In this document: positions 1 to 64,000 of the stretch, piece by piece
Layout of the letters: each line of letters starts with the position of its first letter
How positions within the stretch are numbered: position 1 is the stretch's first letter
Source: Solirubrobacterales bacterium
GTDB taxonomy: Bacteria; Actinomycetota; Thermoleophilia; Solirubrobacterales; 70-9
Assembly: GCA_023958085.1 (NCBI GenBank)
Contig: JAMLGI010000006.1
Coordinates: 62,001 to 126,000 of the forward strand
Reading direction: 5' to 3'
Length of the DNA stretch: 64,000 bases
Made by a program: the position numbers and the translations under genes
The notes under the pieces: generated by a model
The model's input: only the letters and a program-made list of their open reading frames with translations
Database searches by the model: none
What the model was told of the DNA's origin: nothing

Positions 1-203
1 CTCCTGGTCGGAACCACGATCTCGAGGAACTCACGGCGTTCCTCCTCGGTCAGGTTGTTGTAGAGCCGCTGGGTGTGATGTGAAAGCCACCTTGCCCGCA
101 GCCAGACCGCCGGCCAGTCAACCTGTCTCGCGTACCGGACCGAACGGGCGACGAGCCCGGCGGCCACACCGGCCTGGGTCGCGCGGGATTTCTTCGCGGC
201 CAT
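1..203 (-). CDS. Hypothetical protein, N-terminal part (cut by window edge)
   Basis: The first 67 residues of a minus-strand gene are visible; the stop lies beyond the window. The ATG at 203 is preceded by a good Shine-Dalgarno (GAGGGGG). The N-terminus is basic (MAAKKSRA) and followed by a Trp/Arg-rich amphipathic stretch and an acidic LTEEERREF segment. The GreA-type gene downstream of position 216 is co-directional and ends only about 12 nt before this start, so the two may be co-transcribed. I do not recognise the family. Confidence 0.6.
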   Translation of the reverse strand, partial: MAAKKSRATQAGVAAGLVARSVRYARQVDWPAVWLRARWLSHHTQRLYNNLTEEERREFLEIVVPTR

Positions 204-215
204 CGCTTCGCCCCC

Positions 216-695
216 TCAGAGGATCCGTTCGATCCTGAACACGCGGTCCCCCTTCGGCGCGGCTACCGTCACCTCGTCACCGGTTCTCCGGTCACGCAGG
301 GCCTTGCCGATCGGCGACTCGGCGGAGAGCAGTCCCCGGCTCAGGTCGGCCTCGGTCGAGCCGACCAGGGTCCAACGGTGGCTCTGGTCGCGATCGTCGG
401 TCAGTTCGGCGGTCCGGCCAAAAGCGAAGACGTCCCCTTCGGCCCCGTCGGGGTTGCTCACAACCGCGTTGTCCAGCCGCGTCCGGAGGCGCTTGATCCT
501 GGTCTCGAGGTGAGCCTGATCCTCCTTGGCGATGTGGTACTCCGCGTTTTCCTTGAGGTCGCCGAGCTCGCGGGCGGCCTTCAGCCGCACCGCCAGTCGC
601 TGACGCGCCGGGCCTTCGAGTTCGGTCAGCTCCTCCTTGAGCTTCGCCATTCCGTCGGCGGTGATCGACTCTTCGGACTCTCTCGGATCGGCCAT
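216..695 (-). CDS. greA: GreA/GreB-family transcript cleavage factor
   Basis: 159 aa. GreA-type factors bind the RNA polymerase secondary channel and stimulate cleavage of backtracked transcripts. The first ~80 residues form the coiled coil, with the family acidic-tip segment GDLKENAEYHIAKED around residues 45-60; the C-terminal ~75 residues carry the FKBP-like domain ending in SPIGKAL...GDEVTV...FRIERI. Length is normal. An open frame runs on upstream to 1352 but is antisense or out-of-frame to the next gene; the ATG at 695 begins the conserved N-terminus. TAGGAT lies 8 nt before it with no Shine-Dalgarno, so the mRNA is probably leaderless. Confidence 0.93.
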   Translation of the reverse strand: MADPRESEESITADGMAKLKEELTELEGPARQRLAVRLKAARELGDLKENAEYHIAKEDQAHLETRIKRLRTRLDNAVVSNPDGAEGDVFAFGRTAELTDDRDQSHRWTLVGSTEADLSRGLLSAESPIGKALRDRRTGDEVTVAAPKGDRVFRIERIL

Positions 696-715
696 GAGAC
701 TGAATCCTAGAAGAC

Positions 716-1450
716 TCAGCTCGGCAGCCAGGCCGAAGGAAAGGCTCCCGCCGGGACCTTTCCTGCGTACTCGGGGAAGTTCGTCATGGCGATCCGTTCG
801 GCGGCGGACCCGGCCAGAAGCGGTTCGAGGTCGCCGAGGGTCAGCAGGACCCGGAAGGTCGAGCCGATCTGGAGGTCGGCGGCGGTCGGCCGGTCTCCGC
901 CAACCAGACCCTCCTCGGCGAAACGCTCGACCGTAGCGATCAAGCCGGGCAGGGCGGCGATGTCCTCGGCCAGGCGCACCGCGGTGATCCGGTGGTACTT
1001 CCAGGTGGCCCGGACGAGCTTGATCGCGTAGTCGGTTCCGGCCGGGTCGAGCTCGCCGCCGCCCCCGAAGGTCCCGAGGGACTCGGGTCGGAAATGCATC
1101 GCACCCCACGGGAGACGGCGGCCGAGGTCCTGAAGTTCCCGATCGCCCCAGAGCTCGGCCTCCCGAACCGCGTCGGCAGCGCCTTCCGGGTAGAGCGGAG
1201 GCTCGGGTGCCAACGCCTCCAGCCGCGGGAAGATATCGGTCGAGCCGTGGACTCGCTCCGAACCGATCGTGAGCCCGGGAACGGTGGTTCGACCGGTCCC
1301 GTAGAGGGCCTCCATCTGTTCGCCATGACGGCCGATCTCGAGGTTCTCCCACTCGTACTCGATCCCCTTCAGGTCGAGCGCCGCGGCGACCGCCAGGCAG
1401 GGGTGGGAGGGTGGCAGGGCGTGGAGCGTGACCTTCTCGGGGATCGGCAT
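716..1450 (-). CDS. Glutathione S-transferase-like protein
   Basis: 244 aa. The N-terminal ~80 residues read as a thioredoxin-fold GST domain (VTLHALPPSHPCLAVAAAL, then TTVPGLTIG with the cis-Pro), and the C-terminal part is an all-helical GST-C domain. Pro-Cys in SHPC occupies the position where active-site residues sit in the family. The start is placed at the ATG at 1450 rather than the 12-residue-longer frame because TAGAGT lies exactly 7 nt upstream, fitting a leaderless transcript. It faces the thioesterase-like gene at 1508 across a shared 57-nt promoter region. The substrate is unknown. Confidence 0.8.
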   Translation of the reverse strand: MPIPEKVTLHALPPSHPCLAVAAALDLKGIEYEWENLEIGRHGEQMEALYGTGRTTVPGLTIGSERVHGSTDIFPRLEALAPEPPLYPEGAADAVREAELWGDRELQDLGRRLPWGAMHFRPESLGTFGGGGELDPAGTDYAIKLVRATWKYHRITAVRLAEDIAALPGLIATVERFAEEGLVGGDRPTAADLQIGSTFRVLLTLGDLEPLLAGSAAERIAMTNFPEYAGKVPAGAFPSAWLPS

Positions 1451-1507
1451 CGGCCGGACTCTACGGCCGGAGCGTTCCCCGGTCAATCACGGCGGTACGG
1501 TTTCGGC

Positions 1508-2356
1508 ATGGATCAACCAGGGCGGACCGGTCCGGGACCGGTGGCGATATCGCTCGGCAGCGAGGAGGGGGACGGGCGGCTGAGCGAGCAGTTCCGGCTC
1601 ACTCCCGAGGCCCGGGGGCCGTGGGTCGAGCATGCGGCTCACGGCGGAGCGCCGGTCGGACTGATCGCCCGGGCCGCGGAGAGTTTCGGCAAGGCGGACG
1701 GGATGCGACTGGCCGGACTCTCGGTTGCCTTCTTCGGCCCGGTTCCACTTGGTGAGGTGACGATCGAGTCCGAACTGGTCAAACCGGGCCGCAAGCAGCG
1801 AATCGTTCTGGTTCGGCTGTCGAGTGGCGGAAGGGTGCTGCTGGACGCCCGGGCGGTGCTGCTCCGGCGGGGGTCGGTCGACCTCCCCGGCCAGGTGCTC
1901 GATCCGGATCGAGGGCGGCCGATGCCGGGTCCGGAACGGGGCCGGGAGGTCGATCAGGCCCGGTGGGCGGGTGGCGAGGGCCCGGCCTTTCATCGCACCG
2001 CCAACACCGGGCTGGCGATCGAGGGCGGACCCGACCGGGTCGGCCCGGTCGGCTCGGCCTGGTTCCGCCTCGCCTCGGCGCTGGTCGAGGGCGAGACCCC
2101 CGGCGGGGCTCAGCGGGCGGTCGCGGCGGCCGACTTCGGCAACGGGGTGGCTCACCCGGTTCCCTTTGGCGAATTCCTGTTCGTCAACTGTGACCTGAGC
2201 GTCTCGCTGGCGCGTGAACCGGTCGGGGAGTGGATCGGGATCAGCAGCCGGACCGGGATCGATCCCGGTGGGGCCGGGGTTACCTCGACCGAACTCTTCG
2301 ACCGTGAGGGCTGGGTCGGAACCGCAAGCCAGACGCTGTTTGTGGACCGGGTCTGA
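1508..2356 (+). CDS. TesB-like acyl-CoA thioesterase (double hotdog)
   Basis: 282 aa. The layout is two hotdog halves: residues ~25-120 (HAAHGGAPVGLIARAAE, then a beta-rich segment with RKQRIVLVRL) and ~165-280 (GSAWFRLASALVEGE, then VAAADFGNGVAHPVPF and NCDLSVSLAREP). This matches the TesB/thioesterase-like superfamily, including the AADFGNG acidic-residue segment where the catalytic Asp usually lies. TACGGT sits 6 nt before the ATG at 1508 and no Shine-Dalgarno is seen. The gene is divergent from the GST gene and convergent with the DUF3037 gene. The exact acyl-CoA substrate cannot be inferred. Confidence 0.8.
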   Translation: MDQPGRTGPGPVAISLGSEEGDGRLSEQFRLTPEARGPWVEHAAHGGAPVGLIARAAESFGKADGMRLAGLSVAFFGPVPLGEVTIESELVKPGRKQRIVLVRLSSGGRVLLDARAVLLRRGSVDLPGQVLDPDRGRPMPGPERGREVDQARWAGGEGPAFHRTANTGLAIEGGPDRVGPVGSAWFRLASALVEGETPGGAQRAVAAADFGNGVAHPVPFGEFLFVNCDLSVSLAREPVGEWIGISSRTGIDPGGAGVTSTELFDREGWVGTASQTLFVDRV

Positions 2357-2381
2357 GCCTGAGCGGACCTGCGGTCGGCGG

Positions 2382-2774
2382 CTAAAGGACCAGTCGTCGG
2401 AAGAGCCGTTCCAGTTCGGCTGCCGGGTCGCGGGTCATCCCGGTGTGGGTGCCGGTCGCCTGGATCGCGGTCGAGGAGGGTGCAGCAAGCCAGCCGAACC
2501 GCTCCGGAGCCGGCAGTTCCGCCAGCTTCCCGCCGGCCGGATCCCCCTCGATGATCCGGACGATCGCTTCGAGCGAGTGCCGGGCCGGTTCGAGGTCGAA
2601 GTCGGGAGCGATCGCGTTCACCTGCCCGGCGCGAATGATCGCCCGGATCCCGATGAACTCGTGCTGTCGGCTGTGGAGTGCGACCCCGACGTTGATCCGT
2701 TCATCGCGCTGGATGCTCGGGACGAGCTGCAGCACCGTGTAGGAAAAGGCAAACGGCTTCCCGGCGTCACCCAT
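2382..2774 (-). CDS. DUF3037 family protein (partner of HipA-like kinase)
   Basis: 130 aa. The N-terminus (FSYTVLQLVPSIQRDERINVG followed by a VALHS segment) is characteristic of DUF3037, small proteins whose genes are commonly adjacent to stand-alone HipA-like kinases. Its ATG overlaps the end of the upstream kinase gene by 8 nt, so the two are almost certainly translationally coupled. The molecular role of DUF3037 is not established; a regulator or substrate of the kinase is a guess from gene pairing. Confidence 0.85.
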   Translation of the reverse strand: MGDAGKPFAFSYTVLQLVPSIQRDERINVGVALHSRQHEFIGIRAIIRAGQVNAIAPDFDLEPARHSLEAIVRIIEGDPAGGKLAELPAPERFGWLAAPSSTAIQATGTHTGMTRDPAAELERLFRRLVL

Positions 2775-3627
2775 GTTCGACCTCGCCCGTCTCGTCAGGG
2801 GGGCTCCCGGTACCGCCGTCCAGGTAGCCGGAGAGCTCTTCGACCACCAGGTCGATCGAGTCCAGCCGCCGCCTGAGGAACTCCCCGATGTCTCTGCCGC
2901 GGGCCCGGCCCGCCGGTTCGAGCCACTCGTCGGGGATCAGATCGACCACCTCCGGCACTGCCTCCAGGGCCGGGCCGGCGATCCGGTCGGCCGCCTGCCG
3001 AAGGGCCGGCCGATCGATCACCGGGATCAGTACGTGATCCCGCAGCGCCGGGGTCTCCAGGGTTGCGGTCTCGGCCAGTGAGGAGTTTCCGTGCTGGCGA
3101 AAGAAGGCCGCACCGTGGTCGATCATCCAGGTCCGTCCGTGCCAGATCAGGAGGTTCGGGTTGCGCGGGGTGCGGTCGATGTTGGTGACCAGTCCGTCGA
3201 ACAGGTAGATGGCCGCGGCCAGTTCCGGATCGCTTGATCCGGGCTGACCGGGTTCATCCGGTGACAGGGTGAAGGGGAGCGCCCCGGGCAGGAAGTCCAT
3301 CGCCAGGTTGAGGCCCCGGCTGGCCTCGATCAGGTCCTTCACCTCGGGGTCGGGCTCGGCTCGGCCGAGTTCCACCGGCACCTCGATCAGCGAAAGCTCC
3401 GGTACCGGCAGGCCGATCGACCGGCCGAGTTCACCGGCCACCAGCTCGGCGATCAGGGCCCCCGGGCCCTGGCCGGCGCCGCTGAACTTGACCACCCAGG
3501 TGCCGAGATCCTCGGCTTCCACCAGTCCCGGGAGGGACCCTCCCTCACGCAGCGGGGTGATGTAGCGGGTGGCCCGGGTCACGGGAAGTCGACCCGAACG
3601 GAGTTGTGCGGCAGCCGCCGACGGCAT
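2767..3627 (-). CDS. HipA-like kinase (HipA_2 type)
   Basis: 286 aa. Kinase signatures seen: the ATP-binding Lys in TWVVKFSG (residues ~45-55), the catalytic-loop segment NIDRTPRNPNLL and the metal-binding IDHG about 15 residues later. It is shorter than canonical HipA (~440 aa) and lacks the N-subdomain. No HipB-type helix-turn-helix gene is adjacent; instead DUF3037 overlaps its 3' end. The start at 3627 (MPSAAAAQ) is preferred over an in-frame ATG at 3684, which would add an unstructured Arg-rich tail. A protein Ser/Thr kinase activity is probable; its target is unknown. Confidence 0.8.
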   Translation of the reverse strand: MPSAAAAQLRSGRLPVTRATRYITPLREGGSLPGLVEAEDLGTWVVKFSGAGQGPGALIAELVAGELGRSIGLPVPELSLIEVPVELGRAEPDPEVKDLIEASRGLNLAMDFLPGALPFTLSPDEPGQPGSSDPELAAAIYLFDGLVTNIDRTPRNPNLLIWHGRTWMIDHGAAFFRQHGNSSLAETATLETPALRDHVLIPVIDRPALRQAADRIAGPALEAVPEVVDLIPDEWLEPAGRARGRDIGEFLRRRLDSIDLVVEELSGYLDGGTGSPPDETGEVEHG

Positions 3628-3755
3628 GTCTGAAGCTTCGCAGGTGCGGGCCGACCGGGTCCGGGGTGCCCGGCCGGCCGTCATCCGGTCGGCATCACGG
3701 AATAAGCTGCGGCGGTCTCGTAACTCACGGATCTCCGATTCAGGAAGGTTTTGAT

Positions 3756-4373
3756 TTGTCCACGCTCTCCAATGCGGTGACCGCGCCCCGTGGCACGGTG
3801 CTCGCCGATCTCTTCGCCGACACCCGGGTCCGCAACGTCCTGCTGGTTTTCGGTGGCGCGCTCTTCACGGCGATCTGCGCCCAGATCACGATCCCGATGA
3901 CCCCGGTTCCGATGACCGCCCAGACCCTGGCCGTGGTCCTGGTCGGCTCCGCGCTCGGCTGGAAGCGCGGCGCCGCGGCGCTCCTGCTCTACGCGGTGCT
4001 CGGGCTCTTCCTCCCGGTCTTCTCCGATTTCAGCAGCGGACTCTCGGTGATCACCGGGGCGACCGGCGGCTACATCGTCGGCTTCATCTTCGCCGCCGCC
4101 GCAGTCGGTTACCTGGCCGAGAAGGGGACCGACCGCAAGGTTCTGACCGCGTTCGCCTCCTTCATCGCCGGTCAGGCGATCATCTTCGCCTTCGGCCTGA
4201 TCGGTCTCAAGCTGGCCGCCCCCGGTCTGGTTGACGCCGGGGTCATGGCCAGCGCAGGCTGGGCCGAGGTGATCCACTCCGGGTTCACGATCTTCATCAT
4301 CGGCGGGCTGGTCAAGGCCGCTGTCGGAGCTGTACTGATGCCGGCCGCGTGGCGGCTGGCCGAAAGGAGCTGA
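3756..4373 (+). CDS. bioY: Biotin ECF transporter substrate-binding component BioY
   Basis: 205 aa, about six transmembrane segments. BioY captures biotin at the membrane and works alone or with an ECF energizing module. Family hallmarks are PMTPVPMTAQTLAVVLVGSALG near residues 45-65 and GATGGYIVGF near 110. The start is TTG at 3756, chosen because an excellent AGGAAGG lies 7 nt upstream and because it gives the normal BioY length; no ATG fits. No ecfA or ecfT gene is adjacent. A SHOCT membrane protein gene follows after 5 nt. Confidence 0.92.
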   Translation: MSTLSNAVTAPRGTVLADLFADTRVRNVLLVFGGALFTAICAQITIPMTPVPMTAQTLAVVLVGSALGWKRGAAALLLYAVLGLFLPVFSDFSSGLSVITGATGGYIVGFIFAAAAVGYLAEKGTDRKVLTAFASFIAGQAIIFAFGLIGLKLAAPGLVDAGVMASAGWAEVIHSGFTIFIIGGLVKAAVGAVLMPAAWRLAERS

Positions 4374-4378
4374 CACAC

Positions 4379-4780
4379 ATGTTTTCACTGCTGAAGCTGG
4401 CCGACTACGAACCCGGCGACGGGATCCTCACCGCGCTGGCGATCTTCTTCTTCTTCATCTGGGTCTGGATCGTCATCACCATCCTGATGGACCTCTTCCG
4501 CGATCACGAGATGTCCGGTTGGGGCAAAGCCGCCTGGTGCCTCTTCCTGATCGTGATCCCGGTGCTCGCTTCGCTGATCTACCTGATCGCCAGGGGTTCC
4601 GGCATGAGGGATCGCGCCATGCAGGAACAGGCGGATGCCCGGAAACAGTTCGATCAGTACGTTCGCGAAACCGCCGGGACCGGTCCGGCGGACGAGCTCC
4701 AGAAGCTCGATGAGTTGCGCAAGAGCGGGGCGATCTCCGAAGAGGAGTTCACCAGCCTGAAGGCCAAGATCCTCGCCTGA
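4379..4780 (+). CDS. Membrane protein with PLDc_N-like segment and SHOCT domain
   Basis: 133 aa. Residues ~20-75 hold two hydrophobic helices resembling the N-terminal membrane domain of cardiolipin synthases (FFFFIWVWIVITILMDLFRD and the following WGKAAW...LIYLIARG), without any phospholipase D motif. The last ~30 residues form a SHOCT domain (LQKLDELRKSGAISEEEF), a short oligomerisation module. The Shine-Dalgarno GAAAGGAG is well placed for the ATG at 4379. It is likely co-transcribed with bioY, and a strong hairpin follows at 4792. Function unknown. Confidence 0.85.
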   Translation: MFSLLKLADYEPGDGILTALAIFFFFIWVWIVITILMDLFRDHEMSGWGKAAWCLFLIVIPVLASLIYLIARGSGMRDRAMQEQADARKQFDQYVRETAGTGPADELQKLDELRKSGAISEEEFTSLKAKILA

Positions 4781-4791
4781 TCCTGCCGGAT

Positions 4792-4820
4792 CCACCCCGC
4801 CCCGACCGGGGGCGGGGTGG
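4792..4820. terminator. GC-rich hairpin downstream of the bioY-SHOCT operon
   Basis: A perfect 12-bp stem (4792-4803 with 4809-4820) closes a 5-nt loop, 12 nt after the SHOCT gene stop. There is no T-tract. A second, weaker 7-bp hairpin (CCCCGCC/GGCGGGG, about 4832-4852) follows directly. The position at an operon end supports a terminator or 3'-end stabiliser. Confidence 0.65.
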
Positions 4821-4876
4821 ACTCCACCAACCCCGCCGCGGATGGGCGGGGTCCGCCGGAGCGTAGGATGCCGCGG

Positions 4877-5986
4877 ATGCGCCGCACCCTCACTACGGTC
4901 ACCCTCGTTGCCGCCGCCCTGGTTCTCGGGGTGGTAGCCCTGACCGTCTTCGGAAACCGGGGCGACGACAGCCGGGGCAGATCCACCGGGCAGACCCCTC
5001 CCGCGTCGGCGGCTCAGTCCGGGGCCACCGGGGAGTCTGCCTGGCCGGAAGACCCTCTCGCCGGACTCAACCTGACCGCCTACACCCGGGACGGCTACGG
5101 GCGTCCCGAGGTGAAAACCGACATCGAACGGATCGTCGCGCTCGATGCCACCGCGATCACCCTGACTCCGACTTGGTACATGGCGACCGGCAGCTCGGAC
5201 TCGATTCGGCCGGACCCGAAAAAGAGCCCGAGCGACACAAGCCTCAACCAGGCCATCAACTGGATCAGGGAGGCGGGGCTGAAGGTGATTCTCAAACCGC
5301 ATGTGGATGTGCTCGACGGAACCTTCCGGGGGGACATCCAGCCCACCGACCGCGACCGCTGGTTCAGCTCCTACACGGAGTTCATCCGGCACTACACCTC
5401 GATCGCGGCCTCGCAGCAGGTCGAGCTCTTCGCGGTCGGCACCGAACTCAAGTCGCTTTCGGGAGATCCGACGCCGTGGCGCTCGGTGATCGAGGAGGTC
5501 CGGTCGGAGTTTCCCGGGAAGCTGACCTACGCCGCCAACTGGGATGAGGTCGGGCAGGTGCAGTTCTGGGACCAGCTCGACCTGATCGGGGTCGACGCGT
5601 ACTTCCCGTTGGCCGAGGGCAACCCGGAGCCGGACGAGGCCGCGCTCGCCGCCGCCTGGCAGCCGGTGGTCGACTCTCTGCGCGGGATCTCGGAACAGTG
5701 GGACCGGCCGGTGCTCCTGACCGAGGTCGGCTACCCCAGCCAGAAGGGTGCGACCGAGCACCCCTGGGAGGTCAGGCCGGATCAGCCGGCCGACGTCGAA
5801 CTACAGGCCAGGGCCACCCGGGCCGTGTTCCAGGCCTTCGGCGATCAGCCGTGGCTGGCCGGGATCAACTGGTGGAGCTGGCGGGCCGATCCCTCCGATC
5901 AGGAGAATCACGGCATCGACTACACGCCGGAAGACAAGCCGGCCGAGCAGGTACTTCGCGACGCCTGGGGTTCTTCCTCCGGCTGA
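4877..5986 (+). CDS. Secreted or membrane-anchored glycoside hydrolase, GH113-like
   Basis: 369 aa. An N-terminal signal or anchor (TLVAAALVLGVVALTVFG) is followed by a low-complexity Ser/Gly linker and a TIM barrel from about residue 60. The acid/base candidate is Glu190 in VGTELKSL and the nucleophile candidate Glu283 in LLTEVGYPS, the pattern of the GH113/GH5-like clan A enzymes, of which GH113 includes beta-mannanases. WWSW near residue 330 is a typical sugar-stacking strand. Of two close in-frame ATGs (4868, 4877) the second is chosen: TAGGAT lies 7 nt before it, consistent with a leaderless transcript. Substrate specificity is uncertain. Confidence 0.75.
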   Translation: MRRTLTTVTLVAAALVLGVVALTVFGNRGDDSRGRSTGQTPPASAAQSGATGESAWPEDPLAGLNLTAYTRDGYGRPEVKTDIERIVALDATAITLTPTWYMATGSSDSIRPDPKKSPSDTSLNQAINWIREAGLKVILKPHVDVLDGTFRGDIQPTDRDRWFSSYTEFIRHYTSIAASQQVELFAVGTELKSLSGDPTPWRSVIEEVRSEFPGKLTYAANWDEVGQVQFWDQLDLIGVDAYFPLAEGNPEPDEAALAAAWQPVVDSLRGISEQWDRPVLLTEVGYPSQKGATEHPWEVRPDQPADVELQARATRAVFQAFGDQPWLAGINWWSWRADPSDQENHGIDYTPEDKPAEQVLRDAWGSSSG

Positions 5987-5990
5987 GTCC

Positions 5991-6010
5991 TCCCGTTGCA
6001 CGGGATTTTT
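5991..6010 (+). terminator. Intrinsic terminator
   Basis: TCCCGT-tgc-ACGGGA forms a 6-bp stem with a 3-nt loop followed directly by TTTTT, 4 nt after the glycosidase stop. This is one of the few T-tract terminators in the window. Confidence 0.65.
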
Positions 6011-6087
6011 CAGCTACCGCTCCGACCGGGTGGGGAGGGGGCCAGGCTCGTTACGTTGGATCATCGCCCGCCGGCTTGCGGGCACTC

Positions 6088-7320
6088 ATGACTCAGCATC
6101 GAATCCAAATTTCAGGCGGCCGCGGTCGCATCTACGGCGGCGCGGTCACCGCAGTCCTGCTCCTGCTGCTGGTCCTGTCGCTGGGCGGATCCGGCCGCGC
6201 GGGAGCCGAAACTCCCCAGGAACGGTACGACCGGGCCCAGAACAAGCTTTCCGAGATTGCGGGCACGGTCGATGGGCTCAAGCAGCAGATCGCCGCCGAC
6301 AACCGGGCGGTCGACTCACTGATCGGACGCCTCGGGCCGCTGCGGGCAAGGGCGGATGAACTCCAGGCCCGGCTGGCCGCCAAGCAGGCCGAACTCGACC
6401 GGCTCGCGGCGGAGTTGAAAGCCGAACAGGAGCGCCTGGCCCGGGTGAAGGCCCGGCTTGAGCGGGCACTCGATGTGCTTCGTACCCAGCTGGTCAGTCT
6501 CTACATGAGCGGGACCCCGTCGGTTCCCGAAATGGTGCTGGGCTCTTCCGACTGGTCACAGCTGGTCGCCAAGACCGGGTACGCCAGTGCGATCCAGAGC
6601 CGCAACGACTCGGTGGTCAGCCGGGTGAAGGATCTGCGCAACGAGGTTGCCTCCATGGTCAAGCGGATGAAGGTCCAGGAGGCCAAGCTCCGCGAGGCCC
6701 GCGACCGGATCGCCGCCGAGGAAAAGGAGGCGGTCGCCGCCCGGGACGAACTCGAGGCCGAGCGGGCCACCTATCTGGCGACCCGTGACCGGCGTGAGCA
6801 GCGGATCTCGGCCCTTGAGGAAAGGGCCGGGGCGCTTGAGGACAGCCTGCCCGACCTGACCAACGACCCGGCTTCCAGCTCCGCACCGCGGGCCCCGGCA
6901 CCGGTGTCCGGACAGACCGCGGTACTCGGTTCGGACGGCCTCGCCGCCGCCCCGAAGGGTGCGCCGCAGGCGGTCAAGGACGTGATCGCTGCCGCCAACG
7001 CGATCTCCAGCACCCCGTACGTGTGGGGCGGAGGACACGGCTCGTTCGAGTCTTCCGGCTACGACTGTTCCGGAGCGGTCAGCTACGCGCTCCACGGCGG
7101 CGGATTGATCTCGAGTCCGCTCGACTCGACCGGACTCACCACTTGGGGTGAACCGGGTGAGGGCAACTGGATCTCGGTTTACGGCAACGCCGGCCACGCC
7201 TACGCGGTGATCGCCGGACTCAGGTGGGACACCTCCGGAACCGGCGGATCCGGCCCGCGCTGGCAGACCGAGATCCGCAGCTCCGCCGGATTCATCGCCC
7301 GGCATCCCTCGGGTCTCTAG
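6088..7320 (+). CDS. Secreted coiled-coil peptidoglycan hydrolase, NlpC/P60-like
   Basis: 410 aa. A signal peptide (LLLLLVLSLGGSGRAGA) precedes a long coiled coil at about residues 45-270 of the PcsB/RipA type, then a Pro/Ala linker, then a C-terminal NlpC/P60-type domain. The catalytic Cys is Cys327 in GYDCSGAVSYAL and the His candidate is His370 in NAGHAYAVIAG. The family cleaves peptide bonds in peptidoglycan stem peptides during division or growth. The terminal domain is shorter than classical NlpC/P60. The coiled coil is a paralogue of that in the M23 protein at 16289, also 410 aa. Neighbours do not form an operon with it. Confidence 0.85.
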   Translation: MTQHRIQISGGRGRIYGGAVTAVLLLLLVLSLGGSGRAGAETPQERYDRAQNKLSEIAGTVDGLKQQIAADNRAVDSLIGRLGPLRARADELQARLAAKQAELDRLAAELKAEQERLARVKARLERALDVLRTQLVSLYMSGTPSVPEMVLGSSDWSQLVAKTGYASAIQSRNDSVVSRVKDLRNEVASMVKRMKVQEAKLREARDRIAAEEKEAVAARDELEAERATYLATRDRREQRISALEERAGALEDSLPDLTNDPASSSAPRAPAPVSGQTAVLGSDGLAAAPKGAPQAVKDVIAAANAISSTPYVWGGGHGSFESSGYDCSGAVSYALHGGGLISSPLDSTGLTTWGEPGEGNWISVYGNAGHAYAVIAGLRWDTSGTGGSGPRWQTEIRSSAGFIARHPSGL

Positions 7321-7376
7321 AACCTGGAAGAAGGCCCGTACTGCCTCCCTGCTCGCCCCACGACGGGCGGGAAGGC

Positions 7377-7847
7377 TCAGCGAAGGATCTCCACCAGGAG
7401 GATCCAGGCGTTCAGCACGGCCGCGAGGATTGCGCCGATCAGACCGGCGAAGATCCAGTAGGGGCCGGCCGCGGACCCGGCCAGCAGCAGGACCGAGCCG
7501 ACCAGGAAGGGTGTGGTGCCGCACAGCGGCAGCATGATCCGGGATCCGTAATGGCCGTCGGAGGCGATCACGCTGCGCAGGCTCAGCCAGCCGATCGCGG
7601 TGGAGAAGACAAGTCCCTGCAGCAGCAGTTCCAGTCCAAGGGCCTGGTGGTCCTGGTCCGGAATCAGGCCGAACAGGGAAACGATCAGAACTCCGATCAG
7701 CAGCAGGATGGTGACCAGGCCGAGTTCGGGAACCCCGTCCAGTTCGAGGATCCGTTCGAGGTTGATCGAGATCGCCACGAACACGAGCCCGGCCAGCGCC
7801 GCCGAGGCGCCGGCCGCCGCCACAAAGAGATCGTTCCAGCCTTCGAT
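7377..7847 (-). CDS. Four-helix integral membrane protein, unknown function
   Basis: 156 aa with about four hydrophobic segments. The N-terminal AAAGASAALAGLVFVAISINL is typical of a widespread uncharacterised membrane family whose members usually begin with M-x-x-W-N-x-F-F before it. The first GTG (7823) would cut off that conserved GWNDLF segment. The segment is instead encoded from a codon ATC at 7845-7847 with GGAAGG about 9 nt upstream, and an in-frame stop lies further upstream, so I place the start at the non-standard ATC. If rejected, the gene is 7377-7823. Confidence 0.6.
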   Translation of the reverse strand: MEGWNDLFVAAAGASAALAGLVFVAISINLERILELDGVPELGLVTILLLIGVLIVSLFGLIPDQDHQALGLELLLQGLVFSTAIGWLSLRSVIASDGHYGSRIMLPLCGTTPFLVGSVLLLAGSAAGPYWIFAGLIGAILAAVLNAWILLVEILR

Positions 7848-7871
7848 GTCGCCCGCCTTCCGGTGTGGTGC

Positions 7872-8621
7872 CTATGGGGTTTCGCCCTCGGGGTCGGAAT
7901 CCCGGTCGGGTTCGGCCTCACTTCGTTGGGAGTTGAGGAAGTTGTGGGCGATCGCGCCGGTCAGCATCGCCATGAAGGAGATCCCCACCAACTGGACCAC
8001 CAGGGCGGTGATCTGGGAACCGGTCGTGGTCGGCTCCCACTGCGATCCGAGCGTGGTCATGCTGGAGACCGCCCAGTAGACCGCCTCCCACTCGGACAGG
8101 GTCTGGTGTCCGCGTTCGAAGGCCCGGAAGACGATCCCGCCGGCAACCGCGATCAGGAGGCTCATCAGGGCGAAGTAGGCCAGTCCCTCGTTGGAGAACA
8201 TCCGTCGTGATGCCTGGGCCAGCTTGAGCAGGCGCAGCAGTCGCAGCAGGCGGATCGCCCGGAGGCTCTGCAGGGCGGCGGGCAGGACCGGAGGGGTGAG
8301 GAAGACGACGACCAGCTCCAGCGGGTGATGGCGGAGGTAGCGCCACCGGTCGGGTACCAGGGCCAGCATCACGACGAGCTCCAGGGCGAAAGCGATCCAG
8401 GTTCCCCAGTTGAGCAGATGGGCGACCGTCTCGAGTGTGCCGCCGACATGGGCCTCGGTCAGCGCCACGCTCGGCAGGGTGAGGGCCGAGGCGACGAGCA
8501 GCGGCTTGTCCATCAGGCGCTCCGCCTTCAGGGCCCTGACGCCGACCACTCCGTCGGTTCGATCGGGGGTCCGGGCGGAGTCCGGTGGCATCGCTGCATC
8601 CCGGTCTGGTCGTTCCGGCAT
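7872..8621 (-). CDS. Voltage-gated-type ion channel with atypical filter
   Basis: 249 aa. After a disordered charged N-terminus (to ~residue 35) come about six transmembrane segments. The S4-like helix has Arg at every third position (LRAIRLLRLLRLLKLAQASRR). The pore loop is VSSMTTLGSQWEPTTTGS, where K+ channels have T-x-G-Y-G; the following pore-lining helix is normal. I recall a bacterial subfamily with T-T-M-G-S-x-x-W-P filters, so this is probably a member and not a decayed channel. Ion selectivity cannot be assigned. The start at 8621 avoids a long unlikely extension toward the MarR promoter. Confidence 0.75.
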   Translation of the reverse strand: MPERPDRDAAMPPDSARTPDRTDGVVGVRALKAERLMDKPLLVASALTLPSVALTEAHVGGTLETVAHLLNWGTWIAFALELVVMLALVPDRWRYLRHHPLELVVVFLTPPVLPAALQSLRAIRLLRLLRLLKLAQASRRMFSNEGLAYFALMSLLIAVAGGIVFRAFERGHQTLSEWEAVYWAVSSMTTLGSQWEPTTTGSQITALVVQLVGISFMAMLTGAIAHNFLNSQRSEAEPDRDSDPEGETP

Positions 8622-8707
8622 GGGAATCAGTTCGACACCTCGATCCCGGTGCCTTCCCGGGCGGGTTGACGAACGGACCGGGGTCGTCTGGACCAGGTCA
8701 GAATAGT

Positions 8708-8724
8708 TTGTTAGACTAACTAAG
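8708..8724. promoter_or_regulatory. Palindromic operator upstream of the marR-MFS operon
   Basis: GTTAGACTAAC (8711-8721) is a perfect inverted repeat about a central base and extends to a 17-bp palindrome with one mismatched pair. MarR-family regulators typically bind 16-20 bp palindromes of this kind in their own promoter. It contains a TAGACT hexamer usable as a -10 box, so binding would block transcription. It lies 85 nt before the MarR start and between divergent genes. Confidence 0.7.
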
Positions 8725-8809
8725 TGATCTTTTTCCGAGAATCCAGTCAGCAGGCCGGGGTCGAGCCGACCTTCCCGGGCGGACCACGGCAACTCCGACG
8801 GAGTGGATC

Positions 8810-9268
8810 GTGAGCGTCGCCGGGCAGCAGGCGCCGCCCGCCGAGGTGTCCGAGACCCCGGCCGACGACCTGCGCCGGGCGATCGCCCGGACCGCCAGAA
8901 GGATGCGCCGGGAGGCCGGTGGGCCGCTCACCCCCACCCAGTTGGCGACTCTGGCCTCGGTCTGGCGGCTGGGGGAAGCCACCCCCGGCACCCTGGCCGA
9001 ACTGGAAGGCGTGAGGCGACCGACCATGACCCGGGTGATCGCCCAGTTGGAGGAGGCCGGAATGGTCGAACGCCGGGCGGACCCCCGGGACGGGCGCTGC
9101 TTCCTGATCACCCCGACCGAGGAAGGCCGTGCCTGCCTCGACGATCAGCGCACAAGAAAGAGCGCCTGGCTGGCAAGGATGCTCGACCGGCTGGACCCGG
9201 AGGATGCGCACACCCTTCAGCGGGCCGCCGCCATCCTCGAGCACGCCCTGGAGGAGGAACGCGATTGA
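8810..9268 (+). CDS. MarR-family transcriptional regulator
   Basis: 152 aa, a winged helix-turn-helix repressor. The DNA-binding core is LTPTQLATLASVWRLGEATPG, then RRPTMTRVIAQLEEAGMVERR with the wing DPRDGRCFLITPTEEG. The GTG start at 8810 has GGAG about 8 nt upstream. Its stop overlaps the TTG start of the MFS gene (TTGA, 4 nt), so the pair is translationally coupled. Together with the palindrome at 8708-8724 this is a standard autoregulated efflux operon; the inducer is not deducible. Confidence 0.93.
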   Translation: MSVAGQQAPPAEVSETPADDLRRAIARTARRMRREAGGPLTPTQLATLASVWRLGEATPGTLAELEGVRRPTMTRVIAQLEEAGMVERRADPRDGRCFLITPTEEGRACLDDQRTRKSAWLARMLDRLDPEDAHTLQRAAAILEHALEEERD

Positions 9269-10488
9269 CCGAGGCCCTGAAAAAGTCCTTCGACTCCCTC
9301 TCGGTACCCAACTACCGGCGGTACTTCTACGGCCAGGTGGTCTCGCTCTCCGGCAACTGGATGCAGACCGTGGCCGAGGTCTGGCTGATCCTCAGCCTGA
9401 CCGGATCCGGTCTGGCGGTCGGGCTCACCACCGCGCTCCAGTTCCTGCCGATCCTGCTGATCGGGGCCTGGGGCGGGACCCTCGCCGACCGCTTCGCCAA
9501 GCGACGGCTGCTGATGGCGACTCAGGCGCTGATGATGCTGCCGCCGCTGATCCTCTTCGGATTCACCCTGAACGGCGCGGCAACCCCGGGACTGGTCTAC
9601 GCGCTGGTCTTCGTCCGCGGCCTCCTGATCGCCGTGGACAATCCGGCCCGGCAGGCCTTCGTGGTCGAGATGGTCGGGTCGAAGCGGGTGGTCAACGCGG
9701 TCAGCCTGAACAGCGTGATCGTCCACTCGGCCCGGGTGGCCGGCCCGGCCCTGGCCGGAGTCCTGATCGCCCTGGTCGGCGTGGCCCCCTGCTTCGGTCT
9801 GAACGCGCTCACCTTCGTGGTGATGATCTGGGCCCTCCGGGGCATGAATCCCGAGGCGCTGAAGGACGCACCCCTGCCCGACCGGGACGGCGCCGGGGTG
9901 ATGGCCGCGGTTCGTCACGTCCGGGCGACCCCGGATCTGGCGATTCCGCTTGTCTTGATGGCCCTGGTCGGCACGCTCGGACTCAACTTCCATGTGATCC
10001 TGCCGCTACTGGCCCGACTCACCTTCGAGGGTGGCCCGACCGCGTACGCGGTGCTGGTCTCCGCGATGGGCGTCGGCTCGGTCACCGGGGCACTGATCAC
10101 CGGGGCCCGCGGCGAGACCGGGCTCAACCTGATCGGGCTCTCGGCCGGGGCCTTCGGCGTACTTGCCCTGCTGGCGGCGGCGATGCCGACCTTGATCGCC
10201 GAGATCCCGGTTCTGGCCCTGCTCGGGGCCACCTCGGTCAGTTTTGCGGCGGCGGTCAACTCCACCCTCCAGCTGGCCGTGTCACCGGAGATGCGGGGCC
10301 GGGTGATGGCGCTCTACACCGTGGTCTTCCTCGGCTCCACCCCGATCGGCGGGCCGCTGGTCGGCTGGATCTCCGAGATCGCCGATCCCCGGCTCGCTCT
10401 GGTCATGGCGGCAGCCTCCGGTATCGGCGCGGCCCTGGTCGCGACCCGGATCCAGCGGCAGAGCCGGCCGGTACCGGAACCGGCCTGA
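9265..10488 (+). CDS. MFS exporter (EntS-like)
   Basis: 407 aa with about 12 transmembrane helices. The MFS loop 2-3 motif is visible as GGTLADRFAKRRLL (residues ~70-85), and the family segment D-N-P-A-R-Q-A-F near residue 125 is typical of the enterobactin exporter EntS-like group. The TTG start lies within GAACGCGATTGA, with GAGGAGG 7-8 nt upstream, and overlaps the marR stop by 4 nt. Proton-driven export of a small molecule sensed by the upstream MarR regulator is the simplest model. Confidence 0.9.
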   Translation: MTEALKKSFDSLSVPNYRRYFYGQVVSLSGNWMQTVAEVWLILSLTGSGLAVGLTTALQFLPILLIGAWGGTLADRFAKRRLLMATQALMMLPPLILFGFTLNGAATPGLVYALVFVRGLLIAVDNPARQAFVVEMVGSKRVVNAVSLNSVIVHSARVAGPALAGVLIALVGVAPCFGLNALTFVVMIWALRGMNPEALKDAPLPDRDGAGVMAAVRHVRATPDLAIPLVLMALVGTLGLNFHVILPLLARLTFEGGPTAYAVLVSAMGVGSVTGALITGARGETGLNLIGLSAGAFGVLALLAAAMPTLIAEIPVLALLGATSVSFAAAVNSTLQLAVSPEMRGRVMALYTVVFLGSTPIGGPLVGWISEIADPRLALVMAAASGIGAALVATRIQRQSRPVPEPA

Positions 10489-10531
10489 GCGGATATCCGG
10501 CTCGTCCCGGTCATCGGGTACGCTGCCGCCG

Positions 10532-11935
10532 GTGCAACACACCGCCACCGGATACTGGATCCGTGAGGCCGGAGAACCCGGGCCGCTGCCGTCGCTGGAA
10601 GGCGACCGGGAGTTCGACGTCCTGATCGTGGGTGGCGGGTTCACCGGCCTCTGGACCGCGTGGCATCTCACCGAGCTCGAACCGAGCCTGAAGATCGGTC
10701 TCGCCGAAGCCGACCGGATCGGGTTCGGCCCCAGCGGCAGAAACGGCGGCTTTGTCGAGCCGCTCTGGGAGAGTTTCCGGGTGCTCTGCCACCGTTTCGG
10801 GCCGGCCGGGGCCTACGAGATGGCCCTCGCCGGTGAGGAGTCGGTAGACCAGATCGGGCAGTTTCTGGAGCAGCGGGGCGTCGATGCCTGGTACCGCAAG
10901 GACGGCATGGTCAACGTGTCCACCGGTCCGGCCTGGGACGGGGCCCGGCAGGAGAACCTCGACCTGCTGGCCGGGTCCGACGTCGCCGACCGGGTGAGGG
11001 AGCTCGATCCGGCAGCGATGGCGGAGATCTGCGAGTCACCGGCCTTCCGTGGCGGGGTGATCTATCCCGGCGCGGCCACGGTCCAGCCGGCGCGGCTCGG
11101 ATTCGCGATCCGGGAGGCGCTGGCCGAACGGGGAGTTGCGATGTACGAGCACTCTCCGGTCATCCGGATCGAGGAGTATCCGGCCGAGTCGGTGGTCCAC
11201 ACTCCGGGTGGCCGGGTCCGGACCGATCGGGTGGTGCTGGCCAACGGGGGAGCCCTGGCAGGCAGCGGCTCACCGTTCAGGAACATGCTCACCGTGGCTT
11301 CGAGCCACATGCTGATCACCGAACCGGTTCCGGATGTGCTGGATGAGGCGGGCTGGTCGGGCGGGGAGGGAATCACCGACTGCCACTCTCTGGTCACCTA
11401 CTTTCGCACCACCCCCGACCGGCGCATCGCACTCGGTTGGGGTGGCGGACGGATCGCCGTCGGTGGTCGGACTTCGGGAAAGGCAGAGCTCGACCCGGAG
11501 GTGATTCGTGAGGTGATCCGGATTCTCCACCGGTACTTCCCGGAGACCGCGAACCGCGAGGTCGAGCACGCCTGGGGCGGGCCGATCGACGCCTCTCCGA
11601 GTCACCTGCCGCATGTGGTCCGTCTGGATTCCGGCCGGACCTTCGCCGCTTTCGGCTTCACCGGCAACGGGGTCGGTCCGACCCAGCTTGCCGGTCGTAC
11701 CCTGGCCTCGCTGGTGACCGACCGACAGGATCGGTACACGGGGCTGCCGTTCGTGGCCTCCCCTTCCGAGCTCAAGGTGATCCCGCCGGAGCCGCTGCGC
11801 TGGGTCGGCGGGGCGGCGATCCGGGAGGCGATCAGACGAGTCGAGGAACGCCAGACGGCGGGACAGGAACCGGGTCCGATCAGCCGCCTGGTCGCCGAGA
11901 TCCCCGCCCGGATCGGTTTCCACATCGGCCGCTGA
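10532..11935 (+). CDS. FAD-dependent amine/amino-acid oxidoreductase (PuuB/OrdL-like)
   Basis: 467 aa. The Rossmann FAD motif is VLIVGGGFTGLWTAWHL at residues ~30-46, followed by a DAO-family SGRNGGF segment. The C-terminal GFTGNGVGPTQLAGR closes the FAD site. This is the architecture of gamma-glutamylputrescine oxidase-type and related DAO enzymes. The GTG start has TACGCT 7 nt upstream and no Shine-Dalgarno (leaderless). No putrescine pathway genes are nearby, so the substrate is uncertain. Confidence 0.82.
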   Translation: MQHTATGYWIREAGEPGPLPSLEGDREFDVLIVGGGFTGLWTAWHLTELEPSLKIGLAEADRIGFGPSGRNGGFVEPLWESFRVLCHRFGPAGAYEMALAGEESVDQIGQFLEQRGVDAWYRKDGMVNVSTGPAWDGARQENLDLLAGSDVADRVRELDPAAMAEICESPAFRGGVIYPGAATVQPARLGFAIREALAERGVAMYEHSPVIRIEEYPAESVVHTPGGRVRTDRVVLANGGALAGSGSPFRNMLTVASSHMLITEPVPDVLDEAGWSGGEGITDCHSLVTYFRTTPDRRIALGWGGGRIAVGGRTSGKAELDPEVIREVIRILHRYFPETANREVEHAWGGPIDASPSHLPHVVRLDSGRTFAAFGFTGNGVGPTQLAGRTLASLVTDRQDRYTGLPFVASPSELKVIPPEPLRWVGGAAIREAIRRVEERQTAGQEPGPISRLVAEIPARIGFHIGR

Positions 11936-11972
11936 TGCAAGGACCGTCCAAGCCACCGCCGAACGGGGGCGA

Positions 11973-12001
11973 TTGAGCGGGAGTCGAGCGCTCGATAGGT
12001 T
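11973..12001 (+). promoter_or_regulatory. Probable sigma-70-type promoter of the PPOX gene
   Basis: TTGAGC (11973-11978) and TAGGTT (11996-12001) are separated by 17 nt and lie 30 nt before the ATG at 12031, leaving room for the leader carrying AAGGAGG. Confidence 0.5.
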
Positions 12002-12030
12002 GATCCCGAACGCAATTCAAGGAGGCCACG

Positions 12031-12429
12031 ATGTCATCGATTCCCGCCGATGCGCTTTATCTGCTTGAGGGGAAGCACTTCGCCCACGTCGCCACGATCA
12101 ATCCGGACGGATCCCCCCAGGTCACACCGGTCTGGATCGATCACGACGGCGACATGATCCTGTTCAACACCGCCAAGGGGCGGATCAAGGACCGGAATCT
12201 ACGCCACGATCCCCGGGTCGCGATCTCGATTCCGGACTCGGAGAACCCGTACCAGGCGCTGGTGATCCAGGGCCGGGTGAAGGAGATCACCGAGGAGGGG
12301 GCGGACCAGCACATCGATGCCCTCGCCAAGCGGTACCTCGACCAGGACGTCTATCCGTTCCGTCGGCCCGGAGAGGTCCGACTCAAGGTGCTGATCGAGT
12401 CGGAGAAAGCAGCCTTCGGACTCGGATAG
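12031..12429 (+). CDS. PPOX-class (F420-type) flavin/deazaflavin oxidoreductase
   Basis: 132 aa split-barrel protein. The features are HVATINPDGSPQVTPVWIDHD at residues ~20-40 and a following FNTAKGR segment, typical of the PPOX-class F420-dependent family in actinobacteria. A strong Shine-Dalgarno AAGGAGG lies 6 nt upstream of the ATG, unlike the leaderless neighbours. F420 use is inferred from family and host context; a FMN or haem ligand is also possible. Confidence 0.85.
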   Translation: MSSIPADALYLLEGKHFAHVATINPDGSPQVTPVWIDHDGDMILFNTAKGRIKDRNLRHDPRVAISIPDSENPYQALVIQGRVKEITEEGADQHIDALAKRYLDQDVYPFRRPGEVRLKVLIESEKAAFGLG

Positions 12430-12445
12430 AACTCCACCAACCCCT

Positions 12446-12498
12446 CGGCCGAATCTGTACCGAGACAGCCCGGGGCTGTGTCGGTACAGATTCGGCCG
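12446..12498. terminator. 25-bp-stem hairpin between convergent genes
   Basis: The arms 12446-12470 and 12474-12498 pair over 25 positions with one mismatch around a 3-nt loop, then TTT. It separates the PPOX gene from the converging transporter operon and can act on both strands. The stem is far longer than a normal terminator needs. Confidence 0.8.
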
Positions 12499-12508
12499 TT
12501 TGGTTCGG

Positions 12509-13489
12509 CTACTCGGTGTAGCCGGCGCTCTTCAGGTACTCGGCCGCGACCTGGTCCGGCTTTTCCTTGTCTATGTCGACCCGCGCGTCCAGCTCCTGCA
12601 TCACCTTCTCGGTCAGTCCCTCCTGGACTTTCTCGATGGTTGCCGCGTAGTCCGGTCCGGCCTCGTCGATCGTCTTCTGCTTGGTCAGGAAGATCACGTT
12701 CCCGGCCGGCAGCACCTGCTTGTCGTCCTTCAGGGTCGTGTACCTGTCCGAGGCACCCAGCTGGGCGTCGGTCGTGAACACGATCGAGAGGTCGGCCTGT
12801 CCCTTGTCCAGCACCTCGTATCGCAGCCCGATATCCACCGGGGTGAACGACTTGAACTTCAGCCCGTAAAGCTTCTCCAGCCCGAGCAGGCAGTCGATCC
12901 GCTGTCGACACTCCGGTGAACCGTAGAGCGTCAGGTCCTGGCTCTTGCCTTCGAGGTCGGAGATCGTCGAGACCCCGAGCTCCTTCGCCCTGGAGGTCAG
13001 GAGTCCGACCGCATTGGCGGACGAGAACGGGGTCGGGGGCAGCGCGGTGATGCCGTCCTTCTCGAGATCGGCTTTCGCTTTCTCGTAGGCCTGCTGTGAC
13101 TCGCCGGGGACGTCTTCCGGCGGCGTGTTGAAGAAGGAGGTGAGGACGGTCGAGGCGTACTCCGGGTAGCCGGAGATCTCCCCCTGTTTCAGCGCCTGCA
13201 GCGCCACCGTCTCCGAACCGAGGTTGAGGTCGGTTTTCACCTTGTAGCCGGCTGCCTCCAGCGCCTGGGCGTAGATCTCTCCAAGCACGATCTGTTCGGT
13301 GAAGTTCTTCGATCCGATCGTCAGGGTGGTCTTGCCGTTGTCCGGATTCGACTCGATCAGGTTGCCGCTGTCGTTCGCCGCCCGGGACGAGATGTCGCTG
13401 CTTTCCTCGTCGCCACCGCAGGCGGCCAACCCCAGCGACAGCGCGAGCAGACCCGCCAAGAGCACAAACTTCAACTTCCTGATTGTCAT
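12509..13489 (-). CDS. Osmoprotectant ABC transporter substrate-binding lipoprotein
   Basis: 326 aa. A lipoprotein signal ends in LGLAACGG, so the mature protein is anchored at Cys ~24. The OpuAC/ProX-type domain begins at TTLTIGSKNFTEQIVLGEIYA; the SKNFTEQ motif is characteristic of OsmX/OpuCC-type binding proteins for glycine betaine, choline or carnitine. The ATG at 13489 has AAGGAGA upstream; the longer open frame is unlikely. It is the last gene of a four-gene operon, 52 nt after the second permease. Confidence 0.92.
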   Translation of the reverse strand: MTIRKLKFVLLAGLLALSLGLAACGGDEESSDISSRAANDSGNLIESNPDNGKTTLTIGSKNFTEQIVLGEIYAQALEAAGYKVKTDLNLGSETVALQALKQGEISGYPEYASTVLTSFFNTPPEDVPGESQQAYEKAKADLEKDGITALPPTPFSSANAVGLLTSRAKELGVSTISDLEGKSQDLTLYGSPECRQRIDCLLGLEKLYGLKFKSFTPVDIGLRYEVLDKGQADLSIVFTTDAQLGASDRYTTLKDDKQVLPAGNVIFLTKQKTIDEAGPDYAATIEKVQEGLTEKVMQELDARVDIDKEKPDQVAAEYLKSAGYTE

Positions 13490-13541
13490 TTTTCTCCTTG
13501 GGTTGACTGATTTGAGCGTAACCGGATCGCGCTGATTCGAC

Positions 13542-14225
13542 TCAGCTTCGGTCCAGCTTGAGCCCCGGTGAAGTGAGTTTCCACTGGATCCCGGCGAAGA
13601 TCGCCTCCAGCGCGAGGGCCATCGACGCAACCAGGATGGCTCCGGCGAGCACACCGGAATCGCCGTACACGTTGCGGGAGATGATGAAGTCGCCGAGGGT
13701 GAGGATTCCGGCCAGCGGAGCGATCGTGGCGGTGGCGACGATGTTGATCGTCGCGGTGCGGACTCCGCTCATGATCATCGGGATCGCCAGGGGCAGTTCG
13801 ACCCGGGTGATCACCTCGCGATCGGTCATGCCCATGCCCCGGGCCGCCTCGACCGAGGCCCGGTCGACCTGGCGGATCCCGGTGAAGGTGTTGGTCAGGA
13901 TCGGCGGGATCCCGAGGATCGCCAGGGCGACCACCAGGTTGAACAGGCCGACTCCGACCGCCGCCGCCATCAGCGCGATCAGGGCCAGCTCCGGGATCGC
14001 CCGGCCGGCGTTCCCGGCCGAGACCGCGATGAACTCGCCGCGGCCGTAATGCCCGAGGAGCAGGCCGACCGGAAGGGCCAGAACCAGTGAAACGGCGAGT
14101 GCCAGCAGGGTCACCTCGAGCTGCTTGAGCGCGAGCTCACCGACCTGGTGGAGTCCGCCGACCATCACGCCGCCGGTCTTCGCCTCATGTCCGTTGAAGA
14201 TGAAGGTGATCGCCTCGCCGATCAT
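13542..14225 (-). CDS. Osmoprotectant ABC transporter permease
   Basis: 227 aa, about five to six transmembrane helices. The EAA loop is visible as VEAARGMGMTDREVITRVELPLAIPMI at the usual position before the last helices. It is an OpuCB/OpuCD-type permease. It overlaps the upstream permease by 4 nt (ATGA), so the two are translationally coupled and probably form a heterodimeric channel. Confidence 0.9.
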   Translation of the reverse strand: MIGEAITFIFNGHEAKTGGVMVGGLHQVGELALKQLEVTLLALAVSLVLALPVGLLLGHYGRGEFIAVSAGNAGRAIPELALIALMAAAVGVGLFNLVVALAILGIPPILTNTFTGIRQVDRASVEAARGMGMTDREVITRVELPLAIPMIMSGVRTATINIVATATIAPLAGILTLGDFIISRNVYGDSGVLAGAILVASMALALEAIFAGIQWKLTSPGLKLDRS

Positions 14226-14980
14226 GCCGTGACCCGCTTCCAGGGGGCCAGAAGGCGTCCGCCGAGCAGCAGCAGGCCGTCGAACAGGATCGCCATCAGG
14301 ATCGCGATTCCACCGGCCATGATGATCCCGGTCTTGAAGGTGATGTTGGCCCCGACCAGAATCTCGGTGCCCAGACCGCCACCGTTGGCGAACACGGCCA
14401 GGGTCGCGATCGCGACCGTGGACACGGTCGCCACCCTGAGTCCGGCGATGATCTCGGGCAGCGCCAGCGGCAGCTCCACCTGCCAGAGCATCTGATTGCG
14501 GGTGAGACCGATCCCGCGGGCCGCTTCGGTCACCCCGGGGGAGACGTTTCCGAGGCCGGTGGTGATGTTGCGGAAGATGATCTGCAGGTTGAAGGCGGTC
14601 AGGGCGATGATCGCGGTCAGCGGTCCGCGGCCGGTGATCGGCAAGAGCAGAAAGAAGAAGGCGATCGAGGGGATCGTGTAGAGCACCCCGGTCCCGGCGA
14701 GGAAGGGGGTTGCCATCCAGCGGTGCCGGTGGGCAAGGACGGCCATCGCGAAGGCGATCAGGAAGCCGGCGATCACGGAACTGAGGACCAGACCCAGGTG
14801 CTGCAGGGTCGGCTCCACGTACCGCTCCCAGTTGCTCGCGACCCAGTCCGGGCAGAAAAGCCGGTTCTCGGTAATGCAGCTCGGCGAAGAGCGATCACGA
14901 AAAAAGTCCTCCGAGACTGCCGCGAGGGGACCGCCCCCGAGGCCCGAGATCATCGCCAGGGCTGATCCGGGCTCAGCCAA
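14222..14980 (-). CDS. Osmoprotectant ABC transporter permease
   Basis: 252 aa. An unusual ~55-residue N-terminal extension with two Cys precedes the first transmembrane helix; the membrane domain has the EAA loop TEAARGIGLTRNQMLWQVELPLALPEI. It overlaps the ATPase gene by 8 nt and the next permease by 4 nt. The extension may be a real periplasmic segment, as in two-permease Opu systems, or the start may be further in; there is no clear Shine-Dalgarno to decide. Confidence 0.88.
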   Translation of the reverse strand: MAEPGSALAMISGLGGGPLAAVSEDFFRDRSSPSCITENRLFCPDWVASNWERYVEPTLQHLGLVLSSVIAGFLIAFAMAVLAHRHRWMATPFLAGTGVLYTIPSIAFFFLLLPITGRGPLTAIIALTAFNLQIIFRNITTGLGNVSPGVTEAARGIGLTRNQMLWQVELPLALPEIIAGLRVATVSTVAIATLAVFANGGGLGTEILVGANITFKTGIIMAGGIAILMAILFDGLLLLGGRLLAPWKRVTA

Positions 14981-16184
14981 CGGGTCGCTCCGCCGGGCCG
15001 GGGTCCGGTTCGGCAGCCTCGTCGGAGGAGAGGAACTCCGAGACGATCTCGACCGAAAGCACCCCGGTCAGCCGTCCATGCCCGTCGACCACCGGGGCGT
15101 AGTGGGAGCTGCTCTGGAGCAGGGCCGCGAGTCCGTCGCGGAGAACGGAACCTTCGTCGAGGATCGGCTCGGGGCTGGAATCGGGGATGGCCGGCACCCG
15201 CTCCCGATTCAGGTCCCTGGCGGAGAGCCAGCCGAGTGGACGGTTCTCCCCGTCGGTCAGGATCGCGTGCGGAACCTCGGCCCGGGTGACCGCTTCCCGG
15301 ACCGGAGCGGTCGGATCGCCCGCCATCGCCACCGGAGCGGTCCAGAGGTTCACGTCCCGGACCCGCATCAGGGCGAGCCGTTTCAGTGCCCGGTCGGCAC
15401 CGACGAAGTCCTCGACGAACTCATCCGCCGGTTCCATCAGCAGTTCGGTCGGCGTCGCGAACTGGGCGAGCTCGCCGCCCCTCTTCATCACCGCGACCCG
15501 GTCACCCATCCTGATCGCCTCATCGACGTCGTGGGTGACGAAGAGAATGGTCTTGCCGATCTCTCCCTGAAGCCGGAGGAACTGGCTCTGCAGCCGCGAG
15601 CGGTTGATCGGATCGATCGCCCCGAACGGCTCGTCCATCAGCATCACCGGCGGGTCGACCGCCAGGGCCCGGGCAACCCCGACCCGCTGCTGCTGGCCGC
15701 CGGAAAGCTGAGCCGGATACCGGTCGGCGATCTCCGGGTCGAGGCCGATCAGCCCGATCAGTTCGGCAACCCGGCCGGCGATCCGGTCCCGGTCCCAGCC
15801 GAGCAGCCGGGGAACGGTGGCGATGTTTTCGCCGATCGTGCGGTGGGGGAAGAGACCGATCTGCTGGATCACGTAGCCGATCTCGCGGCGCAGCCGGGCC
15901 GGGTCGGTGTCGGCGACCGATCGCCCACCGATGGTGATCCGACCTGAAGTGATCTCGACCGTGCGGTTGACCATCCTCAGGGCGGTTGTCTTGCCGCAGC
16001 CGGAGGGTCCGACCAGGACGCAGATCTCACCGGCCGGAACCTCGAACTCGAGGTTCTCGACCGCCGGCGAGTCGGCGCCCGGGTATACCTTCGTCACCCG
16101 TTCAAAGCGAACCGTCGAAGCCGAAACGGGTCGGTGCTGACTGTCCTCGTGAGAGTCGGGGTCCGAACCCGTCCGGGTTGACAT
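14973..16184 (-). CDS. Osmoprotectant ABC transporter ATPase with CBS domains
   Basis: 403 aa. ABC domain: Walker [10 protein letters not shown] (~residue 60), signature [16 protein letters not shown], Walker [17 protein letters not shown], then the H-loop in [10 protein letters not shown]. The C-terminal ~130 residues hold two CBS-type repeats, which in OpuA-class transporters sense ionic strength or nucleotides. This places the operon in the osmotic-stress uptake class. The start is the ATG at 16184; the upstream open frame would add a 37-residue extension without family support. Confidence 0.92.
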
Positions 16185-16288
16185 CACCAGAAGCGTCCCA
16201 AACTCACCGGCGGGATCGAAAGCAAGCTGCGTTGCAGGGTGGAAAAGCCGGTGGGTCGACCGCACGCACGAACCTAGACTTCCCCGGA

Positions 16289-17521
16289 GTGCCAACTTTC
16301 AAACCCTCGCCTGCCGGTCCCTCCCGGGCCCCATTCCTCATCATCCTGCCGATTTTCATCTCGGCCGCTGTCGTGCTGCTGCTGGCCGTTTCTGCTGCTC
16401 CGGCTGCCGCATCGGTCGAATCCCGTCTTGACACGACCCGGGGCAAGCTGGACCAGGCAAACGAGAAGCGCGGTGTGCTCACCGATCAGATCGCCGGGAT
16501 GAGCTCCCGGATCAAGAGCTACGAAACCCAGGTGGTCGCCCTGCGGGCCGAGGAGCAGGCCGCTGCAGCCCGTCTGGCGGCCAAACAGGCGGAGCTGGAC
16601 CAGGCCCAGGCCGAGGTCGAACGGGCCTACGCCCAGCTCAAGGTGCTGGCCGCCCGGCTGGAACGGGCTCGCAAGGTCCTCGGGAACCGTCTCGTCGCGA
16701 TCTACCAGGGCGGCCCCTCGAACGTTTCCGAGCTGGTTCTCACCTCGCGGAGCTACGGGGACCTGATCCAGCGGTCCACCTATCTTGAGCAGATCCAGAA
16801 CCGGGATCAGGCAATCGCCGGCCGGGTGCGGGAGCTGCGCGACGCCCAGAAGCGGCTGGTCAGGAAGCTGCGGGACGCCAAGGAGCGGATCGAGTCCGCC
16901 CGGGACGAGATCGCCGCCGAAAAGGCGAACCTGACCACCGCCCGGGCTGCGGTCGAGAGCCAGCAGAACCGACTGCTTTCGGTCCGCTCGGCCCGACGTT
17001 CCGCCCTGGCCTCAATCGACTCGCAGGTCGAGAATCTGGAGGAGATCGAGTCCAATCTCCAGGCCCGGATCCAGGCCCAGATCGGAGCCGCCTCCGGGGC
17101 CAGCACCCTGCCGGCCGGCCCGATGTCCGCGCCCAGTGCCGCCGGGCTGATCTGGCCGGTCAGCGGCACCCTGACCTCCGGTTTCGGGGGCCGCAACTCC
17201 CCCGGCGGAATCGGGTCGACCAACCACGAAGGACTCGACATCGCGGTGCCGGAGGGCACGCCGATCCGTGCTGCCAAGGGCGGCACGGTGATCATGGCTT
17301 CGTACAACGGCGGCTACGGCAACTACACCTGTATCGATCACGGCAGCGGCCTCTCCACCTGCTACGCCCACCAGTCGAGCTTCGCGGTTTCGGCCGGGCA
17401 GCGGGTGAGCCAGGGCCAGGTGATCGGCTACTCCGGAAACACCGGCGCCTCGACCGGTCCCCACCTTCACTTCGAGGTGCGAATCAACGGCGTCGCCCAG
17501 GATCCGACCGCCTACCTGTAG
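16289..17521 (+). CDS. Secreted coiled-coil M23 (LytM) peptidase, EnvC-like
   Basis: 410 aa. A signal peptide (VVLLLAVSAAPAAA) precedes a long coiled coil (~50-275), a linker and a C-terminal M23 domain. Zinc and catalytic residues are present: His313 and Asp317 in NHEGLDIAV, and His392/His394 in GPHLHFEV, so it should be an active endopeptidase unlike some EnvC proteins. The GTG start follows TAGACT by 8 nt, consistent with a leaderless mRNA. Its coiled coil is paralogous to that of the NlpC/P60 protein at 6088. It is divergent from the osmoprotectant operon. Confidence 0.9.
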   Translation: MPTFKPSPAGPSRAPFLIILPIFISAAVVLLLAVSAAPAAASVESRLDTTRGKLDQANEKRGVLTDQIAGMSSRIKSYETQVVALRAEEQAAAARLAAKQAELDQAQAEVERAYAQLKVLAARLERARKVLGNRLVAIYQGGPSNVSELVLTSRSYGDLIQRSTYLEQIQNRDQAIAGRVRELRDAQKRLVRKLRDAKERIESARDEIAAEKANLTTARAAVESQQNRLLSVRSARRSALASIDSQVENLEEIESNLQARIQAQIGAASGASTLPAGPMSAPSAAGLIWPVSGTLTSGFGGRNSPGGIGSTNHEGLDIAVPEGTPIRAAKGGTVIMASYNGGYGNYTCIDHGSGLSTCYAHQSSFAVSAGQRVSQGQVIGYSGNTGASTGPHLHFEVRINGVAQDPTAYL

Positions 17522-17566
17522 CGAGACCGGGTCGCCTCCGGCTGGTTTGGTCCCGGCCTGGCCGGG

Positions 17567-18865
17567 TCAGAGACCGAGCCGGGAGGCCCGCTCCCGGGCC
17601 CGGACGATCACCTCGTCCGATCCGGGCAGATCCCGGTCCAGCATGACCGGGCGGCCGTTGACGACCACATCTCGGACCGCTCCTGAGGCCGTGGCGTAGA
17701 CCAGGTTCGACTCAAGCTCGCCGACCGCAAGCTCGGGCGCGGCGGGATCGAGCAGGATGAAGTCGGCCGGGGCTCCCGGTGTGAGCGGCGGGATCGCTCC
17801 TCCGATCAGTTCCGAGCGCCGGCCGGTCGCAATCGCCCAGGCCTCGGAGACCGGAATCGCGTCCGCCCGTTCGGCATGGTGGCGCTGGAGCAGGGCCAGC
17901 ACCCGGAGATCGGCCAGCGGATCAAGCGAGTTGTTGGAGGCGGCTCCGTCGGTGCCAAGGGCGACCTTCACACCGGCCTCCCGGGCTGCGGGCAGCGGGA
18001 AAACCCCGCCGACCGCCAGCTTCATGTTGGCCACCGGGTTGGTTGCCACGGTCGCGCCCCGTTCGGCGATCAGGGCGAGTTCATCCGGATCGAGATACAC
18101 GCCGTGGGCGAGCAGGGTCTTCGGACCGAGCAGGCCGCAGGCATCCAGGTAGGAGGCGGGTCGCATCCCGTGTTCGGCCAGGCAGTCCTCGACCTCGCCG
18201 GCGGTTTCGGACAGGTGAATGTGGATCGGCAGGTCCCTTTCGGCGGCCAGTCCGGCGGCGAACTCGAGCCCCTCCCGGTCCACCGTGTAGATCGAGTGGG
18301 GTGCGACCGCGGCACCGATCCCCGGGGCGGACCCGGCAAGCGAGTCGAACTGCTCGACGTATGCCTGCCGACTGCCATCCCGGCGATCGTCGGGACCGGT
18401 CCTGAGCAGCGGCGGACCGATGATCGCTCTCATGCCGGCGTCACGGACCGCCCGGGCGCTCGCCTCCGGATGCCAGTACATGTCCCAGAAGGTGGAGGTT
18501 CCCGCCCGGATCAGCTCGAGGCAGGCGAGCCGGGTGCCCCAGTACACGTCCTCGGCCTCGATCCTCGCCTCGACCGGCCAGATCGCCTCCCTCAGCCACC
18601 GCATCAGCGGCAGGTCGTCCCCGTGACCGCGGAACAGGGTCATCGCCGCGTGGGTGTGGGCGTTGATCAGCGGCGGGCAGATCGGGGCCCCGGCGGCGTC
18701 GATTCGCGTGATCCCGGATCCGGCCGCGGGCTCATTCCCGGTGAGCTCCTCGTGAACTTCCGGCCCGATCCGCTCGATCCTTCCCTCCGTCGCGATCAGG
18801 CCGACCGTCCGGTCGTCCAGCCGGGCGTTGGTGAGGATCAGGTTTCCGTCGGCAGGGCCGGTCAT
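17567..18865 (-). CDS. mtaD: MtaD/TrzA-type amidohydrolase (SAH/MTA deaminase-like)
   Basis: 432 aa. Metal-dependent deaminase motifs are complete: NAHTHAAMTLFRG (first His pair, ~residue 70), HIHLSET, the LLAHGVYL His, and GTDGAASNNSLD. The combination is that of the 5-methylthioadenosine/S-adenosylhomocysteine deaminase group. Related enzymes act on guanine, cytosine or triazines, so the substrate is a family-level inference. It begins 1 nt from the stop of the DUF3817 gene and is probably co-transcribed with it. Confidence 0.85.
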   Translation of the reverse strand: MTGPADGNLILTNARLDDRTVGLIATEGRIERIGPEVHEELTGNEPAAGSGITRIDAAGAPICPPLINAHTHAAMTLFRGHGDDLPLMRWLREAIWPVEARIEAEDVYWGTRLACLELIRAGTSTFWDMYWHPEASARAVRDAGMRAIIGPPLLRTGPDDRRDGSRQAYVEQFDSLAGSAPGIGAAVAPHSIYTVDREGLEFAAGLAAERDLPIHIHLSETAGEVEDCLAEHGMRPASYLDACGLLGPKTLLAHGVYLDPDELALIAERGATVATNPVANMKLAVGGVFPLPAAREAGVKVALGTDGAASNNSLDPLADLRVLALLQRHHAERADAIPVSEAWAIATGRRSELIGGAIPPLTPGAPADFILLDPAAPELAVGELESNLVYATASGAVRDVVVNGRPVMLDRDLPGSDEVIVRARERASRLGL

Positions 18866-18866
18866 C

Positions 18867-19241
18867 TCAGGAGCCGACCCGATTCCGCTCCCGGGACTGG
18901 CGCAGGAACTCGATCGTGCCGAAGAACGGGGCGATGCAGCCCAGCAGCACGATCGCCACCGCCAGGCGCAGATTGATCACCCGGAAACGGACCGCGAAGA
19001 CGCTGGTGATCGCCATCCCGATCCAGATCAGGCCGTGGGAGAGACCGAAGATGAAGGTAAACGGCTGCGGCCCGCCGAGCAGAAAGGCGCAGGTCAGGAG
19101 ACCCAGGTAGACCAGCGAGTGAAAGAGGCTCACCGCCTCCATCCGCCGGAAGGTGACCAGTTCACGAAACCTCTGGCCTGAAACGGCCCCGGGCAGCTCT
19201 CCCCGGCCGGTTGATTCAGGTGTGGTCGATGCCTCGCTCAC
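18867..19241 (-). CDS. DUF3817 membrane protein
   Basis: 124 aa with three hydrophobic helices. The conserved pattern starts at FRRMEAVSLFHSLVYLGLL and continues with a HGLIWIGMAI segment and RFRVINLRLA, typical of DUF3817, common in actinobacteria. The GTG at 19241 is chosen; a longer frame to 19427 would run across the divergent antitoxin promoter. A Met ~33 residues later is an alternative start. Function unknown; it shares an operon with the MtaD-like gene. Confidence 0.75.
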   Translation of the reverse strand: MSEASTTPESTGRGELPGAVSGQRFRELVTFRRMEAVSLFHSLVYLGLLTCAFLLGGPQPFTFIFGLSHGLIWIGMAITSVFAVRFRVINLRLAVAIVLLGCIAPFFGTIEFLRQSRERNRVGS

Positions 19242-19356
19242 AGCCGACAGATTCTCACGCTTTGGCGATGGCCGGTCGGCGGTGGACGCCGAAGGGGGAG
19301 AGTTCCTCGCGCCCGGGGCTTTCATCCAGATGGAAGGAACCTCCCGATCAGGCGAC

Positions 19357-19371
19357 GCTATCATTGATAGC
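19357..19371. promoter_or_regulatory. Palindromic operator of the FitAB-type module
   Basis: GCTATCATTGATAGC is a perfect 15-bp palindrome ending 3 nt before the antitoxin ATG. It contains TATCAT, usable as a -10 box 10 nt before the start. FitA/VapB ribbon-helix-helix antitoxins autoregulate through palindromes of this type. Confidence 0.75.
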
Positions 19372-19374
19372 ACC

Positions 19375-19605
19375 ATGGCCCAGCTTCTTGTCAGAAACCT
19401 CGAGGATGAAGTGGTGAACCGGCTCAAAGTCCGAGCCGCCGAACGCGGGATCTCGGCCGAGGAGGAGCACCGCCGGATCCTGAGGGCAGCGCTGCTGGAG
19501 CCCGGGAACAGGTCGTTCGCCGAGTTGCTGCGTGAGATCCCGGATGTCGGTGAGGACAGCGATTTCGAACGACCCCTGGATCTGGGCCGCAGGGTCGACC
19601 TGTGA
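19375..19605 (+). CDS. FitA-type ribbon-helix-helix antitoxin
   Basis: 76 aa. MAQLLVRNLEDEVVNRLKVRA with the following AERGISAEEEHRRIL segment is the RHH DNA-binding domain of FitA antitoxins; the acidic C-terminus (EDSDFERPLDLGRRVDL) is the expected toxin-binding tail. The ATG lies 3 nt after a 15-bp palindrome, and the stop overlaps the toxin GTG by 4 nt. It should neutralise the PIN toxin and repress the operon. Confidence 0.9.
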   Translation: MAQLLVRNLEDEVVNRLKVRAAERGISAEEEHRRILRAALLEPGNRSFAELLREIPDVGEDSDFERPLDLGRRVDL

Positions 19606-20012
19606 GCTTCCTGCTGGACACGAACGTGATCTCGGAGTTGAGGAAGGGTGATCGTGCCGACCGGTCCCTCACCCGGTGGCTGGAATCGGTCCCGGATGAC
19701 GAAATCTTCATCAGCGCGCTGGTCATCGGTGAGCTGCGTCGCGGAGTCGACCTGGTCCGACGCCGGGATCCGGCCGGTGCCGCGTCACTGGAAAGCTGGC
19801 TCGGGCGGATCCCGGCCGCCTTCCCGGACCGGATCCTGCCGGTTGATCAAGCCGCGGCCGAGGAGTGGGGCCGGATCAACGTTCCCGATCCGGTTCCGGT
19901 CATTGACGGCCTTCAGGCGGCTACCGCGAAGGTCAGGGGGTTCACCTTCGTCACCCGCAACACGAGCGACGTTCAGCAAACGCGAGTCAAGCTGCTCAAC
20001 CCTTTCAGCTGA
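19602..20012 (+). CDS. PIN-domain toxin (FitB/VapC family)
   Basis: 136 aa PIN-domain ribonuclease. The acidic site is intact: Asp6 in LLDTNVISELRKG, Glu in ISALVIGELRRG (~residue 44), and Asp in VPVIDGLQAATA (~residue 105), with TRNTSD near the C-terminus. The residue arrangement is that of FitB. It is translated from GTG overlapping the antitoxin stop. The RNA target is not predictable. Confidence 0.9.
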   Translation: MSFLLDTNVISELRKGDRADRSLTRWLESVPDDEIFISALVIGELRRGVDLVRRRDPAGAASLESWLGRIPAAFPDRILPVDQAAAEEWGRINVPDPVPVIDGLQAATAKVRGFTFVTRNTSDVQQTRVKLLNPFS

Positions 20013-20034
20013 GCCCTTGGGTGGAGGTGGACCG

Positions 20035-20358
20035 ATGCGGCCTCGCGGTCAAGTCGATCGGGATGGGCCAATCTGGGTGGAACGTGATCGTTCGGGTCGA
20101 ACTATCACCCTCTGGCCATCGGACTGGAGCCACATCCAGGAGAGTCGAGGGCGCGCCTTCACTCCGGATGATGTGCGGGAGGTGATCCGTCAGGCGAGCT
20201 GTCGCACCGGCAGGGTTGAGTCGAATCGGGAGGAATTCTGGCTCGCGGGGCAAGGCCCGTCCAGATGGTTGAAGGTGGTCGTAGACTTCAGTCACGACGC
20301 AATCGTCTGGACCGCCTGCCCGGAGCGGCGAGGACCACGCGGAAGGCAGTCAGAATGA
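20035..20358 (+). CDS. DUF4258-like putative toxin
   Basis: 107 aa. The segment WSHIQESRGRAFTPDDVREVI followed ~35 residues later by RWLKVVVDFSHDAIVWTACPE follows the DUF4258 pattern (His, then a helix with D-D/E-V-x-x-x-I, then a hydrophobic strand pair). Such proteins are predicted RelE-like toxins. The ATG at 20035 has GGAGG about 7 nt upstream. Its stop overlaps the next ATG (ATGA). It lies 22 nt after the PIN toxin, so both modules may share a transcript. The assignment is from pattern memory only. Confidence 0.6.
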   Translation: MRPRGQVDRDGPIWVERDRSGRTITLWPSDWSHIQESRGRAFTPDDVREVIRQASCRTGRVESNREEFWLAGQGPSRWLKVVVDFSHDAIVWTACPERRGPRGRQSE

Positions 20359-20657
20359 TCAGAATCGGGCCGTACAGATTTACCGACGCCAGATACATCC
20401 ACGACGGCGAGCGTGACTGGCTTCGGGTGGACAACGGACCGGGGACCTCCGTCACCGGGGATGGGGAGACCAGTGACGGTGATGTCTGGTTTTTCCCGGA
20501 TGACGAGTCAACCGCGCCCGGCGGTGTGGATTTCGAGCGGGCACGGGAACGGTTCCAGCGTGACGGGAAGTTGACTGTCGAACTCCCGGATGGAAAGCGC
20601 GTCGAGGTCGAGGGCGCGGCGGCCTACCTGGCTGCCGTCCCGTTCGCCCGACGTTGA
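20355..20657 (+). CDS. DUF2283-like putative antitoxin
   Basis: 100 aa, strongly acidic in the middle (GDGETSDGDVWFFPDD). The C-terminal FERARERFQRDGKLTVELPDG resembles the end of DUF2283-type partners, which are often encoded next to DUF4258 proteins. It overlaps the preceding gene by 4 nt. Antitoxin function is inferred from pairing. If the family match is wrong, this is simply a small co-operonic protein. Confidence 0.55.
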   Translation: MIRIGPYRFTDARYIHDGERDWLRVDNGPGTSVTGDGETSDGDVWFFPDDESTAPGGVDFERARERFQRDGKLTVELPDGKRVEVEGAAAYLAAVPFARR

Positions 20658-20691
20658 TTCGCCGGCGGCAGGGTGGTCAGCCGGTTCGGTC

Positions 20692-22080
20692 TCACCCGGC
20701 GAGGGTCTGCCCGAGCCGATGGAGCCGGTCGGCCGTCTCGGCCTTCAGCTCCGAGGGGAGATCGAAGCCGGCCGCGAGTTCAAGATCGTCCTGCCACCGG
20801 GTGAAGCGCCGGTCGGCATCGAGCGGACCCGGTTCCTCGCCCGCCTCGATCAGTTCGGTCAGGACGCCGATGCCGTCGAGCCGGTCGGCCAGCCAGACCA
20901 GCTGGGCGGTTCGGCCGGCGGTGGCGATCCGGCGACGGTGATCGGCGCGACTGTCGTCCAGGTCGCTGATCGCAGAGTCGTTGCTGAGCGTGAGCACGAG
21001 CTCCCGTAGATCTGGGCCGAAGGCGGCCCCGACCTCCTCCGGGGTGACGTCACTATGTTCAAGCGTGTCGTGCAGGTAGGCGGCGGCCACGGCGATCTCG
21101 TCGCCACCGAAGCTGGCGGTCGTCCGGGCCACCCGGGCGGGGTGTTCCATGAACCGGCCCCGCCCGTACTTGCCCGGCTGTCCCTCATGGGCTCGAACCG
21201 CGAAGGCGTACGCCTTCGCCGGGAGGTGGAGCGGGGCGGCACCCGAAACCCGGTCCGGATGGTCACGGTCGACGAAGCGGCGAACACCTTGCCTGATCTG
21301 CGGTTCGGTCAGGAGACGGTTGAAGCATTCACGTTCGACCTCGAGTCCTTCGTCGAGCGGGCGACCGAAACCGCGGACCGCCGCCTCGAGATCGGTCCTG
21401 AGTGCGGGCTGGGGCAGGGCGGCGATCTCGGTCGCCAGCTCCACCGCCCGGGCGACGCAGCTTCCGCTGGTGGTCACCTCGTTGACCAGGCCGATCCGTT
21501 CCGCCTCGCTCGCCCCGATCACCCGACCGGTGATGATGAGATCCAGCGCCCGCGAGAGCCCGATCAGCCGCGGCAGGCGCTGGGTGCCACCGTCGCCGAG
21601 GCCGACGTTCCAGCGTCGGCAGGTGACCCCGAACGAGGCGTGCTGGTCGGCGATCCTGAGATGAGCGAAGCAGGCCCACTCGAGTCCGCCCGCGTAGGCG
21701 GCCCCGTTGACCGCGGCGATCATCGGCTTGTGGACGCTGGTCCAGCGGGTCGGGCCGATGTTCCCCTCGACCGGGATCGGATCCCCGTCCGGGTCGGCCG
21801 GGTCGAACAGCGGTTCCTCGGCTGACCCCTCGGTGAACATCGCGGCCACCGACTTGAGGTCGGCCCCGGCGCAGAAGGCGTTCTGGCCGGCGCCGGTGAT
21901 CACCATCACCGCGGCCTCCGGATCCTCGCGGAACGCCGCCGTCGCGGCAAATAGACCCCCTGCTTCCACCGGACCGATCGCGTTCATCCGGGTGGCCCGG
22001 TCGATGGTGAGGAGCCACACTCCGTCGGCCGGTGAGTCCAGCCGAATCGTGTCGGGGAGCTCCGGGAGGTGGCCGGTCAA
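20692..22080 (-). CDS. Crotonase (enoyl-CoA hydratase/isomerase) fused to RelA/MESH1-like HD domain
   Basis: 462 aa. Residues ~10-285 form a crotonase: NAFCAGADLKSVAAMF and then NGAAYAGGLEWACFAHLRIA carry the two oxyanion-hole segments, and the tail IRQGVRRFVDRDHPDR is a typical crotonase end. From residue ~295 to the end, in the same frame, is an HD hydrolase like MESH1/RelA: FMEHPARVA, AYLHDTLEHSDVTPEEV, LRELVLTLSND and LVWLADRLDGI give the four metal-binding positions. The usual E-D dyad is E-H here. The start is placed at TTG 22080, just before the conserved N-terminus; no ATG is available. Confidence 0.8.
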   Translation of the reverse strand: MTGHLPELPDTIRLDSPADGVWLLTIDRATRMNAIGPVEAGGLFAATAAFREDPEAAVMVITGAGQNAFCAGADLKSVAAMFTEGSAEEPLFDPADPDGDPIPVEGNIGPTRWTSVHKPMIAAVNGAAYAGGLEWACFAHLRIADQHASFGVTCRRWNVGLGDGGTQRLPRLIGLSRALDLIITGRVIGASEAERIGLVNEVTTSGSCVARAVELATEIAALPQPALRTDLEAAVRGFGRPLDEGLEVERECFNRLLTEPQIRQGVRRFVDRDHPDRVSGAAPLHLPAKAYAFAVRAHEGQPGKYGRGRFMEHPARVARTTASFGGDEIAVAAAYLHDTLEHSDVTPEEVGAAFGPDLRELVLTLSNDSAISDLDDSRADHRRRIATAGRTAQLVWLADRLDGIGVLTELIEAGEEPGPLDADRRFTRWQDDLELAAGFDLPSELKAETADRLHRLGQTLAG

Positions 22081-22090
22081 CTGACCCGGG

Positions 22091-22699
22091 TCACTCTCCC
22101 GGGGTGACAACCTGCGGCGTGGTGGTGCCGGTGGTTCCGGTCGGCGGGACGGTAGAGGTGGTTCCGGTTTCGGGGATCGTGGTGCCCGTCGTTCCGGTTT
22201 CGGGGAGGGTGGTGCCGGTTTCCGGGACGGTAGCCCCCCCGGCTGCCGCTGCGGCCTCGGTTGCCTCCTCAAGGTCGCTGATCCGGGTTTCGAGGGCGCT
22301 GATCCGGTCCCCGTCGGCGTTCTTGGTGATCGAGATGTAGAGCGCTGCCGCGCCGACCCCGACCGCCAGGCAGGTCAGGACGAGGGCGATGATCGAGCGC
22401 TTCTTCAGGGACTGGTCCAGCTCCCTGAGCCAACCACGCTGGCCGTCCAGCCGGGTCGCGATATCAACCGGCTGCTTCTGCCGGGCGGCCGGTTGGCGAC
22501 CGGTCGGGGTGACGCCCGTGTAACGGCCGGATCGAGGATCGCGAGCGGTCTGGGGCCGGCCGGTGCGGGGATCGGTGGTCCCGGGTGGTGAACCGGGAGG
22601 TGGCCCGCCGGGCGCTCCGGAACGGGGGCCGCTGGGCGTTCCGGATCGGGGAGGACCGGGCGGTTCGGGGCTGCTGCCGGGTTGGCGCGGGGTGGCCAT
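22091..22699 (-). CDS. Single-pass membrane protein with Pro-rich and PETGTT-repeat ends
   Basis: 202 aa. Residues 1-75 are Pro/Gly/Arg-rich and cytosolic, ~100-120 are one transmembrane helix (SIIALVLTCLAVGVGAAALYI), ~128-145 are a short coiled coil (ISALETRISDLEEA), and the C-terminal 55 residues are Thr/Pro-rich with several P-E-T-G-T-T repeats. TAGATT lies 7 nt before the ATG (leaderless). The stop is 10 nt from the crotonase-HD start, so they may be co-transcribed. Function unknown; the tail is probably extracellular and wall-spanning. Confidence 0.75.
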   Translation of the reverse strand: MATPRQPGSSPEPPGPPRSGTPSGPRSGAPGGPPPGSPPGTTDPRTGRPQTARDPRSGRYTGVTPTGRQPAARQKQPVDIATRLDGQRGWLRELDQSLKKRSIIALVLTCLAVGVGAAALYISITKNADGDRISALETRISDLEEATEAAAAAGGATVPETGTTLPETGTTGTTIPETGTTSTVPPTGTTGTTTPQVVTPGE

Positions 22700-22809
22700 T
22701 CAGGGGAATCTAACGGTCCTGTCGAGCGGCAGTTCAATAACGTGCCGCCTGATACGGATCGGCCGGGACCCCTCAGTCGGCCGGAAACTACCAAGGAGAA
22801 ATTTCTTCC

Positions 22810-23991
22810 ATGCCTGAAGCAGTGATTGTGGACACCGTCCGCACCCCGATCGGCCGCGCCTTCAAGGGCTCGCTGGCCCAGGTTCGCCCGGACGAGACCG
22901 GTGCCTTCGTAATCGACCAGCTTCTCGAGCGCAACCCCGGTGTCGACCCGGCTGCGGTTGAAGAGGTTTTCTGCGGGGTCGGGATGCCGCAGGGCAAGCA
23001 GGCCTACAACCTCGCCCGGATCCTGGTTCTGCTCTCGAACAAGCTGACCCAGGCCACCACCGGCGTCACCGTCTCCCGCTACTGCGCGTCCAGCCTCGAC
23101 GCGATCCGCCACGCCTCGAACGCCGTCAAGAACGGCGAGGGCGACATCTACATCGCCGCCGGAGTCGAGTTCGTCAGCCAGTTCAACGCCCGCAGCGAGG
23201 TCGCCGGTTCGATCTCGGCCGGCGAGGACGACCAGAACGAGAAGCTGATCGGCAACGACGGCCAGCCCAACGCGTACATCGACATGGGCCTGACCGCGGT
23301 CAACGTCGCCAACAAGTATGGCGTCAGCCGCGAGGCGATGGACGACTACGCCCTGCGCTCACAGCACCTGGCGGTCGCCTCCCAGGAGTCCGGCTTCTTC
23401 GATCGCGAGATCGTGCCGGTCACCCTCGCCGACGGAACCGTGGTCTCGAAGGACGACGGCCCCCGCAAGGATGGCGGCGACATGCGCGAGAAGCTCGGTT
23501 CGCTGCCGGAGGCCTTCGGTGGCGGCGGGGTCACCGCCGGCAATTCCTGTCCGCTTAACGACGGAGCGGCCGCGGTCCTGATCTTGAGTGACACCAAGGC
23601 GAAGGAGCTCGGTCTCGAGCCCCGCGCCCGGATCATCTCCTCGGCAACCGCCGGCAACGAGCCGGAGCTGATGGGCGTCGCTCCGATCGGTGCGGTCAAG
23701 AAGCTGCTCGACCGGACCGGGATGAGCATGAGCGACATCGGCACGGTCGAACTGAACGAGGCCTTCGCCGCCCAGGTGATCCCGATCTCGGAAGAGGTCG
23801 GCATCCCGATGGACAAGCTCAACACCCACGGCGGGGCGATCGCCCTCGGCCACCCGTTCGGCATGACCGGCGCCCGGATCATGGGCACCCTGCTCAACGT
23901 GATGGAGACCGACGACCACCAGTTCGGCATCGAGACGATGTGCGTTGCCGGCGGTCAGGGTGAGGCCACCCTGGTGGAGCGCCTGAAGTAG
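22810..23991 (+). CDS. Acetyl-CoA acyltransferase (thiolase)
   Basis: 393 aa. The acyl-accepting Cys is Cys92 in SRYCASSLDAI; the C-terminal His and Cys are in GGAIALGHPFGMTGARI and CVAGGQGEATL. It is of the FadA/thiolase II type and performs reversible thiolytic cleavage of 3-ketoacyl-CoA. The Shine-Dalgarno AAGGAGA is 12 nt before the ATG. It is divergent from the crotonase-HD pair and not in an operon with other beta-oxidation genes. Confidence 0.93.
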   Translation: MPEAVIVDTVRTPIGRAFKGSLAQVRPDETGAFVIDQLLERNPGVDPAAVEEVFCGVGMPQGKQAYNLARILVLLSNKLTQATTGVTVSRYCASSLDAIRHASNAVKNGEGDIYIAAGVEFVSQFNARSEVAGSISAGEDDQNEKLIGNDGQPNAYIDMGLTAVNVANKYGVSREAMDDYALRSQHLAVASQESGFFDREIVPVTLADGTVVSKDDGPRKDGGDMREKLGSLPEAFGGGGVTAGNSCPLNDGAAAVLILSDTKAKELGLEPRARIISSATAGNEPELMGVAPIGAVKKLLDRTGMSMSDIGTVELNEAFAAQVIPISEEVGIPMDKLNTHGGAIALGHPFGMTGARIMGTLLNVMETDDHQFGIETMCVAGGQGEATLVERLK

Positions 23992-24016
23992 TCGGCACTC
24001 CGGAAGCATCACGAAG

Positions 24017-24040
24017 AAGGGCGGCCTCCGGGCCGCCCTT
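24017..24040. terminator. Intrinsic bidirectional terminator
   Basis: A 10-bp perfect stem (24017-24026 with 24031-24040) with a 4-nt loop is followed by TTTCTCGTTC. It lies 25 nt after the thiolase stop and 6 nt before the converging zinc-ribbon gene's end. Confidence 0.85.
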
Positions 24041-24046
24041 TCTCGT

Positions 24047-24352
24047 TCAGAACTCGAGGAAGTCCTCGAGAAAGCTGCGTTTGCTCTTCTTCTTCGGCTT
24101 GCGGTGACGATCGTCGTGATGGTGACGGTCGTCGTGCCGGCGTTCGTCGCGATCCCGGTCATCGCTTCGCGGCTGGTCGGAACGGGGCTGGCGGCTCTCG
24201 TAGAAGGAGCTTTCGGCCTCGACCAGGCGTTCCAGCTCACCGCGATCGAGGAACAGTCCGCCGCAGCCGGAGCACTGGTCCACCACAACCTGGTTTCTCT
24301 CGTAGGAACGCATTGAGGAGCCACATTTCGGACAGCTGAGGGGGTCGGTCAT
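24047..24352 (-). CDS. Zinc-ribbon (zf-TFIIB-like) protein
   Basis: 101 aa. Two Cys pairs, CPKCGSSM and CSGCGGLFLDRGELERL, form the TFIIB-type zinc ribbon of a common small bacterial family. The rest is a highly charged Arg/Asp/His-rich linker and a basic KPKKKSKRSF tail. TAGGTT lies 6 nt before the ATG (leaderless). Function unknown. Confidence 0.85.
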   Translation of the reverse strand: MTDPLSCPKCGSSMRSYERNQVVVDQCSGCGGLFLDRGELERLVEAESSFYESRQPRSDQPRSDDRDRDERRHDDRHHHDDRHRKPKKKSKRSFLEDFLEF

Positions 24353-24401
24353 GGCGGCAACCTAGCAACGGTCCTTTCGGCAAACTTAAGTCGTCCCCGG
24401 T

Positions 24402-25679
24402 TTACCCGACCCGATCGGCGATCAGTCCGGCCAGGGCGAGGCTGGAGGTCGCGGCGGGTGACGGGGCGTTTCGTACGTGAAGGGCGCTGCCGGTCTGCTC
24501 GAGCAGGAAGTCCTCGACCAGCCGCCCGTCGCGGCCCAGCGCCTGTGCCCGGACCCCGGCCCAGGCGTGGGTCACCCGGCAGGACTTCACCGCGGGAACC
24601 ATCCGGGCCGCCTGGCGGAGCAGCCGCCGCGGTCGGGCAGTGTTCAGGAGCTCGCTCACGGTCGAGCCCGGATGCCGTCCGACCAGGCGCCAGGTCCCGG
24701 GCCAGCCGAGGGTTTCGGCCAGGTCACGCACCCGGATCCGGGACAGCGAGTAGGCATCCCGGGCCCCGGCCGGCATCGCGGTCGGGCCGATCAGCACCGC
24801 GCCGTCCAGGGTCGGGGTCAGGTGGGCCCCGAGGAACGGCAGGGCGGGATCCGGAACCGGGTAGACGTTTCCCCGGACCACCGGATCGGGGCCGTTCGAT
24901 CCCGAGCCGGAACGAGCGGAGACGGGGTCCACCCGGAGATAGGCACCCCGGAACGGCACGATCCGGGGGACCGGATCGCCACCGGTCATCCGGGCCAGAC
25001 GGTCCGCGGCCAGGCCGGCACAGAAGACCGCCTGGCCCGCTCTGGTGGTGCCGCGACCGGTGTGGATGCCCAGTCCCGGATCTCCGGCGGGGGAGCGGGG
25101 AGGGGTCCGGGCGGCGGCCCCGGAGTCCACTCCGGTCACCGTCGCGCCGGTCCGGATCCGGCCGCCCCGCCGCTCGACCTCGGCGGCCAGGGCTTCGGCC
25201 ACGCGCCGGAAGTCGGTGATCCCGGTAAAGGGGGAGTGCAGGGCGGCAAGGCCGCGGGCACCCGGTTCGATCGCCTCGATCCCGTCCGGTCCGAGCCGGG
25301 CCAGACCGCGGACCCCGTTGGCCCGTCCCCGTCGCTCGAGTTCATCGAGCCGGGGCAGCTCCCGCTCGTCCACCGCCACGATCAGCTTGCCGACATGTTG
25401 GTATGGAACTCCGTGCTCGGCGCAGAATCCCTCCAGCATCAGGGCGCCGTCGACACAGAGTCCTGCCCTGAGCGAACCCGGATCGTAGTACACCCCGGCG
25501 TGAATAACCCCCGAGTTGTGTGAGGACTGATGGGCCGCGACCCGATCCTCGGCCTCGATCACGCAGAGATCGAGGTCCGAATGGCGCTTCAGCAACTCCC
25601 GGGCCACCGCCAGCCCGATGATCCCGCCACCGACCACCACGACGTCACAGGCAGCAGGCAGCGGGTCGGTGCGGCTCAT
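24402..25679 (-). CDS. lhgO: L-2-hydroxyglutarate oxidase-like FAD enzyme
   Basis: 425 aa. The FAD motif is VVVVGGGIIGLAVARELL at residues ~12-30, followed by the LhgO hallmark HQSSHNSGVIHAGVYYDPGSL. The C-terminal VTHAWAGVRAQALG with HVRNAPSPAATSSLALA matches the family. LhgO oxidises L-2-hydroxyglutarate to 2-oxoglutarate, passing electrons to the quinone pool or oxygen. The start at 25679 precedes the FAD strand by ~10 residues; the longer frame overlaps the ATPase gene antisense-free region without support. Confidence 0.88.
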   Translation of the reverse strand: MSRTDPLPAACDVVVVGGGIIGLAVARELLKRHSDLDLCVIEAEDRVAAHQSSHNSGVIHAGVYYDPGSLRAGLCVDGALMLEGFCAEHGVPYQHVGKLIVAVDERELPRLDELERRGRANGVRGLARLGPDGIEAIEPGARGLAALHSPFTGITDFRRVAEALAAEVERRGGRIRTGATVTGVDSGAAARTPPRSPAGDPGLGIHTGRGTTRAGQAVFCAGLAADRLARMTGGDPVPRIVPFRGAYLRVDPVSARSGSGSNGPDPVVRGNVYPVPDPALPFLGAHLTPTLDGAVLIGPTAMPAGARDAYSLSRIRVRDLAETLGWPGTWRLVGRHPGSTVSELLNTARPRRLLRQAARMVPAVKSCRVTHAWAGVRAQALGRDGRLVEDFLLEQTGSALHVRNAPSPAATSSLALAGLIADRVG

Positions 25680-25717
25680 CGTTCGATTATCTCCGCCGGA
25701 CCGATGCCGAGGTCGGT

Positions 25718-28195
25718 TCAGTCGGGGGGAGGCCTGCGGGTCTCCATCGGCGGGATCGGCAGGCGTTCCTCGTCGGCCTCCCAGGATTGGATCACCGGCA
25801 GGCGCCACATCAACCCGGCGATCACCAGCCCGATCGCGGCGGCGAGCAGGGAGATGAACCACTGGGAGGCGTTCAGCATCGCCATGTCGAAGAAATCACG
25901 GAGCGGTTCGATCGCGAGGATCCCGGCGAAGAGAGCCCCCAGTCCGGCGATCATCGCCAGCATGTAGGTCTGGATCGTGATGTGCTCCCGGCCCGGGCCG
26001 CGTTCCAGCAGCAGCACGAAGCAGAGACCGAGCACGATCAGGGTGGTGGTGGCAGCGGTGCGACCTTCGGTCAGGCCCCCGCCGAACACGGGGTCGATCA
26101 GGGCGAAGGAAAGGATCGAGGCGAGCGCGGTCGAGACGCCGGCGGGTACCGCGAACGCGCCCAGGGCCCGCAGCAGCCGGCCCCGGTAGAGCGGACCGTC
26201 CGAGGGGGCGAGCGCCAGGACGAAGGAGGGGATCCCGATCGTGAGCAGGGCCGCCAGGGTGAGGTGACGGGGCAGGAAGGGGAAGGCGAAGCCGGGCACC
26301 GAAACCAGCAGGATCAGGGTGGCGGCATAAATCGACTTGGTCAGGTAGAGCCGCCCGAGCCGGTGGATGTTACGGGCGATCCGGCGGCCCTCGGCCACCG
26401 CCTCCGGCAGTCGCTCGAACTCGTCCTTGAGCAGCACCACATCGGCGATCGACTTGGTCACCTGGCTGCCGGAGCCCATCGCCACCGCCATCCGGGCGCT
26501 TTTCAGCGCGGGCACATCGTTCACCCCGTCACCGATCATCGCCGTGTAACGGCCCGCCTCGGAGAGTGCCGCGACCAGGGCCCGCTTCTGCTCCGGCCGG
26601 ATCCGGCAGAAGATCGTGTTCTCCTCGGCGACCCGGGTCAGTTCCTCCTCATCCTCGGGCAGCTCCGAGCCCTCGATCACGCCGACATCTCCGGGCAGTC
26701 CGACCGCCGCGGCAACCGCGGTCACCGTTGCCTTCGCATCGCCGGAAATCAGCTTCAGGTCGACCTCCTCGGAACGGATCAGCTCGAGGGTCTCGGCCAC
26801 CCCGGGACGGAGGTTCTCCTCCAGCACCACCAGAGCCACCGGTTCGAGGTTCTCGGGGTAGCCGTCCTCACCGGATTCGGGCAGGGCCGCCCCGGTCTGG
26901 GCGAAGGCGATCACCCGTCTGCCCCGGGAGGTCTCCTGCTCGAGTCGTGAGGTCATCCGTTCATCCAGCGGTAACGCTCCCGCTGCGATCATCAGGTCCG
27001 GGGCCCCCATCACCAGGCTCACCGGGCCGGTGCCGTCGTCCAGGGTCAGGCCGGCCCACTTCCAGGCCGAGGAAAACACCACCTCGTCCCGGACCGGTTC
27101 GGGCTCGCCCGGGTACTCCCCGGCGATCGCCTCCAGGGTGCGGTTGCGATCCCCGGCGGAGGCGGCGTAGCGTCCCAGCATCCGCTCCGCGAGACGCTGG
27201 TCGGTGACGTACGCGGTCTCGATCCCGGTGACGGTCAGTTCCCCGTCGGTCAGGGTGCCGGTCTTGTCAACGCAGATCGTGTCAACCGAGGCCAGCGACT
27301 CGGTGGCGCTCATCTGCTGGATCAGCGTGTTCTTCCGGGCGAGCTTCATCGCAGCTACCGCGAAGGTCACGCTCATCAGGAGCACCAGGCCTTCCGGGAT
27401 CAGGGTGATCAGCCCGGCGGTCGCGGTCTGGGCCGCCTCGACCATCGGCGTCTGGCGGATCGCCAGCGAGCCGATCAGCAGCACCGCCAGCGGGATCAGG
27501 ACCCAGGTCGCGGCGAGGATCACCCGGTTCACCTCTCGTTCCAGCGGTGAGGGCGGGTGACGGAACGTCCTGGCCTCCCCGGCGACCCGCCCGGCGTAAC
27601 TGTCCTCGCGGACCGCGGTCACCTCGAAGCTGCCGGAACCGGACACCACGAACCCGCCGGAAAGCACCTCGTCCCCGGGTCCCTTGCCGATCGGGTCGGC
27701 CTCGCCGGTCAGCATCGACTCGTCGACCGTCAGCCCGCGCGAGCCGGTCACCCGGCCGTCGGCGATCAACTGGTCCCCTGGCTTGAGCAGGGCCAGGTCG
27801 CCCGGCACGATCTCGTCTCCGTAAAGCTCGATCTCGTACCCGTCACGCACAACCGAGGCCCGGGGCGCGATCAGCAGGGCCAGCCGGTCCAGCATCTTCT
27901 TGGCCTTCATCTCCTGGCGAATCCCGATCCAGGTGTTGACGATCGCGATCAGGCCGAAGATCGCGTCGGCGAAGAGTCCGAGCGACATCACCAGGACGAA
28001 GAAGATCCCGATGATCAGGTTGAACAGGGTGAAGATGTTCCCGGCGACGATCGAGGCGGTCGAGCGGGAGCTCTGCTCGGCGGCCGGTCCCAGCTCCTTC
28101 AGCCGGGCCGCGGCCTCGGCCCCGGTGAGTCCGTTCTCCGGCATCACCCGGGTTTCCGCATCGTCCACAGGGGGATTCTTACCGTTTCGCCACAT
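25718..28195 (-). CDS. CtpE-like P-type cation ATPase
   Basis: 825 aa. P-type hallmarks: actuator motif DESMLTGEADPIG, transmembrane motif LIPEGLVLLMS, phosphorylated Asp310 in CVDKTGTLTDG and hinge MIGDGVNDVPALKSA. There is no N-terminal metal-binding domain. The PEGL-type M4 and overall layout are closest to actinobacterial CtpE, a calcium-linked pump; the ion is inferred. An open frame continues to 29254 but is antisense to the LLM gene. The start is placed at ATG 28195, with GTG 28168 and ATG 28144 as in-frame alternatives. Confidence 0.88.
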   Translation of the reverse strand: MWRNGKNPPVDDAETRVMPENGLTGAEAAARLKELGPAAEQSSRSTASIVAGNIFTLFNLIIGIFFVLVMSLGLFADAIFGLIAIVNTWIGIRQEMKAKKMLDRLALLIAPRASVVRDGYEIELYGDEIVPGDLALLKPGDQLIADGRVTGSRGLTVDESMLTGEADPIGKGPGDEVLSGGFVVSGSGSFEVTAVREDSYAGRVAGEARTFRHPPSPLEREVNRVILAATWVLIPLAVLLIGSLAIRQTPMVEAAQTATAGLITLIPEGLVLLMSVTFAVAAMKLARKNTLIQQMSATESLASVDTICVDKTGTLTDGELTVTGIETAYVTDQRLAERMLGRYAASAGDRNRTLEAIAGEYPGEPEPVRDEVVFSSAWKWAGLTLDDGTGPVSLVMGAPDLMIAAGALPLDERMTSRLEQETSRGRRVIAFAQTGAALPESGEDGYPENLEPVALVVLEENLRPGVAETLELIRSEEVDLKLISGDAKATVTAVAAAVGLPGDVGVIEGSELPEDEEELTRVAEENTIFCRIRPEQKRALVAALSEAGRYTAMIGDGVNDVPALKSARMAVAMGSGSQVTKSIADVVLLKDEFERLPEAVAEGRRIARNIHRLGRLYLTKSIYAATLILLVSVPGFAFPFLPRHLTLAALLTIGIPSFVLALAPSDGPLYRGRLLRALGAFAVPAGVSTALASILSFALIDPVFGGGLTEGRTAATTTLIVLGLCFVLLLERGPGREHITIQTYMLAMIAGLGALFAGILAIEPLRDFFDMAMLNASQWFISLLAAAIGLVIAGLMWRLPVIQSWEADEERLPIPPMETRRPPPD

Positions 28196-28196
28196 C

Positions 28197-28222
28197 GGTT
28201 CACCCGCGCCCCGGGGTGAACC
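28197..28222. promoter_or_regulatory. 9-bp inverted repeat in a divergent promoter
   Basis: GGTTCACCC (28197-28205) and GGGTGAACC (28214-28222) are perfect inverted arms with an 8-nt spacer, between the divergent P-type ATPase and LLM genes and just upstream of TACGCT (28228-28233), the -10 candidate of the LLM gene. It could be an operator; no dedicated regulator gene is adjacent. Confidence 0.5.
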
Positions 28223-28240
28223 TCTTGTACGCTCCCGCAC

Positions 28241-29287
28241 ATGTCGCTGAAGCTTGGGCTTTATCTCGGTTATTGGGGCATTGGCCCTCAGGGTGATGAC
28301 GCGATCGAGGCGGTGAAGTTCGCCGAGGATCGTGGCTACGAATCGGTCTGGGTGGCCGAGTCGTACGGATCGGACTGCGTCAGCGTGCTGGCCTGGCTGG
28401 CCGCCCAGACCGAGAAGATCAACCTCGGCGCGGCGATCATGCAGGTGCCGGCCCGGCCCCCGGCCGCCGCCGCGATGGCCGGCGCCACCATCGACACGCT
28501 CTCGAACGGCCGCTTCATGTTCGGCTTCGGGCCGTCCGGACCGCAGGTCTCCGAGGGCTGGTACGGAGTCCCTTACGGGAAGCCGTGGGGTCGCACCCGG
28601 GAGTACGTCGAGGTGGTCCGGGAGATCATCGCCCGCGAAGGCAAGCTCGACCATCAGGGTGAGCACTACCAGCTGCCGCTGCCGGAAGGGCAGGGCAAGT
28701 CGCTGAAACTGAACTTCCGTCCGCTCCGTAACCGGATCCCGATCTTCCTCGGGGCGATCGGCCGTCGTTCGGTCGAGATCGCGGCCGAGGTCGCCGACGG
28801 CTGGATCCCGATCTTCTTCAGCGTGGACAAGTTCCAGGAGGCCTGGGGTGAGCACATCGAGAAGGGACTCGCCGCCGGTGGGCGCAGCCGCGAGGATCTC
28901 GAGATCTCTCCCTCGGTTCAGGTCGCGATCGACGGTGATCTCGAGGCGGCCCGCAACATGGTCCGGATGGGTCTGGTGCTCTACCTCGGCGGAATGGGCT
29001 CGAAGAAGACCAACTTTTACGTCGATCTCTCCCACCGCTTCGGTTTCGGCGACGTTGCCGACGAGGTCCAGGAACGCTTCCAGGCGGGCGACAAGGAGGG
29101 TGCCTTCAAGGCCCTTCCGGACGAACTGGTCAACGCGGTCTCCCTGATCGGTACCGAGGACGAGGTCGCCGAGCGACTGTCCCGCTTCCGCGAGAACGGG
29201 ATCGACCGCCTGATCGCCACCCCGGTCCACCCGGAGGTCGACCAGATGAAGCACACGGTCGACCGGCTCGCCGCCCTCGCAAGCTGA
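28241..29287 (+). CDS. LLM-class F420-dependent oxidoreductase
   Basis: 348 aa luciferase-like TIM barrel. Family segments: KLGLYLGYWG at the N-terminus, GYESVWVAESYGSD, INLGAAIMQVPARPP and LSNGRFMFGFGPSGPQVSEGW. These match F420-dependent LLM enzymes of actinobacteria. TACGCT lies 7 nt before the ATG, so the mRNA is probably leaderless. The substrate is unknown. Confidence 0.88.
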   Translation: MSLKLGLYLGYWGIGPQGDDAIEAVKFAEDRGYESVWVAESYGSDCVSVLAWLAAQTEKINLGAAIMQVPARPPAAAAMAGATIDTLSNGRFMFGFGPSGPQVSEGWYGVPYGKPWGRTREYVEVVREIIAREGKLDHQGEHYQLPLPEGQGKSLKLNFRPLRNRIPIFLGAIGRRSVEIAAEVADGWIPIFFSVDKFQEAWGEHIEKGLAAGGRSREDLEISPSVQVAIDGDLEAARNMVRMGLVLYLGGMGSKKTNFYVDLSHRFGFGDVADEVQERFQAGDKEGAFKALPDELVNAVSLIGTEDEVAERLSRFRENGIDRLIATPVHPEVDQMKHTVDRLAALAS

Positions 29288-29299
29288 GTTCCGGCCGGT

Positions 29300-30553
29300 G
29301 TGAGTTCGGCCGGACCGGAAGAGGAGTTCACCCGGGAGACCCGGTCATGGTTCCGGGCAACTGATCCGGCAGCACGAAAGGCCCGGGGTCAGTACATGAC
29401 CCCGCGGCCGGTCCGGGAGGCCCTGATCGACCGGTTGGAGCTGAAGGCCGGGATGCGGGCGCTCGACCCGGGGGCCGGCACCGGCGAGTTCCTGGCGTCG
29501 CTCGGTGAGCGGGAGCCCGCCGCCCGGTTGAGCGGATGGGATATCGATCCGGAGATCCTCCGGGTGGCCTCCCGGAACGTCCCCGGGGCGGAGCTGGAGC
29601 TGCGGTCGGCACTCGACCGCTACGAGGGAGACCCGTTCGATCTGGTGATCGGCAACCCGCCCTACTTCCAGTTCCGGGCGTCTCCCGATGAAAGGACGAG
29701 GTTCGCGCCGGTGATCTCCGGCCGGCCGAACATCTTCGCCCTGTTCTTCCAGATCGCGGTCGAGGCGGTGCGTCCCGGCGGCCAGGTCGCCTTCGTGGTC
29801 CCGCCCTCGATGAACAACGGCGCCTACTTCCAGGCACTGCGCAACTTCATCCTCCGAAGCGGGGCGATCGAGCACCTCGAGATCCTTCCGGGTAGCGACA
29901 ACTTCGAGGGCGCGAACACTGCAGCCCAGCTGATCGTGATCCGGGTCGGGGCCGACGGCGGCCGGTTCTTCCTGCGTCGCCGCTGTGGCGAATCAGGGTT
30001 TTCCAGAACGATCTTCTCCCCCCATCCGGAAGCGATCCAAGGCGAGTTCCGGGGGCGTTCCACCCTGTGGGAGCTCGGTTACGAGGCGGTGACCGGAACC
30101 GTGGTCTGGAACCGCAACCGTGACCGTCTGACCCGGGCAAGCGACGCGCACACGGTCCCCCTGATCTGGTCCCACAACATCGCCGATGGCCGGTTGGATC
30201 TCCGTGACGATCACCGGCGGGCCCAGTACCTGCGGGAGAACCGTCCGCTGCTCGGCCCGGCCCTGGTGGTCAACCGGATCGTCGGCTCGGTGGGCCGGGG
30301 GTCGCTACGGGTGGCGCCCGTTCCGGAGGGGATGCGTTTCGTGGCGGAGAACCACGTGAACGTGATCCGCCGCCGGGCGGGAGTTGCCCAGAAGGTGGGC
30401 TGGAAGGAGCTGCTCGCATCGTTCTCCGACCCGGCGATCGGAACCCGGGTGAAGCGGCTGACCGGCAACACCCAGATCTCGGCCCGTGAACTCACCCACC
30501 TGCTCCCGCTTGGCTCCGGCCCCGGTGAGCGCGATACCGCCCGCTTTCAATAA
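29300..30553 (+). CDS. Orphan N6-adenine DNA methyltransferase (TaqI-like)
   Basis: 417 aa, gamma-class layout. The SAM-binding region is ALDPGAGTGEFLASL (~residue 55), the catalytic motif IV is NPPYF at residues ~119-123 and the motif VIII region follows; the C-terminal ~200 residues would be the target-recognition domain. The early segment ARGQYMTPRPV is typical of TaqI/Eco57I methyltransferases. No endonuclease gene is adjacent. The GTG start is 12 nt after the LLM stop. The recognition site is unknown. Confidence 0.82.
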   Translation: MSSAGPEEEFTRETRSWFRATDPAARKARGQYMTPRPVREALIDRLELKAGMRALDPGAGTGEFLASLGEREPAARLSGWDIDPEILRVASRNVPGAELELRSALDRYEGDPFDLVIGNPPYFQFRASPDERTRFAPVISGRPNIFALFFQIAVEAVRPGGQVAFVVPPSMNNGAYFQALRNFILRSGAIEHLEILPGSDNFEGANTAAQLIVIRVGADGGRFFLRRRCGESGFSRTIFSPHPEAIQGEFRGRSTLWELGYEAVTGTVVWNRNRDRLTRASDAHTVPLIWSHNIADGRLDLRDDHRRAQYLRENRPLLGPALVVNRIVGSVGRGSLRVAPVPEGMRFVAENHVNVIRRRAGVAQKVGWKELLASFSDPAIGTRVKRLTGNTQISARELTHLLPLGSGPGERDTARFQ

Positions 30554-30571
30554 CCTGCCTCGGCCTTGTCT

Positions 30572-31690
30572 ATGAAGATTGGTGTTCCCAAAGAGTCCGC
30601 TGACGGTGAGCGCCGGGTAGCCCTGGTGCCGGAAATCGTCCGTTCCCTCGCCAAGAGGGATGGCGTCGACGTCGTAATCGAGTCCGGGGCCGGTGAATCG
30701 TCCGGCCATCCCGACTCCCAGTACACCGAGGTCGGTGGCACGGTCGGCTCACGGGCCGATGCGCTCGGGGCGGATCTGGTGCTCCAGGTCGGGACCCCGA
30801 CCGAGGCCGAGATTGCCGAGCTCAAGTCGGGCCAGTACCTGGTCAGTCACCTCGCCCCCTGGACCTCCGCTGCCACCAACAACGCCCTGGCCCAGGCCGG
30901 GGTGACCGCAGTCGCGATGGAAGCGATCCCGAGAACCACCCGCGCCCAGGCGATGGACGCGCTCTCCTCGCAGGCCACCGCCGCCGGTTATGCCGCGACC
31001 CTGATCGCCGCCCGTGAGTCCGGCCGTTTCTGGGGCATGTTGACCACTGCCGCCGGCACGATCCGGCCGGCCCGGGTGCTGGTGCTCGGCGCCGGGGTTG
31101 CCGGCCTCCAGGCGATCGCCACCGCCAAGCGGCTCGGTGCGATCGTCACCGGCTTCGACATCCGCCGCGCCGCCTGGGAACAGATCGGCTCGCTCGGTGG
31201 CCGTCCGCTCGAACTCGACTTCATCCCCGACGCGGAGGACGAGGGCGGCTACGCCCGTCCCCTGACCGAGGAGGAAAACCAGCAGGTCCGCGACGCGCTC
31301 GACCAGAACGCGGCCAAACAGGACGTGATCATCACCACCGCCGCGATCCCGGGACGGCCCGCCCCGACCCTGATCACCGCGGCCGGTGTGGCCAACATGG
31401 GCCCCGGCTCGGTGATCGTCGATCTCGCCGCCGAAACCGGTGGCAACTGCGAACTGACCGAACCCGGCCAGACCGTGGAGCAGGACGGCGTGAAGATCGT
31501 CGGCCCGCTCAACCTGGCCTCCGAGCTTCCCGGTCACGCCTCCCAGCTTTATGCCAAGAACCTCGAGAACCTGCTCGGCCTGATGATCACCGAGACCGGT
31601 GAACTTGAGCTCAACCTCGAAGACGACATCATCGATGCCGCGACCATCGCCCACGGTGGCGAGGTTCGCGGAGAGAGGACCGCCAAGTAA
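30572..31690 (+). CDS. pntAA: NAD(P) transhydrogenase alpha subunit, part 1
   Basis: 372 aa NAD(H)-binding domain I of the proton-translocating transhydrogenase. It starts MKIGVPKES, has the alanine dehydrogenase/PNT fold, and the nucleotide-binding VLVLGAGVAGLQAI near residue 170. The ATG at 30572 gives the conserved start; a TTG 6 nt earlier is possible. It overlaps the next gene in TAATG. The split of alpha into two polypeptides (AA, AB) is the usual form in many bacteria. Confidence 0.95.
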   Translation: MKIGVPKESADGERRVALVPEIVRSLAKRDGVDVVIESGAGESSGHPDSQYTEVGGTVGSRADALGADLVLQVGTPTEAEIAELKSGQYLVSHLAPWTSAATNNALAQAGVTAVAMEAIPRTTRAQAMDALSSQATAAGYAATLIAARESGRFWGMLTTAAGTIRPARVLVLGAGVAGLQAIATAKRLGAIVTGFDIRRAAWEQIGSLGGRPLELDFIPDAEDEGGYARPLTEEENQQVRDALDQNAAKQDVIITTAAIPGRPAPTLITAAGVANMGPGSVIVDLAAETGGNCELTEPGQTVEQDGVKIVGPLNLASELPGHASQLYAKNLENLLGLMITETGELELNLEDDIIDAATIAHGGEVRGERTAK

Positions 31691-32013
31691 TGGATCTCGT
31701 AACCGAGATAACGATTCTCGTACTGGCGGCTTTCGTCGGCTTCGAGGTGATCTCAAAGGTGCCGACCACCCTGCACACCCCGCTGATGTCGCAGACCAAC
31801 GCGATCCACGGCATCGTCCTGCTGGGCGGCCTGATCGTGATCGGCTACGCCAACAGCACCTTCGACGAGATCATCGGCTTCATCGCGATCGTCTTCGGCA
31901 CGATCAACATCGTCGGCGGGTTCATGGTCACCGACCGCATGCTGGAGATGTTCGGCACCAAGAAAAGGAAGAAGCCCGCGGATGACGCCGCCGGCACGGA
32001 GGGCAAATCGTGA
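31690..32013 (+). CDS. pntAB: NAD(P) transhydrogenase alpha subunit, part 2
   Basis: 107 aa with three transmembrane helices, part of the proton-channel domain II. The segment FVGFEVISKVPTTLHTPLMS with NAIHGIVLLGG is diagnostic. It overlaps pntAA by 1 nt and pntB by 4 nt. The last ~20 residues are a charged tail (KKRKKPADDAAG). Confidence 0.95.
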   Translation: MDLVTEITILVLAAFVGFEVISKVPTTLHTPLMSQTNAIHGIVLLGGLIVIGYANSTFDEIIGFIAIVFGTINIVGGFMVTDRMLEMFGTKKRKKPADDAAGTEGKS

Positions 32014-33521
32014 GTTTCCTTTCCGGCGGCCTGCCCCTGGCCGCGCTGGAGCCGGACTCGGCTCTGGTCGCGCTGCTCTATGTGGCCTCCTTCACCCTGT
32101 TCATCGCCGGACTGAAGCTCGGCACCCATCCGACCACAGCCCGCCGCGGCAACGGGGTCGCCGCGGTCGGCATGGCGGTCGCGGTCCTCACCACCCTGGC
32201 CCAGAAGGGGATCGGCAACTGGGGCTGGATCATCGCCGGCATCGTGATCGGTTCCGTGATCGGGGCGGTCGCCTCGAAGCGGGTCAAGATGACCGAGATG
32301 CCGCAGATGGTGGCGATCTACAACGGCGTCGGCGGCGGCGCGATCGCCCTGATCGCCTGGTCCGAGTACCGCCACTGGATCCATCAGGCAGACCAGATCA
32401 AGCAGTTTGCGAACGAGATGCTGCCGCCCGGTCTCGCCCAGGCGGCCAGCTCTCACCTCTCGGTCAGTATTCCGCTCGAGGTGATGATCCCCTCGATCCT
32501 GGCGATGATCATCGGCTCGATCTCCTTCTGGGGATCGAACATCGCCTTCGCCAAGCTGCAGGACCTGATCCCGACCCACCCGATCGGCCTGCCCGGCCAG
32601 AAGCTGATCAACGCGGCCCTGTTCGTCCTCCTGATCGCCGGTGGCATCTTCCTTTCCGTCAACAACGGCATCACCGAGCTGAACCAACCGGTCTTCATCG
32701 GCATGCTGATCGTGGCGGCACTGCTGGGCACAATGGTGGTGCTGCCGATCGGCGGGGCCGACATGCCGGTGGTTATCGCCCTGCTGAACGCTTTCACCGG
32801 TGTCTCCGCCGCAGCGGCCGGTATCGCCCTCGACAACACGGCCCTGATCGTCGGCGGCACCCTGGTCGGCTCCTCCGGCACGATTCTCACCGTGGCGATG
32901 GCCAAGGCGATGAACCGTTCGATCGCCAACATCCTTTTCGCCGGTTTCGGGGCCCCGCCTGCGGCCGGTGGCGGCGAAGCCGAGCAGCGTCCGTACCGTT
33001 CGATGAACGCCCAGGACGCCGCGATCCAGCTGGCCTACGCCGACTCGGTCGTGATCGTTCCCGGATACGGCCTCGCGGTCGCCCAGGCCCAGCATGCGGT
33101 CAAGGAGATGGCCAATGAACTCGAGAAGCGGGGCGTTACGGTCAACTACGCGATCCATCCGGTCGCCGGCCGCATGCCCGGCCACATGAACGTGCTGTTG
33201 GCCGAGGCCGACGTGCCGTACGACCAGCTGCGCGAGATGGAGGACATCAACCCGGAGCTGCCGCAGACCGATGTGGCGGTGGTGATCGGTGCCAACGACG
33301 TGACCAACCCGGCCGCCAAGACCGACGAGTCCTCGCCGATCTACGGGATGCCGATCATCGAGGTCTCGGAGGCCCAGCAGGTGCTGGTGCTGAAGCGTTC
33401 GATGAGCGCCGGTTTCGCCGGGATCGACAACGATCTCTTCTACGACGAGAAGACCGCGATGGTCTTCGGTGATGCCAAGGCCACGGTAAACGACATAGTC
33501 AGCGAACTAGGCAACCTGTAG
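32010..33521 (+). CDS. pntB: NAD(P) transhydrogenase beta subunit
   Basis: 503 aa. About nine transmembrane helices (residues ~10-290) are followed by the NADP-binding domain III: VVIVPGYGLAVAQAQHAV, then AIHPVAGRMPGHMNVLLAEA and VVIGANDVTNPAA. It uses the proton gradient to reduce NADP+ with NADH. The GTG start overlaps pntAB. It is followed by a distinctive repeat and hairpin region (33525-33613). Confidence 0.96.
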   Translation: MSFLSGGLPLAALEPDSALVALLYVASFTLFIAGLKLGTHPTTARRGNGVAAVGMAVAVLTTLAQKGIGNWGWIIAGIVIGSVIGAVASKRVKMTEMPQMVAIYNGVGGGAIALIAWSEYRHWIHQADQIKQFANEMLPPGLAQAASSHLSVSIPLEVMIPSILAMIIGSISFWGSNIAFAKLQDLIPTHPIGLPGQKLINAALFVLLIAGGIFLSVNNGITELNQPVFIGMLIVAALLGTMVVLPIGGADMPVVIALLNAFTGVSAAAAGIALDNTALIVGGTLVGSSGTILTVAMAKAMNRSIANILFAGFGAPPAAGGGEAEQRPYRSMNAQDAAIQLAYADSVVIVPGYGLAVAQAQHAVKEMANELEKRGVTVNYAIHPVAGRMPGHMNVLLAEADVPYDQLREMEDINPELPQTDVAVVIGANDVTNPAAKTDESSPIYGMPIIEVSEAQQVLVLKRSMSAGFAGIDNDLFYDEKTAMVFGDAKATVNDIVSELGNL

Positions 33522-33524
33522 CCC

Positions 33525-33555
33525 GGAACCACCAGCCGCCCGCTGGCTGCGTCAA
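33525..33555. repeat. Post-stop intergenic repeat, copy A
   Basis: A 31-nt element beginning GGAACCACCAGCC, just after the pntB stop, matches 27 of 31 positions with copy C at 51792-51822. Its 3' part (CGCTGGCTGCGTCA, 33541-33554) recurs with 13 of 14 matches downstream of rpoD at 40881-40894. Confidence 0.6.
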
Positions 33556-33613
33556 CGACGAAAAATGAGCGGCTCACGCACCAAGAAGTGCTATCGCCAC
33601 TCATTTTCCGTCG
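33556..33613. repeat. 14-bp inverted repeat with 30-nt spacer
   Basis: The arms 33556-33569 and 33600-33613 pair over 14 positions with one mismatch. The outer sequence CGGAAAATGAG recurs exactly at 34451-34461. The enclosed 30 nt contain a small GCAC/GTGC hairpin. The element is non-coding and follows copy A directly. The rest of the 281-nt gap to 33802 shows nothing recognisable except TAGAAC 7 nt before the arsC-like ATG. Confidence 0.6.
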
Positions 33614-33802
33614 AGTCCTTGCCAGCGAACGGCTGGATGGTCCCGGGTGGCAAAGTGAGGGCGGCCCGGCGAGCGTTTGTGGAGAGTGATTGACCGGAGG
33701 CCCCGGCGGAGGCCATTCGGTTCCTTCGAGAGATGCCGGGTATCAGCGCTCTGCGCGGACCGAGGGGATCTCGCGACCCCTCGATCGGCTAGAACTGAAT
33801 CA

Positions 33803-34138
33803 ATGATCAAGGTCTACGAGAAGAGCACCTGCACCACCTGCCGGAGTCTGATGGCGCTGCTGAATGAGCGAGGGGTGGATTTCGAGGAGGTCGAGTACCA
33901 CGTGCTCGGTCTGACCGAACCGGAGGTCCGGGATCTGCTGTCGATGGCCGGAATTCCGGCTGCCGAGGCGCTCCGGATGAAGGAGCCGGGTGCCTCCGAG
34001 CTCAAGACCGCCGACGAAGACGAGATCATCGCCGCCATGGTCGAGCGACCGGAGCTCCTCCAGCGGCCGTTCGTGGTGGTTGACGGCGAAGCGGTCCTGG
34101 CCCGCCCGGTCGAACGAGCCCTCGAACTGCTCGACTGA
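33803..34138 (+). CDS. ArsC/Spx-family thioredoxin-fold protein
   Basis: 111 aa. YEKSTCTTCRSLMALLNERG carries Cys10 and Cys13 (CxxC), and the C-terminal LLQRPFVVVDGEAVLARP is the ArsC cis-Pro segment. Family members are glutaredoxin-coupled arsenate reductases or redox regulators (Spx, YffB). No other ars gene is linked, so arsenic resistance is not implied. The ATG at 33803 has TAGAAC 7 nt upstream and no Shine-Dalgarno. Confidence 0.85.
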   Translation: MIKVYEKSTCTTCRSLMALLNERGVDFEEVEYHVLGLTEPEVRDLLSMAGIPAAEALRMKEPGASELKTADEDEIIAAMVERPELLQRPFVVVDGEAVLARPVERALELLD

Positions 34139-34143
34139 ACCGG

Positions 34144-34422
34144 TCAGTCCTTTTCCAGCTCGCGGCTGGTCTGCCGGTGGTGACGCCGGAGGATCGGGGC
34201 GGCGTATCCGATCACGGCGCCGACCAGGGCTGACCCCGCCAGCAGCAGCACCAGCGGGGCTTTCGTGTCGACCACGAAGAGGAACTTGAACCGAACGCTC
34301 TGGGCGTTCTGGAAAATCACAATCAGCAACAGCACGACCAGAATGCCCAGCGCCCAGCGCTTCCACTGGACGCCCTCATTCGGATCGGTCTTGCGTGAAG
34401 GACGACGGGTCGGATCGGTCAT
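34144..34422 (-). CDS. LapA-domain (DUF1049) membrane protein
   Basis: 92 aa. Two transmembrane helices (ALGILVVLLLIVIFQNAQSV and the LVLLLAGSALVGAVIGYA region) with the FQNAQSVRFKFL motif of LapA/DUF1049. The role in this group is unclear; LapA/YciS proteins assist envelope assembly in Gram-negatives. The stop is 5 nt from the converging arsC-like stop. Confidence 0.85.
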   Translation of the reverse strand: MTDPTRRPSRKTDPNEGVQWKRWALGILVVLLLIVIFQNAQSVRFKFLFVVDTKAPLVLLLAGSALVGAVIGYAAPILRRHHRQTSRELEKD

Positions 34423-34501
34423 GGAGCGCAACTGTAGCGTCCCGGCCGCACGGAAAATGAGTCTTTGTTCTTCCGTACGGATTCCGGTCGTGAAATGAGC
34501 G

Positions 34502-34530
34502 TTTCCGCGCAACACCTGTGAGCGCAAAGC
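34502..34530 (+). promoter_or_regulatory. 29-nt motif upstream of the pilin-like gene, copy 1
   Basis: This motif matches 24 of 29 positions with 41039-41067 upstream of the prepilin peptidase gene and ends 15 nt before its GTG. It contains GCGCAA twice, 15 nt apart. In the frame of the downstream gene it holds a TGA, so it is not coding. It is probably a promoter-proximal or leader regulatory element. Confidence 0.6.
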
Positions 34531-34545
34531 AAACAGACTCACCCT

Positions 34546-35568
34546 GTGGCGAGGTACGCGAAAGGCACAGGTATCCGGCAGAATCGCCGGGAATCCATCG
34601 GGGTCTGGCGGGTGGGCGAGTCCGGTCAGTCGACCGTGGAGTGGACCGGCCTGGTTCTGCTTGTGGCGGCGTTGATGACCGTCCTGCTCGCTTCCGGGGT
34701 CACCCTCCCGGGTCCGGCGGTTGCCCACTCCGTTTTCCGCAAGATGCTCTGCGCGGCATCGCTCTCGGCGGGCTGCGAATCGGCTCCCTCGCTGGCCGGA
34801 TCGTACGGCCACGAACTGGCGGCCGAGATCCGCCGCCATGCTCCCGAGCTGAACTTTGGTCCCGGCCTGCTCGGCCTTCCGGTCGACTACCGCACCTGTC
34901 GCTCCGCCTGGTGCGCCGACTCACCAGGACCGGGCCTGATCACCGAGTCGACCGCGGGCGAACCGGTGGCCCTGTTCACCAGGACCCTCGACTGCCGGGA
35001 GGGAGCGCCGTCACCCGAGCCCGGGGCTCGCGGCCCGGGAGCGCCCGTGGACTGCTCCGGTGAGCGGGCCGGCAATCTGTTCATCACCTACTGGGCCTAC
35101 TACCCGGAAAGCGCCTCGCTCCGTGGCGCCCCGGTCCTCGAACGGAAGGGCTATCACCCCCACGACTGGGAGTCCTTTCAGGTCCGGATCGGACCCGATG
35201 GCAACGTCGCCCAGCGGGCCTCGTCCCACGCCGGTTACAACCACACCCGTTCGGTCACAAACTGGGGATCGGACGCGGGTTGGGGGTTCCTGCGGCGGGC
35301 GGCCGAAAGGGCCGGATTGAGGAACCGCGGAGGCTGGGGGGAGGCGACCGGCAGGTATCTGGTGGCCGGAGGCAGCCACGCCGGTAACGTCGCGGACCGG
35401 GGCGATCGCAGCGACTATCCGGCCTACACCCCGGCGGCCAGGGTGAGACTGATCCCGCTGGAACGGATCCGGAACGGCCCGCTGGCCCGACCGGCCCGGT
35501 TCGACCCGATCACTCCGCCCTGGGACAAGGATGTGTGGCTGGACGGCGAGGCCGAAGGCACCGGCTGA
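34546..35568 (+). CDS. Pilin-leader (TadE-like) protein with Vps62-like domain
   Basis: 340 aa. The N-terminus has a class III pilin-type leader: basic residues, then ESGQSTVEWTGLVLLVAAL, predicting cleavage after Gly27 with Glu at +5, followed by one hydrophobic helix. From about residue 175 onward (LFITYWAYYPES, YHPHDWESFQVRI, HAGYNH, SHAGN) it resembles Vps62/plant DUF946 proteins. Four to six Cys lie between the parts. A prepilin peptidase is encoded at 41084 and shares an upstream motif. The GTG at 34546 has no Shine-Dalgarno. Function unknown; surface location is likely. Confidence 0.7.
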   Translation: MARYAKGTGIRQNRRESIGVWRVGESGQSTVEWTGLVLLVAALMTVLLASGVTLPGPAVAHSVFRKMLCAASLSAGCESAPSLAGSYGHELAAEIRRHAPELNFGPGLLGLPVDYRTCRSAWCADSPGPGLITESTAGEPVALFTRTLDCREGAPSPEPGARGPGAPVDCSGERAGNLFITYWAYYPESASLRGAPVLERKGYHPHDWESFQVRIGPDGNVAQRASSHAGYNHTRSVTNWGSDAGWGFLRRAAERAGLRNRGGWGEATGRYLVAGGSHAGNVADRGDRSDYPAYTPAARVRLIPLERIRNGPLARPARFDPITPPWDKDVWLDGEAEGTG

Positions 35569-35751
35569 CGGCGTCGAAGCCCGACTCCGGCCCGGTTCCC
35601 GGCGAACGCTCTAGCCGGCGTCGTCTGCCTCAGTCGGGGCCTTGACGGATGCGGTCGGGAGGGGTAACTTGGAACTGCTCCCGGCAATAGGGAGGTCAGG
35701 CTCTGAGCCGGGGGTGAACGGACTTCTAATCTGAAAGGTTCAGTCCCCACC

Positions 35752-36231
35752 ATGAAGCCAAGAACGAACCACATCCGGCCGATGCCGGTCTGGCTTGTCT
35801 CTGTGATCGCTATCGCGGGCCTGGCGATTCTCGCGGCCCCGACCTTCGCAGCCCAGCCCCAGACCGGCAAATACTCCTACACGCTGATCACCAAATCCAC
35901 CGGCTATCCGGCCATGACCACGGATTTCGTAGTTACCGGCAAGAAGGGGAAACGACGAATAAGCAAGTTCTCCTTCTACTTCACGCCCACCTGCCGTAAG
36001 GGGACCTCGAACCTGAACCTGAAGGTCGGGAGCAAAGGCAACTTCTCCGGCAAAGGAATCGTGACGGAGTTCTACTCCCTGGAGCCGTGGCCGGTGAAGG
36101 TGACCGGCCGGTTCACGAGCCCAAAGAGGGCAGAGGGAACGATCACCAGCAACTGCGGAAACGGGTCGAAGCTGCTTCACCTCAAGTTCGTCGTCAAGAA
36201 AGGCGGAAACAGGGTCTACACCAAGACCTAG
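35752..36231 (+). CDS. Small secreted protein, unknown function
   Basis: 159 aa. A signal peptide (VWLVSVIAIAGLAILAAPTFAA) leads to a basic, beta-rich mature protein with two Cys (TCRKG and NCGNG) that could form a disulfide. Lys-rich and less GC-rich than its neighbours. TAATCT lies about 20 nt upstream. The style (GKYSYTLITKSTG...GRFTSPKRAEGTITSNC) recalls a family of secreted actinobacterial proteins with a GTIT motif, but I cannot name it. Confidence 0.7.
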   Translation: MKPRTNHIRPMPVWLVSVIAIAGLAILAAPTFAAQPQTGKYSYTLITKSTGYPAMTTDFVVTGKKGKRRISKFSFYFTPTCRKGTSNLNLKVGSKGNFSGKGIVTEFYSLEPWPVKVTGRFTSPKRAEGTITSNCGNGSKLLHLKFVVKKGGNRVYTKT

Positions 36232-36287
36232 AAACGTCCGGGACAGACCGCTCCAGGCCGAAAGCGGGTACTGCGCGGGGGTTCCGA

Positions 36288-37223
36288 TCAGGGCGCCAGG
36301 GCAGCGATCAGCGAGGCTATGCTCTCTGGGCCGGTGATCGGGGTGATCACCGGCAGAGTGATCCCCCCATCTACATAGGCGTCGAGGCGATCCCGGATCG
36401 CTTCGGGGGAGCCGACCAGGAAGGTGTCCTCGATCAGGTCCCAGGGGGCGGCTGCCGCTGCGGCCGGGCGGTCCCTCGCCTCCCAGGCTTCGACCATGTC
36501 TGCGATCTCCTCCCCGTAGCCGAGCCAACGGAAGAAGTTGGCGTAGACCGGCACGGTGACGTAGCTCGAGAACATGAACCGGGCGAGCGGCTCCACCTGC
36601 TCGCGTTCCCCGGGAATGCAGAAGAAGCGGCAGAGTAGCTCGAACCCCTCCGGCGCCCCGGCGATGCCATCGACCACCCGGGGCAGACCGGCCAGCGGCA
36701 GGAAGTTGGTGAAGGCGCCGTCGGCCTTCTCGACCGCGAGCCGCAGCATCCTGCCGCGCAGCGCCGCAAGCACGATCGGGGTCGGGTGGGAGGGGGTGGT
36801 CTCCAGCTTGAAGCCCGTGTCGGTGCGCTCCCCGGCCAGGCCGACCCGCAGAAAATCAAGCGTTTCCTCAACCCTGCTGAGCGGCTTCTCGAACGGGATC
36901 CGGTTCCAGCCCTCGACCATCCGGTCCGAGGATGCACCGATCCCGAGCACGAACCGCCCCCCGGAGGCGTCGGTCAGGGCGGCAGCCTGCTGGGTGAGCA
37001 GAGCCGGACCGCGCTGGAACACCCCGACGATCCCGGTTCCGAGCCGGACGTTCTCGGTCCAGGCGGCACTCAGCGCGAGCGGGGTGAAGCCATCCGGTCC
37101 GCCGGTCTCACCGGTCCAGAGGTCGGTGTAGCCCTCCGCCTCCGCCAGCTGGACGGACTGCCTGTGGTCGGCAAGCGGGACTCCGGGAAGGGGCAGGGTC
37201 AGCCCCCAGCGTTGGGTCGACAT
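36288..37223 (-). CDS. LLM-class F420-type oxidoreductase
   Basis: 311 aa luciferase-like TIM barrel: GLTLPLPG, GYTDLWTGETGGPDGFTPLA, VRLGTGIVGVFQRGPALLTQ and GRFVLGIGASSDRMVEGWN. It is only distantly related to the LLM protein at 28241. TAGGCT lies 6 nt before the ATG (leaderless). Substrate unknown. It is divergent from glpX. Confidence 0.85.
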   Translation of the reverse strand: MSTQRWGLTLPLPGVPLADHRQSVQLAEAEGYTDLWTGETGGPDGFTPLALSAAWTENVRLGTGIVGVFQRGPALLTQQAAALTDASGGRFVLGIGASSDRMVEGWNRIPFEKPLSRVEETLDFLRVGLAGERTDTGFKLETTPSHPTPIVLAALRGRMLRLAVEKADGAFTNFLPLAGLPRVVDGIAGAPEGFELLCRFFCIPGEREQVEPLARFMFSSYVTVPVYANFFRWLGYGEEIADMVEAWEARDRPAAAAAAPWDLIEDTFLVGSPEAIRDRLDAYVDGGITLPVITPITGPESIASLIAALAP

Positions 37224-37381
37224 GTCGGGAGCCTACCCGCGACCCAAGATCCAAGGGCAGGGTCCGACCGTGTTGCCGGAGCGGCCATCCTGGCCCCGCC
37301 ATTGAAGGTGCCCGGTGGCCGTTCGGGCATTGTGGATGTATGACCGGGCGCCATTTTCCGGGCAGGTATAGCCTCCGGCCC

Positions 37382-38395
37382 ATGAGCGTTCTCTCGCACG
37401 ATGTCCGTTCCGGTTCAAAGCCCGATCGCAACCTCGCCCTGGAGATGGTCCGGGTGACCGAGGCGGCGGCGCTGGCAGCCTCCCGCTGGGTCGGCCGAGG
37501 CGACAAGATCGCAGCGGACGGAGCCGCGGTGGACGCCATGCGTGGGCTGCTCGAAACGGTGCCGATGGACGGTGTCGTGGTGATCGGCGAGGGCGAAAAG
37601 GATGAAGCCCCGATGCTGTTCAACGGTGAGAAGATCGGGGACGGCAGCCCGCCGGTGGTCGACATCGCGGTCGATCCGCTGGAAGGGACGACCCTGACCG
37701 CCCGCGGCTTCGGTGGCGCCCTCGCGGTGATCGCTCTGGCCGAGCGCGGCACCATGTTCGATCCCGGTCCCTGCGTTTACATGGAGAAGATGGCGACCGC
37801 CTCCGAGTACGCAGATCTGCTCAGCTTCGAGGAGCCGATCGGCGAGGTGATCCGCAAGATCGGCGAGCGCAAGGGAGGGGGTCCGGAGGACGTAACCCTG
37901 ACCATCCTCGACCGGCCTCGGCACGAGGAGACGGTCAAGGAGATCCGGGAAGCCGGCGCCACGATCAGGTTCATCACCGACGGGGACGTTCAGGCGGCCC
38001 TGTTGGCGGTCTCCGAGGGCACCGGAATAGACCTGCTCTGGGGAATCGGCGGGACCCCCGAAGGGGTGCTCGCCGCGGCCGCGATCAAGTGCCTCGGTGG
38101 CGAGATCGTCGGCCGGCTCTGGCCACGAAACGAGGAGGAGCGCCAGGCCGCGATCGAGGCCGGCTACGACCTCGAAAGGGTGCTCACCGCCGACGATCTG
38201 GTCAGCGGCAAGGACGTCTTCTTCGCTGCCACCGGGGTCACCGACGGTGACCTGCTCGACGGGGTGCGCCGTCACGGCGCCTACGCGACCACCGAGTCGC
38301 TGATCATGCGGTCACGCTCGGGCACCGTGCGGAAGGTCGGAGCCCGTCACGACCGGGCCAAGCTGCGGGAGATAACCGGCGGCAAGCAGGGCTGA
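37382..38395 (+). CDS. glpX: Fructose-1,6-bisphosphatase class II
   Basis: 337 aa. GlpX motifs are complete: DKIAADGAAVDAMR, VIGEGEKDEAPML, VDPLEGTTLTARG and a C-terminal FFAATGVTDGDLL. It is the gluconeogenic FBPase of actinobacteria. The ATG at 37382 follows TATAGC by 9 nt and begins the conserved N-terminus (DRNLALEMVRVTEAAA). GGAACCACC appears right after the stop, as at other loci. Confidence 0.95.
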   Translation: MSVLSHDVRSGSKPDRNLALEMVRVTEAAALAASRWVGRGDKIAADGAAVDAMRGLLETVPMDGVVVIGEGEKDEAPMLFNGEKIGDGSPPVVDIAVDPLEGTTLTARGFGGALAVIALAERGTMFDPGPCVYMEKMATASEYADLLSFEEPIGEVIRKIGERKGGGPEDVTLTILDRPRHEETVKEIREAGATIRFITDGDVQAALLAVSEGTGIDLLWGIGGTPEGVLAAAAIKCLGGEIVGRLWPRNEEERQAAIEAGYDLERVLTADDLVSGKDVFFAATGVTDGDLLDGVRRHGAYATTESLIMRSRSGTVRKVGARHDRAKLREITGGKQG

Positions 38396-38423
38396 CCGGA
38401 ACCACCGCCTCCGGACCGGGTGG

Positions 38424-39512
38424 CTACTGCCCCTGGCCCCGGTGGCGTTCGAGCGGGATCACCTTGGTCTCGTCCCCCGGATCGGCATCCGGATCACCCT
38501 CAAGCAGCGATCGGTAGGGCTCGGCGATCGGCTGCTCCCGGGTGATCGCGGACTCGGTCTGCTCCCGGGCCCGGGCGGCGGCCAGCAGGTTGGCCCTGGT
38601 CATGATCCCGTAGGGAAGGGTGCCCGTGTCCCGATATTCGTGGCGCAGTGAGTTGATTACCGCCCCGGCGAGCAGGGTCAGGGCCACGATGTAGAACCAG
38701 AGCAGGGCGATCAGGATGAAACCGAGCACACTCCCGAACCGGTTCAGGGTAGAGACGTTTCCGAGGTAGAACGGAAACAGCCAGTTGGCCAGCCCGGCGA
38801 CCAGGGTTGTGAAGATCGCTCCCGGCCAGATCGCCCGCCACGGCATATGGCCCTTCGGCACGGCCCAGTAGATCACCGCGGCGACCATGAAGTTGATCGC
38901 CAGGGTGAGCCAGAGCAGGACAGCGTTGTCGAGGCTCTGGATCTCGTTCAGTCCGAACGGGAGGTTGTCGGTCTGACGGATCAGGGCGCCCTCGACCGCG
39001 GGCAGGAGAACACTGGCCAGGAGGAAGAAGGCGACCACCACCAGCATGCCGAGCGAGAACCTCTTCTGCTCCCACCAGCCCCGGCATTCGACGTGATAGA
39101 TCCGGCAGAAGGCGGTGTCCATCGAACCCCAGAAGGAGGCGCCGATCCAGAGCGAACCGACCGCGGCAACCAGACCGAGAGTGGCCGAGTTGGACCGGAT
39201 CGAGGAGAGAATGTCGTTCAGGGTCTCCTGCTCCGCGGAGGGAAAGAGCCGCTGGAGGTCGTTGAAAATCCCCGCCTCAACGCCCTTGATCCTGAGGATC
39301 TGGCTGAACACGAACAGGACCAGAAAGGCAAACGGAAACACCGCCAGCATCAGGTTGTAGGCGACCATCCCGGAAAGTCCGGTCACGTTCTCCGAGTAGG
39401 CCCGGATCCAGAAAGCCTGGAGCCAGGGCAGATGCTTCCACTGCCGCGAGAGCGGAATCGTTTCCCCGGGGCGGTCGTCCGGGTGAGTCTCATCACAGTC
39501 ACTGCAACTCAT
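38424..39512 (-). CDS. YihY/BrkB-family integral membrane protein
   Basis: 362 aa. Six transmembrane segments with the family pattern GLSGMVAYNLMLAVFPFAF at the first helix and PKGHMPWRAIWPGAIFTTL before the last ones. Both termini are hydrophilic. The N-terminal MSCSDCDE has two Cys. The family is abundant but its function is undecided. It is divergent from rpoD. Confidence 0.85.
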   Translation of the reverse strand: MSCSDCDETHPDDRPGETIPLSRQWKHLPWLQAFWIRAYSENVTGLSGMVAYNLMLAVFPFAFLVLFVFSQILRIKGVEAGIFNDLQRLFPSAEQETLNDILSSIRSNSATLGLVAAVGSLWIGASFWGSMDTAFCRIYHVECRGWWEQKRFSLGMLVVVAFFLLASVLLPAVEGALIRQTDNLPFGLNEIQSLDNAVLLWLTLAINFMVAAVIYWAVPKGHMPWRAIWPGAIFTTLVAGLANWLFPFYLGNVSTLNRFGSVLGFILIALLWFYIVALTLLAGAVINSLRHEYRDTGTLPYGIMTRANLLAAARAREQTESAITREQPIAEPYRSLLEGDPDADPGDETKVIPLERHRGQGQ

Positions 39513-39565
39513 CGGGTTTCCCGGCGTTAGGTAGGGACAGGTTTGAGAGGAGCAACATCGGGAAC

Positions 39566-39594
39566 TTGACTTTACTAAGTGAAGCGTCTAATAT
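39566..39594 (+). promoter_or_regulatory. Near-consensus promoter of the principal sigma gene
   Basis: TTGACT (39566-39571) and TAATAT (39589-39594) are separated by 17 nt in an AT-rich island. The leader to the ATG at 39758 would be about 155 nt, long for this genome, and contains a small GC-rich hairpin (CCCCGGAATCCCGGGG region). Confidence 0.75.
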
Positions 39595-39757
39595 CAGTTC
39601 ACTCGTTCGGCCCCTCGAAGATCTTGGGGTGGTGTCTTGCACTCTGTCTCCCCGGAATCCCGGGGAGCAGGACTGCGGCATCTGCTTCTGCGGAAACAGT
39701 TGCCTGGCCCATGTACCGGGCACCCGGACGCGTTAGGTAATACCAGATAGGGACAGA

Positions 39758-40861
39758 ATGTTAGTAGCGGAACTCCAGGAACTAGAAGAAGTGAAGGGCC
39801 TCGTCACCAGGGGGCAGCAGCTTGGCGTGCTGACCTTCGGTGACATCGGCACCGCCGTGGCCGAGGTCGATCTCGACGAATCAGACGTCGAGGATCTGTA
39901 CGGCTACATCGAGAAGCAGGGCATCGAGCTGGTCGAGGACGTCGACCCGGCCCAGAAGGCATCCGCCGAGAACGAGCGCTCGGACGGCCGTCGCGGCCGC
40001 CGGCGCAAGAAGGACGCGCTGGACCTGAAGCCGGACATGACCACCGACTCGCTCCAGCTCTTCCTCAAGGACATCGGCAAGGTTCGCCTGCTGACCGCCC
40101 AGGAGGAAGTCGATCTCGCCAAGCGGATCGAGCGCGGCGATCTCGACGCCAAGCAGAAGATGGTTGAGTCGAACCTCCGGCTGGTGGTCTCGATCGCCAA
40201 GAACTACCGTAACCAGGGCCTGCCCTTCCTCGATCTGATTCAGGAAGGCACCCTCGGGCTGGTCCGTGCGGCCGAGAAGTTCGACTACCGCAAGGGCTTC
40301 AAGTTCTCGACCTACGCGACCTGGTGGATCCGTCAGGCGATCGCCCGGGCGCTGGCCGACAAGGCCCGCACCATCCGGATCCCGGTCCACGTGGTCGAGA
40401 AGCTGAACAAGATCGGCCGGGCCGAGCGCAAGCTGGTCACCGAGCTGGGCCGTGAGCCGACCCCGGAGGAGATCGCCGAGGTCACCGGGATCGACCCGGA
40501 AGAGGTCGACTCGATCAAGCGTTCCGCCCAGTCGCCGGTCTCGCTGGAGAAACCGGTCGGTGACGAGGAGGAGTCCGAGTTCGGCCAGTTCATCGCCGAC
40601 GAGAAGGCCGAGTCCCCGTTCGACCGGGCCGCCGACCTGCTGACCAAGGAGGCGCTGAAGGAGTCGCTGGAAAACCTCTCCTACCGCGAACGCCGCGTAC
40701 TCGAGCTCCGTTACGGGCTCGGCGGCGAGCATCCGCGGACCCTGGACGAGGTCGGCCGCACCTTCAACGTCACCCGCGAGCGGATCCGTCAGATCGAGAA
40801 CCAGTCGCTGAAGAAGCTTCAGAGCCTGCAGGAGGCCCAGAAGCTCCGCGAAGCCACCTGA
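39758..40861 (+). CDS. rpoD: Principal RNA polymerase sigma factor (sigma-70)
   Basis: 367 aa. A region-1.1-like domain ([19 protein letters not shown], ~22-65), then a basic linker ([11 protein letters not shown]), region 2 ([21 protein letters not shown] and [20 protein letters not shown]), region 3 and region 4 ([30 protein letters not shown]). Lengths and motifs are those of an essential housekeeping sigma factor. It has its own strong promoter at 39566-39594 and stands alone as a transcription unit. Confidence 0.96.
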
Positions 40862-40884
40862 CCTGAGTCGTTCAGGGAGGCGTT

Positions 40885-40894
40885 GGCTGCGTCA
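40885..40894. repeat. Post-stop intergenic repeat, copy B (GGCTGCGTCA core)
   Basis: GGCTGCGTCA begins 24 nt after the rpoD stop, the same distance as in copy A after pntB. The 14-mer 40881-40894 differs from 33541-33554 at one base. The full GGAACCACC part is absent here. Confidence 0.5.
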
Positions 40895-40921
40895 GTACCG
40901 TCGGAACGGACGATCCGCCGG

Positions 40922-40974
40922 GCATCGAGGTGTAGAAAAGTCGGCACTATGCCTGAAAAGGTTCACCTCGATGC
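40922..40974. repeat. 11-bp perfect inverted repeat with 31-nt spacer
   Basis: GCATCGAGGTG (40922-40932) and CACCTCGATGC (40964-40974) pair perfectly; the spacer holds an inner GGC-actat-GCC hairpin. The geometry is close to that of 33556-33613. The gap 40862-41083 has no gene I can support; an open frame from 40883 reads through but lacks any family support. Confidence 0.6.
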
Positions 40975-41038
40975 ATGGCGTGGGGAGCCGGGGTTGGGGT
41001 GTTGCGGTCCCGTGACGGTCTTGTCCGCAAGTTGTTGC

Positions 41039-41067
41039 TTTCTGCGCAACACCCGTAACCGCGAAGC
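41039..41067 (+). promoter_or_regulatory. 29-nt motif upstream of the prepilin peptidase gene, copy 2
   Basis: It matches 34502-34530 at 24 of 29 positions and ends 16 nt before the GTG at 41084. Differences from copy 1 fall at all codon positions of any reading frame, so protein conservation does not explain it. Confidence 0.6.
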
Positions 41068-41083
41068 GGCCACGCTTGAGTCA

Positions 41084-41569
41084 GTGATCGAGGCAGGCGA
41101 CAGCCCCCTTCCCCTGGCGCTCGCGGCGACGGTGATGCTGAACTCCACCGTCGTCGTCGCCTCGATCACCGATCTGCGCAGCCGGTTGATCCCCGACCGG
41201 CTGACCGCCCCGGCCGCGGCAGGCGGCCTTGCGCTTGCCGCCGCATCCGGCGGGATCGCCGGGCTGATCCTGGCGGCCGGGGCCGGTCTGGCGGTGGCCC
41301 TGCCGCTCTACCTGGCCGCCCGGATCAAACCGCGGGGCATGGGGATGGGGGACGTGAAGCTGGTCGCGGTGATCGGAATCTTCCTCGGCCTCGCCGCCTG
41401 GGGCGCCCTGCTGGCCGGCCTTGCGGTCGCCGCCCTCACCGGAATCCTGATCTCACTCGGACGGCGGGAAAGCCCCGCGCTCACCACCCTGCCGCTGGCC
41501 CCCTTTCTGGCGGTCGGGACGGCCCCGTTCATCGTGACAAGCCTGCTGCCGATCGTGCAGGGCGGGTGA
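41084..41569 (+). CDS. Prepilin peptidase (A24 family, TadV/CpaA-like)
   Basis: 161 aa. The two catalytic Asp are Asp30 in SITDLRSRLIPD and Asp90 in GMGMGDVKLVAVIG, within about four to five transmembrane helices. There is no N-methylation domain, as in TadV/CpaA enzymes that mature Flp/TadE-type pilins. The GTG at 41084 is chosen because the shared 29-nt motif lies just before it. The likely substrate in this window is the pilin-leader protein at 34546. Confidence 0.85.
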   Translation: MIEAGDSPLPLALAATVMLNSTVVVASITDLRSRLIPDRLTAPAAAGGLALAAASGGIAGLILAAGAGLAVALPLYLAARIKPRGMGMGDVKLVAVIGIFLGLAAWGALLAGLAVAALTGILISLGRRESPALTTLPLAPFLAVGTAPFIVTSLLPIVQGG

Positions 41570-41640
41570 ACCGACGTGGCAAGACCGGCTTTGCCAGTGC
41601 CCCGGCCCGGGGGACAGAACCCTTCCACCGAGTCAGGCCT

Positions 41641-41680
41641 GCTTCAGTAAGTGAAGCCATATGCCTATACTTGTTGAAGT
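41641..41680. promoter_or_regulatory. Candidate operator and promoter of the HxlR gene
   Basis: GCTTCA-gtaag-TGAAGC (41641-41657) is a perfect inverted repeat; ACTTgttgAAGT (41669-41680) is a second palindrome. TATACT at 41666-41671 is a good -10 box overlapping the second palindrome, so both sites could mediate autorepression. Confidence 0.6.
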
Positions 41681-41747
41681 GACTCATCGGCCCGAGGCGT
41701 CCGGTTTTCGGGCGCCCGGTCGGCAATCGAAACGGTCACCCAAACCC

Positions 41748-42089
41748 ATGAGCGCAGTCGACAACGATCAGTGCCCGGTGTGTCGGACCGCCGACGTCAT
41801 CGCTGGCAAATGGACCCTTCTGGTGATTCGCGACCTGGCCGGTGAGAGCCGTCGCTTCTGTGAACTCGAGCGTTCCCTGGAGGGCATCAGCCCCCGCACC
41901 CTTTCGCTTCGTCTCCGCACACTCGAGGAAGAGGGAATCGTCGAGCGCCAGACCTTCCCCGAGGTTCCGCCCCGGGTTACCTATGCCCTCACCGACAAGG
42001 GCCAGGACCTGGTCCCCCTGATTGACGACATGCGTCGGTACGGGATCCGCTGGCTGGATGGCGAGTCGGCGATAACTACCGCGGCCTGA
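41748..42089 (+). CDS. HxlR-family transcriptional regulator
   Basis: 113 aa. DQCPVCRTADVIAGKWTLLVIRDL is the HxlR signature, with Cys in the N-terminal CPVC that is redox-active in several members, followed by the winged-helix part ISPRTLSLRLRTLEEEGIVERQ. The ATG at 41748 gives the family length. Tandem palindromes lie about 70-105 nt upstream. The target genes are not obvious; the next gene downstream encodes an unknown protein. Confidence 0.9.
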   Translation: MSAVDNDQCPVCRTADVIAGKWTLLVIRDLAGESRRFCELERSLEGISPRTLSLRLRTLEEEGIVERQTFPEVPPRVTYALTDKGQDLVPLIDDMRRYGIRWLDGESAITTAA

Positions 42090-42245
42090 CCCGGAAAGAC
42101 CTGCGGGACCGGTGTCGGCGCCCCGGACCGTTTACTCCGGGACCATGGTCTGGCCGGACATTCCGGCTTGGCGCCGCTGACTTTCGGGTGCAAGGCATCA
42201 TGCAACCGCAGGATGCATGGGCCGGGAAAGGAACTCCCAACCACC

Positions 42246-44216
42246 ATGCACGATCCCGTACTTGACGAGGCACTGAAGCGACTGGCGGCCGAGGCTTCGA
42301 CCCGATTCTCATCGCTGGTTGCCACCGGCGACCAGATTCCCTTTGACGTCGCCGAGAACGACGGGGAGAGCTCCCACTTCTATCGGTACGTCCCGCTTAC
42401 CTCGCGTTACATCGCTGCCCACCTCGACGAACTGCGCTCGCTTCCGTCCTGGGGTCCTGCCCGTGGTGCCGTGGCTTCCTCCAATGTGGCTGCGCCGTAC
42501 CTCGAGTCCCGCGGAATCCCGGTTCCATCCGAACCCGAGCGCCGGGCCGAGGAGATGCTGGATGTCTTCATCGCCTCGCTCTGGGAAGGAACCACCGAGT
42601 TTTCGCTTGACATCGCCCGGGTTGAGCGGGCCCTGGCATCGCTCGAGATCGAGTCCCGCGACATCCGGGAAGCGGACGTCCTGGTGGCACCGCTGATCGG
42701 GTTCGAGATGACCCCGACCGAGATCGAACTCCACGGCGGGATCAGGATCGTCCAGGCCGACTCGATCCAGGCCCCGCTCGAGGCCACCTCCAGCGAAGGT
42801 ACCGATCGCCCGGCCTGGCAGCAGGCCTACCTGGCGATGGTCCCGCTGGGGGAGAACAGCCCCGCCCGGGCGGTCGCCGGGCTGAAGGGTCTGGTCGAGG
42901 CTCTCCGCCTGTTCAAGGACGGATCGGTCGGCGTTGGACCGTTCGCCTTCGCGCCCGTCGGAAACGACGCTTGGCGCCGGGTTGAAACCGGCGCGGCCCC
43001 GCCGCGGACCGGCAGCTACTTCCTGATCGAGTCCGAGGTGGCCGGCCTCGACCGACTGATCTGCCGCCTGGCCAAGGTCACGGGGGACTCGACCGGCCTC
43101 GGGTTCGCCCGGCGGCGTTTCCGCTACGGAGCCGAGCGCGAACGGCCGATCGATGGCCTGAGCGATCACCTGCTGGCGATCCGGTCGGCACTGGACGGCG
43201 ACGGAATAATCGATGCGCCGCTTGAGGCAAAGGCGGCCGCCCTGGTCACCGGGGACGCCGAGAACCTGCTCGCCCGGGAGCGGTTCAACCGGGCATTCGA
43301 CCTGGAGGCAGCGCTGATCCGCGGTGACGACGAGATGACGGTCGGTGGCGAATCCAGTACCTACATCGCCGCCTGGATCGAGGATTCAACCCGGTTGATC
43401 GTGCGTGAAGCCCTGCTGGGAAGCTTCGGCTCCAACCTCAACGTCGCGGCCGAGGAAACTCTGATCGCCACCGGCCTCCAGGCGGGCGAGGGCAGCATCA
43501 GCCAGCTCGGCAGCACGGCCGAGTGGGATGCCGGTCTCGAACCCGAGGAGGAGTTCGTCGCCCCCGAGTTCCCGGGCGAGATCGCGGTCGGGGGTCCCGT
43601 CGGGATCGATCCTCCCGCGGGACAGCCCGGCGCCGAGATTCACGTCTTCCGTCCGCGCGGAGCGGGGGAAGGCGAAAGCATCGATCCGGAAGTGGAGGCG
43701 GGGGCGGACCCCCTGTTCGGATCGGTTCCTGAGTTCGAGCCCGAGCCGCTGCCCGCGATTCCGGCCGACCTCGAAGCGCCGGAGCCGCAGCGGTTCGAGG
43801 CGATGCCGGAGATCGAAAGGGCGCTGGGGATCGAACCCGGGTCCGAGCGCAGCACGATCGAGCCGGACCGGACGGAGTTCGTTGCCGGGCGTGGTGCCGC
43901 GGGTGGCGTGTTCGACTCAGACGGGTACACCGGTTCCGATGACGGCGTGGACGCGACCCGCCTGCTCGAACCGATGCCGGCCGAAGGGGAGATCACGGTC
44001 ACCGCCCGGACCGAGGTGGGGGCCACCCTCCGGGAAGACTGGCTCACCTCCGCTCGAGGTGGGGCCACCCTGGACTTCCCGGTGATCGGCGGCGATGTTC
44101 CCGGCGATGCCCGGGAGGGTGCCTCGCACTCGCTTCGCAACCGCCGGTTCTTCCCCGACCCGGGGACGACCGAGTGGTCGGTCGGCGAGATGCGTTACCG
44201 ACGCCGTCACGGCTGA
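42246..44216 (+). CDS. Large acidic protein of unknown function
   Basis: 656 aa. The N-terminal ~440 residues look folded, with mixed alpha/beta composition (YRYVPLTSRYIAAHLDELRS, then LASLEIESRDIREADVLVAP, then GLKGLVEALRLFKDGSVGVG); the C-terminal ~200 residues are acidic, Pro/Glu-rich and probably disordered, ending in a basic RRRHG. No signal peptide or transmembrane helix. The ATG at 42246 is the start of the folded part. I do not recognise the family. It converges on two ArsA-like genes. Confidence 0.75.
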   Translation: MHDPVLDEALKRLAAEASTRFSSLVATGDQIPFDVAENDGESSHFYRYVPLTSRYIAAHLDELRSLPSWGPARGAVASSNVAAPYLESRGIPVPSEPERRAEEMLDVFIASLWEGTTEFSLDIARVERALASLEIESRDIREADVLVAPLIGFEMTPTEIELHGGIRIVQADSIQAPLEATSSEGTDRPAWQQAYLAMVPLGENSPARAVAGLKGLVEALRLFKDGSVGVGPFAFAPVGNDAWRRVETGAAPPRTGSYFLIESEVAGLDRLICRLAKVTGDSTGLGFARRRFRYGAERERPIDGLSDHLLAIRSALDGDGIIDAPLEAKAAALVTGDAENLLARERFNRAFDLEAALIRGDDEMTVGGESSTYIAAWIEDSTRLIVREALLGSFGSNLNVAAEETLIATGLQAGEGSISQLGSTAEWDAGLEPEEEFVAPEFPGEIAVGGPVGIDPPAGQPGAEIHVFRPRGAGEGESIDPEVEAGADPLFGSVPEFEPEPLPAIPADLEAPEPQRFEAMPEIERALGIEPGSERSTIEPDRTEFVAGRGAAGGVFDSDGYTGSDDGVDATRLLEPMPAEGEITVTARTEVGATLREDWLTSARGGATLDFPVIGGDVPGDAREGASHSLRNRRFFPDPGTTEWSVGEMRYRRRHG

Positions 44217-44248
44217 CCAACCCGGCCCGGCGGACCGTGCGGGCAGCT

Positions 44249-45406
44249 TCAGCCGGTCGCCAGATCCACCCGTGACTTCTCGTCGGTGAAGAGAAAACGG
44301 TTGATCTCGCCGAGCCCGGCCAGATCGTGCACGTCGGTGTCCAGATAGGGCACCCGGATCACCGGCCGGTCGCCCATCTCCCCGGTCAGCCGGGCGATGT
44401 TTCGGGCGTCTCGCTGGGCCAGCGCGTCGTACTCGATCAGGTTCCGGGCCAGTCGCTCGGCCAGGTCCTCGTCCCCGGATCCGAGGGCGGTGTCGATCCG
44501 ACCGGTGAGATCCCTCAAGCCGGGCGGTTTCTTCCCCAGTCGGTAGCGGACCCGGTTGACCACCACACCACCGAAGTTCATCCGGTTCTCGGCCAGCTTC
44601 GAATGGAAGTAGACCGCCTCCTCGATCGGCTGGCCCTGGGTGCCGCAGACCACGATGAAGCAGGTCTGTCTGTCGGTCAGCAGCCGGTTCACCCGGTGTG
44701 CCCGATCCCGGAAGCCGTCGATCATGCCGCTGAACGCGGTGAAAAACTCGGACAGGTCCGCCAGCAGGTCGAACCCGACGATCCGTTTCAGGACCGAAAG
44801 CACCATCCCGGTGCCGCGGCTGGCGATCCTTGCGGCGAAACCGGTGGGCCGCATGAAGATCTGGAGTGAACGCCCCTCGATGAACTGGACCAGTCGTTGC
44901 GGCGCATCGAGGAAGTCGAGGGCGTTCCGGCTGGGTGGCGTGTCGAGCACCAGGAGGTCGAAGCGTCCCTCGGTGTGGAGTTCGAACAGCTTCTCCATCG
45001 CCATGTACTCCTGGGAGCCCGCCAGTGCCCCCGAGATCTGCTGGTAGATCCGGTTGGAAAGCACCCGGTCGCGGGCCTCCCGGTCGGATGCGTGACGGGC
45101 GACAAGGGCGTCGAAGGTTTCCTTGGCGTCGAGCATCATCGCCCAGAGCTCGCCGCCGTCCGCGACCTTCACGCCCTGGGCGGTGAGCAGGTCGGGATCG
45201 ACCCGGGCCGCCTCGTTCCCCAGCTCCTCCAGACCCAGCGAGTCGGCGAGCCGCTTGGCCGGATCGATCGTGACCACGCATACCTTGAGTCCCCGGGCGG
45301 CCATCCCGAGCGCGATCGCGGCCGAGGTGGTGGTCTTGCCGACCCCGCCCGATCCGGCGCAGATCACGATCCGGTGGCCCTCGACGATCTCCTCGACCGA
45401 GCTCAT
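44249..45406 (-). CDS. ArsA/Get3-like ATPase (Rv3680-like)
   Basis: 385 aa. Deviant Walker A GSGGVGKTTTSAA (~residue 18), VVTIDPAKRLADSLGL after it, and the switch II Asp in LLVLDTPPSRNALDFLD. This is the bacterial ArsA-like group, typified by the adjacent mycobacterial pair Rv3679/Rv3680. Its ATG overlaps the stop of the upstream ATPase (1-nt overlap). A dimer of the two proteins is likely. No arsB or tail-anchor partner is present, so the client is unknown. Confidence 0.88.
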   Translation of the reverse strand: MSSVEEIVEGHRIVICAGSGGVGKTTTSAAIALGMAARGLKVCVVTIDPAKRLADSLGLEELGNEAARVDPDLLTAQGVKVADGGELWAMMLDAKETFDALVARHASDREARDRVLSNRIYQQISGALAGSQEYMAMEKLFELHTEGRFDLLVLDTPPSRNALDFLDAPQRLVQFIEGRSLQIFMRPTGFAARIASRGTGMVLSVLKRIVGFDLLADLSEFFTAFSGMIDGFRDRAHRVNRLLTDRQTCFIVVCGTQGQPIEEAVYFHSKLAENRMNFGGVVVNRVRYRLGKKPPGLRDLTGRIDTALGSGDEDLAERLARNLIEYDALAQRDARNIARLTGEMGDRPVIRVPYLDTDVHDLAGLGEINRFLFTDEKSRVDLATG

Positions 45407-46332
45407 CAGGTCAGCTCCTCTGCCAGCGTCCGGGCGGCCTTCAGGTCGAGCTCCGGCCGGAAAACGAACGGCAGGACTGAAACCGGAGTCTTCGCTTCGC
45501 GTTCCAGCCGTTCCAGCTGGTCGTGCTGGGCAGCGGCCCGCCTGGCCTGCGACCCGGCCGCCCGGGCGGCGGCCCTCAGTTCCGGTTCATCGGACTTGCG
45601 TAGCGGACCGAGCTTCTTCAGGTCGGTCGCCGAGAACCGTTCCGGGTAGAGCGCGTTCATCACGATCCGGTCGACCGACATGCCGATGTCAGAGGTGAGT
45701 TCCTGCTCAAGCCGGAGCGCCTCGTTCACCGGCATCTCCTCGGGCAGGGAAACGAGGACGGCACCGGTCTGCTCCTGGTCGGAGATCATCGCTTCGAGCT
45801 GCAGTGCCTGGCTGTGGATCGGCCCGACCCGGGCGATTCCGGCAAAGGTCCGCGGGGTCTGGAGCAGGCTTATTCCGTGGCCGGTGGCCGGGGCGTCGAC
45901 GATGACCAGGTCGTACTTGTTGCCGTGCCTCACCTTGCGGTCCAGCTGGGCCAGCTCCCAGATCTTGCCGATCGTCACCAGCTCGTTCAGGCCCGGGGTG
46001 GCGGCCGCGAGGTAGGTGAACATGCGGCTCCGGAACAGCAGGTCGCGCATCGCCTTCACCTTCAACTGAAGCAGCACGTACTCTCGCATCGAGTCTTCCG
46101 GGTCGATCGAGATCGCCCACAGATCGTTGGTCAGTTCGACCTCTCTGAACCCGACCTCGCTCTGATCGAACATCCGCGACGCGTTCTCGGACGATGAGAC
46201 CTCGCAGACGATGGTCCGCTTGCCCTCCAGGGCTGCCCGGATCCCGAGGGCGATCGCGACCGTGGTCTTGCCCACCCCGCCCTTGCCGGTCACAAACAGC
46301 AGCCGCTTTTCCAGGTAGTCGATGATGGCCAA
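45406..46332 (-). CDS. ArsA/Get3-like ATPase (Rv3679-like)
   Basis: 308 aa. Walker A TGKGGVGKTTVAIALG at ~residues 15-30, and VIVDAPATGHGISLLQTPR carries the switch II Asp. It starts from TTG at 46332, just before the conserved IIDYLEKRLLFVTGKGG; no ATG fits, and a longer open frame to 46983 is antisense to parA. It is upstream of, and coupled to, the second ATPase and divergent from parA. Confidence 0.85.
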   Translation of the reverse strand: MAIIDYLEKRLLFVTGKGGVGKTTVAIALGIRAALEGKRTIVCEVSSSENASRMFDQSEVGFREVELTNDLWAISIDPEDSMREYVLLQLKVKAMRDLLFRSRMFTYLAAATPGLNELVTIGKIWELAQLDRKVRHGNKYDLVIVDAPATGHGISLLQTPRTFAGIARVGPIHSQALQLEAMISDQEQTGAVLVSLPEEMPVNEALRLEQELTSDIGMSVDRIVMNALYPERFSATDLKKLGPLRKSDEPELRAAARAAGSQARRAAAQHDQLERLEREAKTPVSVLPFVFRPELDLKAARTLAEELT

Positions 46333-46462
46333 GAGGGTATCCCCGCAGGGCAGACCGGAGCGCCCGCCGGGCCGTTCGGGCTGCCGGATCCGCTCCGGAC
46401 CGGGTTGACGGAACGACCGAATTCGACCGGATGGCCGGTCGCGGGAGGAAATCCGGCTCCGG

Positions 46463-47602
46463 ATGCGAATAACGGCCCAAATGCGAATCCTGAGCCGCAA
46501 GAACCAGAACCGTGCGAAAAACGCTCCCGATTCGGTCGAAGCCGCCTCGGAGGTCGAACCCGTCCCGGAGCCTGAAGCCACCGCTCCCGGGTCGAACGTC
46601 CCGGTGACCCACGCCGTGCCGGTGGTCGAACAGACCGATCTGCCGGCCACCGAGTCGGCCGGGGATGCGGCGGTGACGGAACCGTCCGCTCCGGCCAGGT
46701 CGGTCGAGGAGGAACTGGCGGAGGTCGAGGAGGAGGCCGCCGCCGAGGAAAGCGAGATCCGGCTGAAGGCCGCGGACCTGATGGCACCGGACCGCCGTGA
46801 CTTCCTGCGGCCCGCACCCCAGCCGGAGTCGGTGCCGGTCGATCGGGCCGAGGTGATCAGCTTCGCCAACCAGAAGGGCGGGGTGGCCAAGACGACCTCA
46901 ACCCTGAACCTCGCCGTGTCGCTGGCAGAGCTCGGCAACCGGGTTCTCTGCATCGATCTCGATCCGCAAGGCAACCTGACCATGAGTCAGGGAATCGACC
47001 CGGACAAGGTCGAGAAAAGCATGTACGACGTGCTGGTCGACGACCTGCCGATCTCCGAGGTGATCGCCCATCGCGAGATCGACATCGCGGTCGCCTCGAT
47101 CGACCTCGCCGGGGCCGAGATCGCGATGAGCACCAAGATAGGTCGGGAGCGCTCCCTCGAAAAGTCGCTGAAGGAGGTCGAGGGGGAGTACGACTACATC
47201 TGCATCGACACCCCGCCCAGCCTCGGACTGCTGACCATCAACGCACTCACCGCCTCCGGCAAGGTGATCGTTCCGGTCCAGTGTGAGTACCTCTCGATGC
47301 GGGGTCTGGTGCAGCTCCAGAACACGCTAACGATGATTCAGGAGAACCTGAATCCGGACGTCCAGATCGCCGGCATCCTGCCGACGATGTTCGATGCACG
47401 CACCCTCCACGCACGGGAGGCCGTGTCGATCCTCGAGGAGAACTTCGGGGACCTCGTTTTCAAGTCACGCATCCGCAAGGCCGTGAAGTTCGCCGAAGCG
47501 CCGGTACGAGGCGCTAGTGTCCTGAAGTACGATCCCGACAGTAGAGCGGCGTCGTACTACCGGAATCTGGCGAAGGAGGTCTTGGGTGATGGCTCGTCGT
47601 AA
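46463..47602 (+). CDS. parA: ParA-family chromosome-partitioning ATPase with long N-terminal tail
   Basis: 379 aa. The ATPase core begins at residue ~128: deviant Walker A NQKGGVAKTTSTLNLA (~136-150), CIDLDPQGNLT, and IDTPPSLGLLTINAL. The first ~125 residues are acidic, Pro/Ala-rich and disordered, unusual for a Soj/ParA. No parB gene follows; instead ftsZ overlaps its end by 14 nt. An alternative start is ATG 46481. The core is typical of dynamic ParA/MinD-type positioning ATPases. Confidence 0.88.
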   Translation: MRITAQMRILSRKNQNRAKNAPDSVEAASEVEPVPEPEATAPGSNVPVTHAVPVVEQTDLPATESAGDAAVTEPSAPARSVEEELAEVEEEAAAEESEIRLKAADLMAPDRRDFLRPAPQPESVPVDRAEVISFANQKGGVAKTTSTLNLAVSLAELGNRVLCIDLDPQGNLTMSQGIDPDKVEKSMYDVLVDDLPISEVIAHREIDIAVASIDLAGAEIAMSTKIGRERSLEKSLKEVEGEYDYICIDTPPSLGLLTINALTASGKVIVPVQCEYLSMRGLVQLQNTLTMIQENLNPDVQIAGILPTMFDARTLHAREAVSILEENFGDLVFKSRIRKAVKFAEAPVRGASVLKYDPDSRAASYYRNLAKEVLGDGSS

Positions 47603-49124
47603 ACGAGCGAGTATGCGTGAAGGTCCGCTGGCGGACCTGTTTCGCTCAACCTCTGACGACCCTTCCCAGGATCCACCCGAGTTTGAACCCCGTCGGGAGG
47701 ACGACCGTTCCGGCCCCCAGGGTGACCCGGTCGAGTCCGGTGCCACGGTGGATGAAGGCGCGGACCGTCCGCCGCAGCTCGACCCCGCCGCGGCCGGCCG
47801 TTTCGGCCGTGGCGACCCGATCGAACCCGAACCGGAGGAGCCTGCGCCCGAGCCTGCCCGCAGCAGCCCCCGACCGGTCCGAAGGGAAGATCCGGGCCCG
47901 CTTGCTCCGCCCGATCCCGGATCCGACACCAGTCACCTTCCGGACGCCCAGGACCGACTCCGACGGATCTTTTCGGAGACGCCGGCCCAGCGCGACGATT
48001 CACCCCGATACGGTCGGCAGGAGCCGTCCGCAAACCAGGGCGCCGGCATCCCCCACACCCCGGTGATCCGGGTGGTCGGGGTCGGCGGCGGCGGAGTCAA
48101 CGCGATCAACCGGATGATCGAGGCCCAGATTCCCGGGGTCGAGTTCATGGCGGTCAACACCGACCTCCAGTCGCTCCAGCTCTGCGTGTCCGACCTGACC
48201 GTCCACATCGGCGGGGAGGAGACCCGCGGGCTCGGGGCGGGGGCCGACCCTTCGCTCGGTTTCCGGGCGGCGTTCGATGAGCAGGACCGGATCAAACGGC
48301 TGCTCAAGGGATCCGACATGGTCTTCATCGCCGCCGGAGCCGGCGGCGGTACCGGGACCGGGGCGGCCCCGGTCATTGCCCGGCTCGCCCGTGACATCGG
48401 GGCCCTGACCGTCGGGATCGTGACCAAGCCGTTCACCTTCGAGGGAAGCCGGAGGGCCAAGGCGGCCGAGCAGGGAATCGAGGCCCTCGCGGGCGAGGTC
48501 GACACTCTCATCGTCATCCCGAACGACCGGCTGCTGGAGGTGCTCGACCAGTCGACCCCGATGGTGGACGCCTTCCGGGTGGCCGACGACGTGCTTCGTC
48601 AGGGGGTCCAGGGGATCTCGGATCTGGTCACCCTGCCCTCGGTGATCAACCTCGATTTCGCCGACGTTCGTTCGATCATGTCCGGTGCCGGCCGGGCGCT
48701 GCTCGGTATCGGAATGGGATCAGGGGCCGACCGGGCGATGATCGCCGCCGAGAAGGCGACCTCCTCGCCACTGCTTGAGACCCCGATGGACGGGGCCCGC
48801 TCGATTCTGCTTTCGGTCACCGGTGGCCCCGACCTTTCGCTGATCGAGGTCTCCGAGGCGGCCAAGGCAGTCGGCGAGGCGGCCCACCCGGACGCCAACA
48901 TCATCTTCGGCGCGAACATCGACGAGGACCTTGAGGACCAGGTCTGGATCACGGTGGTTGCGACCCGCTTCGATGGCCGCGGCCCGGGTCGGCGCAGCAC
49001 CGGCGAGGAGCGCGATCGTGAGCCCCGGACCGCCCGATCCGGGCGGGAGAGCGGTCGGGAACGGCGCTCCGCCGGCACGATGCCCGCGGTGAGCGGCGGC
49101 GAGATCCCCGAGTTCCTCTCCTGA
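47589..49124 (+). CDS. ftsZ: Cell division GTPase FtsZ with ~155-residue N-terminal extension
   Basis: 511 aa. Tubulin-like GTPase from residue ~158: VVGVGGGGVNAINRMIEA, VNTDLQSL, the signature AGAGGGTGTGAAPVIA (~248-263) and NDRLLEVLD. The end GGEIPEFLS resembles the FtsZ C-terminal peptide. The N-terminal 155 residues are Pro/Arg/Asp-rich apart from the first ~20 (RKRASMREGPLADLFR), which look conserved. FtsZ normally has only 10-30 residues there. The ATG at 47589 has AAGGAGG 8 nt upstream, and the gene overlaps parA, outside any dcw cluster. Confidence 0.93.
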   Translation: MARRKRASMREGPLADLFRSTSDDPSQDPPEFEPRREDDRSGPQGDPVESGATVDEGADRPPQLDPAAAGRFGRGDPIEPEPEEPAPEPARSSPRPVRREDPGPLAPPDPGSDTSHLPDAQDRLRRIFSETPAQRDDSPRYGRQEPSANQGAGIPHTPVIRVVGVGGGGVNAINRMIEAQIPGVEFMAVNTDLQSLQLCVSDLTVHIGGEETRGLGAGADPSLGFRAAFDEQDRIKRLLKGSDMVFIAAGAGGGTGTGAAPVIARLARDIGALTVGIVTKPFTFEGSRRAKAAEQGIEALAGEVDTLIVIPNDRLLEVLDQSTPMVDAFRVADDVLRQGVQGISDLVTLPSVINLDFADVRSIMSGAGRALLGIGMGSGADRAMIAAEKATSSPLLETPMDGARSILLSVTGGPDLSLIEVSEAAKAVGEAAHPDANIIFGANIDEDLEDQVWITVVATRFDGRGPGRRSTGEERDREPRTARSGRESGRERRSAGTMPAVSGGEIPEFLS

Positions 49125-49128
49125 CGAG

Positions 49129-50646
49129 ATGATCTCGCGCGGTGTGGTGGCCGCCGGGCATCCGCTCTCGGCGGAGGCCGGAGCCCGGATTCTGCGCGAG
49201 GGAGGCAACGCGGTCGATGCGGCGGTAGGTGCAGTCCTCACCTCCTTCTCGGCCGAAAGTGCGCTGACCGGACTCGGTGCCGGCGGCTTCATGGCCGTCG
49301 GCGGTGCGGGTGCCTCTCCGGTCCTGATCGACTTTTTCGTTGCCGCACCGGGCAAGGGTGGACACGAGGTTGCCGATGATCTGATCCCGGTGCCCGTTCA
49401 CTTTGACGCCACGACCACGCAGGTGTTCAACGCCGGCGCCGTCTCTTGCGGAGTACCCGGGACGGCGGCCGGACTGGCCACGGCGCTTGAACACTTCGGA
49501 TCAATGCCGATGGCCGAGCTCGCGCTTCCCGCGGCGCGCCTGGCCCGGAAGGGAGCTCCGCTGAATCGGCAGCAGGCATATGTGCTGCGGATCCTTGAGC
49601 CGATCTACACCGCGACCCCTGAGGGGCGGGCGATCTACGCCCCGAACGGCCGCATCGTCGGGGAGGGGGAGGTGGTGCGTGATCCGGAACTGGCCGATGC
49701 GCTCGAGCGCTTCGGCGTGGAGGGGCCGGAGTCGATCTACGGTGGCGAAACCGCGGCTGCGATCGAGAACTACATTCTCACCCGTGGCGGAACTCTGTCC
49801 CGGGCAGATCTAGCGGACTACCGGGCCGTCACCAGGGAGCCGGTCGGGGCATCGATCCACGGCCACACCATCCTGACCAATCCCCCACCCTCGGCGGGAG
49901 GCATTCTGATCGCCTACTCGCTGGCCCTGCTGGAGCGACTCGGGGCGAGCGGAACGGTCGAGGTGGCCAGGGTGATGGAGGCCGCCAACCAGGCACGCCA
50001 GGGGGACTTTGCCGAGCAGATCGGGGTGGCGGGTTTCCCCGGCAGGTTCCTCTGCGAAGACCGGTTCTCGGAGGGACTCTCGGTTGCCGAGCGGCTCGGT
50101 TCGACCACCCATCTTGCGGCGATGGACGCGAACGGCCTTTGCGCCTCGGTCACCTGTTCGAACGGGACCGGTTCCGGCATGATCGTTCCTGGCACCGGAA
50201 TCCATCTGAATAACATGCTCGGCGAGGAAGATCTCAACCCACTCGGTTTCCACCGAACCACGCCGGGCACCAGAGTCAGCTCGATGATGGCACCGACACT
50301 GGTGATGGAGGACCGCGAGGTGTTGGCCGGACTTGGGAGCGCCGGCTCCAACCGGATCCGTTCGGCGGTACTTCAGACCACCCTTAACCTGCTGGTCGAG
50401 GGAATGAACCCGCAGGCCGCGATCGAGGCCCCGAGGATCCACCTCGAACGCGGTCTGCTTCAGGCCGAGCCGGGCACCGACGAGTCGGCTCTGGCGCAGA
50501 TCGAAGCGTTGGGCCAGAAGGTATCTCGCTGGAGTGAGCGCAACCTGTTCTTCGGTGGTGTCCAGATGGTCACCCGGGATCCCTCGACCGGTCGCCTCGA
50601 TGGCGGCGGCGATCCCCGGCGGGGCGGTGCGGTTGCCTATGCCTGA
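49129..50646 (+). CDS. ggt: Gamma-glutamyltransferase-family Ntn hydrolase
   Basis: 505 aa. N-terminal REGGNAVDAAVGAVLTSF and GLGAGGFM are family signatures; the autocleavage nucleophile is Thr326 in LGSTTHLAAMDANG, and the C-terminal GSAGSNRIRSAVLQTTLNL region matches. No signal peptide is visible, so it may be cytoplasmic, unlike E. coli GGT. It starts 4 nt after ftsZ and overlaps the cyclase gene by 8 nt. Confidence 0.9.
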   Translation: MISRGVVAAGHPLSAEAGARILREGGNAVDAAVGAVLTSFSAESALTGLGAGGFMAVGGAGASPVLIDFFVAAPGKGGHEVADDLIPVPVHFDATTTQVFNAGAVSCGVPGTAAGLATALEHFGSMPMAELALPAARLARKGAPLNRQQAYVLRILEPIYTATPEGRAIYAPNGRIVGEGEVVRDPELADALERFGVEGPESIYGGETAAAIENYILTRGGTLSRADLADYRAVTREPVGASIHGHTILTNPPPSAGGILIAYSLALLERLGASGTVEVARVMEAANQARQGDFAEQIGVAGFPGRFLCEDRFSEGLSVAERLGSTTHLAAMDANGLCASVTCSNGTGSGMIVPGTGIHLNNMLGEEDLNPLGFHRTTPGTRVSSMMAPTLVMEDREVLAGLGSAGSNRIRSAVLQTTLNLLVEGMNPQAAIEAPRIHLERGLLQAEPGTDESALAQIEALGQKVSRWSERNLFFGGVQMVTRDPSTGRLDGGGDPRRGGAVAYA

Positions 50647-51778
50647 CTCCGCCGAACGGGAAGGGGGGTCCCCCGATTTTGATGCCGAGGGGCTGCTCGA
50701 CGGCTTGGAGGGTGAGGAGCGGGAAGCCCGTCTGCGACTGCTCGAGTACCTCTGGCGTGAGGAGGGCGTGGAACTGGAGATGTTGCGCCGTGAGGTTGAC
50801 GCCCAGCGGCTCGCTCTGCTCCCGGCCGATCTGGCGATCGGACGGAGGACCGAGCGATTCACCCCGGCCGAGGTGGCCGAAGATGCGGGGATAACGGTCG
50901 CCCAGCTACAGCGGCTGATCGCCGCACTCGGCTTCCCACCGCCCGCGCCCGATCAGCGAACCCTCGGCCGGGACGAGATCCATGCCGCGAAGCGCCTCCG
51001 GAAGTTCATGGACGCCGGGATTCCGTTTGACAACATGATCGCGGTCACCCGGGTGGTCGGATCCAGCGCCGCCCGGATCGCCCAGGTCCACCGGGATCTG
51101 GTCGCAACCGACATCGTCGATCCGGAGGCAGACGAGTACGAGACCGCCATTCGGCTACGTGATGCGGCCGAGGAACTGATGCCGATGGGTGATGCGGCGG
51201 TGACCTACGCGCTCCGCTCGCACTTCGTCGATCAACTCCGCAGCCAGGTGATCGCGATGGGCGCACCCGGCTGGTTCGGGTCCAGCACCGAGGTCGAGGT
51301 CTCGGTCTGCTTTGCGGACCTGGTCGGTTTTACCAGGCTGGGGGAGCGATCCGAGCTGGAGGAGATCGGTTCGGTGGCCAAGCTGCTGGAGTCGGTGGCG
51401 ATCGAGGTGACCAATCCCGAGGTGCGCTTGGTCAAGCTGATCGGCGACGCGGCGATGCTGGTCTCCGAGGACGGGGCCGCCCTGTTCGACGCCGCCCTCC
51501 GTTTCATCGAGGTCGGTCGGGATTCCGGATCCGAGCTACCGGCCCTGCGGGTAGGGGTGGCGCGGGGGACGGCGATCCCACAGGTCGGCGACTGGTTCGG
51601 TCCGGCGGTCAACCTGGCCAGTCGGATCACCGAGGCCGCCCGGCCCGACTCGGTGCTGGCCGAGGCAACGGCGGTCGAGGCAGCGGGCGACGGGTTTCGG
51701 TACTCGAGAGTGGGAGAGCACAAGTTCAAGGGTGTGAAGCGCCCGGTCAAGCTTTACCGGGTCCGTCGCCACCAGTAG
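50639..51778 (+). CDS. Class III adenylate cyclase with Rv1264-type regulatory domain
   Basis: 379 aa. Residues ~15-190 match the adenylate cyclase regulatory domain of mycobacterial Rv1264 (EREARLRLLEYLWREEG, FTPAEVAEDAGITVAQLQRL, and then KRLRKFMDAGIPFDNMIAVTR), which senses pH in that enzyme. The catalytic domain (~205-379) has metal-binding Asp in VCFADLVGFTRLGER and in LVKLIGDAAML, and PAVNLASRITEAA with Asn and Arg. The ATG overlaps the ggt stop by 8 nt. Cyclic AMP production is the expected activity. Confidence 0.9.
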   Translation: MPDSAEREGGSPDFDAEGLLDGLEGEEREARLRLLEYLWREEGVELEMLRREVDAQRLALLPADLAIGRRTERFTPAEVAEDAGITVAQLQRLIAALGFPPPAPDQRTLGRDEIHAAKRLRKFMDAGIPFDNMIAVTRVVGSSAARIAQVHRDLVATDIVDPEADEYETAIRLRDAAEELMPMGDAAVTYALRSHFVDQLRSQVIAMGAPGWFGSSTEVEVSVCFADLVGFTRLGERSELEEIGSVAKLLESVAIEVTNPEVRLVKLIGDAAMLVSEDGAALFDAALRFIEVGRDSGSELPALRVGVARGTAIPQVGDWFGPAVNLASRITEAARPDSVLAEATAVEAAGDGFRYSRVGEHKFKGVKRPVKLYRVRRHQ

Positions 51779-51791
51779 CGAGCAGCCCGCA

Positions 51792-51822
51792 GGAACCACC
51801 AGCCACCCGTCGGCGGCGTCAA
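51792..51822. repeat. Post-stop intergenic repeat, copy C
   Basis: This 31-nt element, 13 nt after the cyclase stop, matches copy A (33525-33555) at 27 of 31 positions and contains the GGCGGCGTCA variant of the shared core. Confidence 0.6.
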
Positions 51823-51856
51823 TCGCTGACCGTGTCGGCCAAACACACCAATCATG

Positions 51857-51961
51857 GGTGGGGCCCGCAGGTATCCGTATGGACACTGGTTGGCCCCACC
51901 GGGGTGGCTGTTTCGGGGGTGGGGCCCGCAGGTGTCCGTATGGATACCGGTTGGCCCCACC
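51857..51961. repeat. Tandem pair of 44-nt palindromic repeats
   Basis: Units 51857-51900 and 51918-51961 match at 41 of 44 positions with a 17-nt gap. Each has outer 9-bp arms (GGTGGGGCC/GGCCCCACC) and inner near-complementary GGTRTCC/GGAYACY segments. The inner arms of unit 1 pair perfectly with those of unit 2, so the whole 105 nt can also fold into one long cruciform. It lies between convergent genes. Confidence 0.85.
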
Positions 51962-51981
51962 TGGCGAGGGGACTTTGGGTG

Positions 51982-52902
51982 TCAGGTCGGTTTTTTGGCG
52001 CTCAGCAGGAGGTTGTAGAAGAGTTCTGCCGGGAGGTGCGGTTCGAGCGCCTTGGTGTCGATCTTCTGGAAGGCGATGTAGCTGCGGAAGGCGAAGTTCC
52101 TCCAGCGGTGGGGAATCGTGTCCGGATCGGCGGTGGACTCCATCGAGCGCATCCCCCAGCCCCACATGTTGGCGACCATTTCCTCACCGCTGACTCTTGT
52201 TTCCGAGAACCCGGCGCGGGGTGGGAGCGCTCTGAGGTCGACCGGAGCGAAGGCGTGCACGTCCACTTCCGGCTCGAGGCTGTGCTCATCACCGGCCAGC
52301 TCCTCCTCGGTGTGCTGCAGCGGTTTGGCGCCGACCAGTCGCCGCCAGACCGGCCCGGCGAGGCTGCCGGTCCGCTTCGGCACCGCCGCCAGGCGGTCGC
52401 CGTAACGGGACGGCTCGCCACAGAAGACGATCTGCCCGCCCGGCCGGAGTACCCGGAAGAACTCGGCGAAAGCACGATCGAGATCCGGGATGTGGTGAAG
52501 CACTGCATGGCCGAGAACCAGATCGAAGCTCTCGTCCTCGAACGGGAGGACCTCGGCCTCGGTGACCACGGTTTCGACCTCGAGATCCAGCCGCTTCGCG
52601 GTGGCGGCAAGCGACTCCAGCATCCCGGGCGAGATGTCGGTCGCGGTCAGGTTCCCGATCAGGCCCTTCGACATCAGATTGAGCGAGAAGTAACCCGTGC
52701 CGGATCCGATCTCGAGGGCGTCGCCGAACGGCTTCCCGGGCATCCCCCCGAGCGCCTTGGCCAGCTTCATCGCGGTCTGTTCCTGGCCGGTCTCACCGAA
52801 GTCGATGCCCCACTTGGCGTCGTATGAGTGGGCCGCCGCATCGTGGTAGCGGGTGTTTACGTCTTTGATGTGTTCTGGGGTGGCCGTCGGGGATGCGGGC
52901 AT
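51982..52902 (-). CDS. SAM-dependent methyltransferase (class I)
   Basis: 306 aa. Motif I is ALEIGSGTGYFSLNLM (~residue 65), followed by ATDISPGML, LPFEDESFDLVLGHAVLHHI and RVLRPGGQIVF, a standard type-11 methyltransferase. The C-terminal ~110 residues are family-specific. TAGGCT lies 10 nt before the ATG at 52902. It is divergent from the Rv3030-like gene across a ~76-nt gap, so a related role in the glucan pathway is possible but not shown. Confidence 0.82.
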   Translation of the reverse strand: MPASPTATPEHIKDVNTRYHDAAAHSYDAKWGIDFGETGQEQTAMKLAKALGGMPGKPFGDALEIGSGTGYFSLNLMSKGLIGNLTATDISPGMLESLAATAKRLDLEVETVVTEAEVLPFEDESFDLVLGHAVLHHIPDLDRAFAEFFRVLRPGGQIVFCGEPSRYGDRLAAVPKRTGSLAGPVWRRLVGAKPLQHTEEELAGDEHSLEPEVDVHAFAPVDLRALPPRAGFSETRVSGEEMVANMWGWGMRSMESTADPDTIPHRWRNFAFRSYIAFQKIDTKALEPHLPAELFYNLLLSAKKPT

Positions 52903-52978
52903 AACGTCGGAGAGCCTACTTGCCACGACCGCGTGGTGACCACACCTTCCGGACTGAAATAGGGAAGAATCGGCGGTC

Positions 52979-53731
52979 TTGACCGACACGTACCTACAGG
53001 ACAACCAGCCCGAAGGGGTGCCACCGCTGGAGCTGACCGGAGAACGGACCCTGCCGGATGTTCCCGAAGAGAACTACTGGTACCGCCGTCACCTCGCCGT
53101 CTACGAGTGGATCGCGGCCCGCACCGCCGGTCTGAAACTGGTCGATCTGGCCTGTGGTGAGGGGTACGGATCGGCGGTGCTGGCCGGGACCGCGACCGAG
53201 GTAGTCGGGGTCGACGCCAATCCCGAAGCTTTCGCTCACGCCACCGCCAAGTACACCTCCTCCAACCTGACCTTCCGCCGGGAACTGGTCGAAGAGTTCA
53301 GCGAGCCTCGTGATGCCGTCGTCTTCCTGCAGACGATCGAGCACATCCATGACCCCGACGCACTGGTTGCGGGCTTCGCCCGGATTGCCCCGGTTTCCTA
53401 CATCTCGACCCCGAACCTGCTCACCCTCGCCCCGGAAGGCGCCGAAAAGTCGGACAACCCGTGGCACATCAAGGAGTACCGCCTTGAGGAGTATCGCGCC
53501 CTGCTGGAGCCGCACTTTTCCCGGGTCGAGATCCTCGGGCTCTCCCACGCGCGCAAACTCAAGTGGCATGAGCTGGCGCTCTCGCTCGGCTGGGATCGAG
53601 CCCACAAGGCGCTCGGCCTGACCAAACCGTTCTACGACCGGTTTACCCCGGCGATCGCCGCTTCGGATTTCCGCCTAGGCAGGCACAATCTCGAAAAGGC
53701 TTTGGACTTTCTCGCGATCTGCCATGTCTGA
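52979..53731 (+). CDS. SAM methyltransferase resembling mycobacterial Rv3030
   Basis: 250 aa. Motif I is LVDLACGEGYGSAVLAG, with VVGVDAN after it and FLQTIEHIHDP. The N-terminal LELTGERTLPDVPEENYWYR and the C-terminal region SDFRLGRHNLEKALDFLAI match my recollection of Rv3030, the methyltransferase linked to 6-O-methylglucose lipopolysaccharide in Mycobacterium. The start is TTG at 52979. Its stop region overlaps the GH57 gene by 8 nt, reproducing the Rv3030-Rv3031 order. Confidence 0.8.
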   Translation: MTDTYLQDNQPEGVPPLELTGERTLPDVPEENYWYRRHLAVYEWIAARTAGLKLVDLACGEGYGSAVLAGTATEVVGVDANPEAFAHATAKYTSSNLTFRRELVEEFSEPRDAVVFLQTIEHIHDPDALVAGFARIAPVSYISTPNLLTLAPEGAEKSDNPWHIKEYRLEEYRALLEPHFSRVEILGLSHARKLKWHELALSLGWDRAHKALGLTKPFYDRFTPAIAASDFRLGRHNLEKALDFLAICHV

Positions 53732-55163
53732 GCTGCGGGACGGGGAGGCGGGCGATCTCGCGATCGTGCTGCACACCCACATGCCCTACGTCGAGGGCTA
53801 CGGCACCTACCCGTTCGGCGAGGAGTGGCTTCTTGATGCGGTGATCCGCTCCTACCTTCCGGTTCTGGAGATTGCGAGGGACCTGACCATGACGGTCACC
53901 CCGGTTCTGGCCGATCAGCTGGAGTCACCCGGGGTCGGGACGCGGCTGGAGCGCTTCCTGGCCGACCATCGGCTGGGGGCAGCCGAACGGGACATCGCGT
54001 CGGCCGAACCCGCTTTTCGTGTCGCGGCCGAGGCCGAGCGTGACCGGTACTCGAAATCCACCGATCGGCTGGAGCGGGTCCAGGGTGATCCGCTGGAAGC
54101 GTTTCGCGAAGCGGGAAGGGACGGGAGGATCAGCCTTGCAACGTCGGCCGCAACCCACGCGATCCTGCCGCTGATCGCCACCCGGAGCGGGATCGATCTC
54201 CAGATCGAGACCGGCGTGGCCTCTCATCGCCGCAGGTTCGGCTGGAAGGGTGGATTCTGGTTGCCGGAGTGCGCGTGGCGTCCGGGTCTGGACCGGGATC
54301 TCGCCAGGGCCGGGGTCGAGTGGTTCTGCCTCGATCAGAGCGAGCATCTCGCCGGTGACGACTGCCTCCGGCCGGTCCGGACCCCGGCCGGGCCGCTGGC
54401 CTTCCCGATCGACTGGGAGGCGATCGGTTGGCTCTGGTCACTCGACGGCTACCCGTCGTGGCCCGGCTACCGGGATTTCCATCGTCTCTCGATGAACGGC
54501 ATGCACATATTCCGGATCGATGGCGAGCCATACGACGCCGAGGCGGCCTCGGAGATGGCCGGGAAGCAGGCCGACGAGTTTCTCGACCGTGCCGCGACCA
54601 GGCTGCGGACTTACCGGGACCGGACCGGCGAGCGGGGCCTGATGACCTTCGCCTTCGACTGTGAGTTGCTGGGACACTGGTGGGCGGAAGGTCCGGTCTG
54701 GCTGGAACGGGTTCTCACCGGTGCGGATGCGGCCGGAATTCGTCTGGTGACCCTGGACCAGGCCACGGCCGAGCGGCAAGACCTGGGCCCGGACGATCAA
54801 GACGCCCCGCTTCTGCCATCCACCTGGGGGGAGGGCAAGGACTTCCGGACCTGGGACTCACCGGCGGTTTCCGACCTCGTCTGGGGCGCCAGACGCCTGG
54901 AACTGCGGGTGCTGGAGGCGGTAACGGAAGGCCTGCCCCGGGAGGCTGCCGAACGGGCGGTCCGGGATCTGCTCATGGTCCAGTCAAGCGACTGGGCCTT
55001 TCTCGATTCCCGCCGGCAGGCCGGGGACTATCCGTTCGAGCGCAGCCTCGAACATGCGCTTTCGGCCTTCGAGGCCGTAGAATCCGGGACCGGTGTACAG
55101 ATCGATTCACGGGTCCGTTCGCTCGCCCCCGATTTGAGCCTCACCCCGATCTCGGTTCCCTGA
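53724..55163 (+). CDS. GH57 alpha-glucan branching enzyme (Rv3031-like)
   Basis: 479 aa. GH57 regions: LHTHMPYVEGYGTYPFGEEW at the N-terminus, the catalytic Glu in GGFWLPECAWRPGLD (~residue 185) and catalytic Asp in TFAFDCELLGHWWAEG (~residue 312). The C-terminal helical domain (AERAVRDLLMVQSSDWAF) is that of branching enzymes. It introduces alpha-1,6 branches in alpha-glucans. It overlaps the methyltransferase gene by 8 nt and is followed after 63 nt by the GT4 gene. Confidence 0.92.
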   Translation: MSELRDGEAGDLAIVLHTHMPYVEGYGTYPFGEEWLLDAVIRSYLPVLEIARDLTMTVTPVLADQLESPGVGTRLERFLADHRLGAAERDIASAEPAFRVAAEAERDRYSKSTDRLERVQGDPLEAFREAGRDGRISLATSAATHAILPLIATRSGIDLQIETGVASHRRRFGWKGGFWLPECAWRPGLDRDLARAGVEWFCLDQSEHLAGDDCLRPVRTPAGPLAFPIDWEAIGWLWSLDGYPSWPGYRDFHRLSMNGMHIFRIDGEPYDAEAASEMAGKQADEFLDRAATRLRTYRDRTGERGLMTFAFDCELLGHWWAEGPVWLERVLTGADAAGIRLVTLDQATAERQDLGPDDQDAPLLPSTWGEGKDFRTWDSPAVSDLVWGARRLELRVLEAVTEGLPREAAERAVRDLLMVQSSDWAFLDSRRQAGDYPFERSLEHALSAFEAVESGTGVQIDSRVRSLAPDLSLTPISVP

Positions 55164-55226
55164 CACCGCCCGGTCCGACCCGAACTCAACTCCTCCCGCC
55201 AGCCGCCCGAACCGATAGATCCCGGA

Positions 55227-56423
55227 ATGAACCGCGTACTGATCCTCACCTGGGAGTACCCGCCGCTGATCGAGGGTGGCCTCGCGCGCCACGTGAGAAA
55301 GCTTTCCGAGGCGCTGGTGCGGCGCGGCGTGGAGGTCCATGTGCTGACCCGTGGTGGTGACCAGGCCACGGTTGAGGAGACCGTCGCCGGGGTGGAGATC
55401 CACCGGATCGTCGAGCCGGAGAGGCCGACCGACCTGGCCGAGTTCGTCACCTGGGTCGAACGGATGAACTCCGACATGCTGGCGCTGGGTGTGGAGCTGG
55501 GCGATCGTTTCGAGTTCGATCTCGTCCACGGTCACGACTGGCTGGTCGCATCGGCCTGTGATCATCTGGCTCGCCGCTACGACTGTCCGCTGGTGACCAC
55601 GATCCATGCGACCGAGTACGGACGTCACCAGGGCTGGGTCAACGACCATCCGCAGTCCCACATCCACGGGGTGGAGAAATGGATCTCTAACCGATCGGAG
55701 AAGGTGATCGCCTGCTCCGACTTCATGCGTGAACAGGTCGAGGACATCTTCTCGGTTGAAGAAGGGAAGGTCACGGTGATCCCCAACGGGATCGATCCGG
55801 GTGACCTGCCGGCCGAGGATCCGGAAGGGCTGACCCGCCTCCGTTCGGCCTTCGCCACTCCGGACCAGAATCTCGTCCTGCTGATCGGCCGACTGGTCTA
55901 CGAAAAGGGTTTCCAGCTTGCCCTGGAGGCGATGCCGAAGGTGATCGAGGCGGTCCCGAACACCCGCTTCCTGGTTGCCGGTTCCGGCACCCACGAGGCT
56001 GAACTTCACAAGCTGGCCGAGGTCCTCGGGCTGATGGACCACGGCACCTTCCTCGGCTGGATCGGGGATGACGTGCTCCACTCGCTCTACCGGATCGCCG
56101 ATCTGACCGTGGTCCCTTCGATCTACGAGCCGTTCGGGCTGGTAGCCCTGGAGGCGATGGCCTCGGAGTGTCCGGTGATCGCCGCCGACACCGGCGGCCT
56201 CAGGGAGGTGGTCCCGGTCGAGGGCGCCGGCCTGCGCTTCCGGCCCAAGGATCCGGAGCATCTCGCCGAGGCAGCGATCCAGGTGCTTTCCGATGACGCA
56301 CTGCGCCATCGCATGGTCGAGGAAGGCCTCGCCCACATCCGTCGCTTCGACTGGGACGACGTCGCCGACCGCACCCTCAAGCTGTACGAAACGCTCGGCC
56401 ATCCGGCCGACGCCGCTGCCTGA
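55227..56423 (+). CDS. GT4 alpha-glucan synthase (Rv3032-like)
   Basis: 398 aa. GT-B glycosyltransferase with a glycogen-synthase-like N-terminus (ILTWEYPPLIEGGLARHVRKL), the inter-domain VIPNGIDPGDL, and the nucleotide-sugar segment PSIYEPFGLVALEAMASECP with the E-x7-E pattern. It resembles Rv3032, an alpha-1,4-glucosyltransferase of methylglucose lipopolysaccharide and glycogen synthesis. Together with the two genes upstream it makes a complete Rv3030-Rv3032-like unit. Confidence 0.92.
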   Translation: MNRVLILTWEYPPLIEGGLARHVRKLSEALVRRGVEVHVLTRGGDQATVEETVAGVEIHRIVEPERPTDLAEFVTWVERMNSDMLALGVELGDRFEFDLVHGHDWLVASACDHLARRYDCPLVTTIHATEYGRHQGWVNDHPQSHIHGVEKWISNRSEKVIACSDFMREQVEDIFSVEEGKVTVIPNGIDPGDLPAEDPEGLTRLRSAFATPDQNLVLLIGRLVYEKGFQLALEAMPKVIEAVPNTRFLVAGSGTHEAELHKLAEVLGLMDHGTFLGWIGDDVLHSLYRIADLTVVPSIYEPFGLVALEAMASECPVIAADTGGLREVVPVEGAGLRFRPKDPEHLAEAAIQVLSDDALRHRMVEEGLAHIRRFDWDDVADRTLKLYETLGHPADAAA

Positions 56424-56527
56424 GCCCGCGACCGCCTTCCGGCCAGGGGCTGAGATGCCTGACCTCCGGCGTTCTTGGCGAAAACAGGGAAACCGGACCT
56501 GCGTTCTTCGTGCTTGACCCTTGCAGG

Positions 56528-56556
56528 TTGTTGATCAGGCTGGCCGGTGCTATAGC
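56528..56556 (+). promoter_or_regulatory. Probable promoter of the glutamate dehydrogenase gene
   Basis: TTGTTG (56528-56533) and TATAGC (56551-56556) with a 17-nt spacer, about 83 nt before the ATG at 56640. Confidence 0.45.
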
Positions 56557-56639
56557 TGGAGGTGGAAGGTCCATCGACCGGAGTCGGACCCGATCGGTCG
56601 GGTTCACGGTCTACGCGGCCGGGTCTGGAGGTGAGGTCG

Positions 56640-57953
56640 ATGGCAGGGACGGACGGGTCGATGGCAGGGCAGGCGGGAGGTGCGGATCTGGTCGAGGCCG
56701 GCAGCGAGTGGCGTTCCGCGTTTCACGAGGCGGCGAAGGCTCAGTTTGATCATGCCGCCGACATGATCAACATGGATGACGGAGCGAGAAGCCGGCTTTC
56801 GGAACCGAGCCGCGTCTACATGACCAACCTGCCGGCCCGGATGGATGACGGGACCCTGGCCAGCTTCACCGCCTACCGGGTACAGCACACCCTGACCATG
56901 GGACCGACCAAGGGCGGGATCCGGTTCGCACCGGACGTCTCGCTGGGGGAGTGCGCCGCCCTGGCGATGCTGATGACCTGGAAGTGCGCGGTGGTCAATC
57001 TTCCTTACGGTGGCGCCAAGGGAGGAGTGCGCTGCTCACCGCGGGATCATTCGATAAGCGAGATCGAGGGGATCACCCGGCGTTACGCAGTCGAGCTGAT
57101 CCCGGTGATTGGCCCCAGGGATGACATTCCTTCCCCCGACATGGGGACCGGCGAGCGCGAGATGGCTTGGTTCATGGACACCTATTCCCAGCAGATCGGC
57201 CACACGGTGCCGGAGATCGTGACCGGGAAGCCGGCCGCTCTGGGCGGAACCGAGGCACGCCCGGGCGCGACCGGGCTCGGGCTCGTCTTCACGGTCGAGT
57301 CGGTCCTCAAGAAGCAGGGAGACGGTCTGGAGGGCAAGACCGCAGTGGTCCAGGGCTTCGGGAAGGTCGGTTCGGTCGCCGCCCTGGAACTGGCCAGACG
57401 GGATGCCAAGGTGGTGGCCGTCGCTGACATTGACGGGGCAGTCAGGAACGAAAATGGCCTTGATATCGAGGCTCTGATCGAGTGGTACGGCCAGGGCAAC
57501 CCGGTCAGCGAGTTCCCGGGTGGCGAGGCGATGCCGGCCGCTGACCTGCTCACCCTGCCCTGCGACATTCTCGTGCCGGCCGCCGCTGCCCGCCAGATCA
57601 CCGGCGAGAATGCCGACCGGATCGAGACGAAACTGATCGCCGAGGGCGCCAACGGCCCGACCACCCTTGAAGCCGACGAGATCCTGCGGGACCGGGGCGT
57701 AACCGTGATCCCGGACATCCTCGCCAACGCCGGCGGGGTAACGGTCAGCTACTTCGAGTGGGTTCAGGGCCACCAGCGGCACGCCTGGGACCTTGAACAG
57801 ATGTCCCGCGAACTGAAGAAGAGCATGGACGCAGCCAGCCACCGGGTGATCGAGGAGGCCGAACAGCGGGGCTGGAGCCTTCGGGACGCGGCGATGGCGG
57901 TTGCACTCGACCGGGCCGCAAACGCCACCTTGAGCCGCGGTCTCTATCCCTGA
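56640..57953 (+). CDS. gdhA: Glu/Leu/Phe/Val-type glutamate dehydrogenase
   Basis: 437 aa. The substrate Lys lies in VVNLPYGGAKGGVRC, the dehydrogenase segment GGTEARPGATGLGLVF and the Rossmann motif VVQGFGKVGSVAAL are present. It interconverts glutamate and 2-oxoglutarate; size fits the hexameric ~420-aa class. The ATG at 56640 has GGAGGTGAGG upstream; further in-frame starts exist at 56562 and 56661. It is convergent with the propeller lipoprotein gene. Confidence 0.9.
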   Translation: MAGTDGSMAGQAGGADLVEAGSEWRSAFHEAAKAQFDHAADMINMDDGARSRLSEPSRVYMTNLPARMDDGTLASFTAYRVQHTLTMGPTKGGIRFAPDVSLGECAALAMLMTWKCAVVNLPYGGAKGGVRCSPRDHSISEIEGITRRYAVELIPVIGPRDDIPSPDMGTGEREMAWFMDTYSQQIGHTVPEIVTGKPAALGGTEARPGATGLGLVFTVESVLKKQGDGLEGKTAVVQGFGKVGSVAALELARRDAKVVAVADIDGAVRNENGLDIEALIEWYGQGNPVSEFPGGEAMPAADLLTLPCDILVPAAAARQITGENADRIETKLIAEGANGPTTLEADEILRDRGVTVIPDILANAGGVTVSYFEWVQGHQRHAWDLEQMSRELKKSMDAASHRVIEEAEQRGWSLRDAAMAVALDRAANATLSRGLYP

Positions 57954-58082
57954 ATTCGGCCAAGGTGGAAACGCCCCGACCACAGCTTCGGACACGGCAG
58001 TCCTTGCGACCGGCCGGCTTCGAACGGCACCGACGGCTGACGGGCTTCCTGGCCGCCGGGTTCCGGCCGCCTTGAGGTGGCC

Positions 58083-59318
58083 CTACTTGGTCGTGAAGCC
58101 GTGCAGGCTGAAATAGCCGACCAGATAGAGGTTCCGGCCGTCGGAGATCATCGGCGTGTAACCGGGCGAGGGGAACGAAAAGGTTTTCTTGTGAGTCAGA
58201 ACGTCAATGCCGATCGAAACCGCCGTCTTGAAGTTCGAGGTGTAAACCGTACGGCCGATCACGGTCGCGGTCCCCGGCACCGGCCCGCCGACCGCAAAGC
58301 TCCACTCCTTCTTGCCGGTCCGGGCATTCAGCGCGTAAAGGTTCGAGTCGTAGGAGCCGATGTAAACGGTCGGCGGGGTTCCCTTGACACGGCCGACCGC
58401 CGGCGAGCCGTAAATGTCACTCCCGGTCCTGAACTGCCAGGTGACCTCGCCGGTCTTGAGATCGAAGCCATAGACAGTTCCGTCGTCGCGACCGGCGTAA
58501 ATGCGTCCGTAGGCAATTGAGGGCGAGGAATAGAACCCGCCGTCTCCGAAGGGAGCGACCTTGGTGGTGTTCGTGCTCCAGACCCGATTGCCGGTACGGG
58601 CATCGAGACTGAACATCGAGCCGGAGTAGTTGGCGAAGATCACTCTCCCGCCAGCTACGCTCGGGCTCGACTTGACGGGTGCCCCGGCGTCGTAAGTCCA
58701 CTTGATCTGGCCGTTCTGGGCATCGATCGCGTAAAGCAATGCTTTGTCGGAGCCGATGTAGAGGGTGTTGTCCACCACCACCGGCGAAGACTCAAGCTGG
58801 CTGTGCATATCGCGTTTCCAGTCAACCCGGCCGGTCTTAGCGTCGAGGGCGGCCAAGGTTCCGGCCATGAAGGCTACATAGACCTTGCCGCGGAAATAGG
58901 CGGGCGCGGTCGTATCGCTGGGCGGGCCGACGTTGCGTTTGTCTTTCTGGATGTCCCAGAGAACCTTGCGGTCACTCAGTCGGATCGCCCGGACATTTCC
59001 GTATTTGTCGGCCAGATAGGCGATCCCGTCGTCAACGGCCGGCGGGAATTCGAGCAAGACCCGGTCGCTGAAGCTCCAAAGCTGCTTCAGAGGCGGATCC
59101 TGCTTGCCCCTTGCGGCCCCCAGGAAATGCGTCCGTTGTGGTCGGCGCCCGAAGTTCGGCCAGTTGACGTTGCCGGTGCTCGTCCTGGTGTGGTCAACAG
59201 CCTCCCGATCCGGTCCGTTGTCGTTGCCACAGCCGGGCAGCGCCAGAAAGGCGAGCACCAAAACCAGCCCCGGCGCCAGCGCCGCCCGCGACCGGTTTCG
59301 TGTCCCGCCGGTCTTCAT
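58083..59318 (-). CDS. PQQ-like beta-propeller lipoprotein
   Basis: 411 aa. The lipobox is LALPGCGND (Cys ~29). Repeated WD/PQQ-type blades follow, each with A-L-D-A-x-T-G-x-x-x-W (AALDAKTGRVDWKRD, AIDAQNGQIKWTYD, SLDARTGNRVWSTN, GFDLKTGEVTWQF, ALNARTGKKEWSFA), giving an outer-surface propeller like BamB. No methanol dehydrogenase residues are seen, so it is more likely a scaffold or adhesion protein. The 282-nt gap upstream (59319-59600) shows no supported gene. Confidence 0.85.
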   Translation of the reverse strand: MKTGGTRNRSRAALAPGLVLVLAFLALPGCGNDNGPDREAVDHTRTSTGNVNWPNFGRRPQRTHFLGAARGKQDPPLKQLWSFSDRVLLEFPPAVDDGIAYLADKYGNVRAIRLSDRKVLWDIQKDKRNVGPPSDTTAPAYFRGKVYVAFMAGTLAALDAKTGRVDWKRDMHSQLESSPVVVDNTLYIGSDKALLYAIDAQNGQIKWTYDAGAPVKSSPSVAGGRVIFANYSGSMFSLDARTGNRVWSTNTTKVAPFGDGGFYSSPSIAYGRIYAGRDDGTVYGFDLKTGEVTWQFRTGSDIYGSPAVGRVKGTPPTVYIGSYDSNLYALNARTGKKEWSFAVGGPVPGTATVIGRTVYTSNFKTAVSIGIDVLTHKKTFSFPSPGYTPMISDGRNLYLVGYFSLHGFTTK

Positions 59319-59600
59319 CCCGGCTTTGCCCCGACCGTTGGTTCGGGGCGTTTCGTCTGCCCTGACCGAAACTCTTCGGTTGCCGAGGCCAAGAATCGAG
59401 CCGGGGGGATTTCAACTTGAGGGTGCCGCATAAGAACCGCGGTTTCAGAATAGTTGCGTCGTCGGTTGATGAGGCCTTGCCGGCCTGCGGGCACAGCCTG
59501 ATCAGGGGAGCTCGTTTGGCCGAACCTGCGTCGGATGCCACCGTTCTTCTGAAGGACTTCAAACCCAGCCGGCAGCCAGGCCATCCGGGAATTACCGGGC

Positions 59601-60380
59601 TCAAACCGTCCGCTGGTAGGAGCGGAAGGCGCGGGTGGCGAAGATCGCCATCAGGATGCTGAAGGCGACCAGGAGCGCGGTCCGGGAGAGGATCAGGCCC
59701 CAGTCGGGGGTGGCGTCCATCGCCGCCGAGCGGCCCGCCTCGATCGCCCAGTTGACCGGGTTGAAGTGAGCCACCGAGGCGATCCAGTCCGGGGCGAGAT
59801 CGAGCGGGATGAAGGCCGAGGCGAGGAAGGTCAGCGGCAGCAGCAGGAACTGCATCAGGGCGATCAGGCTCTCCTCCTTGCGGATCAGCAGGGCCATCCC
59901 GTTGGAGAAGGCGCCGAAGGCCGATCCGAGCAGGGCCGAGATCACGACCAGGATGATCAGCCCGCCGATCCCGCCAGGATAGGTCGCGCCCATGATCGCC
60001 GCCAGAACCAGCACGATCGCTGCCTGGATCGCGACGCTGAGCGCTCCCTGGAGCAGACGGCCGAGGATGATCGAGGAGCGGGCGGCGGGGGAGACCAGGA
60101 AACGGTCGATGATGCCGCGATCCAGTTCCTGGATCATCGCCATCCCGTTCCAGCCGGCCGAAAAGAAGGCGGTCATCACGATCACCCCGGGGGTGATGAA
60201 CTCGAGGAAGCTGACCCCGGGAGGCCAGCCGGGGGTGTTCTCCATGGTGGTGAACAGCCCGCCGAACAGCACCAGCCAGATGATCGGCTGGATCAAGGTG
60301 ACGATGATCCACATCGGCTGCCTTAGCAGCGCCCGGATGTGACGGTCGGCCATGTACCAGGTGTCCGCGAGTGCCTTCAT
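59601..60380 (-). CDS. ABC-2 type export permease
   Basis: 259 aa with six transmembrane helices. The ABC-2 pattern is PGVIVMTAFFSAGWNGMAMIQELDRG, then a central hydrophobic block, and LLPLTFLASAFIPLDLAPDW. It is of the DrrB/NodJ type. It overlaps the ATPase gene by 4 nt and forms a two-gene exporter with it. The cargo (drug, lipid or polysaccharide) is unknown. Confidence 0.92.
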   Translation of the reverse strand: MKALADTWYMADRHIRALLRQPMWIIVTLIQPIIWLVLFGGLFTTMENTPGWPPGVSFLEFITPGVIVMTAFFSAGWNGMAMIQELDRGIIDRFLVSPAARSSIILGRLLQGALSVAIQAAIVLVLAAIMGATYPGGIGGLIILVVISALLGSAFGAFSNGMALLIRKEESLIALMQFLLLPLTFLASAFIPLDLAPDWIASVAHFNPVNWAIEAGRSAAMDATPDWGLILSRTALLVAFSILMAIFATRAFRSYQRTV

Positions 60381-61390
60381 GCCGCCGCCCCCTTTCTGTC
60401 CTTGCCGGCTTTGCGTGTTTCCTCGGCCAGCTTCTCCGCTTCCTCCATGGTCCGGCCGGTGAACTTGAGGTAGACGTCATCGAGCGAGGGGCGCGACACG
60501 GTGACCGAGTCGGCACTGATCCCGGCCGCGTCCAGCCGCTGCAGGATCGCCGGGACCGAACGGGCGCCGTCGGCCGCCCGGGTGAACAGGATCCCTTCGC
60601 GGATCTCGATCACGCCGAGACCGTCCAGTCCGGCCAGGGCGGTCTCGGCGGCACCGTTCACAACCTCGTGGCCGACCTCGATCTGGATCGCGTCACCTTC
60701 GAGGTCATGTTTCAGCTCGTCCGGGGTGCCCTCGGCCACGATCCGGCCGCGATCGACAATCGCCAGCCGGTCGGCGAGATGGTCTGCCTCCTCCAGGTAG
60801 TGGGTGGTCAGCAGGATCGTGGTGCCCTCGGACCGGGTCAGTCCGGAAATCTCGTCCCACATCCCGACCCGCACCTCGGGGTCGAGTCCGGTGGTCGGCT
60901 CGTCCAGAAACAGCACCGCGGGCTTGTGGATCAGGGCGATCGCCACGGTCAGCCGCCGTTCCATGCCACCGGAGTAGCCGCGCACGATCCGGTCGCCGGA
61001 ATCGGTGAGTTTGAAGGTTTCCAGCAGCTGGTCGATCCGGCTCTCCAGCTCCCGGCCGCGCATCCCGTAAAGCCGGCCCTGAAGCCGCAGGTTCTCCCGT
61101 CCGGTCGCCTCCCGGTCCGCGGTCGAACTCTGGGCGACCACTCCGATCCGGCGGCGCACCTCACTCTGCTGCCGGTCCACATCAAGACCCATCACCCGGG
61201 CGCTGCCTGAGGTGGCTTTCGAGAGGGTGGTGAGGATCTTCACGGTGGTTGACTTGCCGGCCCCGTTCGGACCCAGCAGCCCGAAAACGGTACCCGTGCC
61301 GGCCTCGAAGGAAACCCCCTCAAGTGCCTTGATGCCCCCCGGGTACTCCTTGGCGAGATCCTCGACCTCGATCGCGTTTCCGTCTGTCAT
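60377..61390 (-). CDS. ABC exporter ATPase (DrrA-like)
   Basis: 337 aa. Walker A GPNGAGKST (~residue 40), signature YSGGMERRL (a variant of SGGMRRRL), Walker B AVLFLDEPTTGLDP and TTHYLEEADHLADRL. The ~100-residue C-terminal part ends in the DrrA-type SRPSLDDVYLKFTGR. The ATG at 61390 begins the conserved domain. Co-operonic with the ABC-2 permease. Confidence 0.93.
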   Translation of the reverse strand: MTDGNAIEVEDLAKEYPGGIKALEGVSFEAGTGTVFGLLGPNGAGKSTTVKILTTLSKATSGSARVMGLDVDRQQSEVRRRIGVVAQSSTADREATGRENLRLQGRLYGMRGRELESRIDQLLETFKLTDSGDRIVRGYSGGMERRLTVAIALIHKPAVLFLDEPTTGLDPEVRVGMWDEISGLTRSEGTTILLTTHYLEEADHLADRLAIVDRGRIVAEGTPDELKHDLEGDAIQIEVGHEVVNGAAETALAGLDGLGVIEIREGILFTRAADGARSVPAILQRLDAAGISADSVTVSRPSLDDVYLKFTGRTMEEAEKLAEETRKAGKDRKGAAA

Positions 61391-61615
61391 CTCTGCTCCG
61401 GTCTGCGGTGGTTGCTTGGCAGCGCCGGCGGTGACAGTACCCGACCGGGCCAGGCCACAACCGGGCAAGGCCACGACCGGCCCATGCCACAACCGGTGGC
61501 CCGGGTGCCAGCAGGCGATCCAGCCGGTTCGCTGGACCTCCGGGTCGGCAGGGCCGGTCGCTTGCTGATCGTGCGGGACGGCGGTATCTTCATCCCACCA
61601 ACAGAGGGGGTGCTC

Positions 61616-62620
61616 ATGGGCAGGGTCGTGGCAGGGTTTCTTTCAGGGTTGCTGGTCTCAATGGTTTTCGCGGTGGGGGCGCAGGCGGCATCGGTCGCCT
61701 ATCTCGACAAGGGCGGGGTATGGGTTTCATCGCTGGACGGCAAGCAGAAACGCAAGATCGCAAGCAAGACCAGGGACGGCAGGAAGTGGACCGAGCTGGC
61801 CCAGTCCGACAACGGCCGGATCGTGGCGGTGCGACGCGAGCCGGGCAAGATCTCCAACATCAACCGGTTCCAGATCTGGAGTCCGACCGGCAAACCGATC
61901 CACCTGGGGATACTGAGCGCTGAAACCGGCTGGACTTCGTACGCCTATCCGCTGTCGCTCGATCTCACCGCGGACGGACGCAACGTCGTCTATGGCTACT
62001 CGAACTACAACTACGGCTATCCGGTCGGCACACTGGAGAACGGTACATACGTCCTCTACGCCGACCGTTACCAGACCACCCCGTTCAAGATCACCGATGA
62101 GAGTTGGCCAACCACCGTCGGCAACCGGCTGGTCACCGCCCGGTCGCAGGGCACCGTAACCCGGACTATCGTGGACGTCCAGCGGACCACCGGGCAGCCG
62201 CCGTGGTCCCAGAAGTTCGATCCCTGGATTGACATCAGCGCGACCGGATACGAACTGCAGCGCACCGACGTCGCCGCCAACCGGAAGTTGGTCGCGGTTG
62301 AGGGGGTCAAGTGGGGTGGCGACGGAGCTGGCTGGGCGTCGGCGATCGTGATCGCCAGGATCAATGGTCCTGGTAGCACCCTGACCGCTAGTTGCGTGCT
62401 TCCAACGAAGGGAGAGGCGGGAGATGTGAGCATCTCTCAGGACGGGAAATCGCTTGCCTGGCATGACCGGCGGGGAGTTGTGGTTGCCGGGGCGCCGACC
62501 TTCGGTGGCACCGACACCTGCAAGTTGAAGCGACGGGTGAAGGTGATCTCGAAGACCGCCAAGCAGCCCTCGATCGGCAACGCCAAGGTGAAGGTCAAGA
62601 AGAAGCGAAAACGGCGCTGA
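61616..62620 (+). CDS. Secreted TolB-like beta-propeller protein
   Basis: 334 aa. A signal peptide (GFLSGLLVSMVFAVGAQA) is followed by propeller-like repeats (VAYLDKGGVWVSSLDGKQKR, then SLDLTADGRNVVYGYS and SISQDGKSLAWHDRR). Two Cys late in the protein and a strongly basic tail (VKVKKKRKRR) are notable. The ATG follows AGAGGGGG. Function unknown; its 3' end is 6 nt from the converging acyltransferase gene. Confidence 0.75.
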   Translation: MGRVVAGFLSGLLVSMVFAVGAQAASVAYLDKGGVWVSSLDGKQKRKIASKTRDGRKWTELAQSDNGRIVAVRREPGKISNINRFQIWSPTGKPIHLGILSAETGWTSYAYPLSLDLTADGRNVVYGYSNYNYGYPVGTLENGTYVLYADRYQTTPFKITDESWPTTVGNRLVTARSQGTVTRTIVDVQRTTGQPPWSQKFDPWIDISATGYELQRTDVAANRKLVAVEGVKWGGDGAGWASAIVIARINGPGSTLTASCVLPTKGEAGDVSISQDGKSLAWHDRRGVVVAGAPTFGGTDTCKLKRRVKVISKTAKQPSIGNAKVKVKKKRKRR

Positions 62621-62626
62621 GGACGG

Positions 62627-63289
62627 TCAGCCCTCCGCCGGAAGCTTCATCACCCCGGGGGTGCCGGGCTCCGGTTCGACCGGGTCGGGCCATCGGAGCG
62701 TTTCCGGCGCCTCGCGCATGCGGATGATGCGGGCCGGGACGCCACCAACCACCGCATTGGCCGGGACATCCTTGGTGACCACCGAGTTGGTGCCGATCAC
62801 CGAGTTGTCGCCGACCTTTACCCCGCGGAGGATTGCGGCTCCGTAGCCGATCCAGACGTTCGCCCCGACGATCACGTCCTCCTTGTAGATCCCCTGCCTG
62901 CGGATCGCGATCTCTGTGTCAACCACCCCGTGATCGAAGTCGATGAACATGGTGCGGTCGGCGATCACGCACTCCGGCCCGATCCGGACGTGCTGGTAGC
63001 AGGAGATGGTGCATTCCTGGCCCATCACCGTCTTGTCGCCGATCTCGACCGTTCCCTCGTGGCAGCGGATCTTGGTGCCGTCCCCGATCCAGACCCAGCG
63101 CCCGAACCTCATCGATCCGGTCCGCCCGGTCTGGAGGGCGAGATCACGGCCGAAGAAGACCGGCCCGCCGGTCTGCCAGCGGTGGCCGGAACGGGTCAAC
63201 AGGCGCCGCCACAGGTAGCGCCAGAAGAGCAGGGCGTACTTTGGCCGGAGCATCCGGTTCCGTCTGGCGAAGGAGAGCAGCTCGATCAC
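62627..63289 (-). CDS. Hexapeptide-repeat acyltransferase (WcaF/MaaB-like)
   Basis: 220 aa left-handed beta-helix. The repeat ladder runs from WVWIGDGTKIRCHEG through IGDKTVMGQECTISC to VIVGANVWIGYGAAILRGV and NSVIGTNSVVTKDVPANAV. Catalytic His candidate in the DFDHG segment (~residue 118). Such enzymes O-acetylate sugars of surface polysaccharides. The GTG start at 63289 follows TAGGAT by 10 nt. It is divergent from meaB. Confidence 0.85.
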   Translation of the reverse strand: MIELLSFARRNRMLRPKYALLFWRYLWRRLLTRSGHRWQTGGPVFFGRDLALQTGRTGSMRFGRWVWIGDGTKIRCHEGTVEIGDKTVMGQECTISCYQHVRIGPECVIADRTMFIDFDHGVVDTEIAIRRQGIYKEDVIVGANVWIGYGAAILRGVKVGDNSVIGTNSVVTKDVPANAVVGGVPARIIRMREAPETLRWPDPVEPEPGTPGVMKLPAEG

Positions 63290-63326
63290 GGCCCGCCGGA
63301 TCCTAACCGCCTAGACTGGCCTCGCG

Positions 63327-64000
63327 ATGGCCTCGACCCCGAGTGGCACCCATACTCTGGCCGAACGGCTGCTTGCCGGTGATCGACGGGCGCTGGCCCG
63401 GGCGATCACCCTGGTCGAGAATGATGATCCCGGCGGCTGGGATCTGGTCCGGGAGGTTTTCTCTCACACCGGCAATGCCCGTGTGGTCGGTTTCACCGGA
63501 CCCCCCGGGGTGGGAAAGAGCACCCTGGTCGGGGCGCTTTCCGGGGAGCTGCGGAAGCTGGACCGCGAGGTGGCGGTGCTGGCGATCGACCCGTCGAGTC
63601 CGTTCACTCAGGGGGCGCTGCTCGGCGACCGTATCCGCCTTTCGGAACACTTCCTCGATCGCAAGATCTTCATCCGTTCGATGGCGTCCCGAGGGGCACT
63701 GGGCGGCCTTTCCGAGGCGGCGCTCCAGGCGGCGCTCCTGATGGACGCCTCCGGCAAGGACGACGTGCTGATCGAGACGGTCGGGGTCGGCCAGGGTGAG
63801 ATCGACATCGTTGATCACGCCGACACGATCGTGCTGGCCCTGATGCCGGGTTCCGGTGACTCGATCCAGGCGCTGAAGGCCGGGGTGATGGAGATCCCGG
63901 ACGTGATCGTGGTCAACAAGGCCGATCACCCGATGACCGACACCATGGTCAGGGAGGTCCGTGGGGCCCTGGACCTGGGACGGACCGGGGATGGCTGGGA
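63327..64000 (+). CDS. meaB: MeaB/ArgK-type G-protein chaperone, C-terminus beyond the window
   Basis: The first 224 residues are visible. After LAERLLAGDRRALARAITLVE comes the P-loop GFTGPPGVGKSTLVGAL, then LAIDPSSPFTQGALLGDRIR, IRSMASRGALGGLSEA, VLIETVGVGQGEIDI and VVNKAD, all typical of MeaB, which protects and loads cobalamin in methylmalonyl-CoA mutase. TAGACT lies 9 nt before the ATG (leaderless). The mutase gene is not in the window. Confidence 0.9.
   Translation, partial: MASTPSGTHTLAERLLAGDRRALARAITLVENDDPGGWDLVREVFSHTGNARVVGFTGPPGVGKSTLVGALSGELRKLDREVAVLAIDPSSPFTQGALLGDRIRLSEHFLDRKIFIRSMASRGALGGLSEAALQAALLMDASGKDDVLIETVGVGQGEIDIVDHADTIVLALMPGSGDSIQALKAGVMEIPDVIVVNKADHPMTDTMVREVRGALDLGRTGDGW

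Follow-up and report, generated by a model that had tools for sequence, protein, structure and literature searches.

Results

Architecture of the fusion gene

The window, which is the whole 64,000-nucleotide stretch of Solirubrobacterales DNA analyzed here, contains at 20692–22080 on the minus strand a coding sequence of 462 amino acids that starts with TTG at 22080, stops at 20692 and has no internal stop across its 462 codons. Pfam searches found a crotonase domain (ECH_1, PF00378; 2e-39) over the first ~275 residues, covering positions 4–246 of the 251-position profile, and an HD domain (HD_4, PF13328; 1.4e-11) over about residues 290–405. The initial annotation had reported one uninterrupted crotonase–HD frame here, with exactly these coordinates and both of these domains. 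The top NCBIfam model was PRK08259, a crotonase model, with a score under the curated cut-off. The N-terminal half (21250–22080, minus strand; residues 1–277, or ~1–280) is an EchA5-like crotonase ending in a conserved DHPDR motif. It is followed by a linker of about 10 residues (21220–21249, minus strand), of equal length in 13 of 13 fusions in the junction alignment, and by a C-terminal HD domain of the SAH/MESH1 fold (20692–21230, minus strand), placed by the HD_4 match, a predicted model and Foldseek. A (p)ppGpp synthetase domain is absent from the Pfam matches of the fusion protein. In a full-length AlphaFold model built from 13 rows, the crotonase half was modeled poorly (block pLDDT 27–86), and we therefore claim no interface between the domains.

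Genomic neighborhood

A single-pass membrane protein is encoded directly upstream (22091–22699, minus strand), 10 nt from the fusion start. The initial annotation had already suggested that this neighbor might be coupled to the fusion, and it is indeed a conserved one. Divergent to it lies an acetyl-CoA acetyltransferase-type thiolase (22810–23991, plus strand; Thiolase_N, 2.4e-57), likewise a conserved neighbor by synteny. Gene order is kept in the genus: the thiolase points one way, and the membrane protein, the fusion, a small membrane protein and an amidohydrolase follow in that order, all pointing the other way. The membrane protein divergent to the thiolase (6398–6853 in L160, a locus of a sister genus) persists in further genera of the family, including where there is no fusion. 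In three genomes of the genus (G003, G005, G017) its stop codon appears to overlap the GTG start of the fusion (GTGA), which points to translational coupling of the two genes.

The small membrane protein (91 amino acids; 18867–19142, minus strand) directly follows the fusion in several relatives and occurs in 15 of 18 genomes of the genus and in none of the other genera of the family; a Pfam search of the longer frame returned no match. In the window, a FitA/VapB-like ribbon-helix-helix antitoxin and a PIN-domain toxin (19363–20012, plus strand) lie downstream of the fusion and before the small membrane protein. Because several relatives have the fusion and the small membrane protein adjoining, with no such pair between them, this slot seems to take insertions; some members of the genus carry insertions 3' of the fusion. 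Paralogs (31–39% identity) of the window reading frame at 14973–16295 come after the fusion instead in five members of the genus (L032, 4965–5699; L033, 3631–4362; L034, 2–571; L041, 7153–7911; L167, 339–1118); in L167 the paralog comes after a partial HD half.

Distribution and conservation of the fusion

The two-domain frame is present in 13 genomes of one GTDB genus, i.e. in the window copy and in 12 others (in our set G000, G001, G002, G003, G005, G006, G007, G009, G010, G011, G013, G014 and G017), sharing 57–66% identity with the window copy across about 450 residues. The same in-frame architecture thus recurs in relatives, where the initial annotation had proposed to look for it. The junction aligns without gaps as DHPDRxxGAxPLhLPxxAYxFA, where h is His or Tyr, and the 13 assemblies, with purifying selection on both sides, give no sign of the indel or missed stop near 21150–21250 that the initial annotation had named as a concern. 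Nonsynonymous to synonymous rate ratios (dN/dS) among the six closest genomes (dS about 0.7–1.7) were 0.06–0.13 for the crotonase half and 0.14–0.29 for the HD half. Purifying selection thus acts on both halves, with faster evolution in the HD half.

Across the order, 13 of 232 genomes gave a full-length match to the fusion profile, all within the genus. Scanning 84,980 species genomes with two crotonase signature peptides left 80 kept loci, 10 of which have an HD half and read as records of the same genus; because crotonase motifs seeded the scan, fusions with a more distant crotonase could escape it. The unfused crotonases inspected stop soon after the DHPDR motif, and one that is 72% identical occurs, unfused, in G068, a genome from a different family of the order. 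Fused rows cluster together in the crotonase tree, of which only this clustering is used here, since three outgroup rows (L066, L070, L078) are wrong frames that make its outer part unreliable. Long SAH-containing frames in G049, G046 and G043 (545–651 amino acids) were considered as further fusions and rejected, inspection revealing GC-rich readthrough before the SAH and no crotonase. Open-licence papers yielded no described fusion of a crotonase or enoyl-CoA hydratase with an SAH or HD-ppGpp domain.

Origin of the fusion

Two reduced genomes of the genus (G008 and G016; 1.5 and 1.8 Mb) have a lone HD half where their relatives have the fusion, immediately following the membrane protein gene (loci L015 and L016, and L044 and L045), and a crotonase search of these genomes gave no match at a 1e-30 threshold. 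In the HD tree, the two copies are sister to that of the fused G006 (support 95/99) inside the genus clade (97/96), so that loss of the crotonase, a natural domain loss, is the economical reading of these sequences and a pre-fusion state is less likely; the base of the tree is not resolved, and a later gain of the crotonase is formally possible.

In the sister genus g9, two genomes (G032, G037) encode a stand-alone SAH that follows, at a distance of a few kb, a similar membrane protein and the same thiolase. This makes the SAH the earlier resident of the locus and the crotonase a later addition in front of it, and the most parsimonious account is that a crotonase gene was joined ahead of the resident SAH once. 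Ahead of the g9 SAH lie a PAS-like and a metallo-hydrolase-like gene (4612–5906 in L160), names that reflect a reading of the sequences by eye; the arrangement hints at a signaling cassette.

The HD half

The model of the HD half was of high confidence (pLDDT 96.8; AlphaFold2, 27 homologs), and its top Foldseek matches were all MESH1 or SAH/Rel hydrolase domains. The best E-value was to the complex of human MESH1(D66K) with PAPS (9chy), and the best query TM-score, 0.85, to RelH of Corynebacterium glutamicum (7qod), with 0.82 for both the Leptospira SAH (7qoe) and a metazoan SpoT ortholog (3nqw). Both its descent and its fold place the HD half in the SAH/MESH1 lineage.

Active-site residues were compared using MESH1 numbering, for which the reference sequence was checked against 3nr1. 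The metal-binding pattern H, HD, D read by the initial annotation is present and invariant: His313 (21142–21144; MESH1 H35), His337-Asp338 (21067–21072; H61-D62) and Asp399 (20884–20886; D122), all on the minus strand. Together with Glu341, these residues are invariant in the 13 fusions, in the two lone copies of the genus and in 15 SAHs from the family and order; the metal ligands are also invariant across the 27 homologs. Next to this Glu, the initial annotation had noted E-H in place of the E-D dyad (E65-D66 of MESH1). That holds for the window, where Glu341-His342 lies at 21055–21060 on the minus strand; the pair is E-K in the 12 other fusions, and both lone genus copies have Lys at the D66 position as well. 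Two further pocket residues are replaced in 15 of 15 genus copies, namely the base-contacting Arg (MESH1 R24, RelSeq R44), which is Gly or Asp, and the Asn contacting base and phosphate (MESH1 N126, RelSeq N148), which is Gly or Ser; in most SAHs of the family these positions are Arg and Asn. Thus the initial description of a RelA/MESH1-like ppGpp/NADPH hydrolase is borne out in fold and metal site, and not in canonical chemistry, for which the counterparts of MESH1 R24, D66 and N126 are replaced genus-wide. With three of the active-site residues that mark the SAH class replaced, we would not file the HD half as a (p)ppGpp hydrolase.

Five stand-alone SAHs from other genera of the family (L020, L022, L027, L029, L031) have Lys at the D66 site and retain the pocket Arg and Asn, and a sixth (L017) has Gln in place of the dyad Asp and keeps the same two residues. 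The D66 site is therefore variable in this lineage, and Lys there need not mean inactivity. Among the solved SAHs whose sequence was compared, there was no case of Lys at this site together with shown activity; Lys is visible at D66 in the 5vxa sequence. The D66K variant of MESH1 is called catalytically inactive and served to trap NADPH (PMC9894426), and in RelSeq the R44Q substitution abolished hydrolysis (PMC13299517).

Like the HD half, the SAHs C. glutamicum RelH (7qod), PaSAH (6yvc), the Leptospira enzyme (7qoe), Lmo0812 (4yf1) and XccSAH have the metal ligands and catalytic Glu and no synthetase domain, and the fold is similar (query TM-scores of 0.77–0.85 to 7qod, 6yvc and 7qoe). Unlike them, the HD half is fused to a crotonase and has other residues in place of the RK-pair Arg, the ED-dyad Asp and the Asn of the D-K-L-x-N motif. 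Human MESH1 (3nr1, 5vxa, 9chy) has the fold and metal site in common with the HD half, but is a single-domain protein with Asp at position 66, where the fused HD half has His (window) or Lys (relatives). The (p)ppApp hydrolase of Bacteroides caccae (7smg) has Asp at the R24/R44 position (GQIDK), as do several fusions (GQIDR, GKLDR, GQRDR) and related proteins of Pseudomonas and Pseudomaricurvus; the B. caccae enzyme differs from the fusion in keeping E-D, in having a single domain, and in showing only about 23% identity in the fold match.

The genome that carries the window encodes a canonical long Rel with hydrolase-type and synthetase domains, which holds the sole RelA_SpoT domain found in that genome. 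A role for the HD half as a toxSAS antitoxin (toxin–antitoxin) was considered and rejected, as no small synthetase was found in the genome.

The crotonase half

The solved structures nearest to the crotonase half are those of mycobacterial EchA5 (3qka, 4z0m, 4qfe, 3r9q; about 40% identity), with which it shares the active-site segment GV-x-CRRW-x-V-x-L-x-DGGT, the GGLE motif, and Cys in place of Glu164. EchA5 has no HD domain, unlike the fusion, where one stands right behind the crotonase C-terminus. Similarly, stand-alone crotonases of Mycobacterium, Pseudomonas, Desulfobacteraceae and Thermoleophilaceae are 52–61% identical and have the same DHPDR end, but finish soon after it without an HD domain. 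Two segments are invariant in the fusions, C70–D74 (CAGAD) and G131–E134 (the GGLE region), and presumably form the oxyanion hole. The counterpart of rat Glu144 is present (E134), and that of Glu164 is Cys154, as in EchA5; we take the two rat residues to be the catalytic Glu pair of enoyl-CoA hydratases of the ECHS1/EchA8 type. Of the two Glu of a classical enoyl-CoA hydratase, then, the crotonase half has one. The Asp of L-x-DGGT, which follows the Cys and is invariant in the fusions and EchA5, presumably aligns with Asp204 of dienoyl-CoA isomerase, suggesting that isomerization is as likely as hydration. The initial label, enoyl-CoA hydratase/isomerase, therefore stands as to crotonase membership (ECH_1, 2e-39) and is doubtful as to hydratase: judged by its residues, this half belongs with EchA5-like proteins, and the name 'enoyl-CoA hydratase' is uncertain, there being no equivalent of Glu164.

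Discussion

We propose, with a probability of roughly one half, that the fusion is a genus-specific protein combining an EchA5-type crotonase with a metal-dependent hydrolase of a purine nucleotide other than (p)ppGpp, probably an adenine-based one. The crotonase half would bind an acyl-CoA. The HD half, descended from the stand-alone SAH resident at the locus, would still be a metal(Mn)-dependent phosphohydrolase, a role to which its metal site and catalytic Glu point, being intact and under selection. Its substrate would be a purine nucleotide with a phosphate or pyrophosphate at the 3' or 2' position; if a base is to be named, adenine is the likelier, as in (p)ppApp, PAP(S) or NADP(H). Such nucleotides are favored because known relatives hydrolyze pppApp and NADPH, SAHs being broad in substrate use (PMC9765508), and because MESH1 is reported to be a PAPS phosphatase (PMC12934728); the Asp that several fusions have at the R24 position, in common with the (p)ppApp hydrolase 7smg, speaks for the same reading. 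Conversely, canonical (p)ppGpp hydrolysis by the HD half is unlikely, given that the guanine-contacting Arg and Asn and the dyad Asp are all replaced; that reaction could be carried out by the long Rel of the same genome. The fusion would mainly keep two activities co-produced and co-localized, perhaps near the membrane via the protein encoded just upstream. The hydrolytic activity, its substrate and any coupling of the halves are what we infer from these comparisons. Counting against hydrolysis are the Lys or His at the D66 position, read with the inactive MESH1 D66K and RelSeq R44Q variants, and the faster evolution of the HD half. The fusion may link acyl-CoA turnover to nucleotide hydrolysis, a hypothesis raised by the initial annotation; two members of the genus keep the HD half without any crotonase.

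The same replacements raise the main, if tentative, alternative that the HD half is a non-hydrolyzing nucleotide sensor, in which Lys or His at the D66 position stops catalysis and leaves binding in place, the bound nucleotide regulating the crotonase or the oligomer. The D66, R24 and N126 counterparts are all altered in the same clade, with Lys at D66 in 12 of the 13 fusions and His in the window; MESH1 D66K, although called inactive, binds NADPH (PMC9894426) and PAPS (9chy); and R44Q kills hydrolysis by RelSeq (PMC13299517). On the other hand, a pure sensor would not need the invariant metal ligands and catalytic Glu, and Lys at the D66 site also occurs in the five stand-alone SAHs that keep R24 and N126. 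Moreover, the lone HD half of G008 and G016 has no crotonase to regulate, which indicates a job of its own for this half and makes it less likely that it serves only to regulate the crotonase.

Rather less probable, and compatible with the hydrolase we favor, is a functionally neutral fusion, in which unrelated enzymes are carried on one transcript and chain for co-expression only and their linkage is of no consequence for regulation. Each half is found alone elsewhere, and two genomes have apparently lost the crotonase and retained the HD half; against this, the maintenance of both the fusion and its linker length in 13 genomes at 57–66% identity to the window copy suggests a benefit. It appears improbable that the protein ties acyl-CoA turnover to alarmone level as an active (p)ppGpp or NADPH hydrolase attached to an enoyl-CoA hydratase: the fold and metal site are correct and SAHs are promiscuous (PMC9765508), but three residues used by those enzymes are lost, a long Rel is already in the genome, and the crotonase half has no Glu164 counterpart.

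CoA carries a 3'-phospho-ADP. It is conceivable, though quite unlikely, that the HD half strips the 3'-phosphate from the ADP part of (acyl-)CoA or from a PAP(S)-type nucleotide, with the crotonase delivering or sensing it; if true, a CoA 3'-phosphatase would explain the fusion partner, the lost guanine contacts and the kinship to PAPS-dephosphorylating MESH1. Lastly, an assembly or annotation artefact (chimera, frameshift or missed stop) can be dismissed, since, although the named records of the relatives are metagenome-assembled drafts, the identical junction in 13 concordant assemblies, several from visibly different projects, excludes sequencing error, and both sides of the junction are under purifying selection.

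The protein combines known parts in a new domain architecture, with changes in the active site, and is, within reach of the searches made, the first conserved fusion of an SAH/MESH1-type HD domain and an acyl-CoA enzyme. It also provides a natural lineage whose usual residue at the D66 position is the one used to kill MESH1 (D66K), in combination with a preserved metal site. Either this active site works without the D66 Asp on a new substrate, or an alarmone hydrolase has evolved into a nucleotide sensor; both outcomes would shed light on what makes an SAH act on ppGpp, ppApp, NADPH or PAPS.
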